A DNA stretch of 51,513 bases. Source: Anaeroplasmataceae bacterium (GTDB taxonomy: Bacteria; Bacillota_I; Bacilli_A; Acholeplasmatales; Anaeroplasmataceae). Position 1 is the first letter of the stretch. Every line of letters begins with the position of its first letter. A program made the position numbers and the translations under genes. Below the pieces are notes generated by a model that saw nothing but the letters and a program-made list of their open reading frames with translations, did no database searches and was not told where the DNA came from. This document shows, one piece after another, positions 1 through 51,513 of the stretch. The stretch is taken from assembly GCA_029067355.1 (NCBI GenBank), contig JAIEEQ010000005.1:1-51513 (forward strand), written 5' to 3'.

Positions 1-70
1 ATATAATAACGATTGAATATTTATATTTGGAATATTATGGTAAAAATAAGGGATAGAGGTGAGTATCAGA

Positions 71-526
71 ATGAATATCTCAATAGGCTGTGATCACTCA
101 GCTTTAGAAATGAAAGAGGAATTAATAAACTATTTAAAAGGCTTGGGAATTAAGGTAAAGGATTGCGGTACGTTCAGTAAGGAAAGCTGCGATTATACAG
201 ATTATGGAATAAAGGTTGCAGAGGATGTAAAAAACGGACTTGCAGATCGGGGTATAGTTATTTGTTATACTGGCATTGGAATGTCAATTATTGCAAATAA
301 GGTAAAGGGTGTTCGTTGTGCATTAGTTCACTCTAAAGAAGAGGCAATACTTACTCGTGAGCATAATGATTCTAATTGCTTGGCTTTATCTGCAAAATTT
401 ACATCAATAACAGAGGCAAAAGCTATTGCTGATATTTGGTTACAAACATCCTTTTCCTTTGGAGAACGGCATAGCAGAAGAATTGAAAAAATTAAACAAT
501 ATGAGGAGGAAAGATATGAGCTATAA
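71..526 (+). CDS. rpiB: Ribose-5-phosphate isomerase B
   Basis: Protein [22 protein letters not shown]... with RpiB-type GCDHxxxxxK and [10 protein letters not shown] motifs; ATG at 71 has an upstream GAGGTG; GTG at 59 is an alternative start. Confidence 0.93.
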
Positions 527-1139
527 AGTATTAGATCACCCTTTGATTAAGCATAAGCTTACAAACATTCGCAAGAAAGAAACGAAAATGAAAGATTTCT
601 ATCAAAATGTAGAAGAAATTGCAGGATTAATGGCTTATGAGATTACTCGAAATTTTCCTTTAAAGGAAGTTGAAATTTCAACACCCATTTGTGATACAAT
701 ACAGCATGAGCTTGCTTTAGATGTTGTTATCGTTCCTATCCTACGAGCGGGACTTGGTATGGTTGAGGGAATAAGAAGATTGATTCCAACGGCTAAGGTT
801 GGTTTTATAGGATTATATCGTAATGAGGAAACTCTAGAGCCTTGTGAATACTATGCTAAATTTCCAGAAACAATTACAAACTCTATTGTTTTAGTTGTGG
901 ATCCTATGCTGGCTACTGGTGGAAGTGCAGCTGCTGCAATTTCAATGTTGAAATTAAGGGGCTGTAAGGATATTCGTTATGTTGGACTGGTTGGAGCTCC
1001 AGAAGGAGTAGAGGCTTTACAAAAAAAGCATCCAGACGTAGATGTTTATTTGGCTGCCTTAGATGAAAAGCTGAATGAGAATGGATATATTGTTCCTGGC
1101 TTAGGAGATTGTGGAGACCGGTTATTTGGTACGAAGTAA
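516..1139 (+). CDS. upp: Uracil phosphoribosyltransferase
   Basis: ATG at 516 after [40 protein letters not shown] and PRPP loop [11 protein letters not shown]. Confidence 0.96.
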
Positions 1140-1381
1140 TGAAATTCTCTAAGTATGCTAGGTTTTATGTATTAACTACACAGGGTATTATTACGATGGT
1201 CGTCCTTGTTGTTATAGGATATTTTATAGGACGAGCAATTGATGCTCAGTCTGTATGGCCAGGTGTATTAGCGGCTATTGGAGCATTATGCGGATTAGTT
1301 AGCTTTATCTATACTCTCTTAAGACTTTTAAAAGAGGAGGATAAGAATAAAAATGAATCAAAAATTGGATCTGAAGATTAG
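1139..1381 (+). CDS. atpZ: AtpZ/AtpI-type small membrane protein preceding the ATP synthase operon
   Basis: Start overlaps upp stop; two hydrophobic segments, GYFIGRAID; position before atpI. Confidence 0.65.
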   Translation: MKFSKYARFYVLTTQGIITMVVLVVIGYFIGRAIDAQSVWPGVLAAIGALCGLVSFIYTLLRLLKEEDKNKNESKIGSED

Positions 1382-1775
1382 TATTCTTGTTGTGCCAACC
1401 ACATGGGTTGTGGCAGCTATTGTAACCATTGTCCTTTGGGCAACACATTATGATTGGATGTACTACCTTATAGGCGTTTGTACAGGATTATTAAATTTTG
1501 GATTGATGATTAAAATGAATAGAAGAATTGTACGTATGTCAGAGCTTTACCCAGATACGGCAAAGATTATGGCAAAACGGCAGGCTTGGATTGGAGTATT
1601 ATTAAGAATTCTTGTGTTTACAGGAGTTTTCTTGGCAATCTTCTTTAAAGAGGTTTACCAAAACACAGATGAAAGCAGAATGTGGAATTTGGTTATTGCT
1701 TTTGGAGGATATGCCACAGTAAAGGTAGTACTCATCATCATTTACTTGATATTTAGAAGGAAGGTGAGTGAATAG
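1353..1775 (+). CDS. atpI: ATP synthase subunit I
   Basis: About 4 hydrophobic segments, directly upstream of atpB. Confidence 0.75.
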   Translation: MNQKLDLKISILVVPTTWVVAAIVTIVLWATHYDWMYYLIGVCTGLLNFGLMIKMNRRIVRMSELYPDTAKIMAKRQAWIGVLLRILVFTGVFLAIFFKEVYQNTDESRMWNLVIAFGGYATVKVVLIIIYLIFRRKVSE

Positions 1776-2467
1776 TGGCTGAATTTTGGCGTAGCTTCTG
1801 CGATGTTGGAACGATTTCAAAGCCAGTGGTTTCGACCTTAATTATCGTAGCTGTGCTAAGTATAATTTTTATCATAATGAGCTTTAAAATTAAAAAGGTG
1901 GACCCATTACAAAAAACACCTTTATGGTTAACTCCAATTATGATGCTGATAGATATAATAAATACATTTATAAAACAGAATATTGGAAAAAGATGGAAAT
2001 CCTTTGCCCCATGGTTTCTAACCATTGCAATCTTTATCTTTATATCCAATATTTCAGCAGTATTTTTGCTTGAAAATCCAACAAGCTATATTATGATAAC
2101 GTTAGCTTTGGCTTTGACCTCTTTCTTTGTAATACAAGGAGCAGGGATTGCCTCTAATGGGATATTAGGATATTTAAAGGGTTTTTTAGATCCGAATCCA
2201 GTTATGCTTCCTATGAACATTATTAGTGAAATATCGTTACCAATATCCTTATGCTTACGTTTATTTGGTAACATTGTCAGTGGATCAGTAATTGCCCTGC
2301 TGATTAAGGGATTTGCAGGATGGGCTGCAATTCCAATTATGCCACTTATAAATATTGTGTTTGACATTGGCTTTGGCTTGATACAAACAGCAGTATTTGT
2401 AATATTGTCGATTATCTTCACGTCGATGAAAATAAAAGATGAAGAAAAAATATTTAGTTTAGATTAA
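1775..2467 (+). CDS. atpB: F0 ATP synthase subunit a
   Basis: GTG start; LPISLCLRLFGNIVSG and C-terminal GLIQTAVFVILS motifs. Confidence 0.95.
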   Translation: MAEFWRSFCDVGTISKPVVSTLIIVAVLSIIFIIMSFKIKKVDPLQKTPLWLTPIMMLIDIINTFIKQNIGKRWKSFAPWFLTIAIFIFISNISAVFLLENPTSYIMITLALALTSFFVIQGAGIASNGILGYLKGFLDPNPVMLPMNIISEISLPISLCLRLFGNIVSGSVIALLIKGFAGWAAIPIMPLINIVFDIGFGLIQTAVFVILSIIFTSMKIKDEEKIFSLD

Positions 2468-2474
2468 GGAGAAT

Positions 2475-2762
2475 ATGAAAATGCAAATTTTAACATTTAT
2501 TTCTAATTTTTTAGCAGAGGCTGCTGCTTATAATGAATATTTCAGAAGTGGTATGGCTTATATTGGAGCGGCAATTGCTGTATTTACAGGTATTGGTGCA
2601 GCTCTAGGAGAAGGTAGTGTAGCTGCAAAGGCGGTAGAAGCAATTGGTCGTCAGCCTGAGGCATCTGGTAAGATTACCATTACGATGTTAATTGGACAAG
2701 CTGTATCAGAAACTACGGGTCTATATGGATTTATTATTGCGTTAATGCTATTAGGTAAGTAA
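2475..2762 (+). CDS. atpE: F0 ATP synthase subunit c
   Basis: 95 aa helical hairpin with ARQPE-like loop (GRQPEASG) and GQAVSETTGLYGF. Confidence 0.97.
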   Translation: MKMQILTFISNFLAEAAAYNEYFRSGMAYIGAAIAVFTGIGAALGEGSVAAKAVEAIGRQPEASGKITITMLIGQAVSETTGLYGFIIALMLLGK

Positions 2763-2799
2763 AATAAAGGAAAGGAACATTGCGTAATAGCAATGCTTG

Positions 2800-3351
2800 A
2801 TGATTATGAATGAGATTTTAGAAAAGATTGCCGATGCAGTGAATCGTTGTTTAGGTCCTCTAAAAGATTTACAGGTTACAGGCGGAGATATTCGTGATTT
2901 ACTCATTCAGCTAATTGCAACAATTCTTTTATTTGTTGTTATTCGTGTTTTTCTTTGGAAGCCCGTTACTCGCATATTGGAAACGAGAAGACAGGCTATT
3001 GATCAAGCCTTAGAGGACGCTAAGAATTCTAAGGAAAATGCTAAGGCTCTAGAAGCTGAGTTGGCAGATGAACTTGCAAAGGCAAAGGCTTCTGTACAAG
3101 AATTATTGGCGAAGGCAGAAAAAGACGGAAATTTGAGAAGAGAGCAAATTATTAACGAGGCAAAGCTCGAGGCAAAGCAACGTTTAGAAAACCTTGAACT
3201 TGAATTGCAACAGGAAAAGAACAATATGCAAAAGGAAATTCGTAAGGAAATTGTAGATATAGCCTTTGCTGCTGCTGAAAAAATAGTGGCTAAAGAAATT
3301 GATCAAGACAAATATATGGATATTGTCGAGGAAATTCTGAAGGGAGCTTAG
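2800..3351 (+). CDS. atpF: F0 ATP synthase subunit b
   Basis: N-terminal TM followed by charged coiled coil; start may be ATG 2800 or ATG 2806. Confidence 0.92.
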   Translation: MIMNEILEKIADAVNRCLGPLKDLQVTGGDIRDLLIQLIATILLFVVIRVFLWKPVTRILETRRQAIDQALEDAKNSKENAKALEAELADELAKAKASVQELLAKAEKDGNLRREQIINEAKLEAKQRLENLELELQQEKNNMQKEIRKEIVDIAFAAAEKIVAKEIDQDKYMDIVEEILKGA

Positions 3352-3356
3352 GATGT

Positions 3357-3875
3357 ATGGTTGAATACGAATATGCCAAAGCACTTTTTGATTTAGCTGT
3401 TGAGGAAAAGAAAACAGAGCTATTTTTAGATTATCTAAATGGAGTTTTAGATGCGACAAGCTCAAGTTTAGATTTTAGTAAAATTTTATCTTCTCCATTA
3501 GTTGATTTAGATGAAAAGATAAAAATAGTTAAAAAAGTATTTTATAGTTTTGATAGTACTTTTTTAGAATTCCTATGTGTTCTTGTACAAAACAATCGTT
3601 TTTTAAATATAGAACAAATTACAAAGGAGTATCACGAATTAGTAAGTGAATATAACTCTATTTTGAAAATAGAAGTAGTTAGCTCGGAGAAGTTGTCAAA
3701 AGACAGATTAAAAGAGGTAATCCATAGTCTTGAACAACGATATCCAGATAAAAAATTATATGTTGAAAATACAGTGAATCCAAAGATTTTGTATGGCTTA
3801 CAGATTATATGTAATGGGCAAAGCCTAGACATAAGCTTAAAAAATCGTCTTGCAAAATTAAAGAATTCATTATAG
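3357..3875 (+). CDS. atpH: F1 ATP synthase subunit delta
   Basis: [17 protein letters not shown]; position in operon. Confidence 0.92.
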
Positions 3876-3889
3876 GAAAGGATAAATGT

Positions 3890-5398
3890 ATGTCAAATAT
3901 TAATTTATCTGAAATATCAAGCCTGATTAAAGAACAAATCAAGGCTTATAAGGAACAGATTTATACAGAAAATGTTGGTCGTGTGGTTGAGGTTGGAGAT
4001 GGTATTGCGGTCGTTTATGGACTAGATAATGCAATGTCATCAGAGCTTTTAATTTTTCCAAATGATGTTTATGGAATGGTACAGGATCTTAGAAAGGATA
4101 GCGTTGGAGTTATTTTGTTAGGAGATTCTTCCAAAATTAAAGAGGGCGACATTGTAAAATGCAGTGGAAGAGTATTAGAGATTCCTGTGGGTGAAGAGTT
4201 TATTGGTCGTGTGGTTAATCCATTAGGACAACCTCTAGATGGGAATGGAGCAATACGCTCTGAAAAGACTCGTCCAATAGAGGTTAAGGCTACGGGAGTT
4301 ATGGACCGTAGTAGTGTCAATACGCCTTTACAAACGGGAATAAAGGTTTTAGATGCTCTTGTTCCAATTGGTCGTGGGCAAAGAGAGCTTATCATAGGTG
4401 ATCGTCAAACGGGGAAAACATCTCTTGCGGTTGATACCATTTTAAATCAAGCAGGACAAAATGTGATATGTATTTATGTTGCCATAGGACAGAAGGAATC
4501 TACGGTTTCCAATGTCTATGAAACTTTAAAAAGTCATAATGCAATGAAATACTCCATTATTGTTTCAGCATCTGCTTCAAACCCTGCGCCTTTATTATAT
4601 TTAGCACCCTATGCTGGTGTATCTTTGGCTGAGTATTTTATGTTTCAGGGGAAGGATGTATTGATTGTCTATGATGATTTGTCAAAGCACGCAGTAGCTT
4701 ATCGTGAAATGTCCTTACTTTTGCATAGACCACCAGGAAGAGAAGCCTATCCAGGAGATGTATTTTATCTACATTCTAGATTATTAGAGCGAGCTGCCAA
4801 GCTTTCTGATAAGCTGGGCGGTGGAAGTATTACAGCACTTCCAATTATTGAAACACAAGCAGGAGATATTTCTGCTTATATTCCTACAAACGTTATTTCT
4901 ATAACGGATGGGCAGATCTTCTTACAGTCTGATTATTTTTATAAAGGAATCCGTCCTGCCATCAATCCAGGTCTTTCTGTTTCTCGTGTTGGTGGTGCGG
5001 CTCAAACAAAGGCAGTTAAAAAGGTTTCAGGAACACTACGTTTGGATTTAGCTTCTTATCGAGAACTAGAGGCATTCACTCAATTTGGATCAGATTTAGA
5101 TGCTTCTACAAAGGCTAGATTGGATCGTGGAAAAAGAACTCAAGAAATTTTGAAGCAGGGACTTCATAAAACACTTTCAATGGAAGAAGAGGCTTTGATT
5201 CTTTATTGTTTGACTAGTGGAATATTAGATCACATAGAGGTAGAGGATTTAGCTCGATTTGAGGATCAATTATATTTAGATTTAAAGGTAAATGATGCTG
5301 GAAAAGAACTTGTTGCATATATTAAAGAAAATAAAGTTTTACCAGATAAGGAAAAATTAGATGCTTATCTGATGGCTTTTGCAAAAAGCTTTGAGTAG
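3890..5398 (+). CDS. atpA: F1 ATP synthase subunit alpha
   Basis: GDRQTGKT P-loop, [35 protein letters not shown]. Confidence 0.99.
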
Positions 5399-5406
5399 GT
5401 GATGGT

Positions 5407-8076
<2,670 letters not shown>

Positions 8077-8077
<1 letters not shown>

Positions 8078-8104
8078 AGAACTCATATTGAGTTCTTTTT
8101 CCTT
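8077..8104 (+). terminator. Intrinsic terminator after atpC
   Basis: AAGAACTC-ATATT-GAGTTCTT followed by T run. Confidence 0.85.
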
Positions 8105-8121
8105 ATGGAAAGGAGTTACTT

Positions 8122-8325
8122 ATGATAGAAGGAGTTTTATTTTCTGTTGGCTTTTGTATCTTTTTTGTTGTAACCTTTTTAGTGCTGCAAGCCTCTAGAT
8201 TAGAAGAATGCTTTAAAAAAGGGAAAGTTGTTCATATACGCTTAGCATATTTTATGCTTTCGTTTATTATTGCCTTTTTAATAACCTTTGGTTTTTCTTA
8301 TCTGATTCATTTATTTAAATTTTAA
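8122..8325 (+). CDS. DUF1146 (YwzB-like) membrane protein
   Basis: 67 aa, two hydrophobic segments with an LQ.xRLEECFKKGK motif between; located after atpC as ywzB is in B. subtilis. Confidence 0.7.
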   Translation: MIEGVLFSVGFCIFFVVTFLVLQASRLEECFKKGKVVHIRLAYFMLSFIIAFLITFGFSYLIHLFKF

Positions 8326-8343
8326 ATTTTTTAAAAAATCTTT

Positions 8344-8373
8344 GTATAACCTCATAGGGAGTAGACCATACTA
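8344..8373 (+). promoter_or_regulatory. Candidate forespore (SigF/SigG-type) promoter for spoIIQ
   Basis: GTATA (8344-8348) - 18 nt - CATACTA (8367-8373), immediately upstream of spoIIQ. Confidence 0.5.
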
Positions 8374-8390
8374 CTAGTGAGGTGAAAGAA

Positions 8391-9074
8391 ATGAAAGACA
8401 AAATTAAGAGATTTTTCATAGACAAGAAGGAATTATTAGTATTCATCACAGTAGTTGTTGTAGTATTTGCAACAGTGATTACAATTGCATCCTTAGCACT
8501 AAATGATACTCCAGTATCTAATGAGGATCCAATTGTAAAGCCAGGAACTGACGATGGAGAAAAACCAACAGTTAAACCTGGTGATGATGATCCTGTTGTT
8601 CCACAGCCTAAGGTGAAATTTGCTGTTCCTGTAAAAGGGGAATACAAGGTTGTAAGAATTTTCTTTGATTTATCCTTGTCTGATGAAGAGCTTGAAGATG
8701 CTATTATTACAGCAGGTAGCTATATGGTTGAATCTAAGGGAATAAGTTATGCAAAATCTGATAATAGCGTTTTTGATGTCTGTTCAATTTACGATGGCAA
8801 GGTAACATCAGTAGAAGAGGATGAACTAAATGGCGTTTGCGTTACTATTCAGCATGCTGATGGTGTTGAAAGTGTGTATTCTTCCTTAGCAGATGTAACT
8901 GTAAAAGTAAATGATACGATTACAGTTGGACAAGTTATTGGAAAAGCCTCTACATCTATTACAGACGTAGAAGCAGGAGTCCATGTCCATCTAGAGGTTA
9001 AGGTCAATGCTGATTATGTAAATCCAACAACTGTTTTTGGAAAAGAATTGTCTGAAGTACAAGTTGGAAAGTAA
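8391..9074 (+). CDS. spoIIQ: SpoIIQ-like M23/LytM-domain membrane protein
   Basis: N-terminal TM, Asp/Pro-rich linker, LytM fold ending AGVHVHLEVKVNADYVNPTTVFG; adjacent to spoIIID. Confidence 0.82.
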   Translation: MKDKIKRFFIDKKELLVFITVVVVVFATVITIASLALNDTPVSNEDPIVKPGTDDGEKPTVKPGDDDPVVPQPKVKFAVPVKGEYKVVRIFFDLSLSDEELEDAIITAGSYMVESKGISYAKSDNSVFDVCSIYDGKVTSVEEDELNGVCVTIQHADGVESVYSSLADVTVKVNDTITVGQVIGKASTSITDVEAGVHVHLEVKVNADYVNPTTVFGKELSEVQVGK

Positions 9075-9088
9075 ACCAAGAAAAATAA

Positions 9089-9117
9089 AAGGCACGAGAG
9101 TGCCAATTTTTCTTTTA
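9089..9117 (+). terminator. Intrinsic terminator after spoIIQ
   Basis: GGCAC-GAGA-GTGCC then AATTTTTCTTTT. Confidence 0.88.
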
Positions 9118-9176
9118 TAGAATTTTCTAATCATAAAAATATTTTTTTGAGCATAACTAATACTAGGTGAAGGACA

Positions 9177-9449
9177 ATGGCTGAAACGAATTCTCGTGTG
9201 TTAGAAATGGCTTATTTAATGCTAGAAGGAAGAAGAACCGTACGTGAGGTTGCTAAAATGATTGGTTATTCAAAATCAACTGTGCATCATGATTTGACAA
9301 CAAAGCTTGAAAAAATAGATCCACTTCTGTATGAACAAGTAAAGGATTTGCTAGATTATAATAAAAATGTCCGCCATTTGCGTGGCGGAGAAGCTACTCG
9401 GTTAAAGTATCAACAGGAACCTCAATTGGAAAAACACCCAAATCCATAA
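9177..9449 (+). CDS. spoIIID: Sporulation transcriptional regulator SpoIIID
   Basis: HTH RTVREVAKMIGYSKSTVHHDLTTKL and RHLRGGEATRLKY tail. Confidence 0.96.
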   Translation: MAETNSRVLEMAYLMLEGRRTVREVAKMIGYSKSTVHHDLTTKLEKIDPLLYEQVKDLLDYNKNVRHLRGGEATRLKYQQEPQLEKHPNP

Positions 9450-10017
9450 TTTGTGTATCTCCAATCTTATAGGTAAAGCAATCTTCTTTTATTTTATGAA
9501 ACATATTTTTTTTACAATAGCCTTGAAGGGTAACCTCAGTTAAAAATGAGGTTTTTTCTATTTTTATATACTTCATCATTTTTAAAATGGTTTGGTATGA
9601 GGAATAGGAGCAGGTAATTTGAAACTTGATTTGTTCCTCAACTTGGTATTTTAGCGTATTATCTAAAACTGCACTTGTTGCTCCACTATATGCTCGTACA
9701 AGCCCGCCAGCGCCTAAAAGAATTCCACCAAAATAACGAGTAACTACGACAAGAATATTTGTTAAATCCTGTTTTAGGATAACATCTAAGATAGGAGCTC
9801 CAGCTGTTTTTGCAGGTTCTCCGTCATCACTTATTTTTTGAATAGAGGCGTTTAGGCGGTAAGCAAAGCAATGGTGGCTTGCATCATAATATTTTCTTCG
9901 TATCAAACCAAGAATTTCTTCAATTTCTTCTAAAGAATTTACTCGATAGGCTTCAGCAATAAATCTTGATTTTTGTATGACAATCGTATTTTCATAGTTT
10001 CCTTGAATGAATTTCAT
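9394..10017 (-). CDS. yigZ: IMPACT/YigZ family protein
   Basis: KSRFIAEAYRV, DDGEPAKTAGAPILDVI, VTRYFGGILLGAGGLVRAYSGA. Confidence 0.93.
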   Translation of the reverse strand: MKFIQGNYENTIVIQKSRFIAEAYRVNSLEEIEEILGLIRRKYYDASHHCFAYRLNASIQKISDDGEPAKTAGAPILDVILKQDLTNILVVVTRYFGGILLGAGGLVRAYSGATSAVLDNTLKYQVEEQIKFQITCSYSSYQTILKMMKYIKIEKTSFLTEVTLQGYCKKNMFHKIKEDCFTYKIGDTQIMDLGVFPIEVPVDTLTE

Positions 10018-10101
10018 AAATATCACCAAAGATATTATACAATGATTATTTTTTCTTTGCAAATAGGAACGTTTTGTTTTATAATTAATTTGGTGTTTGC
10101 A

Positions 10102-11199
10102 ATGAATAAATTAAGATTAGGATTTGAAATTTTAAATATTCTACACAAGAACTCTTTTGATGCCTATATTGTTGGAGGGGCTGTAAGAGATTTTGTTCGC
10201 AATGCACCAATAGAGGATGTGGATATTGCTACTAACGCACTTCCAGAAGAGGTGTTTAAGCTTTTTCCTAAGGTTACCTATGAGGGAAAACCATATCTAA
10301 GCTGTCGTATTCATTTTAAGGGATGTATATTTGAGGTAACGACCTTTAGGAAAGAACTTACATATATAGATCATAGACATCCTGAATATGTTCCTGCTCA
10401 GACGATAGAAGAGGATCTTGTAAGAAGGGATTTTACAATGAATGCCCTAGCGATGAAGCATCCAGATCAAATTATAGATTTGTATCATGGAATAGAGGAT
10501 ATTAAGCAGGGAATTTTACGGATGATTGGAGATCCTGTTGTCCGATTTGATGAGGATGCATTACGTGTCTTTCGAGCTTTAGATTTTGTATCAAGATGGA
10601 ATTATAAGTTAGAACAGAATATTTTAGATAGCTTTTCAAAGGATTATTTGAAATATCTTAAGGAGGAGCTTGTCATTTCTATGATAAAAAGGATAGCTAC
10701 AAATCCTTTTCTGATTGGCCTTGCTTATATAAAAGAGTATCAGCTTTTACGCTCTTTTCCATTTTATCAGGTAGTATGCGAAGAAGCCTATGCTCAAGGC
10801 TATACAAAGAATATTTTTGCCTTGTTTTATGTGATTCATAATTTTCTTCCAGCAGATTGTAAGCTAACTAAGCAGGAGAAAACGAATGCCAAGGATATTG
10901 CCTTTTGGATTAGACATCAATTTGATAATATATCCTTGTATTATGGCAAATTAGATTGCTTAAATGAGGCAATTGATTTATATAATCATCTTTATGATAA
11001 GACTATGTCCTATGAAGAAATTGTTTTAAAGCGTCAAAAGCTTCCTATTCATAGTTCAAAGGATATTCAATTGGATTGGAGCAGGGTTCCTACTAAGGAA
11101 CGTGGAAAACAAACAAAACGGTTGGAAATGGCAATTTTATTAGGAATAATCAAAAACAGGGAAAAAGAAGTAATACAGTTTTTAGAAACAGAGGAATAA
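10102..11199 (+). CDS. cca: CCA tRNA nucleotidyltransferase
   Basis: YIVGGAVRDFVRN, DVDIATNA, RRDFTMNALA, DEDALRVFRALDF. The ORF-track start at 9973 extends into divergent yigZ; ATG 10102 is preferred. Confidence 0.93.
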   Translation: MNKLRLGFEILNILHKNSFDAYIVGGAVRDFVRNAPIEDVDIATNALPEEVFKLFPKVTYEGKPYLSCRIHFKGCIFEVTTFRKELTYIDHRHPEYVPAQTIEEDLVRRDFTMNALAMKHPDQIIDLYHGIEDIKQGILRMIGDPVVRFDEDALRVFRALDFVSRWNYKLEQNILDSFSKDYLKYLKEELVISMIKRIATNPFLIGLAYIKEYQLLRSFPFYQVVCEEAYAQGYTKNIFALFYVIHNFLPADCKLTKQEKTNAKDIAFWIRHQFDNISLYYGKLDCLNEAIDLYNHLYDKTMSYEEIVLKRQKLPIHSSKDIQLDWSRVPTKERGKQTKRLEMAILLGIIKNREKEVIQFLETEE

Positions 11200-11202
11200 A
11201 GT

Positions 11203-13275
11203 ATGCGTTATACAATGATGGCTTTTATGGATTCATACAATGAAATAACCTTTTTAGTACAACGAAAGAACAGATTTAAGGCAAAGAGCTTTTATCTTTA
11301 TGATGAAGATCATTTTCTTGAAGAATTGACAATAAATTATCAGTATAGTGAACATAATATGGTGAAAATTGGATTACAGGTAACAAACAATAAACTGAAG
11401 CTTCATCATAATTATTTTATAGTTGATGATTTGAAGCATCATGTTCCTGTTTATTCAGGAAGTATTGTAAGAACTTCAGAATTTGAATCTAAATATTTTT
11501 ATGAGGGTAAACTGGGCTTTGAATATAGAAAGGAGTCAACAACCTTTCGTGTGTGGAGTCCAGTAGCAAAGGCGATGTATGTAAGTATTATATTGCCTGA
11601 TGGATCACTAGACAGAAAGGATTTTTCCTACAAAAATCATGGCGTTTGGGAAGCAATCGTAGATAAGGATTTAGAGGGAGCAAGCTATGTCTATTATGTA
11701 AAAATATTTGATTACTATGAAAAAGTATTAGATCCCTATGGGATTTCAGCAGGAATCAATCGAGAAGCTAATTATATCATAGATACAAATAAGCTATATA
11801 AAATGAAATATGAAAAGCCATATTTCTCAGGCTATCCTGTGGATGCGGTTGTTTATGAAACAAATGTACGTGATATGACCTGTACTTTAAAAAATGAAAG
11901 AAAGGGAAGCTTTTTAGGATTAGTTGATGAGGATAAAAATAAGGGATTGAACTATATTTCTTCTTTAGGAGTAACTCATATACAATTTATGCCGATTTTT
12001 GATTTTGGTGGTGTAGATGATCAAAAAAGAGATTTATATTATAACTGGGGATACAATCCTGAACAGTATTTTGTTCCAAGTGGTTGGTATTCCTCTAATC
12101 CAAAGGACCCTTATTCTAGATTAAATGAAGTGTTACAGCTTGTAGATGAGGCTCACAAAAGAGGTATGCGAGTGATTATGGACGTTGTTTTTAACCATGT
12201 ATATAATATGAAAAACTCTCCATTAGAAAAGCTCGTTCCTGGTTATTTTTTTAGAGTTGATGCCTATGGAAATTATACCAATACCTGTGGCTGTGGAAAT
12301 GATTTAGCTACTGAAAAAAGAATGTGCTCTAGAATGATTGTAGATAATTTAGTTTATTGGGCAAAGAATTTTCACATTTCTGGTTTCCGTTTTGATTTGA
12401 TGGGATTATTAGATATTGAAACTTTAGGAATTGCTTACCGCAAATTAAAAGAGATTGATCCTGATATATTGCTTTATGGGGAAGGTTGGAATATGCCAAA
12501 TACAATTCCAGATGCCTATCGTCCACATATATATAATTCCTATAAAATGCCAAACTATGGATTTTTTAATGATAAATATCGAGACACCTTAAAAGGAAGT
12601 CAGTGGAATAAAAGTCTTGGCTTTGCCTTTGGACAAGCAACCTCTCCTAAAGAAATATTTTCATTATTGGGTGGAAGTGTACAAAGAGGATACCATTTTC
12701 AAACTCCAAATCAAAGTGTGAATTATGTGGAATGCCATGATAACTATACCCTATATGATTTTGCTACCTATGCATTAGGATTAGATGAAGAGCAGGCTAT
12801 TTGTGGAGGCAAACTTGCTATACAAATGATTATAATATCCTTAGGCATGGTATTTCTTCATGCAGGACAAGAATTCTTTAGAACAAAAAAAGGAGTAGAG
12901 AATTCGTATAAATCTGAGGATTATATTAATCGCTTTGATTATAGCAGAAGAGATTTTTATCAAGAGGATATAGAGGGAATTAAGGATCTCCTTCAGATTC
13001 GCAAGCGATATCCAGAATTTAGAATGCAAAATCCATATGAGATTGAACAAAAAATGATATTCATAGAGGAACTGTCAAATGAGCATACGATTTGTTACTG
13101 GTTAGAGGGAATTGGATATCGGTTGACGATTGTTGTGAAAAATAATAAAGACTCATTTACATTGCCTCTTCAGCATAGTGAAATGATTTTCAATGGACAT
13201 AGAGCAGTTTCTGTGCCACAGGAAAAATATGAATTAGAGGATATGGGTGTATATATCTTCAAGGAGGTAAAGTAA
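11203..13275 (+). CDS. pulA: Type I pullulanase (GH13)
   Basis: CBM48-like N-terminus; YNWGYNPEQYFVP, GMRVIMDVVFNHVY, GFRFDLMGLLD, LYGEGWNM, YVECHDNYTLYD. Confidence 0.94.
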   Translation: MRYTMMAFMDSYNEITFLVQRKNRFKAKSFYLYDEDHFLEELTINYQYSEHNMVKIGLQVTNNKLKLHHNYFIVDDLKHHVPVYSGSIVRTSEFESKYFYEGKLGFEYRKESTTFRVWSPVAKAMYVSIILPDGSLDRKDFSYKNHGVWEAIVDKDLEGASYVYYVKIFDYYEKVLDPYGISAGINREANYIIDTNKLYKMKYEKPYFSGYPVDAVVYETNVRDMTCTLKNERKGSFLGLVDEDKNKGLNYISSLGVTHIQFMPIFDFGGVDDQKRDLYYNWGYNPEQYFVPSGWYSSNPKDPYSRLNEVLQLVDEAHKRGMRVIMDVVFNHVYNMKNSPLEKLVPGYFFRVDAYGNYTNTCGCGNDLATEKRMCSRMIVDNLVYWAKNFHISGFRFDLMGLLDIETLGIAYRKLKEIDPDILLYGEGWNMPNTIPDAYRPHIYNSYKMPNYGFFNDKYRDTLKGSQWNKSLGFAFGQATSPKEIFSLLGGSVQRGYHFQTPNQSVNYVECHDNYTLYDFATYALGLDEEQAICGGKLAIQMIIISLGMVFLHAGQEFFRTKKGVENSYKSEDYINRFDYSRRDFYQEDIEGIKDLLQIRKRYPEFRMQNPYEIEQKMIFIEELSNEHTICYWLEGIGYRLTIVVKNNKDSFTLPLQHSEMIFNGHRAVSVPQEKYELEDMGVYIFKEVK

Positions 13276-14153
13276 TGGAAATTATTGGAAAAGTAGCAGC
13301 AATAAACACTTCTGATGGATTATCAAATCTGTCTATTGTTGATCAGGAGGGGACGCTATGGAATATTAAGGCTCCCTTGGACAAGATATTCTATATTGGG
13401 CATGTATATATTTTTACAGTAAAGAAAAATATAGGAGAGCGTGTGAGCTATCTTGTTGAAGGTGTTCAGAGTGTAGAAGAACTGCCTATCAAAGAAAGTG
13501 ATCAGCTTTTGAGAAGGTTTTTTCCAAAATCTCCTTATACCTTAGAAGAGTCAATGGATATGGTTTATTCTGTTATAGAAGGAATAGGGAATGTCGTCAT
13601 TCAAGGAATTACCAAATCACTTCTTGATACATATCAGAAGCAATTCTTTTTATATCCAGCAGCCTCTAGAATGCATCATACCTATGTTGGAGGACTTGCC
13701 TATCATACGATAGGTATGATTAAATTGGCAAAAGCCTTTTTAGAAAATTATCCTTATTTAAATGCGGATTATTTATACTCTGGAATTATTCTTCATGATT
13801 TGGGAAAAACAAAGGAGCTTACAGGAATAGAGGCTACGGAATATACCTTGGATGGACAGCTTTTAGGACATTTGGTTATAGGTGCTTTAGAGATTGGTAA
13901 AACAGCAGAGATCTTGGGCTATGGAACAACTAAGGAAGTTCAAATGCTTCAGCATATGTTAATTTCCCATCATGGACAGCCTCAGTTTGGAGCTGCAAAG
14001 CGTCCTATGACACCAGAGGCAGTTGCGTTATGGTATATTGATACCATTGATTCAAAGTTTAGGGTTTTAGGAGAAGAGCTTGACAAGACACAATCTAATC
14101 ATTTCACAGAATCTATTGGGGTTTTGGATAAGGTCAAGATTTATAAGGGGTAG
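13275..14153 (+). CDS. yhaM: HD-domain 3'-5' exoribonuclease, YhaM-like
   Basis: OB-like N-terminus then HD motif (HHTYVGGLAYHTIGM... ILHDLGK). Confidence 0.82.
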   Translation: MEIIGKVAAINTSDGLSNLSIVDQEGTLWNIKAPLDKIFYIGHVYIFTVKKNIGERVSYLVEGVQSVEELPIKESDQLLRRFFPKSPYTLEESMDMVYSVIEGIGNVVIQGITKSLLDTYQKQFFLYPAASRMHHTYVGGLAYHTIGMIKLAKAFLENYPYLNADYLYSGIILHDLGKTKELTGIEATEYTLDGQLLGHLVIGALEIGKTAEILGYGTTKEVQMLQHMLISHHGQPQFGAAKRPMTPEAVALWYIDTIDSKFRVLGEELDKTQSNHFTESIGVLDKVKIYKG

Positions 14154-14156
14154 CTT

Positions 14157-14558
14157 ATGATTGAAAAGTTGTTATCAAATGAAATTTATGTTGTATTAAT
14201 CGCGATTGTGGTTACAGTATTTCCATTTCTGGTATGCTGTTACCATTATAAAAAGTATGGAATTTTACAAGGAGTATTTAGTATTTTAACAGTTCCTATG
14301 ATCTTTAATGGAATTGGAGATTTGATTTGCTTTATATTTAAAGGTGCTCCTGATGCTCAAAAGGTATTTCAAGGAATCTTCTTTGGGCTAGATTCAATTG
14401 CCCAGCTTTATCGAAAGCTATTTAGCTTTACAGGCTGGCAATGGCTTTATGATACAGGCTGGATTTATATGCCTGCGATTTTGATTTTCATATTAACCTA
14501 TGGATATAGCATTACATTTTATAAGAGAAGAAAGCACAAGAAAAAGAGGGAAGAGTAA
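14157..14558 (+). CDS. Membrane protein of unknown function
   Basis: 133 aa, several hydrophobic segments, overlaps the next start. Confidence 0.75.
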   Translation: MIEKLLSNEIYVVLIAIVVTVFPFLVCCYHYKKYGILQGVFSILTVPMIFNGIGDLICFIFKGAPDAQKVFQGIFFGLDSIAQLYRKLFSFTGWQWLYDTGWIYMPAILIFILTYGYSITFYKRRKHKKKREE

Positions 14559-15499
14559 TGAATAAAAAATTAACTAGTTTCTTAGTGGAAAATAATTTTA
14601 GTCTTGAACAGGAGGGGGCTTATTCCTATATCAATGATTATCAGGTTTCTATTGGGCAGGATAGAATGCAAAATGCCATATATGGATCTATGGATACTGT
14701 GATTCAAATATATAGTCATTTGGAAATTGAACAGATGGATGCCATAAAAGGCTATCTTAAGGAAATGAAAAAAAGTCTTTCGATTACAAAATATGAGGTT
14801 ACACAAATTGGGGTTTGCTTTGTAATTGTGAAGCATTATGATACTTTGCTAGATAGAATAAAACAAATCACAAGCTATATGATTTCTCAAAATGCCAAGA
14901 ATAAGGAATATTGTCCAGTAACTGGAGATCCTTTAGATGAGGAAACTAAGAAAAAGCTTTACTATAATAATTTAGTGATTTTCCTTAATGCTGTAAGTGT
15001 TGATATTATAAATTCACAAATTGAACAGGAAGAAGAGGAATTTCAGGCAGCTCCAAATAATTACGCCAAAGGATTGCTAGGTGCATTTGTTGGTGGAGCA
15101 TTAGGGGCTATTGTTTGGGTTGTTTTAGGAGCCTTAACGGGTATTATATCTGGATGGATTGCTTTTTTAATTGCTGTACTTGCGGGCTTGGGATATGATA
15201 AGATGAAGGGAAAACCTACCCATATGAAATTTGTCTTTTCTGCAATAGCTACTTTAATCTATGCAGTTGTCTCTATGTTTGTCATATATATTTTACTGGT
15301 TCGTAGTCTGATGATTACAGAAGGAATAAGTGGAAATCCTGTAAGCCTATTGTTTGAGCTTGTTTCTATTGATGAGGAAGTCCGTTCTGGATTTATAATG
15401 GATATGGTGCTCAGCTTATTCTTTGGAATTTTAGGTATAGGCTTTTCTTATCTTCAGATGAGAAAGTCTTTCCATCAAAAACAAGAAAAATTAAAATAA
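14558..15499 (+). CDS. Membrane protein: soluble N-terminus plus multi-TM C-terminus
   Basis: AKGLLGAFVGGALGAIVWVVLGALTGIISGWIAFLIAVLAGLGYDKMKGK membrane region. Confidence 0.75.
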   Translation: MNKKLTSFLVENNFSLEQEGAYSYINDYQVSIGQDRMQNAIYGSMDTVIQIYSHLEIEQMDAIKGYLKEMKKSLSITKYEVTQIGVCFVIVKHYDTLLDRIKQITSYMISQNAKNKEYCPVTGDPLDEETKKKLYYNNLVIFLNAVSVDIINSQIEQEEEEFQAAPNNYAKGLLGAFVGGALGAIVWVVLGALTGIISGWIAFLIAVLAGLGYDKMKGKPTHMKFVFSAIATLIYAVVSMFVIYILLVRSLMITEGISGNPVSLLFELVSIDEEVRSGFIMDMVLSLFFGILGIGFSYLQMRKSFHQKQEKLK

Positions 15500-15501
15500 G
15501 A

Positions 15502-15530
15502 TTGAATAAAGCATAAAATTTTGATAAAAT
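15502..15530 (+). promoter_or_regulatory. SigA-type promoter of the pheST T-box leader
   Basis: TTGAAT - 17 nt - TAAAAT. Confidence 0.75.
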
Positions 15531-15544
15531 AATAAAGTATATAA

Positions 15545-15775
15545 AATATGATGATGAAGGACAAGTAACAAAGCAATGTTATGAAAGAGAAGAGGAAGAT
15601 AGGTGCGAGCCTCACATAAATAGCTTTGTGAATTCACCTTTGGAGTGATGCTAATACCATCCGTAGCTGGGCGTTAACCAAAAAAATGAGTGCTATAAGT
15701 TTTTATAGAACTAGGGTGGTACCACGGAAAGCATATTTCGTCCTTAGAAGATTATTCTTTTAAGGACTTTTTATT
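15545..15775 (+). ncRNA. T-box leader, Phe-specific (UUC specifier)
   Basis: GAA-TTC-ACCTTTGGAGT specifier context (TTC 15633-15635), T-box AGGGTGGTACCACG, then terminator GTCCTTA...TAAGGACTTTTT just before pheS. Confidence 0.96.
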
Positions 15776-15795
15776 TTTAAGGAGGAAGAAAGGTT

Positions 15796-16836
15796 ATGAA
15801 TGAATTAGACGCATTAGATAAGGTGGTGGATTCCTTAGAGGCTGAACTGGAAACGGTTGAGGACTTAAACGCCTTACAGCAAAAAAAGGCAAGCTATCTA
15901 GGGAAAAAGGGTGTGATTGCTGAGGCTATGGCAAATATGCGTAATTTAACTATTGAGGCTAGAAAGGAAGTTGGAATGCGTTCAAATAAAATTAAACAGC
16001 TTTTGGAGGAACGCTTTGAACAGAAAAGACAGGCCATAGAGAATGCGATTATTGAAAAGAAATTAAAGAGTGAAGCTATTGATGTTACCTTACCAGGAGT
16101 AGCTCTTCCTGTTGGTGGAATTCATCCTTTAAATCAAACCATAATGGATTTAGAGGATTTGTATATTAGTATGGGGTATACTATTGCGGAGGGACCTGAA
16201 ATTGAAACAGACGAATACTGCTTTGAAAAGCTGAATTTACCTAAGGGACACCCTGCAAGAGATATGCAGGATACCTTCTACATTGATGCAGAGCTTCTTC
16301 TTAGAAGCCAAACCTCACCTGTTCAGGTAAGAACTATGCTTGAAAAGAAGGGAGAGCCCATTAAAATTGTATGTCCTGGCAAGGTGTATAGAAGAGATGA
16401 TGATGATGCGACCCATTCTCATCAGTTTATGCAGTTTGAAGGCTTAGTGCTAGGAAAGGATATTACTTTGGCTGATTTAAAGGGAGCTCTTTTGGAAATG
16501 GCAAGAAAAATGTTTGGTGAAGAAAGAGAAATACGATTACGTCCATCCTTTTTCCCTTTTACTGAGCCATCCGTAGAGGTAGATGTTTCCTGTGGATTAT
16601 GTGGGGGCAAGGGGTGCTCCGTATGTAAGAATACAGGCTGGATTGAGGTTTTAGGTGCAGGAATGGTAAATAACAACGTACTTAGAATGTGTGGCTATGA
16701 TCCAAAGGAAATTCAAGGGTTTGCCTTTGGAGCGGGTATAGAGCGTATTACAATGCTTAAATATCGCATAGATGATATTCGGAATTTTTATACCAACGAT
16801 ATTCGGTTTTTAAACCAGTTTAAGGAGGTTAAGTAA
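15796..16836 (+). CDS. pheS: Phenylalanine--tRNA ligase alpha subunit
   Basis: [49 protein letters not shown]. Confidence 0.98.
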
Positions 16837-16837
16837 A

Positions 16838-19210
16838 ATGAAAATTTCTAAAAATTGGTTAAAAGATTATTTGAATTTAGATGAAATCACAGATGATGAG
16901 CTACACCATAGGATTAGCTTTCATGTTTGTGAAATTGAGTCTTATAAAAAGCTTGTTAACGCAACCTCCTTATCTATTGGTAAGGTGGTAGAATGTGTTA
17001 TGCATCCAGATAGTGATCACCTTCATATCTGTCAGGTTGAAATAAGACCTGGTGAGGTTTCCCAAATTGTATGCGGGGCTCCTAATGTATGCGCTGGTGT
17101 TAAGGTTATTGTTGCTCTTCCTGGGGCAGTTTTACCTGGTGACTTTAAGATCAAGCCTTCTAAGATTAGGGGAGTTGAGTCCTTTGGAATGCTTTGTTCC
17201 TTACAGGAGTTGGGAATTGAAGAAAAGTATATTGATGAAGAATTTAAAAATGGAATCTATTTATTAGATGAGGATGCACCTGTTGGTGAAGATCCATTAG
17301 TCTATTTAGGCTTTGACGATACTGTGATTGATTTAGATGTAACCTCAAATCGTTCTGATTTATTATCAATTGAGGGAGTTGCTTATGACATTGGAGCTAC
17401 ATTGAATCAGCAGATTTATCCTATTGAGCCTTCCTTTAGCTTGAGTAATAAAATGAATCCAGTTTCTGTAAAGGTTGAAACAGATAAATGCTATAAGTAT
17501 CTTGCAAGATATATTGCAAATGTAAAAATAGCCCCATCCCCACAATGGATGAAAGCAAGACTTATCGCAAGCGGAATTCGACCTATTAATAACGTCGTTG
17601 ATATCACTAATTTCGTTTTGCTTGAATTAGGACAGCCTCTGCATGCCTTTGATGCAGATCGTCTTGGAAATCAAATTGTTGTGCGAATGGCTAAGGATAA
17701 TGAAAAATTAAAAACATTAGATAACATAGAGCGTACATTAAATTCAGATGATATTGTTATCACTAATGGTAAAGAAGCTGTATGTGTTGCAGGAGTTATG
17801 GGAGGACTTACAACAGAGGTGGAAGCAACTACCCAAAATATTATTTTAGAGGCAGCCTATTTTGATCCACTCTCTATAAGAAGAACCTCTAGTAAGCTAG
17901 GATTAAAAAGCGAATCTTCAACTCGCTTTGAACGTAAAATAGATTATGAACGTGTTGAACGAGCCTTGGATTATGCCACTCAGCTATTAGAGGAATTGTG
18001 TGATGCTGAAATCTATGATGGCATTGCCGAGGATGTTAAGGTCGTTATAGAGCCTAAATCGGTTGCTGTTACAGCGTCAAAAATTAATTCTATTTTAGGA
18101 ACCTCACTATCAGAAGTGGAGGTGGAAGATATTTTTAAGCGATTGGCTTATGTCTATACAAAAAACAAGGAGGAGTATACAATTATTCTTCCTTCAAGAA
18201 GAATGGATTTAGAGCCTTCTGTTCAGGATATAGCTGAAGATGTTGCTAGAATTTATGGATATGATAACATTCCAACCACTTTGGCTAAAACAGAAGCAAG
18301 AGGAGGGCTAACCTATGAACAAAAGAGAACCCGTCTAATTCGTCAGATTCTTGCGAATATGGGATTAAATGAGGTTGTATCCTATTCCTTAATTGCAAAA
18401 AAGGATTTAAATCGTTATACGTTATCTTCACAAGAGCCTATATGCGTGATGATGCCAATGACAGAGGATCGTGCAGTAATGCGACAAAGCCTATTAAATG
18501 GTGTTATGGATGCAGTGGCTTATAATAAGGCCCGCAAGCAGGAGAATCTTGCTTTGTTTGAAATTGGTAAAACCTATTCAGTAAATAAGGAAGAAACTAA
18601 ACTGGCAATAGCATTATCTGGCTTGTATTCCTCTCATCTTTGGAAGGGAGTTAAACAGGAGGCTAGCTTCTATCTATTGAAAGGAATTTTAGAAACCTTA
18701 TTTGAGAAATTAAATATTACAGTTACCTTTACACCCTACCAGCAGATTTCCGTTTTCCATCCAGGAAGATGTGCTGCCATAATATATAAGGACAAAATGA
18801 TAGGTGTGTTAGGACAGCTTCATCCTCGCTTCAGTAAGGAAATGGGTGTTGGAAATACAGTGGCTTTAGAAATAAGTATTGCAGATATTTTACAGGATTC
18901 TAAGCCGTTTAATTATCAATCCTTAAATAAATTTCCAACGATTGTTCGTGATTTAGCTATTGTATGCAAAAAAGATATATTAGCCTCTGACATTGAAAAG
19001 TTGATTAAGCAAACAGGAAAAAAGATGTTAACTCATATTGAATTATTTGATGTCTATACTGGAGAAAATGTAGGAGCCGATGAAAAATCCTTAGCATTTA
19101 AGCTTGTTTTTGAGGATTCAACAAAAACCTTAGAAACAGAAGAGGTAGATAAGATTATACGTTCTATTCTAAATCGCTTAGAGTTTGTTTATAAAGCAAG
19201 ATTAAGATAA
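16838..19210 (+). CDS. pheT: Phenylalanine--tRNA ligase beta subunit
   Basis: MKISKNWLKDYLNL, tRNA-binding domain, NVVDITNFVLLELGQPLHAFD, FDX-ACB C-terminus. Confidence 0.98.
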   Translation: MKISKNWLKDYLNLDEITDDELHHRISFHVCEIESYKKLVNATSLSIGKVVECVMHPDSDHLHICQVEIRPGEVSQIVCGAPNVCAGVKVIVALPGAVLPGDFKIKPSKIRGVESFGMLCSLQELGIEEKYIDEEFKNGIYLLDEDAPVGEDPLVYLGFDDTVIDLDVTSNRSDLLSIEGVAYDIGATLNQQIYPIEPSFSLSNKMNPVSVKVETDKCYKYLARYIANVKIAPSPQWMKARLIASGIRPINNVVDITNFVLLELGQPLHAFDADRLGNQIVVRMAKDNEKLKTLDNIERTLNSDDIVITNGKEAVCVAGVMGGLTTEVEATTQNIILEAAYFDPLSIRRTSSKLGLKSESSTRFERKIDYERVERALDYATQLLEELCDAEIYDGIAEDVKVVIEPKSVAVTASKINSILGTSLSEVEVEDIFKRLAYVYTKNKEEYTIILPSRRMDLEPSVQDIAEDVARIYGYDNIPTTLAKTEARGGLTYEQKRTRLIRQILANMGLNEVVSYSLIAKKDLNRYTLSSQEPICVMMPMTEDRAVMRQSLLNGVMDAVAYNKARKQENLALFEIGKTYSVNKEETKLAIALSGLYSSHLWKGVKQEASFYLLKGILETLFEKLNITVTFTPYQQISVFHPGRCAAIIYKDKMIGVLGQLHPRFSKEMGVGNTVALEISIADILQDSKPFNYQSLNKFPTIVRDLAIVCKKDILASDIEKLIKQTGKKMLTHIELFDVYTGENVGADEKSLAFKLVFEDSTKTLETEEVDKIIRSILNRLEFVYKARLR

Positions 19211-19223
19211 GTTGATAATTTTT

Positions 19224-19270
19224 AAAACCAATCGTTACTTTAGAAAACTAAAAACGGTTGGTTTTCTTTT
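19224..19270 (+). terminator. Intrinsic terminator after pheT
   Basis: AAAACCAATCGTT ... AACGGTTGGTTTT then CTTTT. Confidence 0.85.
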
Positions 19271-19421
19271 GCTATTAAAAAATTGAAATCTATAAAAGAA
19301 TAGGAGAATGGTCTTTTATAAAATTTTGAATTCAATTCTCATTGAAATAAAAATGAAGCTCTGTTCATCTTGAAATTTTTCTTTTCATTATGTATAATTT
19401 AGAAAGAAACTAGGTGATTTT

Positions 19422-20447
19422 ATGGAAAGTATTTATAATTATACTGAGGATATGCTAAAGGAATACTGGATTTCTAAGGGAGAAAAGCCTTTTCGTGCAT
19501 CTCAGACACTAGAATGGATTTATCGACATGATATTTCCTGTTTTGATGAAATCACCAATATGAAGAAGACCGTCATTGAGGAATTAAAAAAGGATTTTAC
19601 TTTAGATGGACTTTCTTGTGTGACACAGCAAAAATCAGTAGACGGAACACAAAAATTTTTATTTCAGCTAAAGGATGGTAATTTGATAGAAACAGTGCTA
19701 ATGCACCAGGAATATGGATATAGCGTTTGTGTTACAACTGAGGTTGGCTGTAATATGGATTGCCAATTTTGTGCAAGTGGTATGAAAAAGAAACTTAGAA
19801 ATTTGGAAACATCTGAGATTGTATTACAGGTGGTAATGGTTTCTAGATTGGCTAAAGTGCGTGTTAGTCATGTGGTTATTATGGGAATTGGGGAGCCCTT
19901 TGACAACTACGATAATGTAATTCGTTTTATGAAAATTATCAATCATCCTCTGGGTTTAGAAATTGGGGCTAGACATATAACTGTATCTACCTGTGGAATT
20001 GTTCCTAAAATTATTGAATATGCAGATTTTGATTTACAAGTGAATTTGGCTATCAGTCTGCACGCTCCAAACAATACGATTAGAAACCAAATTATGCCAA
20101 TTAACCGGGCTTATCCAATAGAAGATCTTGTAAGGGCGATTCAGTATTACATAAAAAAAACAAATCGAAGAGTTACCATTGAATACATTCTATTAAAGGG
20201 TCTAAATGATTCCATATCCTGTGCGGATGAGCTGGCTACCTTATTACACGGACTTAATGTCTATGTGAATCTAATTCCCTATAACGAGGTATCAGGAAAA
20301 TCTTATGAGCGTTCTTTAAAAGAGGATATGATAGCTTTTTTTGACTGGCTGAAAAAAAGAAGAATCAATGTACAGCTTCGTAAGGAGCAGGGCTCTGATA
20401 TAGATGCAGCCTGTGGGCAGTTGAGAAGCAAGCATATGAAATTGTAG
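19422..20447 (+). CDS. rlmN: 23S rRNA/tRNA (adenine-C2)-methyltransferase RlmN
   Basis: Radical SAM CNMDCQFC, GIGEPFDNYDNV, SLHAPNN, RKEQGSDIDAACGQL. Confidence 0.96.
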   Translation: MESIYNYTEDMLKEYWISKGEKPFRASQTLEWIYRHDISCFDEITNMKKTVIEELKKDFTLDGLSCVTQQKSVDGTQKFLFQLKDGNLIETVLMHQEYGYSVCVTTEVGCNMDCQFCASGMKKKLRNLETSEIVLQVVMVSRLAKVRVSHVVIMGIGEPFDNYDNVIRFMKIINHPLGLEIGARHITVSTCGIVPKIIEYADFDLQVNLAISLHAPNNTIRNQIMPINRAYPIEDLVRAIQYYIKKTNRRVTIEYILLKGLNDSISCADELATLLHGLNVYVNLIPYNEVSGKSYERSLKEDMIAFFDWLKKRRINVQLRKEQGSDIDAACGQLRSKHMKL

Positions 20448-20485
20448 AATTGTAAAAAACTCAAACTAAAAAGAGGAATAAGAAA

Positions 20486-21249
20486 ATGCCATTCATAGAA
20501 ACTAAGCATACCTTTGCCGCGGTTGATAAAATAAAGAAGGATTTAACAAATTTTTTAAAAATTATTAATATCATTTGTTTGATAGTTTTCTTTTTTTATT
20601 ATACATATTTAATTTATACAAATTATAAATCTCCCTTTTATCTTTCTATTTATGTTATATTATTTTTCACGCTGTTTTCAACTTTTCTTGCAGAAGTATT
20701 GATAAAAGGCAAGACTAGTGATTCACGAAAAAGCAAAGAATTAAATTAGAACGCAAAAGACTAATCAAAGGCATAATTAAAATTGTTAAATATTTAGCAA
20801 AATTTATTACCATTTGTATTGCATTATATGATCTCCTTCATCATGAATGGACTAGACCAGCTTTAATAACGAATTTTGTTTCCATAGTAATTTTAGGTAT
20901 TCAATTGATAGCGGAGTTTGTTGTTCACTATCTTAATAAATATATAGATTATATTAAATTTAGTGTAGAGTTAGACATTGAAGCAAGCTCAGCAGCAAGA
21001 CTTATGATGAGAAAACAAATGAAATCTGCCAAGCTTGAAAATCAAGTTTCTATTATAACAGGGAAGGATATTCATACCATTCAAGAAAATAAAATTATTA
21101 GCAGACTTAAAGAATCAGCAGAGGTATTAAAAAAGGAAAAAGAAGAAAAGCTGAATTCACATATAGAAAAAAATAAGCAAGAAATAAAGAATCATAAAAT
21201 AATGCTGAAACAAAAGAAAAAAGCTGAGAAGAAAAATAAAATCGCATAG
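20486..21249 (+). pseudogene. Multi-TM protein of unknown function split by an apparent frameshift
   Basis: ORF 20486-20749 (two TM) is followed in another frame by continuous coding-like sequence from about 20719 to 21249 (TKKQRIKLERKRLIKGIIKIVKYLAKFITICIALYDLLHHEW..., two more TM and a Lys-rich tail). Confidence 0.55.
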
Positions 21250-21336
21250 AATATATTAGATTTGTTTATGCTTGTTCAATAAAACTATATGGAAAACAAT
21301 TGTAAATTAAGGAAAAAAGTAAAACGATAGATTATA

Positions 21337-21365
21337 TTGAAAAATAAAAAAATAAATTGTATAAT
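21337..21365 (+). promoter_or_regulatory. SigA-type promoter with no ORF directly downstream
   Basis: TTGAAA - 17 nt - TATAAT. Confidence 0.6.
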
Positions 21366-21371
21366 CAAAGT

Positions 21372-21483
21372 GTGGGAGATAGTAGGTAAAGGGTATAGTT
21401 TTAGTAGATTTGTCAAAAAATGTTGTTTAATTAAATATTTGTTAAAGTTGCATACGCTCCTCACAAAGAAGGGCGTTTTTTTG
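21372..21483 (+). ncRNA. Candidate small RNA / leader RNA ending at an intrinsic terminator
   Basis: About 110 nt between the promoter and the terminator ACGCTC-loop-GGGCGTTTTTTT (21454-21483); no substantial ORF. Confidence 0.4.
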
Positions 21484-21622
21484 TTTTCTTATATAAAATT
21501 TTGGTTAGTTTGAATAAAGAAGTTGGAGGTCAAAGAGAGATGTAATATTTTAAAGTCAATCTCCATTTTAAAAATTTAATATTTGTTTGTAATACTTTTA
21601 AAAAGAAAGTTGAGGAAGAAAG

Positions 21623-24600
21623 ATGAAAAGAAAAGCATTATTTTTATTTGTATTTTTAAATTTATTTACTTTTGTTTTGTTTTCTTGTGCTACATGTAAA
21701 CATGATTATGTTTGGAATCATAATGAGGAACAGCATTTTCAAATTTGTAATAAATGTAGCAAGGTTATCAACAAAAGTTCTCATGAGGCTAACTGGCAAG
21801 TTATAAAAGAGGAAACATGTAAAGAGGCAGGGTTAAAGGAATTTAGATGTGAAACTTGTAACTATGTTATGAATCAAGAAATAATGCCAAATGGGGATCA
21901 CGAGTTCCAGCCATTTACCACAGAATCATCTTGTACTAAGGATACTATTTATGGAAAGACTTGCTTACATTGCGATGAACAAGTATTAGAGTATGTTGAT
22001 TCTTGTACAGGGCATCATTTTTCAGAATGGGAAAAAGAAACTGAAAATACTTGTTCACAAACTGGATTAGAAAAGCGAGTTTGCTTAAATGAAGGATGTG
22101 GTCTTGAAGAAAAACGGGAAGTTAAAAAGGTCAGTCATGATTTTACCATTGAACAAACTATAACTCGTGATGATACGTTATTATATGAATGCAAAAATTG
22201 TGGATTAACCTATACGCGTCATAGACAAGATGAAAACTGTACTTATTGTGATTCCATTGAACTTTTTAACCAAAGTACAAACTTCACATTTAATATTATT
22301 TGTTTTGAAGATGAGCAGTATATTAAAGAGCATTTAAAAATTTATTTGAATTTTTTGGATGGAACTCAAAAAGCAAGTGAATTAGAAATGGAATATAGCA
22401 TCACTTTACTAGGAGATGGCCTATGTCAAATAAAAGGAGACTATGATTCTGGAGAAACGTATATTGCAAAACTAAATGGAGAGTTAAGATTTGAAAAGTA
22501 TCTTACAAGTAATATAGTATTTACAACGACTTTTCTATCAGATAATATTGTTGAATTTAATGACGAATTAAAATTCATAAATGATTATATTTCATTAGAT
22601 TGCTCAGAAAATTCGGAATGCTTTTATTTAACTGTTTTAGATATAGGCACATTAGAAGAAGATGATATAATTTGCATTGGCGAGATAAATTCCATAGAAG
22701 AATTAAAAACAATTAATTTATTTGAAGAAAAATCCCCAGCCATAACTTTTGGAAAAGTTCAAAGATGCTATAAAATTGATGGCGGATGGAAAATAATATT
22801 AACTTATCCTCAGTTAGATGAAATATTTAAAGACTTGGATTTCTATGAAAAAGGAAGTGTAGATTTAGAAAAATTAGGTGTTGATATAGAAGAAATTAAA
22901 CCAGAAGTGGAAGCGGCATTTATACAAAGTGAGGAATTTATTAATTTTTTAGCTGTATATCATGAAACCGTAGAAACGTATGCGAAAGAACGCGGCTATG
23001 ATTCAGTACGACTAAATAAAGAAAATCAAAAAGGCTTGTATATCTCTTCCCCTGAAATAAAAATTTCTGGTACAAAGTTTTCAATTCGCTTAAATGGTGG
23101 TGCAGAAACTCCAATTACTGTACAAGGAAAGAATATAGGAAATATTTCAGTAGATTTTTCAGCTTTTGCAGAAGTACAATTTATATTTTCTTTAAATATA
23201 AGTTTTAAGAAAAAATGGATTTTTATTACAGGAGTAAAGTATATTGATATACAATTAAAGCAATTAGATTCTTTTGATTTTGACTTTAAAATAAAAATGA
23301 ATATTGAGTATTCTTCAGAAGAAACAGAAGAAAAGGATTATGTTTATAATACAGACCCTAAGAGTCATAAGCTTCATGTGAAAAATTGTAGATATCTTGA
23401 AAATGTTCAAGATAAAAGCAAATTAGAATCACTTAATCAAAAACAGGCTTATATTAAATATCACGAAGGGGTTGCTAGTGAGTGTCAAATTTGCTTGCCT
23501 ATTGAAAAATTAAATAGAAAGTCATTTGTTATTAATGCAGATAGGAAAATAATTCATTGTTTAAATTGTAATCACGTAAAAAGAATGAATTTTGATAATG
23601 CCATATTTTCATCAGATTCAGCTCAGTCTCTTAATAGTAAGGGATATTCCTATTGTAGTTGGTGTCAGCCAGAACTCAAGGAAAGCTTAGATTTTGAAGA
23701 ACAAATGTTGGAAACTTTGAAATATGAAAATTGGAAAGAGCATATAGAGGAAATCAAGCAATGGGCTAAGAACTCTAATGTTGATGAGTATAAGCCTAAA
23801 GGAATACGTTTAGGAAGTGTACATTTTAATGTCGCAATATTATTTACTGTTAACCTAGATATTAGCTTAATAATTAATTTTAAGCTGGAAGCATCGTTAG
23901 ATTATAAGTATCAAATACAGCATGAATTAGTTTATGGTATGAGAATTCAAGATGGAAGAACCCAAACGTATAATTCCTCTAAGGAATTGAATTCTAAAAA
24001 CGAATTAGATTTGATGGGAAGGCTTGATGTTACTGTTGGAGTACAGGCCGATCTTTATGTCAGCGTTATAGGATTATCGAAATTAATACGTGCTGGATTT
24101 ACAGCCGAAGTAGGAGCGTATGCCAGTGCAAGTGGGGTTGTTCATCAAGGATTTGAAGATAAAAAGAATTATGGTGGCGCGTATTTAGAAATGGGAATAT
24201 ATATTCAAATAGATGCGTATTATAAAGTATTTGGATGGAACGGAAACCTGTCCTTGATTGATACTAAATTCCCTATCCTCCAATTTGGATATGATAAGGT
24301 ATATTATGCATTTGTAAATCCTATTGAGTATTTAGATTTATCTTTAGATTATACTTTGGAGGAAGAAAAATTTTTAACTTTAGAGTTTATAAATGTAAGG
24401 AATTTAAATTCAGGAACAGAAGTGCTGCATTTTAATAATAATGATGGAAAATATTCAGTAATTGTCACTTTATCAAACGGAGAGTATTGTAGATATGAAA
24501 ATGGAAGAATTCTAATTAATGATTCAGCTCCATGCCAATTTGAAGACATTCTAAGAATTCAGATTGTTGGAGATTCTTCTTGGAAAAACTATATTCCAAA

Positions 24601-25717
24601 CAATGCTACTTTTTGCTTAGATGACTACCTTATTCCTATCTACTATTATAGTGAGAATAGGCATAATTTTATTGCAGTTGAAAATAAGCCAGCTGATTGC
24701 TTTTCAGATGGTTATACCAAATATTCATGTGAGGTATGTAATCAAGAAAGGGAGGAAACTGAACCTCAATTAAGTCATCAAGTACAAATTAATAAAGGAC
24801 ATGCTGCAACCTGTTGGGAAAACGGAAAGACAGATGAGATGATTTGCTTATTATGCAATAGTGTCTTAATTGAAAGCAGTGTGCTACCTGTTTTGGGACA
24901 TAAGTTTAATGAAAAAGGAATTTGCTTACATTGTGGAAATGATGAGAATGACTGCATAAGTATTGGGTTGGAATATAAACTTGCTGAGGATGGAAAATCT
25001 TATAGTATTGTGGGAAATGGGCAAAATACGGATTCTAATTTAGTCATTCCAGAGGCCTATTTAAACATACCTGTTACAACGATAGAAAGAAATGCTTTTG
25101 CGGGATCTAGTTATGTAAGCATAAGTATAGGAAATGGAATAAAAAATATAGAGGAGAATGCTTTTGCCAATTGTAACAATTTGCGTAATTTAAAAATTGG
25201 CAAGGAAGTAACAGAAATAAATTCAAATCCTTTCAGAGATTGTTCTTCATTAGAATATATTATTGTAGATTCAAACAACACCTCATTTGTGAGTGAGAAT
25301 AATTGTATTCTTTCTGCCAACAAATCAACATTGTTTGTAGGCTGTAAAATGAGTATTATTCCTGAAGGAGTAACGAACATTCGATTACTAGCATTTTGTG
25401 GTTGTAGTGATTTAAATAGCATAGTAATTCCAAGCACAGTTGATACTTTGCAACCACAGGCTTTTCTGGATTGTACAAGCCTTGAAATTATTATATTGCC
25501 AAACTCACTAAAGTATATAAATTATAAATGCTTTGAAAATTGTCCTTTAAAAAATATATATTACGCTGGGAATTCTATTTCTTGGGATAGAATAAATATT
25601 GATAATAAAGATCTTAAACTTGAAGAAATTGTATATTTCTACTCATCTTCAAAGCCAACTTCTAAAGGCAATTATTGGTATATAGAAGAGGAACAAATTA
25701 AAATATGGAATTATTAA
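21623..25717 (+). CDS. Large Cys-rich lipoprotein with C-terminal BspA-like leucine-rich repeats
   Basis: Signal peptide with lipobox LFSC; multiple C..C / H-C motifs; two tandem HxxxC...C..C elements; C-terminal LRR_5-like repeats (NGIKNIEENAFANCNNLRNLKIG...). Confidence 0.85.
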   Translation: MKRKALFLFVFLNLFTFVLFSCATCKHDYVWNHNEEQHFQICNKCSKVINKSSHEANWQVIKEETCKEAGLKEFRCETCNYVMNQEIMPNGDHEFQPFTTESSCTKDTIYGKTCLHCDEQVLEYVDSCTGHHFSEWEKETENTCSQTGLEKRVCLNEGCGLEEKREVKKVSHDFTIEQTITRDDTLLYECKNCGLTYTRHRQDENCTYCDSIELFNQSTNFTFNIICFEDEQYIKEHLKIYLNFLDGTQKASELEMEYSITLLGDGLCQIKGDYDSGETYIAKLNGELRFEKYLTSNIVFTTTFLSDNIVEFNDELKFINDYISLDCSENSECFYLTVLDIGTLEEDDIICIGEINSIEELKTINLFEEKSPAITFGKVQRCYKIDGGWKIILTYPQLDEIFKDLDFYEKGSVDLEKLGVDIEEIKPEVEAAFIQSEEFINFLAVYHETVETYAKERGYDSVRLNKENQKGLYISSPEIKISGTKFSIRLNGGAETPITVQGKNIGNISVDFSAFAEVQFIFSLNISFKKKWIFITGVKYIDIQLKQLDSFDFDFKIKMNIEYSSEETEEKDYVYNTDPKSHKLHVKNCRYLENVQDKSKLESLNQKQAYIKYHEGVASECQICLPIEKLNRKSFVINADRKIIHCLNCNHVKRMNFDNAIFSSDSAQSLNSKGYSYCSWCQPELKESLDFEEQMLETLKYENWKEHIEEIKQWAKNSNVDEYKPKGIRLGSVHFNVAILFTVNLDISLIINFKLEASLDYKYQIQHELVYGMRIQDGRTQTYNSSKELNSKNELDLMGRLDVTVGVQADLYVSVIGLSKLIRAGFTAEVGAYASASGVVHQGFEDKKNYGGAYLEMGIYIQIDAYYKVFGWNGNLSLIDTKFPILQFGYDKVYYAFVNPIEYLDLSLDYTLEEEKFLTLEFINVRNLNSGTEVLHFNNNDGKYSVIVTLSNGEYCRYENGRILINDSAPCQFEDILRIQIVGDSSWKNYIPNNATFCLDDYLIPIYYYSENRHNFIAVENKPADCFSDGYTKYSCEVCNQEREETEPQLSHQVQINKGHAATCWENGKTDEMICLLCNSVLIESSVLPVLGHKFNEKGICLHCGNDENDCISIGLEYKLAEDGKSYSIVGNGQNTDSNLVIPEAYLNIPVTTIERNAFAGSSYVSISIGNGIKNIEENAFANCNNLRNLKIGKEVTEINSNPFRDCSSLEYIIVDSNNTSFVSENNCILSANKSTLFVGCKMSIIPEGVTNIRLLAFCGCSDLNSIVIPSTVDTLQPQAFLDCTSLEIIILPNSLKYINYKCFENCPLKNIYYAGNSISWDRINIDNKDLKLEEIVYFYSSSKPTSKGNYWYIEEEQIKIWNY

Positions 25718-25765
25718 TTTGGCATTAGAATTATTTAAACAAGCATTAGATTTTGCCTAATTATT

Positions 25766-25806
25766 CAAGGGGTATGGGAGTCACCCTCTCATACCCCTTG
25801 ATTTTT
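25766..25806 (+). terminator. Strong intrinsic terminator after the lipoprotein gene
   Basis: CAAGGGGTATGGGAG-loop-CTCTCATACCCCTTG then ATTTTT. Confidence 0.9.
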
Positions 25807-25881
25807 CAAATTAAAGCAAAGAAATAGTATAAGTTTTTTATAATGTTCTTGTTTTTTGAAAATACTATAACTGGTGATTTT

Positions 25882-26757
25882 ATGAAGTTGATTTTAAGAC
25901 TTTGGTTGGTTACATTTGGTATAATTTTAGTATGGGTGTATTTTTTATTTATATCACCTAAAATTTTTAATAATCATATCATTACCATTCCAAATGTAAT
26001 TAACCTAAGTGAAGAACAGGCAACTAAGGAGCTTGCCAGAAACAAAATAAAATATCAAATTACCTATGTGGAAAGTGAGAAAGAGCTTGCGATGAAGACA
26101 GTGCCCTATGCAGGAACTAAAATCAAGTCTGATTATGTGATATCCTTGTATGTTGGTAAGAAAATGCCTATTGCTTACAAAAGCTATTTAGGAAGAATTT
26201 ATGAGGATATTGCAGATGAAATTGAATTAATGTGTAATAATTATGGATTAAAGCTCAAAGTAGAGTATGAAGAAACTGACTTTACCATTGCTGGTGTTAT
26301 CATAAAAGAATCTCTCACTGATGGATCTGTATTAAATCAGGGGGATGAGCTCTGCTTGACGATTTCTTCTAATCATTCTACTTATATGCTTCCTGATTTT
26401 GTTGGATTATCTTTGTCTGAGGCAGTAAAACTGATTGACGAATATCATATTAAAGTCAATTTAACTTATATTTCAACTCCAGTAGATGAGGATATCATCA
26501 TTTATCAGTCTACTCCTGCCAATACATTAATCCAAAAAAATAACCCCTATGCTTTAGATCTTTATGTGTCTAAAGGAGTGAAGGACACGACTATTATTGA
26601 TGTGGAAACCTTCATAGAGGTCATTGCTCATTTGGGATATGAATTAGAGGTAAATTATGTAAATTCCAACGAATTAGAAAATAAATTAGTTGCGTTTCAG
26701 GTCCAAAAGTTATATGATATTAATAGAGTTAAATATATCCTTTGGATTACAAAATAG
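25882..26757 (+). CDS. Membrane-anchored PASTA-repeat protein lacking a kinase domain
   Basis: N-terminal TM (LWLVTFGIILVWVYFLFI) then PASTA-like units (ITIPNVINLSEEQATKELARNKIKYQI...; YMLPDFVGLSLSEAVKLIDEYHIKVNLTY...). Confidence 0.82.
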   Translation: MKLILRLWLVTFGIILVWVYFLFISPKIFNNHIITIPNVINLSEEQATKELARNKIKYQITYVESEKELAMKTVPYAGTKIKSDYVISLYVGKKMPIAYKSYLGRIYEDIADEIELMCNNYGLKLKVEYEETDFTIAGVIIKESLTDGSVLNQGDELCLTISSNHSTYMLPDFVGLSLSEAVKLIDEYHIKVNLTYISTPVDEDIIIYQSTPANTLIQKNNPYALDLYVSKGVKDTTIIDVETFIEVIAHLGYELEVNYVNSNELENKLVAFQVQKLYDINRVKYILWITK

Positions 26758-26765
26758 GAGAACGC

Positions 26766-27683
26766 ATGCAAGGAAGAATTATTAATTTAAATGGCGGAAA
26801 ATATCAGGTGGCATTAGAGGACAATTCTATTGTTACAATACCAGCAAGAGGTAAGTTTAGAAGCATCAAAACGATTCAGGCAAACCCTAACAGCTTAAGC
26901 AAAAAGGAAATCACACAAATTGTAAAGGTTTCTCCTAAGGTTGGAGATTTTGTTAGTGTAGCTGATGGTCGGATTGATACTCTTTTAGAAAGAAAAAATG
27001 AGCTTGTTCGTCCTGATATTGCTAATGTGGATCAAATTCTTTTAGTTTTTGCTGCTAAAGAGCCAGACTTTTCTTCCTATCTTTTAGATTTATTTCTTGT
27101 AAACATTACAAGGAAGCATATTTTTCCTATCATAGTTATAACAAAAATTGATAAAATGACTAAAGAAGAGCTAATAAATCTAAAAAAAGAATTAAGCTAT
27201 TATGAGCAAATGGGATATCCAGTTTGTTATGTGAATAGTAAAACAAAGGAGGGCGTTTCTTTAGTTGCTGAGCTACTGGAGGGAAAGGTTACGGTTTTGT
27301 CTGGACAGACGGGTGCTGGGAAATCGACCTTAATTAATGCAATTCTTCCAAATTTTGAATTAAAAACACAGGAAATCAGTCAGGCCCTGGGAAGAGGAAA
27401 GCATACCACTCGTGAAACAACGCTTTATTCCTATAAGGCTGGTTATATTGGAGATACTCCAGGCTTTTCAAAGCTAGATGTGATTGGAATAGAAAAAAGA
27501 GAGCTATCTGGTTTGTTTGTTGAATTTTCAAATGAATTTTGTCGCTTTAAGGATTGCTTGCATCAGAAGAATGCAAAGGAATGTGGCATTCATCAGGCTG
27601 TATCAAAAGGAAAAATTTTATCCTCTAGGTATGAAAACTATTTAAAAATGCTGTCACTTATTGAAAAGGGGGAAAAAAGATAA
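26766..27683 (+). CDS. rsgA: Ribosome small subunit-dependent GTPase A
   Basis: Circularly permuted GTPase: TKID, GQTGAGKSTLINAI, GDTPGFSKLD; Cys/His zinc knuckle. Confidence 0.96.
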   Translation: MQGRIINLNGGKYQVALEDNSIVTIPARGKFRSIKTIQANPNSLSKKEITQIVKVSPKVGDFVSVADGRIDTLLERKNELVRPDIANVDQILLVFAAKEPDFSSYLLDLFLVNITRKHIFPIIVITKIDKMTKEELINLKKELSYYEQMGYPVCYVNSKTKEGVSLVAELLEGKVTVLSGQTGAGKSTLINAILPNFELKTQEISQALGRGKHTTRETTLYSYKAGYIGDTPGFSKLDVIGIEKRELSGLFVEFSNEFCRFKDCLHQKNAKECGIHQAVSKGKILSSRYENYLKMLSLIEKGEKR

Positions 27684-28330
27684 TGGAAATTTCTTTATCC
27701 ATTTTAAATATGAATTATAATCATTTAGGAGAACAGTTAAGTTTGCTTAAAAATGAAATTAAATATCTTCACTTAGATGTTATGGATGGACATTTTGTTC
27801 CAAACATTAGCTTTGGGCCTGCTTTAATGAAATCTATTCATAAGGAGCATTCCTTTGTTTTAGATACTCATTTAATGATTTCTAATCCTAAGGAGTACAT
27901 CAAGAGCTTTGTAGATGCTGGAAGTGATTGTATTACCTTTCATTTGGAGGCTGTTGATAATGTAGCTGAGCTCATTGAATATATTCATAGCTTTGGGGTT
28001 AAGGCTGGAATATCCATAAAACCAAACACAAGTGTAGAAGAGCTTATTCCTTATCTTCCCTATATTGATTTACTACTAATTATGTCTGTTGAGCCTGGAT
28101 TTGGGGGACAAAAATTTATAGAAGCTTCTCTTGCTAAAATAAAGCAATTAAAAGAGTGGAAGGAAGACAAGGGGTATTCCTATCTCATAAGTATTGATGG
28201 TGGCATTACAGATCAAACCATAAGTCAGGTGTTTTCTTATCTGGATTTGGCGGTGGTTGGGTCCTATATCACATCTGCAAAAAATCCAATAGAAAATATA
28301 AAAAGGCTTAAGCATATTTTTAATAGCTAA
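27683..28330 (+). CDS. rpe: Ribulose-phosphate 3-epimerase
   Basis: HLDVMDGHFVPNISFGP, LIMSVEPGFGGQKFI, DGGI. Confidence 0.96.
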   Translation: MEISLSILNMNYNHLGEQLSLLKNEIKYLHLDVMDGHFVPNISFGPALMKSIHKEHSFVLDTHLMISNPKEYIKSFVDAGSDCITFHLEAVDNVAELIEYIHSFGVKAGISIKPNTSVEELIPYLPYIDLLLIMSVEPGFGGQKFIEASLAKIKQLKEWKEDKGYSYLISIDGGITDQTISQVFSYLDLAVVGSYITSAKNPIENIKRLKHIFNS

Positions 28331-28443
28331 TTCATAAATTATACTAAAGGTGATACCCATTAGAATAATTATCATTAAGCTTCCAAATTTCTTAGTGAAG
28401 TTCTTAAGCTTGTTTAGCAGGAAAAAATAAATAAGATAAAAGG

Positions 28444-28481
28444 ATAGAAATTGTTTTTTTTAAATGATTTCTATTTTTTTT
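28444..28481 (+). terminator. Intrinsic terminator downstream of rpe
   Basis: ATAGAAAT ... ATTTCTAT then TTTTTTTT. Confidence 0.65.
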
Positions 28482-28501
28482 ATAAAAAATGAAAAAAACT
28501 A

Positions 28502-28556
28502 TTGACAGTTGAATGTGTATTCAACTATAATATGAATGGTTGAACGAATATTCAAC
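28502..28556 (+). promoter_or_regulatory. Promoter with two ArsR/SmtB-type operators
   Basis: TTGACA (28502-28507), inverted repeat GTTGAATGTGTATTCAAC (28508-28525), TATAAT (28526-28531), second inverted repeat GTTGAACGAATATTCAAC (28539-28556). Confidence 0.9.
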
Positions 28557-28576
28557 TAAAAAGGAGGATGAGAGAG

Positions 28577-28951
28577 ATGAAGGAATTTGTAGACTGTGAA
28601 GTTGAACATCCGCATAAGACGCTGATTCAAGAGGTAAAGACCTTAATGCCAGCAGAAGAGCATCTTTATGATGTTGCTGAATTGTTTAAGGTTTTTGGAG
28701 ACTCTACTCGAACAAGAATTTTAGCGGCACTATTTAATCATGAGCTGTGTGTATGTGATATTTGTATGATTGTAGAGATGACAAAATCAGCTGTATCTCA
28801 TCAGCTTAAGGTTTTAAGAGACTTTAACTTAGTGAAGTATCGTAAGCAAGGAAAAGAAGTATTTTATTCCTTAGCAGATGAGCATGTGTTTTTAATCTAT
28901 GAAAAGGCTCTTGAGCATATTTTAGAAAAAAAGGAAGGTATAGAAAAATGA
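28577..28951 (+). CDS. ArsR/SmtB family metal-responsive repressor (CadC-like)
   Basis: ELCVCDICMIVEMTKSAVSHQLKVLRDFNLVKYRKQGKEVFYSL; SD GGAGG favours ATG 28577. Confidence 0.94.
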   Translation: MKEFVDCEVEHPHKTLIQEVKTLMPAEEHLYDVAELFKVFGDSTRTRILAALFNHELCVCDICMIVEMTKSAVSHQLKVLRDFNLVKYRKQGKEVFYSLADEHVFLIYEKALEHILEKKEGIEK

Positions 28952-29166
28952 AAAAGGTATTTAAATTAGTTGATTTGGATTGTGCTAATTGTGCAGCAAA
29001 GATGGAAAGAAATATTTTGAAAATTGATGGCGTCCAATCAGCAAATGTTAGCTTTATGTCACAGAAGCTAATGATTGAAGCTGATGATGAGCGCTTTGAA
29101 GAAATTATGGATGAAGTGGTTCGTGTATGCAAGAGGGTAGAGCCTGACTGTATAATTAAGCGATAA
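28948..29166 (+). CDS. Stand-alone heavy-metal-associated (HMA) domain protein
   Basis: LVDLDCANCAAKMERNILKIDGVQSANVSF. Confidence 0.93.
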   Translation: MKKVFKLVDLDCANCAAKMERNILKIDGVQSANVSFMSQKLMIEADDERFEEIMDEVVRVCKRVEPDCIIKR

Positions 29167-29267
29167 AAATAGTAAGGATACATATATCTTAACGATTTAG
29201 GCTTTGTGCTGGTATAGAGGATTAAAATCATAGATAGAGGTATCCATAGGAATGGAGGAAGTATGAA

Positions 29268-31136
29268 ATGACAAGAAGACAGAAAAAAAATTTGATTAGA
29301 ATTTGTTTAACGCTTTGTGCTTTTATTGTCTTATTTACTGTGGACCATATTTTTCATTTGGATCAGGTCATACCTGATGAAAAGCTGAGTTGGATTCTTC
29401 CAGCATGTCTTTATCTGCTGGTGTATTTATTTATTGCTTATGATGTACTTTGGAAAGCAATTAGAAATATTTTTCATGGACAGATTTTTGATGAAAATTT
29501 TTTAATGTGTGTTGCTACCATTGGTGCTTTTGCAATTAGCTCCTTTGATGAGGCTGTGGCAGTTATCCTTTTTTATCAGGTTGGAGAATTCTTCCAAAGC
29601 TATGCGGTAGGAAAATCCAGAAAATCCATTTCTAGTTTGATGGATATACGTCCAGATTTTGCCAATGTAATCCGCAATGATTCCATAGAAATGGTAGATC
29701 CTGATGAGGTTGAATTAGAAGAAATTATTGAGGTGAAGCCTGGGGAAAAGGTGCCGTTAGATGGCATAATTGTAAAGGGATCTTCAACATTAGACACAAA
29801 AGCCTTAACTGGAGAATCTCTGCCAAAAGAGGTAAAAACTGGTGATGAAATCATTAGTGGCTGTGTAAACCTCACACAAACGCTTCAAATTCAGGTCAAG
29901 AAGGCGTTTTATGACTCTACGGTATCTAAAATACTAGATTTAGTAGAAAACGCCTCTAGCCAGAAATCTAAGGCAGAAAACTTTATTACGAAATTTGCCA
30001 AGTTTTACACGCCAACGGTCGTTATTTTAGCTATTTTATTAGCTGTGATACCAGGAATGATTACAAGGGACTATCTGGTTTGGATATATCGCGCATTAAA
30101 CTTTTTAGTTGTTTCCTGCCCATGTGCTCTTGTTATTTCTATTCCATTATCCTTCTTTGCAGGTATTGGTGCTGCCTCCAAATATGGGATATTGATTAAG
30201 GGGTCTAATTATCTAGAAAAGTTGAATCAAGTAAATACCTTTGTCTTTGATAAAACGGGAACCTTAACAAAAGGAAACTTTGCAGTTACAAGGGTTATTC
30301 CTGAGGAAAGAAGAGAAGAAATTTTAAAGCTAGCAGCAATTGCTGAGGCCTCCTCTAATCATCCCATTGCCAAAAGTATATTAGCTGTGGTAGGATTACA
30401 GGAGGAAAAGGGATATACCTTGACAGATATTGCAGGACAAGGAATTTTGGCGGTTTCAGGAGATACAACGATTTATTGTGGGAATGAGAAACTTATGGCC
30501 TCCTATGGTATTGAGTATCAGACCTTTGAGCCTATGGGAACGACAATTTATGTTGCTAAAAATAAAGAATATATTGGCGCTATCTTCATTAGTGATGAAA
30601 TTAAGGAGGAAGCTCAAGAGGTTATAGAGTCTTTAAATCAGATGGGAAATGAAACTATTATGCTTACAGGAGATAATGAAACCATTGCCAAAGCGGTTGC
30701 CACTAGACTGGGAGTTACCTCTTATAAGGCATCCTTGCTTCCCCAGAATAAGGTGGAGGAGGTTGAAGGACTTCTTGCGAGAAAAAAAGAAAAAGAGTAT
30801 TTATCCTTTGTGGGGGATGGTATAAATGATGCTCCTGTATTAATGCGTTCAGATATTGGAATTTCTATGGGAAGTGTTGGCTCAGATGCTGCCATAGAGG
30901 CTTCAGATATTGTCTTAATGCAGGATGACCTAAGAGGACTTCATATTGCAAAGCGTATTGCTAGAAAGACAATGCGAATTGTATTTGAAAATATTATCTT
31001 TGCTTTAGGCGTAAAGGCTGTGGTTTTAGTTCTTTCAGCTTTAGGGTATAGTAATATGTGGTTAGGTGTATTTGCTGATGTTGGTGTTGCAATATTGGCA
31101 ATATTAAATGCTATGCGTTGTTCAAAAATCAAATGA
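29268..31136 (+). CDS. P1B-type heavy-metal-translocating ATPase (CadA/ZntA-like)
   Basis: SCPCALVISIPLSFF, DKTGTLT, SSNHPIA, GDGINDAPVL. Confidence 0.96.
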   Translation: MTRRQKKNLIRICLTLCAFIVLFTVDHIFHLDQVIPDEKLSWILPACLYLLVYLFIAYDVLWKAIRNIFHGQIFDENFLMCVATIGAFAISSFDEAVAVILFYQVGEFFQSYAVGKSRKSISSLMDIRPDFANVIRNDSIEMVDPDEVELEEIIEVKPGEKVPLDGIIVKGSSTLDTKALTGESLPKEVKTGDEIISGCVNLTQTLQIQVKKAFYDSTVSKILDLVENASSQKSKAENFITKFAKFYTPTVVILAILLAVIPGMITRDYLVWIYRALNFLVVSCPCALVISIPLSFFAGIGAASKYGILIKGSNYLEKLNQVNTFVFDKTGTLTKGNFAVTRVIPEERREEILKLAAIAEASSNHPIAKSILAVVGLQEEKGYTLTDIAGQGILAVSGDTTIYCGNEKLMASYGIEYQTFEPMGTTIYVAKNKEYIGAIFISDEIKEEAQEVIESLNQMGNETIMLTGDNETIAKAVATRLGVTSYKASLLPQNKVEEVEGLLARKKEKEYLSFVGDGINDAPVLMRSDIGISMGSVGSDAAIEASDIVLMQDDLRGLHIAKRIARKTMRIVFENIIFALGVKAVVLVLSALGYSNMWLGVFADVGVAILAILNAMRCSKIK

Positions 31137-31139
31137 AAT

Positions 31140-31186
31140 AAAAGGCTTCAATTTGTAAAAGAAATTTGAAGCCTTTTATTTTTTTG
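31140..31186 (+). terminator. Intrinsic terminator after the P1B ATPase
   Basis: AAAAGGCTTCAAtttg...AAATTTGAAGCCTTTT then ATTTTTTT. Confidence 0.88.
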
Positions 31187-31254
31187 TGATAAAATTAAAA
31201 TATCTTCTAAAAAAATCTTTAGATATTCGTTCTATATAGTAGGGGTGAGGGAAA

Positions 31255-31752
31255 GTGGATTTGGAAAAAGAAGTAGAAAAGTATAAATTGGGAAATGAAC
31301 TGGCCTTTCATCAGATTTACAAGGAAACAAGGTCATTAGTTCAGTTTGCAATTTATTCCTATATTCCAAATCGTCATATTGTTGAGGATTTGATGCAGGA
31401 CACTTATGTAAAAGTTCATCAGAAAATAAAAGAGTATCACCAGAAAAGCTTTCGTTCATGGATTTATCTAATTGCTAAAAATACAGCACTAGACTATTTG
31501 AAAAAGAAAAAGGAAATGATTATGGATTCTCTTGATGTTTTTCCTGATATGAGCAGCACGCATCCCTTTTTGTATTATGCAATCCGTCATCTTAAAGAAC
31601 TGGAGCGTGAGGTTTTCCTGATGAAGGTATTGTGTGGCCACACATCAAAACGCATTTCAGAAATCTTAGAAATAAAGCCTTCAATGGTTAACCAGTATTA
31701 TCTTTTAGCAAAGCAAAAATTAAGAGAATATTTAAAGGACGTGGAAGAATGA
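31255..31752 (+). CDS. ECF-type RNA polymerase sigma factor
   Basis: Region 2 VEDLMQDTYVKVHQKI...RSWIYLIAKNTALDYLKKKK and region 4 ERE VFLMKVLCGHTSKRISEILEIKPSMVNQYYLLAKQKLREYL; GTG start. Confidence 0.88.
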   Translation: MDLEKEVEKYKLGNELAFHQIYKETRSLVQFAIYSYIPNRHIVEDLMQDTYVKVHQKIKEYHQKSFRSWIYLIAKNTALDYLKKKKEMIMDSLDVFPDMSSTHPFLYYAIRHLKELEREVFLMKVLCGHTSKRISEILEIKPSMVNQYYLLAKQKLREYLKDVEE

Positions 31753-33491
31753 AATTAAAGAAATATGAAAAAAGACTGAAAAAGGAATACAAAGAAACCT
31801 TTGTGTCTAAGAAAATAAAAAGTAAAAGATATATTCAATTTAAGCTTAGGTATGTGGTAGCTACTGTGCTTGGAATTTTACTTGTAGGTTTGTTTATACA
31901 ACACCTTTGTGTATTAGGGCATAATGCAGCAGTAAAAAAGCATAATCTAGCCATTCGTCAAAAGGTTTATGATGTAGAAAATTCAAGCGCGCTTACAAAA
32001 GTAAAAGATGAGAAGGAAATAAATACTATTATTTTAAATTATAAAAATGAGAGTACCTATCAAGAGAAGGAAACCTCTATTTTGAGTAAGATATTTTCTT
32101 TGCGCATTGGCGGCTGTGCTGGCAAGGCTTATGCACCTCAACCAGCCCCAGGAGATTCAGGATCTAAGGATGCTTTTCATACCAATGTACAAATTGAGGG
32201 GATAGAGGAGGCAGATGTTGCTAAATCAGATGGAAGGTATATCTATTACTTGAATCTAAGCACACTTTTTGTTTATGACATGACAGAAGAAAAAAATATT
32301 GCAAGTATTCAAGATGATGGCTATGAGCTTTTTATTTATGAAGATATAATAATTACAATTGGAACAGCTTCGACCTGTATTTATGAGTTTACACAAAATG
32401 AATTAAATCAGCAAAAGAAGATTAGCTATAATTATTATCTTACCTCAAGAATGATGAAAGACAGCTTATATTTAGCTTTTGGAGATTATGTAAAAGAAAA
32501 TCAAATTTTATATAACAATTGTTATTATGATGCTTGTAGTAATCCAAATTACATTTACACCCTTTATCATTTAGATCTGAAGACGCTAGATACTAAAGTG
32601 GTACAGCTTTTAGCATCAAAAGATACAAAGCTTTATGCTTCTAATAATGCCTTCTATTTTGCCTCTTTAGAAAAACAATATACATCAATTTCTATTTTCT
32701 CTTTAAGCTTAGAGCCTATGGGGGTTATTCGTGTTCGCGGATATGTATTAAATCAATTCTCTATGGACGAATATGATAATTACTTTAGAGTGATTACAAC
32801 AGATACTTCTAGAAATGCAGAGGAGTTGAATACAATATCCATTTTTGATTTAACTACCTTGACTCGAGTTGGTTATTTAGATCAAGGAATTGGAAAGGAA
32901 AGACAGGTTGTTAAATCAGTTCGATTTGATAAGGAAATTTGTTATGTGGTCACGTATGAAACGAAGGATCCCCTTTATGAAATTAACTGTTCTAACCCTG
33001 AAGAACCAATCATAATCTCAGCCTATGAAGCCCCTGGCTATTCAAGTTATCTTCATCCTTTTAAAATGGGAGATAAGGAGTATGTATTTGGGCTTGGATA
33101 TACAGATAATGGGAGTATGAAAATTTCAGTCTATGAAAGAACCGAAGGGACTACACAAGTTGGGAATGACTTTATACTGAGTCAAAACGAGTATTACACC
33201 AAAGCAGATTATTATAATCCAAATTTAAATGAATCCATCTTTAATAATCATAAGGCGCTATTTATATATGAGGAGGATAGCTATCTTTATTTGGGGATGG
33301 CAGTGGCCTTTGATGCTTATCTAATTTTTAAAATTGATGTCACCTCAGAAGAGGTAATTACAATATATCAAGACATTACTTTAATTCTAGTTAGTTGGGA
33401 AGAATCCCTATCTAGAGCCTTTTTGAAAAATGGAAAGCTTTATATAACCAACTATAATCAAGTTATTGTAAGGTCTTTTACAAATGAGTAG
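31749..33491 (+). CDS. Membrane-anchored beta-propeller domain protein; candidate anti-sigma/sensor
   Basis: Basic N-terminus, one TM (YVVATVLGILLVGLFIQHL), then HTNVQIEGIEEADVAKSDGRYIYYL, typical of the Beta_propel family (PF09826). Confidence 0.82.
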   Translation: MKLKKYEKRLKKEYKETFVSKKIKSKRYIQFKLRYVVATVLGILLVGLFIQHLCVLGHNAAVKKHNLAIRQKVYDVENSSALTKVKDEKEINTIILNYKNESTYQEKETSILSKIFSLRIGGCAGKAYAPQPAPGDSGSKDAFHTNVQIEGIEEADVAKSDGRYIYYLNLSTLFVYDMTEEKNIASIQDDGYELFIYEDIIITIGTASTCIYEFTQNELNQQKKISYNYYLTSRMMKDSLYLAFGDYVKENQILYNNCYYDACSNPNYIYTLYHLDLKTLDTKVVQLLASKDTKLYASNNAFYFASLEKQYTSISIFSLSLEPMGVIRVRGYVLNQFSMDEYDNYFRVITTDTSRNAEELNTISIFDLTTLTRVGYLDQGIGKERQVVKSVRFDKEICYVVTYETKDPLYEINCSNPEEPIIISAYEAPGYSSYLHPFKMGDKEYVFGLGYTDNGSMKISVYERTEGTTQVGNDFILSQNEYYTKADYYNPNLNESIFNNHKALFIYEEDSYLYLGMAVAFDAYLIFKIDVTSEEVITIYQDITLILVSWEESLSRAFLKNGKLYITNYNQVIVRSFTNE

Positions 33492-34020
33492 AAAAATGGG
33501 AATGAGGCTCCTATTGATTTTTTTGATTGTGATGCTGACAAGTAGCTGTATAGAAAATGAATATAAAGAATATGAAGCAAAGATGATTTCTAAAATTGAA
33601 ACAGAGATTTTGGGAGAGTATCATATGTGGACTAGGTGTAAACGTATTTTTGATTTTGAGCAAAATCAAGTCCTTGACATTATAGATGTAGATGAGGAAG
33701 CATTAAATCAATTTAAACAGAATTCTTATAATGATTTTGAGTATGATGATATTAACAATCAAAAAAAGGTAATTACTACCTTTACTGAAGACAAAAAGAT
33801 AACGTTTATTAAAAATATAATATTTTTAAATATCTATTCTTGGCAGGATGACTATATTTCAAAGGATGTAGTATGTGGTAGTAGTTCAAGCATAACTATT
33901 TATTTTACAGATTGCACCTATAAGTCTACTATTTTCTATTATCTATATCCTAAAAATTATGAAAAGATTGTGTCGTGCTTTCAAGATTCATTTGAGGTTG
34001 GATGCTGGTATAATTCTTAA
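33484..34020 (+). CDS. Small lipoprotein of unknown function
   Basis: Signal peptide with lipobox LTSSC; overlaps the preceding gene. Confidence 0.75.
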   Translation: MSRKMGMRLLLIFLIVMLTSSCIENEYKEYEAKMISKIETEILGEYHMWTRCKRIFDFEQNQVLDIIDVDEEALNQFKQNSYNDFEYDDINNQKKVITTFTEDKKITFIKNIIFLNIYSWQDDYISKDVVCGSSSSITIYFTDCTYKSTIFYYLYPKNYEKIVSCFQDSFEVGCWYNS

Positions 34021-34082
34021 AAATTACTTTGTTTTTTTAAGAAACAGAGATTTTTAAAGCCCCTAGAAGTGTGAATTTTAAA

Positions 34083-34111
34083 TTGACAAATTGAGTGAAA
34101 AATGATAAAAT
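34083..34111 (+). promoter_or_regulatory. SigA-type promoter of the MATE gene
   Basis: TTGACA - 17 nt - TAAAAT. Confidence 0.8.
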
Positions 34112-34133
34112 AATTAGCGTCGAACAGCAACAA

Positions 34134-34175
34134 AACGGCGTAGAATTTCGTCAAGATTTTCTATGCCGTTTTTTC
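34134..34175 (+). terminator. Terminator hairpin inside the MATE leader (attenuator candidate)
   Basis: AACGGCGTAGAAT ... TTTTCTATGCCGTT then TTTT, between promoter and ORF. Confidence 0.75.
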
Positions 34176-34239
34176 TATTCTTCGTAGGTTTCAGACGCTC
34201 TTTACTCTGAGAAAGACGAATACTTTTTAGGAGAATATT

Positions 34240-35664
34240 ATGAATGATAAACAGAATTATGAAGCCTTAGGAAAAGAAAAAATCTCTAAGCTGATGGTTA
34301 AATTTTGTATTCCGTGTATACTATCCTTGCTGGTAAGCGCCTTATACAATATTGTTGACCAAATTTTCGTTGGAAATAGCGAATTATCTACATTAGGAAA
34401 TGCCGCAACAGGAGTAGTGTTTCCAATATTTATTATAGCTCAAGGCTTTGCATGGTATTTTGGTGATGGTGTAGCGGCATATATTAATATCCACCAAGGC
34501 AAGAAAGATACAGAAAAAATTCACAAATGTGTAGGAACTGGAATGGTGCTTACTCTAATTGCAAGTGTCCTTTTATTAGCCATATTTTATCCACTTAAGA
34601 TGAAAATCCTTATGCTATTTGGTGCATCTGAAAATAGTATTGGCTATGCAGTAGAGTACTTCAATATCATCCTTGGATTTTTCCCAATTTATATGCTATC
34701 TAATATGATTAATGCCGTAGTTCGTGCAGACGGAAGTCCATCTTGGTCTATGCTTTCTATGCTTGGTGGAGCAATTGTCAATATTATTCTTGATCCAATA
34801 TTTATCTTTGCCTGTAAGTGGGGAATGTCTGGTGCCGCATGGGCTACTGTAATAGGGCAGGTTGTTTCATTTGTCATTTCAATTGCTTATCTATTTCGCT
34901 CAAAAACCTTCCGTCTTTCTCTAAAAAGCTTTATTCCTGATTTGAAAGAATATGGAGAGGCCTTTAAGCTGGGAATTTCCTCCCTAATTACTCAAATGAC
35001 AATAGTTGTTATTTCTCTTGTTTGCAATATTATGCTTGCTAAATATGGCTCTATGTCAAAGTATGGTGTGGATATTCCTATTGCCATCATAGGAATTGAA
35101 AGTAAGGTATTTACAGTAGTAATTAATATTGTTGTAGGCATTGTGCTTGGTTCTCAGCCCATCATAGGATATAACATGGGATTAGGAGATTATGGCAGAG
35201 TCAAAAAGCTATATCGAGCAATATTACTTTCAACACTTGTTGTAGGACTGCTTTCCACAATTCTATTTGAAGCTGCTCCTGATGTGGTTGTAGGAATGTT
35301 TGGTAAGCCAACCAATATACCCAATCCTGATGATTATTGGGAGTTTGCACGCTTGACCTTCCGAATTTTCCTTGCACTAGTTACATTTACTTGTACGATA
35401 AAAATGACCTCTATATTTTTCCAAGCTGTGGGTAAACCAGTATTTGCTGTGTTAACATCTCTTATAAGAGATATCATCTGCTTTGTTCCGTTGATTTGTA
35501 TTTTACCAATATTTCAGGGCATAAATGGAATTTTGATTTCTGCGCCAATTGCAGATTTAATTGCTATGCTTGTAACAGCAATTTTGACAATTTTATTTTT
35601 TGTTCAGCTTGACAAAACGGGAAATCCAGTTCCAGAAGAAGTAGTAAATATTATCAAAAAATAA
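34240..35664 (+). CDS. MATE family efflux transporter
   Basis: 12-TM-like protein; PCILSLLVSALYNIVDQIFVGN, NAVVRADGSPSWSM, GSQPIIGYNMG. Confidence 0.93.
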   Translation: MNDKQNYEALGKEKISKLMVKFCIPCILSLLVSALYNIVDQIFVGNSELSTLGNAATGVVFPIFIIAQGFAWYFGDGVAAYINIHQGKKDTEKIHKCVGTGMVLTLIASVLLLAIFYPLKMKILMLFGASENSIGYAVEYFNIILGFFPIYMLSNMINAVVRADGSPSWSMLSMLGGAIVNIILDPIFIFACKWGMSGAAWATVIGQVVSFVISIAYLFRSKTFRLSLKSFIPDLKEYGEAFKLGISSLITQMTIVVISLVCNIMLAKYGSMSKYGVDIPIAIIGIESKVFTVVINIVVGIVLGSQPIIGYNMGLGDYGRVKKLYRAILLSTLVVGLLSTILFEAAPDVVVGMFGKPTNIPNPDDYWEFARLTFRIFLALVTFTCTIKMTSIFFQAVGKPVFAVLTSLIRDIICFVPLICILPIFQGINGILISAPIADLIAMLVTAILTILFFVQLDKTGNPVPEEVVNIIKK

Positions 35665-35726
35665 ACTATACTTTTGTGAAGTATAGCCTATTGATGATTC
35701 ATCATTTTTTATAAATTATGCCAGGC

Positions 35727-35755
35727 TTGTCAATGCGGGAAAATTGTGCTACAAT
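35727..35755 (+). promoter_or_regulatory. SigA-type promoter upstream of the small frameshifted gene
   Basis: TTGTCA - 17 nt - TACAAT. Confidence 0.65.
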
Positions 35756-35794
35756 CCTCTTGTGAAAATCTACAACAAATAATATGGAGTGTCT

Positions 35795-36164
35795 ATGGAA
35801 GAAAAAAGCAAGCCATTCAAATTTAAAGGGATAAGTCTATTTGTAATATTGTTTTTATTGTTGACTTTGTTTTCTTCATTATGGAAAAACAACTTATATT
35901 CTTATTGATAGAGAATATGGTAAAGCAATTTCTTATAGTGAAAATGCAATAAAAAGTGATGTTCCTATTGATATAATCGTGTATAGCGTCCTGTTGGCTT
36001 TCTGTTTGGCTTTTACAGCATTAAGTGTAGTCAAAATTACAAAAAAGAATATAAAGCATTGGATATGGATAATGATAGTTATACTCTTAATGTCAGGGCT
36101 AGCCACTTATGTTGCCTATGCATCATTTGATATGAATTATATAAATCAATTAAGGAATTTATAA
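35795..36164 (+). pseudogene. Small membrane protein gene with apparent frameshift
   Basis: ATG 35795 frame (MEEKSKPFKFKGISLFVILFLLLTLFSSLW...) stops at 35908; a second frame continues (KTTYILIDREYGKAISYSENAIKSDVPIDIIVYSVLLAFCLAF...) to 36164. Confidence 0.6.
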
Positions 36165-36184
36165 AAACAAATATCAAAGAATAC

Positions 36185-36221
36185 AAAAACACTCTTGAAT
36201 GGTTTATTTAAGAGTGTTTTT
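36185..36221 (+). terminator. Intrinsic terminator
   Basis: AAAAACACTCTTGAA ... TTTAAGAGTGTTTTT. Confidence 0.8.
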
Positions 36222-36307
36222 CCATCAATTGAAAGCCCAACTTGAAAATTTTAGTTATTAATTTTCTATATGAAGTGCAATTTATGATTGTTACATATAT
36301 TAATAAA

Positions 36308-36341
36308 AAAATAAAGGGGACTATAATCAGTCCCCTTTGAA
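36308..36341 (-). terminator. rpmB terminator
   Basis: On the minus strand CAAAGGGGACTGATTATAGTCCCCTTTATTTTTTTA. Confidence 0.88.
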
Positions 36342-36351
36342 AACAAGTCTA

Positions 36352-36540
36352 TTAAGCTCTTTCAAGATTGCACTTTTTTAAAGCTCTAGCAGAAATTTTT
36401 ACTTTCTTAACGTTACCGTTCTCATCTTTGATATGAACAGTTTGAAGATTTGCTTTCCATGTGCGACGTGTTGCATTTAAAGCATGAGATCTCTTGTTAC
36501 CTGTTACAGTACCTTTACCAGTGATATAACATTTAGCCAT
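36352..36540 (-). CDS. rpmB: 50S ribosomal protein L28
   Basis: [33 protein letters not shown]. Confidence 0.97.
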
Positions 36541-36704
36541 AGTTCTTACCTCCTTATGACGTTAAAATTAAACTTCAAGCCCTATTAGTATACCTTAATT
36601 CTATAAGAATTGCAAGAACTTTTTAATTTTTTTCTAAAATGTTTGACTTTTGTTAAAAAAATTGATATATTTTATAAGTCGTTACTGATAAATGAAAATT
36701 TTGT

Positions 36705-36733
36705 TTTACATTTTCTATTTTTAATGTTATAAT
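36705..36733 (+). promoter_or_regulatory. SigA-type promoter upstream of the DAK2-family gene
   Basis: TTTACA - 17 nt - TATAAT. Confidence 0.65.
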
Positions 36734-36894
36734 GTTAAATGAATTAAACATTTTGAAGTGCGAGAGGTGATTTTACAAGAGTCGAATTGTGTCTTTTTGG
36801 AAGTTTTTTTGGAAGAGTTGTTTATTATTTTGATTACCCTATAGCCTTTGAGCTATAACATATATACTTAATTTGATATTTTAGGAGGATTACC

Positions 36895-38514
36895 ATGGCG
36901 GTAAGCAGTGTTAGCGTAGCTTTATTTAAGAAAATGGTAATGAATGGCGCTATTAATTTAAAGAATAACCACAAGAAAGTGGATGAGTTAAATGTTTTCC
37001 CTGTGCCAGATGGCGATACAGGTACAAATATGTCTATGACAGTAATGTCAGGAGTAAGAGAGATGGAATCTTGTGAGTCTTCTTCTATAATAGAAGTTGG
37101 AAAGGTTTTGTCTCGTGGAGCTTTAATGGGAGCTCGTGGAAATTCTGGAGTTATTTTATCTCAGTTTTTCCGAGGGGTTTATGTTGGAATGCAGAAGCTT
37201 GAACATAACGAATTAACAATTGAAGATTTTATGAACTGCTTGGAGTCAGGCTGTCGTGTTGCCTATAAGGCGGTTATGGAACCAGTAGAAGGTACAATAT
37301 TGACCGTTGTAAGAGAAGCAGCAGAACATACAAGATCACACATCAATGAGTTTGATACCATTGATGCTTTATTAGAATGCTATCAAAATGAAGCCCAAAA
37401 GTCTTTAGAGAATACTCCAAATCTTTTGCCTGTATTAAAGGAATCTGGAGTAGTTGATAGTGGTGGGGCAGGCTTTATAGAAATCATAAAAGGAATGATA
37501 ATGGCATTAAATGGAAAAATGCTAGAGGCAAATGAAGGGGCTTCTGCTCCTAAGACTGAAGAAAAGCCTGTTGAAATGCAAAATATTTACTGTACAGAGT
37601 TTTTTATTGCCTTGAAGGATTTAGGTATGTTTGATGAAGCGGGTTTAAAATCTTCTTTATCATGCCTTGGTGATTCCTTGTGCGTGGCTTTAGAAGGCTC
37701 TTGTTGTAAGATTCATCTCCATACAGATCATCCTGGACGTGTTTTGGAGCAGGCATTAAAATATGGAGAGCTAACTGACATTAAGATAGAAAATCAAAGA
37801 ATTCAGCATACTCATTTAAAAAATGGAGCCAAGGAATTAGGAAATGGACCTAAAAAGAAGTTTGCTTTAGTAGCTGTATGCTTTGGAGAGGGAATTTCTC
37901 AAACCTTTAAGGATTTAGGCGTTGACTATATTATTGAAGGTGGACAAACAATGAATCCTTCAACGGAGGCTTTTGTAGAAGCTTGTTCTAAGGTAAATGC
38001 AGAAAATATCATAATTATTCCAAATAACGGGAATGTTGTAATGGCTGCGGGGCAAGCAGCAGCATTAGTTAAGGATGCAGAGGTAGCTGTTCTTAAGGCT
38101 AAAACAATTGCTCAGGGCTATGCTTCCCTAATGGTATTTGACCCTGAAGCAGATATGGAAAGCAATCTTTCTGCAATGTTTGAAGCTGTTGAACACGTAA
38201 AAACTGGAGAAATCACATATTCTGTACGAGATACAGAAATAGGTGGCATAAAAATAGCTGAGGGCGACTTTATGGGTATTGCTAATGGTGAAATTGTGGT
38301 TTCTACAAAGAAGCAAATGGATGCTTTAACTAGCTTATTGCGTAAACTGATTGATGAGGAAAGTCAAATTATCACATTCTTCTGTGGAAAAGATGTTACA
38401 GAAGAAGAAAAGGGCACTCTTGAAGGCTTATGTCAGGTAATTAATCCAAATATTGAAGTTGAAATTGTTGATGGAGAACAGGATATTTATTCCTATATTC
38501 TTGCTATTGAATAA
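36895..38514 (+). CDS. DAK2 domain / fatty acid kinase-like protein (YloV family)
   Basis: NVFPVPDGDTGTNMSMT, SRGALMGARGNSGVILSQFFRG, ESGVVDSGGAGF. Confidence 0.93.
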   Translation: MAVSSVSVALFKKMVMNGAINLKNNHKKVDELNVFPVPDGDTGTNMSMTVMSGVREMESCESSSIIEVGKVLSRGALMGARGNSGVILSQFFRGVYVGMQKLEHNELTIEDFMNCLESGCRVAYKAVMEPVEGTILTVVREAAEHTRSHINEFDTIDALLECYQNEAQKSLENTPNLLPVLKESGVVDSGGAGFIEIIKGMIMALNGKMLEANEGASAPKTEEKPVEMQNIYCTEFFIALKDLGMFDEAGLKSSLSCLGDSLCVALEGSCCKIHLHTDHPGRVLEQALKYGELTDIKIENQRIQHTHLKNGAKELGNGPKKKFALVAVCFGEGISQTFKDLGVDYIIEGGQTMNPSTEAFVEACSKVNAENIIIIPNNGNVVMAAGQAAALVKDAEVAVLKAKTIAQGYASLMVFDPEADMESNLSAMFEAVEHVKTGEITYSVRDTEIGGIKIAEGDFMGIANGEIVVSTKKQMDALTSLLRKLIDEESQIITFFCGKDVTEEEKGTLEGLCQVINPNIEVEIVDGEQDIYSYILAIE

Positions 38515-38531
38515 TTTTTTGATAAAAAGTG

Positions 38532-38557
38532 ATGGTTGGAGGAATCCAACCATTTTT
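38532..38557 (+). terminator. Terminator between the DAK2 gene and recG
   Basis: ATGGTTGGA-GGAA-TCCAACCAT then TTTTC. Confidence 0.75.
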
Positions 38558-38581
38558 CTACACTAGAAAGGAGGCTATACT

Positions 38582-40570
38582 TTGGAATTAAAGGATATAA
38601 AGCACATTGGACCTGTAACCTTAGATACATTATATGCAAATAAAATTTATACACCAAAGGACCTTCTTTTACATTTCCCAAAGAAATATACCTTTTATCA
38701 GGTTGATAATGAGCATGCCTTTTGTGGAGAACTTCTTTGCTTTCGTGCAGTAATTGCTACAAGACCTGTATGGATAAAGACCATAAAAAAGACAAAGGCT
38801 TTTGTTTTTTATGCTTATGTGAATGAAAGAAAGATAAAATGTATTATTTTTTCTGGAGATTATTTGCGATTCAAATTGCAGGTAGGGGTATCAATAATTT
38901 GTTATGGAAAGTACAAGGAAAAAGAAAATGAATTTAGTCTAAGCGCTATTTTTTTTGATGATTTTACTTGTCGGATTGTGTTAGATTATGGAATACCTGA
39001 AATTCATAATAAGTTGATTCAAAATGCAATAGAAAAAATAGTAAAGGCTGGATATCATATTGAGGACGATCTACCTGATTATCTAATTGAAAAATATCGT
39101 TTAGGTCGAATGGATGAAATTGTTCGTCTGGCTCATTTTCCTAAGTCAGCAGTAGATTGTTCAAAAGTTTACAGAAGGGTGCGATATGAGGATTTTTTTT
39201 GGTATACTGCCTCTTTAGAGGCAGTAAAAAGGCTGAGAGATACTGAAATGAAGCAACCAAAGCAGGTAGAAAGAGCCATTTTAGAAGCTGAAATTCAAAA
39301 GTTATCCTATGAGTTAACTATGGATCAGACTATGGTGATTGAGGAGTGCTTACACGATCTTGAATCTTCTAAAATTATGAATCGCTTGATTCAAGGAGAT
39401 GTTGGCTCTGGGAAAAGTATCGTAGCCTTTTTATGCTCCTTAGCTGTAATTCATTCAGGATATCAGGTTGCCTTTATGGCTCCCACAGAACTTCTTGCTA
39501 AGCAACATTTTGAAAATGCAAAAAAATTATTTCCAGATCTTTCAATAGAACTTTTAACTTCTTCAGTGAAACAAAAGGATAAAGCAGAGGTTTTATATAA
39601 GCTTTTGCATGGAAGAATTTCGCTGATTATTGGAACCCATGCTCTATTAGAGAGTAAAGTCCTTTTTCATAGATTAGGTCTTGTTATCATTGATGAACAG
39701 CATCGCTTTGGTGTGAATCAAAGAAGAATGCTTTTAGAAAAGCTAAAGGGAGTAGATGCCTTATATTTAACGGCCACCCCTATTCCAAGAACTCTTGGAT
39801 TGACAAGCTTTGGAGATTTAGATTTATCTATGATTAAGACAATGCCTAAAAATAGAAAGCCTGTGATAACCAAGATTGTTTCTATGGATAATCTTTCAAG
39901 ATTAGCAATTACCCTGGAGAGACATTTAGCACTAGATGAGCAGATTTATGTTGTTGTGCCCTTGATTTCTGAAAGTGAGCATTTGGATTATACGGATATG
40001 ACCCAAGCCTTATCTATTTTTAAGGAATTATTGCCTCAAGCAAAAATTGGAGTTTTGCATGGAAAGATGAAAACTAGTGATAAGGATGCGATTATGAATG
40101 ATTTTAAAAATCATAAATTAGATTGTTTATTATCTACAACAGTTATTGAGGTTGGAGTTGATGTCAAAAATGCAACAGTAATGGTAATTTTAGATGCAGA
40201 GCGATATGGTTTGTCTCAAATCCATCAGCTACGTGGACGTGTTGGAAGAGGAGATATTCAATCCTATTGTTACTTGGTTACAACTAAGGAAGGAGTTCAA
40301 AGGCTAGATATCTTAGAAAAAACTGTGGATGGATTTGTATTAGCGGAGGAAGATTTTAAGCTTCGTGGTCCAGGAGATTATTTAGGAGAAGAACAGTCTG
40401 GTTTTAACAGCTTAAATTTTGATTTTGAATCTAAGGATATTTCAATTTGGAAATGTGCTTTAGCCGATAGTAAGGAATATATTTCCAAATTTATGGCAAA
40501 TGAAGTTCAAAATACAAGGTTGGCAGAGATTTTTAAACAGATTTCTTTGAAAAAAACAAAAATTAACTAG
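38582..40570 (+). CDS. recG: ATP-dependent DNA helicase RecG
   Basis: TTG start; GDVGSGKSIVAF, APTELLAKQHF, DEQHRFGVNQR, TATPIPRTL, QLRGRVGRG. Confidence 0.97.
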   Translation: MELKDIKHIGPVTLDTLYANKIYTPKDLLLHFPKKYTFYQVDNEHAFCGELLCFRAVIATRPVWIKTIKKTKAFVFYAYVNERKIKCIIFSGDYLRFKLQVGVSIICYGKYKEKENEFSLSAIFFDDFTCRIVLDYGIPEIHNKLIQNAIEKIVKAGYHIEDDLPDYLIEKYRLGRMDEIVRLAHFPKSAVDCSKVYRRVRYEDFFWYTASLEAVKRLRDTEMKQPKQVERAILEAEIQKLSYELTMDQTMVIEECLHDLESSKIMNRLIQGDVGSGKSIVAFLCSLAVIHSGYQVAFMAPTELLAKQHFENAKKLFPDLSIELLTSSVKQKDKAEVLYKLLHGRISLIIGTHALLESKVLFHRLGLVIIDEQHRFGVNQRRMLLEKLKGVDALYLTATPIPRTLGLTSFGDLDLSMIKTMPKNRKPVITKIVSMDNLSRLAITLERHLALDEQIYVVVPLISESEHLDYTDMTQALSIFKELLPQAKIGVLHGKMKTSDKDAIMNDFKNHKLDCLLSTTVIEVGVDVKNATVMVILDAERYGLSQIHQLRGRVGRGDIQSYCYLVTTKEGVQRLDILEKTVDGFVLAEEDFKLRGPGDYLGEEQSGFNSLNFDFESKDISIWKCALADSKEYISKFMANEVQNTRLAEIFKQISLKKTKIN

Positions 40571-40621
40571 TTTTTAAAGGCATAAAATGCTAAAATGAAT
40601 GTAATTAGGAGGAGAAGACCT

Positions 40622-41620
40622 ATGATTAAAATTGCAGTAGATGCGAATGGTGGAGATTATGGTGTTGAAACTACTGTATTAGGTAGTATGATGGCCATAA
40701 AACAATTTAAGGATATAGAGCTTATTTTATATGGAGATGAAAATAAAATTAAGCCTTTATTAAAGGATTCAACAAGAATAACAATTGTTCATACTGAGGA
40801 TACAATCTCTATGGGAGAGCATGATCCAGTAAGAGCAATTCGTACGCAAAAGGAGGCTTCCTTATGTCTTGCGATGAAAGCATGTAAGCTTGGAGAAGCG
40901 GATGCGTGTGTTACTAGTGGACCTACACAATGTGTTGTAGTGGGGGCACATTTATTGGTTCGCCGACTACCACAGATGGAGCGTGTTGCGTTATGCCCTT
41001 TTGTTCCAAACTTAGATGGTCGTCCAAGACTTTTACTTGATGTTGGAGCAAATGTTGAGTTAAAAAAGGAGCATTTAGGAAGTCTTGCAATGTTTGCATC
41101 AGTAGTAGCAGAGGAGGTCCTTAAGGTTAAGAATCCTAAGGTAGGATTACTAAATATTGGTTCAGAGCCTGGAAAGGGCAGAGAACTGGAAAAAGAGGCC
41201 TATGAATATTTAAAGGACTTACATGGGATTCATTTTTATGGCAATGTAGAGCCTACTGAAATGATTAATTGTCCTTGTGATGTTGTTGTTACAGATGGAT
41301 TTTCAGGAAATATTTGCTTAAAGTCTATTGAGGGAACAGCCAAAACTATGGGAACCATGCTGACTCAGGAAATTAAATCCTCTCTTGGTGGTAAGCTTGG
41401 ATACTTATTTATGCGCAAAAATTTAAAGCGATTCAAAAAAAGAATGAGCACAAAGGAAGTTGGGGGTGCTATGCTTTTTGGTTTATCTAAGATTGTTGTT
41501 AAAGCCCATGGAAATTCAGACCCGCTTGCATTTTTCCATGCCATACGCTTGACTAGAGAGCTTGTTGAAGCTGACATTATTCAAAAGGTTGTAGCAAAGC
41601 TTCCAACAGAAGAGGTATAA
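40622..41620 (+). CDS. plsX: Phosphate acyltransferase PlsX
   Basis: MIKIAVDANGGDYGVE, DTISMGEHDPVRAIRTQKEASL, VTDGFSGNICLKSIEG. Confidence 0.95.
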   Translation: MIKIAVDANGGDYGVETTVLGSMMAIKQFKDIELILYGDENKIKPLLKDSTRITIVHTEDTISMGEHDPVRAIRTQKEASLCLAMKACKLGEADACVTSGPTQCVVVGAHLLVRRLPQMERVALCPFVPNLDGRPRLLLDVGANVELKKEHLGSLAMFASVVAEEVLKVKNPKVGLLNIGSEPGKGRELEKEAYEYLKDLHGIHFYGNVEPTEMINCPCDVVVTDGFSGNICLKSIEGTAKTMGTMLTQEIKSSLGGKLGYLFMRKNLKRFKKRMSTKEVGGAMLFGLSKIVVKAHGNSDPLAFFHAIRLTRELVEADIIQKVVAKLPTEEV

Positions 41621-41621
41621 A

Positions 41622-42380
41622 ATGAAGAAGAGAGGCCGAATAGCCCTCATATATATTGGAGCTATCATTTTTGTTTTTGGGGGCTTGGCATTAACAATAA
41701 TCACTCAGAATATCTTATTTATTTATGCTATTTTTGGATTATTCTTTCTTTTGGGATTACTATCAATTTTTTTCCATTTCAAGAGATTTTATCATGAATA
41801 TGAAAGACAAGTGGATATGGACATGGATAAAGTTTTAGAGGATATTAATGAGAATAGTAATAATAGACTAGAGTATGAGGTACAGCAGGTTAAGGCTGTG
41901 GTTGATACTTGGAAGCTAAGCAATAAGGGGGATAAAATAAAAGGGATTCTTTTTGTGACTTTTTTTATTGGATGCTTGCTTGCTTTTGCTATTTGTATGT
42001 TCTTGGGACATATGGTCTATGGCTTTATCTTTTTTGGATTGGGAGTAGGAGAAATTTTAATTTCTTTCATTGTAGTCAAACTATTAGAAACACGTTCCTT
42101 GCACTTTAAAAAAAGAAGATGTTATCGTAAGGCAACTGCCATAGTTTTAGGAACTACCATGTCTAGTCAATCCACAATGGGGACAAAAAGGCAGGTCCGT
42201 ATTGGAAATACAACCTATAAGGTTTTTTTAAGAATAAATGATACAAAGGTTACCACTTACAGTAAAGAATATTATGATGTTGGTGACAAGGTTAGTGTGA
42301 ACATTGACGAAAAAAATCCAAAGATTGTTCATATTATTGGTAAGCAAATAGATATTTTTGAAATGGATGAAGAATTGTAG
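41622..42380 (+). CDS. Membrane protein of unknown function
   Basis: Two hydrophobic pairs and a soluble C-terminus; sits between plsX and rnc. Confidence 0.75.
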   Translation: MKKRGRIALIYIGAIIFVFGGLALTIITQNILFIYAIFGLFFLLGLLSIFFHFKRFYHEYERQVDMDMDKVLEDINENSNNRLEYEVQQVKAVVDTWKLSNKGDKIKGILFVTFFIGCLLAFAICMFLGHMVYGFIFFGLGVGEILISFIVVKLLETRSLHFKKRRCYRKATAIVLGTTMSSQSTMGTKRQVRIGNTTYKVFLRINDTKVTTYSKEYYDVGDKVSVNIDEKNPKIVHIIGKQIDIFEMDEEL

Positions 42381-42391
42381 GAGTTGATACT

Positions 42392-43057
42392 ATGAGAGCA
42401 GTAGAATTGGAGCAAACAATAGAATATACATTTCGTGATGCAGAACTTTTAAAGCTTGCCTTAACGCATTCATCCTATGCAAATGAACATCATGTGGAGT
42501 GTAATGAACGATTAGAGTATTTGGGAGATGCTGTTTTGCAACTTTGTATGTCTAAATATCTCTATCAGAAAATTCATTTAGATGAGGGTGTTTTATCTAA
42601 AACAAGAGCCCGAAGTGTATGTGAAGAGGCATTAAATATATATGCAGAGAAAATAAACTTGCGTAGATATTTAATGCTTGGAAATGGAGAAGAGCATACA
42701 GGGGGAAGAGCACGTCCTGCTATTGTTGCAGATGCCTTTGAGGCAATGTTGGGGGCAATACTTTTAGATTCTGATTTTGAAAAAGTTTATGAAGTGTTTG
42801 AAAGAATTGTTGTTCCTTATCAGGATTTGGTAGTACAAATTAAGGATTATAAATCCACCTTTCAGGAGAAGGTACAGGCGGATAAGCGGTCCTTGCATTA
42901 TGAAATTATTCGTGAGGATGGTCCTGCGAATGATAGAACCTATGAGGCTGTCGTATATATGGATGAGCTATTGATGGGAAGAGGCATTGGTAAAACAAAG
43001 AAGGAAGCTGAGCAAAATGCTGCAAAAGAGGCTCTAAATAAAGAGGCAAGAGGATAA
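42392..43057 (+). CDS. rnc: Ribonuclease III
   Basis: ECNERLEYLGDAVLQL, ADAFEAMLGAILLD, C-terminal dsRBD. Confidence 0.97.
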   Translation: MRAVELEQTIEYTFRDAELLKLALTHSSYANEHHVECNERLEYLGDAVLQLCMSKYLYQKIHLDEGVLSKTRARSVCEEALNIYAEKINLRRYLMLGNGEEHTGGRARPAIVADAFEAMLGAILLDSDFEKVYEVFERIVVPYQDLVVQIKDYKSTFQEKVQADKRSLHYEIIREDGPANDRTYEAVVYMDELLMGRGIGKTKKEAEQNAAKEALNKEARG

Positions 43058-43075
43058 ATATCATCATATAATAGA

Positions 43076-43717
43076 GTGGTGATATTTGTGCAAATGGCAA
43101 TTATAGGAATCTGTGGAAAAATGGGGAATCAAATATATGAGAAATATAAGGATGATTTTGAAATTGTTGGTATTGATGTTTTGAAGCATAGGAATGCAAG
43201 AACAGTTCAAAGCATTGAAGAAATTTCTGATAGAATTGATGTTGTTGTTGACTTTTCCTCTCCAGATGCTTATGATACACTTGCTTTTGCGATTCGTCAG
43301 GGGTGTCCTGTCTTAAGTGGAACAACTGGCTATCGCTTTGAGCAGATTGACGAACTTGAAAAATTGGCAAAGGAAAATCATACTAGCTTTATTTGGAAGG
43401 CAAATTATGCCAAGGGAATAAAGCTATTTACAAAGCTGATTGAAGCTTGTGAAAAAGAATTTGAAATTCTGGATTTTGTAGAAATTCATGCAACCTCAAA
43501 AAAGGACGCACCTAGTGGTACAGCTAAGGTTTTGGCAAGAAATTTACATATTCCTGAACGAAAAATTCAGTCTTTACGGATTAATCAAGCTCCAGCAATT
43601 CATGAGATAATCTTTTCATCTGAGGATGAACGAGTGATTTTGCGTCATGAAATCATTCATAAACGAGCATTTATTATAGGCTTTGATGAGGAGCTAAGAA
43701 AAATACTTAGGAGTTGA
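43076..43717 (+). CDS. dapB: 4-hydroxy-tetrahydrodipicolinate reductase (short DapB)
   Basis: IIGICGKMGNQI, DFSSPDAYD, SGTTGY, IHATSKKDAPSGTAKVLA. Start could be GTG 43076, GTG 43088 or ATG 43094. Confidence 0.88.
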   Translation: MVIFVQMAIIGICGKMGNQIYEKYKDDFEIVGIDVLKHRNARTVQSIEEISDRIDVVVDFSSPDAYDTLAFAIRQGCPVLSGTTGYRFEQIDELEKLAKENHTSFIWKANYAKGIKLFTKLIEACEKEFEILDFVEIHATSKKDAPSGTAKVLARNLHIPERKIQSLRINQAPAIHEIIFSSEDERVILRHEIIHKRAFIIGFDEELRKILRS

Positions 43718-43722
43718 AGTAT

Positions 43723-44322
43723 ATGCTAGAAGAATTATTTAAAAAAGGATATTTAAGATATGAGCAGTTGATTTTTGATCATGCTAAAACTTTAGGGCTA
43801 AATGCAGAAGAGGTTTTTGTCTTAATTCATATTTTAAGAAATTATTCAAAGACAAATACAGTATCTATTGAAGAGATTCAAGATCAGGTCTTGATGAGCT
43901 CTACTAAGCTAGACAAGCTTGTTGCCTCCTTAATGGAACGAGGCTTTTATGAGGTATACTTAACCTATGATAAAGGAAAAGGAACAGAGTGTATTTCATT
44001 TAAGCCACTCTTTGAAATGCTTAAGAAGGCTCTTAAACAAAGCAATGATATAGATACCTATGATATTGAAAAGGCAAATCAATATATTTCTTCTAAAATG
44101 AACCGTGTGTTAACTGCTTCTGAATTAGAAATTCTGCAAGGCTTTATGTTTGATGATCATTACACCTTTGATCAAATTGCTGGTGTTGTGGATTATATTT
44201 TAGAAAATAAGCGTGCTCTATCTATGCGCAGTATTGCTTTAGGATTGTCTAATAAACGGTATGAGGTAAAGACAACCTCAGAGGCCCCAGCTGTATTTCA
44301 GGATTTTTTAAAGAGGATATAA
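43723..44322 (+). CDS. dnaD: DnaD-family replication protein
   Basis: Winged-helix N-terminus and DnaD-like C-terminal domain; adjacent to nth. Confidence 0.82.
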   Translation: MLEELFKKGYLRYEQLIFDHAKTLGLNAEEVFVLIHILRNYSKTNTVSIEEIQDQVLMSSTKLDKLVASLMERGFYEVYLTYDKGKGTECISFKPLFEMLKKALKQSNDIDTYDIEKANQYISSKMNRVLTASELEILQGFMFDDHYTFDQIAGVVDYILENKRALSMRSIALGLSNKRYEVKTTSEAPAVFQDFLKRI

Positions 44323-44324
44323 GT

Positions 44325-44963
44325 ATGACATTAGAACAATCTACCCTAATTCTTGATGAAATTAAGAAAATTATTCCAAACCCAAAGTGTGAATTAAACT
44401 ATAAAAATCTTTATGAATTGGTATGTGCTGTAATGATTTCTAGTCAGACAACAGATAAAAGAGTTAATCAGGTTACTCCAGCATTATTTGCAAAGTATCC
44501 CACACCAGTTCTTTTAGCTCAAGCATCCTACGAGGATGTTTTTGAAATTATAAAATCCTTAGGCTTTGCAAGAAACAAAGCTAAAAATTTAATTTCAATG
44601 GCAAATACCTTACATTTTGTATTTCATGACGAGGTTCCTAAAACCTTAGAAGAACTTGAAACCTTAAGCGGAGTTGGAAGAAAGACAGCAAGTGTGGTTT
44701 TAGCAGAGGGATATAAAATTCCTGCAATGCCAGTAGATACTCATTTAGAGCGTATGGCAAAACGATTTGGCTATGCAAAAGCAGATGCAACGATATTAGA
44801 GGTAGAACAGGCCTACCGGAAATACATTCCACAGGAAAGATGGATTGAAGCACATCATTTATTATTACTTTTTGGAAGGTATTATTGTAAGGCAATTCAC
44901 CCAGAATGTGAAACCTGTACATTAAAAAAATATTGTAAAGAAAAATCTGGCTCATCTATATAG
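44325..44963 (+). CDS. nth: Endonuclease III
   Basis: HhH LETLSGVGRKTASVVL; 4Fe-4S C-x6-C-x2-C-x5-C (CKAIHPECETCTLKKYC). Confidence 0.96.
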   Translation: MTLEQSTLILDEIKKIIPNPKCELNYKNLYELVCAVMISSQTTDKRVNQVTPALFAKYPTPVLLAQASYEDVFEIIKSLGFARNKAKNLISMANTLHFVFHDEVPKTLEELETLSGVGRKTASVVLAEGYKIPAMPVDTHLERMAKRFGYAKADATILEVEQAYRKYIPQERWIEAHHLLLLFGRYYCKAIHPECETCTLKKYCKEKSGSSI

Positions 44964-45041
44964 AAGCTAGATTTTTTATTTTGTTAGAACTTTCTACATA
45001 TTTTATGGGATGCACTATGATATAGTCCTTTTGGTGATATT

Positions 45042-45215
45042 ATGAAAGCAAAGCTATTTGATTTTGAACATGAGAAGGATTTAGAGGATGCCCTAAATAC
45101 TTTTTTTTCTGAGCATCCACGAGTAGAAATCAAATCCTTAAATTATCAAACCAGTCATTTTGCAATTAATGGAGAACAAATTTATTCTTTTTCCTGCCTA
45201 ATTCTATATAAGTGA
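45042..45215 (+). CDS. Cse60-like sporulation small protein
   Basis: 57 aa MKAKLFDFEHEKDLEDALNTFFSEHPRVEIKSLNYQTSHFAINGEQIYSFSCLILYK; absent from the ORF track; resembles Cse60 from memory. Confidence 0.65.
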   Translation: MKAKLFDFEHEKDLEDALNTFFSEHPRVEIKSLNYQTSHFAINGEQIYSFSCLILYK

Positions 45216-45329
45216 TTTTTCCTTGGAAAAAAAACAATATTTTATCAATACGATTTTTCTTTTCTTCTAATTTTTTTGCAATTATAATAGTATTACAAAT
45301 TTTTAATTGTGGGTAAAAGGAGAAAAGAA

Positions 45330-46514
45330 ATGAAGAAAAATGTATTTTTAGAAGAAATGAAAAGGAGAGATAAAGAGGATGATAATGCCTATTCAATGAT
45401 TGGGACTGAGCTTAAAAGAGTACGTACAAGCCAATCTCAGACTCTTTCATCTATTGCTGGAAATCTTTGCTCTGTATCGTATTTATGCAAAATTGAAAAT
45501 GCGCAGCTTAAGCCAAATCGGTATATGCTGAATGAAATTTGTAAAAAACTAAATGTAGAATCACCAAAGATTACCCTTTTGTTTGAATTGAAAAATCTTT
45601 TAAATCAGATAGTTAAACACTACTATGATAAGGAATATGAAGCCATTGATGCTATTTATGAGAAGTGTCAAGCGTTTGATAATTATCGAACAAAGCTGAT
45701 TTTTTTGATTTATTATATTTCAAAAAATAAATTTGATGAAGCCAATTATGTTTCTAAAGAGCTTTTTAAGATTACGAGTGTTATGCAAGATGAGGAATTG
45801 AGTATCTTTATGGTCTTTCATTCAATTTTACTATATTATGAGGAAAATTATGTAGAAACCATAGACAATTTAAGACAGATGAGTAATTTATATGATTTAG
45901 AGGATACCTTAGGAAAAACGGCCTCCTTAGTTTGCCTAGAATGCTATTTAAAGATGAATAGCCCTATGACATTATTACATAGTCATAAATTACTAGAGTT
46001 ATTTTTGAAGACTTCTGAATATCAGCAGGCAGAGTATGTTCGATATCTTCAGGCGCTATATATGATTCAAAACAATATGCTTGATTGTGTATATAAGGAA
46101 ATAAAATATATACAAACCCTAGAATATCGTAATACACTTGAGTTCTATTTTGATATTCAGAAAAAAGAATATAAAAATAAGGAAGAATATCAGCATTTAC
46201 GCCCTTTTGCTAAGCTAATATATACCTATATTTTTGACTCTAAAAACTATTTGAATGTATTTTGTGGTATGGATAAGAATTTAGGTTATGCCTGTGATTT
46301 CAGTTACAATATAGCAAATTATTTAACCTTAAGTGATGATTTAGAACGTTATTCAGAATTGAGTGAAATGATTATTCCTAACATTAAGCAAACAAATAAT
46401 TTGTGGGAGCACAGATTTTTTTTAAAAGAGTTTTGTCGAATTTGCTCAGATTTTAGCAGATATAAAAGCTTTTGTAAGGCCTATAAGGATTTAAATGGAG
46501 GAGAAGAGATATGA
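45330..46514 (+). CDS. XRE-type HTH regulator with long helical (TPR-like) C-terminus
   Basis: HTH ELKRVRTSQSQTLSSIAGNLCSVSYLCKIENAQLKPNRYMLNEICKKL; remainder helical. Confidence 0.78.
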   Translation: MKKNVFLEEMKRRDKEDDNAYSMIGTELKRVRTSQSQTLSSIAGNLCSVSYLCKIENAQLKPNRYMLNEICKKLNVESPKITLLFELKNLLNQIVKHYYDKEYEAIDAIYEKCQAFDNYRTKLIFLIYYISKNKFDEANYVSKELFKITSVMQDEELSIFMVFHSILLYYEENYVETIDNLRQMSNLYDLEDTLGKTASLVCLECYLKMNSPMTLLHSHKLLELFLKTSEYQQAEYVRYLQALYMIQNNMLDCVYKEIKYIQTLEYRNTLEFYFDIQKKEYKNKEEYQHLRPFAKLIYTYIFDSKNYLNVFCGMDKNLGYACDFSYNIANYLTLSDDLERYSELSEMIIPNIKQTNNLWEHRFFLKEFCRICSDFSRYKSFCKAYKDLNGGEEI

Positions 46515-47950
46515 AAAAGCTTTTAGTGTTTGTTTTGTTTTTATCTTGCTTTTCGATTAAAATTAGTGCAAGTAGCTGGAGGTTTGTCTGGGAAGAACAG
46601 AGTACAATTGTTGAGATTCCCTTAGGAGGTAATTTGCAAAATTATACTTCAATACCTAAGGCGTATTTATACAGAGATGGGCAAGTTTTAGAGGATGCAC
46701 AGATTCAGTATGTAACGACGGGGGATTGGCTTTATTTGCTGACAGATGTAGATACTCAAACTGTTGGAAACTATCAGGTTTGGTATAAGGCTGTGGAAAC
46801 CAAGTATAAGCCAGGACAGTGTCAAGGCTATAAAACACTTGTTACCTTTAGAGTGGTTGACAAAGAAGCTCCAATTTTTCAAAAATATCCTAAAACAATC
46901 ACATACTGGATTGGATCAGAAAAACCAAAATATCTTGAGCAAATAATAGCCATAGATAATAGCAAAACCTGTGAAATTAGTATAGATGATTCTTTAGTTA
47001 ATTATCAGGAGCCTGGGAATTATAAAGTAATCATTCGTGCAATAGATAAAAGCAACATAACTGAACAAGAAATAGACCTGATTGTCAAGGATCCAATAGG
47101 GCCTGTGATTACATTTTTAGGAGAGAATAATCGTATTCTTCTAACTAAAGGGGAAGAGGTATCTATTCAAAAGTACTTTAAAGCCATAGATAAAATAGAT
47201 GGTGATGTTACTGATACTATTTCCTATCCTTCATTCTCAACAGATGAGGAGCGGAGCTTTGAACTAGAGGTTACTTTTACAGATAAAAATTTAAATTCTT
47301 CACAAATTAAAATTTTTATTGAAATTGTTGATAAAGACGAGGTTTTAATAGAACTATATCAAAAGCAATTACTCTTAGAATATAATCAAGATTTTAAGAA
47401 GGCGATAGAGGAGAATATTAAAAGTGCATTTTTGGGAAAACGAAATATTAAGGATGAAATTCATATAGATATGAGCAAGGTGAAAAATGAGGTTGGAAGC
47501 TACATCGTTAGCTATTCTTATTTTCATAATCAAAGGGAGGTAAATGTAGAGTGTGAGGTAAAAATGCTTTCTAATACGGCTCCAATTTTACTTGTTGAAA
47601 ATATCATAACCTCTGTGAATGAAAAGCCACAAATTATTTCCTATATTACAGTAAAGGATTCTTCTGATTCAGAAATTCAAAGTAAGCTTGAGTGGGATGA
47701 TAGCCTAGTAGATTATTCTAAGGCAGGAACATATCCTGTTAGAGTTTCTGTAACAAATTCTTCTGGATTATCCTCCTTTGAAACTTTATATATTACAGTT
47801 TGTAAGGACTCTTTAGATAAGGATGAGGGAGAGGGGGATTTTTTCATGATCCTCATCCTTATTGGAGGTGTTGCTGTTTTGATAGGAATTGGAGGATTTC
47901 TTTATTTTAAGAAAAAGAGAAATTGCAATAAGGAACAAAATCAACTATAA
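46511..47950 (+). CDS. Surface protein with Ig-like (DUF5011-type) domains and C-terminal TM anchor
   Basis: Signal peptide; DKEAPIFQKYPKTITYWIGSEKP...YQEPGNYKVIIRAIDKSNITEQEIDLIVKD repeats; C-terminal ILILIGGVAVLIGIGGFLYFKKKRN. Confidence 0.82.
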   Translation: MKKLLVFVLFLSCFSIKISASSWRFVWEEQSTIVEIPLGGNLQNYTSIPKAYLYRDGQVLEDAQIQYVTTGDWLYLLTDVDTQTVGNYQVWYKAVETKYKPGQCQGYKTLVTFRVVDKEAPIFQKYPKTITYWIGSEKPKYLEQIIAIDNSKTCEISIDDSLVNYQEPGNYKVIIRAIDKSNITEQEIDLIVKDPIGPVITFLGENNRILLTKGEEVSIQKYFKAIDKIDGDVTDTISYPSFSTDEERSFELEVTFTDKNLNSSQIKIFIEIVDKDEVLIELYQKQLLLEYNQDFKKAIEENIKSAFLGKRNIKDEIHIDMSKVKNEVGSYIVSYSYFHNQREVNVECEVKMLSNTAPILLVENIITSVNEKPQIISYITVKDSSDSEIQSKLEWDDSLVDYSKAGTYPVRVSVTNSSGLSSFETLYITVCKDSLDKDEGEGDFFMILILIGGVAVLIGIGGFLYFKKKRNCNKEQNQL

Positions 47951-47976
47951 TATAGATAACTAAGGTGGTGAAGGAA

Positions 47977-50913
47977 ATGAAAGGATTTCTATATGGACAG
48001 ACAGAATTTAATTTGCTAAATAATTCAATTCATTTGAAAGATTACATAGAAACCGCTAAAAAAAATTCCTTTACCTTTCTTTCTCTAACAGACAAAAGCT
48101 TATATGGATGTTATAAATTCTATCAGGCTTGTATTGCAAATCATATCAAGCCATTGATTGGAATAGAGATTAGTTATGTAGATGATGATAGCTTTGAATC
48201 AAAGCTTCTTGCTTATGCGATGAATGAAAACGGCTATCAAAATCTTTTAAAAATCAGTACATATTTAGCCACGAATGATCTCCCTTATGGGCTAGAATTT
48301 TTAATCCCATATCAAGAGGGCATTGCGTTTATTTCTGTATATAATGAATCCATTCTTGAACGATATCACTATTCCAATGCCTATAATGAATTAAAAGCTA
48401 AGCTTATTCAGCTCAATACATATTTTAATTTTTATGTAGGATATTCTTATACGAACCGATTGGATCGGCTAAACTCGAATCAAGAGATTAAAGAGATTTC
48501 TTCCACATTGGGTATAAAGGTCTTACCTATACATAATTGCAGATATTTAAAAAATGAAGATATTATTATTTATGAAGCATTAACACAAATTGCTGGAAAG
48601 CCAGTTGAGATTAAAGAGTATGAAGATTATAGTTTTGATGCTGACCCATTGTGTACAGAAGATTTAGAAAAATTCGTTTCTAGTGTTGAACTCCAATTAT
48701 TTCCTAAAAAATTTTATTTGCCTGCATATCCTAATACTAAAGGAGCAAGTGCAATTTCTTTTTTGACAAATCTATGTTCTAAGGGGCTTTATCGAAGACG
48801 ACAAGGAAGGATTACTCCTTTGTATCAGGAACGATTACAATATGAGCTTTCCATTATAGATAAAATGGGATATAGTGATTATTTTTTGATTGTTTGGGAT
48901 TTTATATTATATGCGAAGAAAAAAAATATTTTGGTTGGGCCAGGGCGTGGATCTGCGGCAGGCTCCCTTGTGGCATACTGCTTAGGAATTACAGAGATTG
49001 ATCCATTAGAATATGATTTATTATTTGAGCGATTTTTGAATCCAGAACGAATTAGTATGCCTGATATTGATACAGATTTCCCAGACACCTATCGTGATGA
49101 TGTCATCCAGTATGTGAATCATCTTTATGGGGAAAAGCATGTTTGTAATATATCTGCCTTTAATACCTTTCAGATAAAATCCTCTATTCGGGATTTGGGA
49201 AGAATTAAAAAAATAGATACATCTCGTTTGAATGAAATGATACGTATGGTAGATTCAAATCCAAACTATGATGCACTTCTTGAACAATTTGAGAATCGCC
49301 CTGAAATTTATGATTTTCTATATATAATACGTGGATTGGATGGGCTGCCAAGACATATTTCTACACATGCAGCAGGTATTATTATTTCCTCTGCTACTTT
49401 AGATGATATTATTCCATTACAGGAAGGAATGAATGGACTATATCAATCTCAGCTAGAAGCCATAGATTTAGAAAAAATAGGCTTACTAAAAATGGATTTT
49501 TTGGGAATACGTAATTTGACAATTATTGATAAGGTTATGAAAGGCATCCCTGGCTTTACGATGGAAAAACTTCGTAATCTTCCATTAAATAACAATAAAA
49601 CCTATCAGCTTCTGCAAGTGGCAGATACATTAGGAGTATTCCAGCTTGAATCAGATGGAATTAGAAGAGTTTTATACAAGCTTAAGCCAGAACGATTTGA
49701 TGATCTGGTTGCAGTACTTGCTTTATATAGACCAGGTCCTATGGAAAACATTGATGAATTTATTGCTAGAAGACATGGGAAACCCTTTTCCTATGAGCAT
49801 CCTGTTTTAGAGCCAATTTTGAAAAGCACGTATGGTATTATTGTCTATCAGGAGCAAATTATGCAAATTGCTCAGAACTTTGCAGGCTTTACATTGGGGC
49901 AGGCAGATTTATTAAGACGAGCTATTTCAAAAAAGAATGAAGAAGAACTAAGAGGTCAGGAGATAGCTTTTATAAATGGGGCTATAAAGAAGGGGCATAG
50001 AGAAGCAGTTGCAAAGCATATTTATGAATATTTTTTAAAATTTAATAACTATGGCTTTAATAAATCCCATGCAGTAGCTTATGCACTTGTTGCCTATCAG
50101 ATGGCATTCTTAAAAGCAAATTTTTTTAATGTCTTTATATCTCAGATTCTTAATAATGTCATAGGAGCAACAAAAACCATGATCAGCTACATACAATATG
50201 CAAAGCAGAATAAGGTTGCAACCTATAAACCAAATGTGAATATTTCTACAAATCAATTTGAAGTTCAGCAGATGGGAATGTTTATGCCTTTGCAATCCAT
50301 ACATTCTATTGGAGAAACAATAACTCTTGAAATTGTTAATGAAAGAAATAGAAATGGACTCTTTAAAAGCTTTCAAGATTTTAAAGAGCGTACTAAACTT
50401 AGTGAATCAACTTTAGAGGCATTGATTTATGCTGGAGCGTTGGATTGTTTTGGAATGACGAAAAAGCAAATGATAGAAGCTAAAGACTCTTTGAATGAAA
50501 TATTTGCAAGGCATTTAGAAGGAAAAATAGAGGATAATACTGAATTTGAATTTAAGCTTTTACAGCAAAAAGAATTCACTTACTTAGGTTTTAATTTAAC
50601 CTATGATATCTTCTTGAATGTGGAGGAACTTCATAAAAAATATAAAGCGAGTTATTTAAATCAACGTACAGGCAGAGGGATTGGTTGTTTTGAAAATTTT
50701 AAGGTTATTTCTACTAAAAAAAGAGAGCCTATGCTAGTGGGCGAATTTAGAGATGGAATTGAATCAAAAAGCTTTGTGTTATTTCCTTCAGACTATCAAA
50801 AATTAACAAAAGAGATTGAAGAAAATCAATTATATTATATTGAATATTCATTGCGAAATGATGAAAAGAAGAATCAGTTACAGCTTGTTGTAAAAAATGT
50901 GATAGAGTGCTAA
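47977..50913 (+). CDS. dnaE: DNA polymerase III subunit alpha
   Basis: GPGRGSAAGSLVAYCLGIT, PDIDTDFPD, RHISTHAAGIIIS, YNFGFNKSHAVAYALVAYQMA-type motif. Confidence 0.97.
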   Translation: MKGFLYGQTEFNLLNNSIHLKDYIETAKKNSFTFLSLTDKSLYGCYKFYQACIANHIKPLIGIEISYVDDDSFESKLLAYAMNENGYQNLLKISTYLATNDLPYGLEFLIPYQEGIAFISVYNESILERYHYSNAYNELKAKLIQLNTYFNFYVGYSYTNRLDRLNSNQEIKEISSTLGIKVLPIHNCRYLKNEDIIIYEALTQIAGKPVEIKEYEDYSFDADPLCTEDLEKFVSSVELQLFPKKFYLPAYPNTKGASAISFLTNLCSKGLYRRRQGRITPLYQERLQYELSIIDKMGYSDYFLIVWDFILYAKKKNILVGPGRGSAAGSLVAYCLGITEIDPLEYDLLFERFLNPERISMPDIDTDFPDTYRDDVIQYVNHLYGEKHVCNISAFNTFQIKSSIRDLGRIKKIDTSRLNEMIRMVDSNPNYDALLEQFENRPEIYDFLYIIRGLDGLPRHISTHAAGIIISSATLDDIIPLQEGMNGLYQSQLEAIDLEKIGLLKMDFLGIRNLTIIDKVMKGIPGFTMEKLRNLPLNNNKTYQLLQVADTLGVFQLESDGIRRVLYKLKPERFDDLVAVLALYRPGPMENIDEFIARRHGKPFSYEHPVLEPILKSTYGIIVYQEQIMQIAQNFAGFTLGQADLLRRAISKKNEEELRGQEIAFINGAIKKGHREAVAKHIYEYFLKFNNYGFNKSHAVAYALVAYQMAFLKANFFNVFISQILNNVIGATKTMISYIQYAKQNKVATYKPNVNISTNQFEVQQMGMFMPLQSIHSIGETITLEIVNERNRNGLFKSFQDFKERTKLSESTLEALIYAGALDCFGMTKKQMIEAKDSLNEIFARHLEGKIEDNTEFEFKLLQQKEFTYLGFNLTYDIFLNVEELHKKYKASYLNQRTGRGIGCFENFKVISTKKREPMLVGEFRDGIESKSFVLFPSDYQKLTKEIEENQLYYIEYSLRNDEKKNQLQLVVKNVIEC

Positions 50914-50944
50914 GCTTTATCATATTTTTTATTAGGTGATTATT

Positions 50945-51513
50945 TTGGAAATCTGCTACACATTTAAAAAAGAGCTTGACTTAAATGAATTGAAAAATCA
51001 ATTTCAAAATAAAATAAAGGATAATCCAAAGTTTAATTCTGAAATAGATGTAGAACATATTTCAATAACAGAGGGCTACATAGTTTATCCATTTTTTGAA
51101 GGAAGCTTAAAAAACCTAGAGTACTTAGTTCTTAGAGGTGGAAAGCAGCAATCAGGAGTTATTGATGTATCTTGCAATTTGGTTTCAAAAGAATTTCTTT
51201 TGCTGGAACATTCAACAAAGCCGTTTACTGAAACAGAAGTAACGATTGATGAATTTAATATTTTTAATTTTAAAGATATTGAGCGATATGAAAAGGAATT
51301 TATAGAACGTATTTTAGATAAAACAGAAAGTGGCATTTGTAAACGTCATAATTTGATTTTAACAGATAAAGCAAATTCCTTAGATATTTCTCCTATTCAA
51401 AATTTTGAAGAGTTTAATAAAAGATATTATCTGGAAATGGTATATTGTATTGATTACTTTTCAAAAAAGCATAGGAAACCCTTTAAAAGCTATTTTTCTA
51501 CGCTATATAATGA
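50945..51513 (+). CDS. Hypothetical protein, truncated by window end (TTG start)
   Basis: Open frame of 189 codons to the window edge: LEICYTFKKELDLNELKNQFQNKIKDNPKFNSEIDVEH...; absent from the ORF track. Confidence 0.7.
   Translation, partial: MEICYTFKKELDLNELKNQFQNKIKDNPKFNSEIDVEHISITEGYIVYPFFEGSLKNLEYLVLRGGKQQSGVIDVSCNLVSKEFLLLEHSTKPFTETEVTIDEFNIFNFKDIERYEKEFIERILDKTESGICKRHNLILTDKANSLDISPIQNFEEFNKRYYLEMVYCIDYFSKKHRKPFKSYFSTLYN

Follow-up and report, generated by a model that had tools for sequence, protein, structure and literature searches.

Anti-sigma factors of the sigmaI-RsgI type are modular, with a short N-terminal sigma-binding part and varied outside domains. RsiV, the partner of sigmaV, has a short cytoplasmic part, and its sensor is the lysozyme-binding DUF3298. 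As described in Bacillus subtilis and Clostridioides difficile, RsiV is a single-transmembrane (TM) anti-sigma factor with an extracytoplasmic receptor domain, and release in the sigmaV-RsiV system is by two-step proteolysis (PMC6066255, PMC9044953). Anti-sigma domains of the ASDI type span 50 residues or more (PMC7406223), and in CnrH-CnrY, a class II anti-sigma system, two short cytoplasmic helices wrap around the ECF sigma factor and suffice to hold it (PMC7406223, PMC4598750). An extracytoplasmic beta-propeller lipoprotein, LpqB, is a partner in the MtrAB signaling pathway (PMC13068155), and WD40-like repeats are linked to ECF in the ECF57 sigma factors (PMC8999054).

Here, we analyzed a 51,513-nucleotide stretch of DNA from an Anaeroplasmataceae bacterium (the window). 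As an earlier note on this DNA had claimed, positions 31255 to 34020 hold three overlapping plus-strand genes, for an ECF sigma factor, a single-TM propeller protein with a basic tail, and a lipoprotein, a reading that is borne out by open reading frames, Pfam, and hydropathy. We estimate a probability of about 0.8 that this locus encodes an ECF sigma/transmembrane anti-sigma pair, in which a PF09826 propeller would be the extracytoplasmic sensor of the anti-sigma factor. The features of the locus are as follows.

31136 to 31181, + strand: intrinsic terminator between the upstream metal-ATPase gene and the sigma operon (RNA fold −19.4 kcal/mol, z −5.3, then a T run).
31212 to 31239, + strand: candidate ECF-type promoter (A-tract, N12, TCGTT, CTATATAG), probably autoregulatory (conserved CGTT position; exact pattern match).
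31255 to 31752, + strand: ECF sigma factor with regions 2 and 4 only (GTG start, 165 aa; PF04542, PF08281, TIGR02937).
31749 to 33491, + strand: propeller protein gene (580 aa; ATGA overlap with the sigma gene).
31749 to 31802, + strand: N-terminal cytoplasmic segment, residues 1–18 (MKLKKYEKRLKKEYKETF), candidate sigma-binding helix (conservation; low-confidence helix model).
31803 to 31853, + strand: basic juxtamembrane linker, residues 19–35 (hydropathy and charge).
31854 to 31910, + strand: single transmembrane helix, residues 36–54 (hydropathy; helix in the structure model).
31911 to 32177, + strand: extracytoplasmic stalk, residues 55–143, poorly conserved (alignment).
32178 to 33473, + strand: Beta_propel domain (PF09826), presumed sensor (Pfam; many antiparallel strands in the model, with residues 150–330 confident).
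33484 to 34020, + strand: small lipoprotein gene, genus-level accessory (178 aa; 8-base overlap with the propeller gene; lipobox by direct reading).

The sigma factor matched Sigma70_r2 (PF04542, 2.9e-14) and r4_2 (PF08281, 7.2e-12) and scored above the cut-off for TIGR02937; regions 2 and 4 are present and regions 1 and 3 absent, as in ECF sigma factors. The propeller protein matched PF09826 over residues 144–575 (3.4e-56, profile positions 3–490 of 495), scoring 191.6 bits against a gathering score of 22.4, and so belongs to this family across the whole domain. The terminator is predicted to separate the sigma operon from the metal-ATPase gene upstream. We rejected metal sensing via the upstream ArsR/metal-ATPase genes as a functional link because this strong terminator intervenes and the g2 loci examined have other upstream neighbors.

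In the genus, the module is placed between rsgA-rpe and rpmB-fakA (window positions 26742 to 34020). The same chromosomal slot holds a different type of module, a split propeller-ECF-single-TM cluster, at locus L190 of family f19, and the rpmB-fakA side of the slot is likewise present at L203. Upstream of rsgA, positions 25843 to 26757 encode a TM segment and PASTA-type repeats without a kinase domain, resembling a PrkC-like kinase minus its catalytic half. Positions 21623 to 25717 encode a lipoprotein of 1364 residues with BspA-type-like leucine-rich repeats near its C-terminus.

Like sigmaV-RsiV, the locus combines an ECF with a single-TM anti-sigma candidate that carries an extracytoplasmic domain. 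However, this outside domain is a propeller, and neither DUF4179 nor DUF3298 matched the protein at E up to 1. The short N-terminal part joined to an outside domain is also reminiscent of sigmaI-RsgI, and the window genome has another ECF partner with RsgI_M, but the window sigma factor, comprising regions 2 and 4, is an ECF, and neither the RsgI N-terminal model nor RsgI_M matched the propeller protein. The very short, putatively helical cytoplasmic part is similar to that of CnrY, although one conserved helix is evident here (in a low-confidence model) vs. two in CnrY, and the sensor of that system, CnrX, is a separate protein. LpqB-MtrAB, which we liken by description, is a two-component system rather than an ECF system. 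In ECF57, the sigma factor itself carries the repeats as a C-terminal extension, whereas here the propeller resides in a separate membrane protein.

Two side observations concern similar gene orders. Locus L099 (G000:C49), in the same genome as the window, holds a second ECF whose single-TM partner carries RsgI_M; next comes a second RsgI_M lipoprotein, making the locus one more receptor-type ECF operon, with a lipoprotein paralogue. At L107 and L109 (g4), overlapping genes for an ECF, a single-TM protein, and a lipoprotein have unrelated sequences, such that the three-gene order recurs with other sensors.

The cytoplasmic part of the propeller protein was claimed to be about 35 residues long and basic, and this was confirmed by hydropathy, with the TM starting at residue 36 and a net charge of +12 in the 35 residues ahead of it. 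From the positive-inside rule, we infer an N-in orientation, which gives the protein the general layout of membrane-bound anti-sigma factors: a cytoplasmic N-terminus, a single TM, and a gene directly after the ECF. In the family alignment, mean pairwise identity was 0.56 in residues 1–18, compared with 0.26 in the linker, 0.33 in the TM, 0.24 in the stalk, and 0.44 in the propeller. Within the tail, L10, K11, and E13 were invariant. The structure model (mean pLDDT 59) placed a low-confidence helix at residues 2–16, and the amphipathic moment of this helix showed no clear excess over shuffles. Only this one conserved helix is evident in the window tail, and part of the f19 relatives have space for a second.

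Pfam and NCBIfam anti-sigma models did not match the propeller protein, a point against the anti-sigma reading. The earlier impression was that the tail resembles no familiar anti-sigma domain. With 35 residues before the TM and no Pfam or NCBIfam profile match, it does not fit a class I anti-sigma domain (ASDI, including the zinc type). Contrary to the earlier view, the tail is not unusual in being short: every ECF partner examined in the family and class, including the RsgI_M partner in the window genome, has 34–57 cytoplasmic residues, and CnrY is a published short-domain case (PMC7406223, PMC4598750).

Profiles of the window-family (f1) and f19 tails aligned from residue 1 (hhalign probability 86.7%), and hhalign of the window-family tail against the tails of split and other ECF partners gave nothing significant. 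When 1959 ORFs from other loci were searched with the tail, 3 of the top 7 were N-termini of fused f19 proteins, at weak E-values of 0.5 to 5.5. Distances of the sigma factor correlated at 0.88 with those of the tail and at 0.71 with those of the stalk, values that are uncorrected for the species tree. A PDB sequence search found no relative, and the matches from genome contigs were distant propellers only. We drew no function from a fold search because only generic propellers matched, using the model with a mean pLDDT of 59.

PF09826 was present in 15 of the 55 genomes of the window family. The window-type sigma scored >210 bits in exactly these 15 genomes and at best 92 elsewhere in the family; part of this gap is due to training because the sigma profile was built on 14 of the 15, but the genome left out (G014) still scored 212 bits. 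Wherever the contig reaches the 5′ end, the sigma gene lies directly upstream of the propeller gene, with frames touching or overlapping. This linkage is far beyond chance. The earlier note had suggested examining the co-occurrence of all three genes across genomes, and the sigma-propeller part of the linkage was conserved (15/15 family genomes, directly upstream where the contig allows), whereas the lipoprotein was linked only in part of the genus. A lack of conserved linkage between sigma and propeller, named there as grounds for abandoning the idea, was not what we observed, as the linkage held in the family.

In a class-wide survey, propeller loci took three forms: fused, split, and lone. 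Fused loci (f1, f11, f19) consist of an ECF and then a tailed single-TM propeller. Split loci (f9, f12, f19) consist of a propeller lipoprotein or two-TM propeller, an ECF, and then a separate single-TM protein of 114–363 residues, 46–52 of them cytoplasmic, encoded directly after the ECF; a second propeller gene follows in several f12 split loci. Lone propellers have no ECF. A tail was counted when ≥30 residues preceded the first TM, and three tailed-looking exceptions were set aside as apparent start-call or contig-end artifacts. By this count, tailed propellers (34–57 residues before the TM) lay directly after an ECF gene in 23 of 23 cases class-wide, whereas about 100 propellers that are lipoproteins, two-TM proteins, or untailed never had an ECF in that position. 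The 30 propeller loci checked elsewhere in the order all encoded lipoproteins or two-TM proteins and lacked a nearby ECF, and the phylum sample gave no propeller match above the curated cut-off outside the class.

In a tree of the propeller part (a quick search with SH-aLRT support only), well-supported branches forced a minimum of two origins for the fused arrangement and three for the split one. In the sigma tree, the ECF partners came from several ECF lineages, some with long branches. That one extracytoplasmic domain has repeatedly become associated with different ECFs is difficult to account for if it has no part in ECF signaling.

A possible promoter element was also common to these loci. 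In all 14 family loci, CGTT occurred 23–31 nt ahead of the sigma start; of the 142 other ORFs in those loci, 1 had it in the −42 to −18 window. The element was picked after viewing the alignment, and the 14 loci are related to one another. By eye, similar elements were seen ahead of the lead gene in fused and split clusters of f19, f11, and f9. The −35 part of the candidate promoter is weak. The pattern AAA-N12-TCGTTNTATWWAR gave an exact match to the sigma promoter in 7 of the 8 module-bearing genus genomes, and no exact site was found among the matches listed for the 3 module-less ones. In five of the eight (G000, G042, G045, G046, and G051), a pattern site preceded an orthologous operon that encodes a lipoprotein (about 130 aa) together with an MFS transporter; in G046, the lipoprotein start is in doubt, with the predicted ORF spanning the site. 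The remaining exact or one-mismatch sites inspected were mostly within genes. Genome-wide counts of the pattern did not exceed the reversed control, so we dropped a genome-wide regulon and limited our reading to recurrence before orthologous genes. On this basis, the lipoprotein-MFS operon is a predicted target of the sigma factor, and the best clue to the output is efflux or uptake of some substance together with a surface lipoprotein.

The earlier note had proposed that the second gene, in the position of an anti-sigma factor, acts as an anti-sigma-type sensor. Perfect co-occurrence, linkage that recurs across several lineages, a tail found only where an ECF lies directly upstream, and the common promoter element support this proposal and lead us to conclude that the propeller protein probably acts as the membrane anti-sigma/sensor cognate to the ECF. 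Identical linkage would be expected of an activator or a chaperone. The propeller protein could instead be a co-sensor or positive regulator, ECF-controlled or ECF-activating, with inhibition left to another protein or the ECF controlled by transcription. This would suit the split clusters, where the propeller is a lipoprotein and a distinct protein is the inhibitor candidate, and propeller lipoproteins are known as signaling partners, such as LpqB with MtrAB (PMC13068155). Yet the tail is restricted to fused loci, and neither the window nor the other fused loci have another single-TM candidate beside the ECF, making this explanation unlikely. We consider it very improbable that the two genes are adjacent without regulation, the propeller being a sigma target with an ordinary outside job (adhesion, polysaccharide or metal binding) and the basic tail a topology signal. 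Most PF09826 proteins in the class do have no ECF neighbor, N-in proteins commonly have basic N-termini, and the tail could be partly topogenic, but conservation in the first 18 residues is residue-specific (the three invariant positions), the sigma gene is invariably the immediate upstream neighbor in the family, and tail and ECF are always paired across several independent origins.

The lipoprotein (lipobox LTSSC by direct reading) had been viewed as a core partner, and a three-part switch that needs it is barely credible: its gene overlaps in the window and homologues lie downstream of the propeller in five other genus genomes (6/8 module-bearing genomes, window counted), but it is missing at most loci, including G051 and G046, where the 3′ flank is intact and rpmB is next after the propeller gene, and no homologue was found beside other family loci. 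A Pfam search placed the lipoprotein in no family. From its distribution, it is a genus-level accessory, perhaps a regulated surface protein.

Returning to the anti-sigma/sensor pair, the helix of residues 1–18 would hold the sigma factor at the membrane in the resting state. An outside signal would reach the propeller either directly, as a ligand that binds it, or via another envelope protein; the anti-sigma would then let go through a conformational change or regulated intramembrane proteolysis. The proteolytic route, by analogy with RsiV, RsgI, and RseA, would involve a site-1 cut in the stalk, a site-2 cut by an M50 protease, and cytosolic proteolysis. A site-2 protease of the M50 type is present, and release by conformation is equally possible. 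Free sigma would transcribe its own operon and the lipoprotein-MFS operon from A-tract/N12/TCGTT promoters, as predicted from the common sites. Related families have the same parts as separate genes, namely a propeller lipoprotein, an ECF, and a small single-TM protein.

Peptidoglycan as a necessary signal was weakened as a candidate because five g2 genomes carrying the pair (some of them incomplete MAGs) have no PF00905 match; the genus and two other g2 pair genomes do. Across family f1, penicillin-binding transpeptidases occur in all genus genomes, in a minority of g2 genomes, and in none of the g4 genomes, an apparent case of repeated cell wall loss inside the family.

More broadly, PF09826 propellers may have been recruited at least five times in the class as extracytoplasmic receptors for ECF sigma factors, in some cases by fusion to a minimal anti-sigma helix and in others as lipoproteins encoded next to a separate small anti-sigma. 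These would form an undescribed receptor class with a signal independent of the cell wall, given that the pair is carried both by relatives that have penicillin-binding proteins and by relatives that lack them. We offer this wider proposal tentatively, at somewhat less than even odds. Our literature search, which did not cover the 2021 ECF reclassification, found no description of the sigma-propeller pair; an existing ECF group entry is possible, and the novelty is provisional. Still, the finding points to a likely role for some members of the widespread, uncharacterized PF09826 propeller family and would add a new sensor type to ECF signaling in little-studied bacteria. The fused vs. split arrangements provide a natural test of the task of each part, and the predicted lipoprotein-MFS operon may serve as a readout in the search for the signal.
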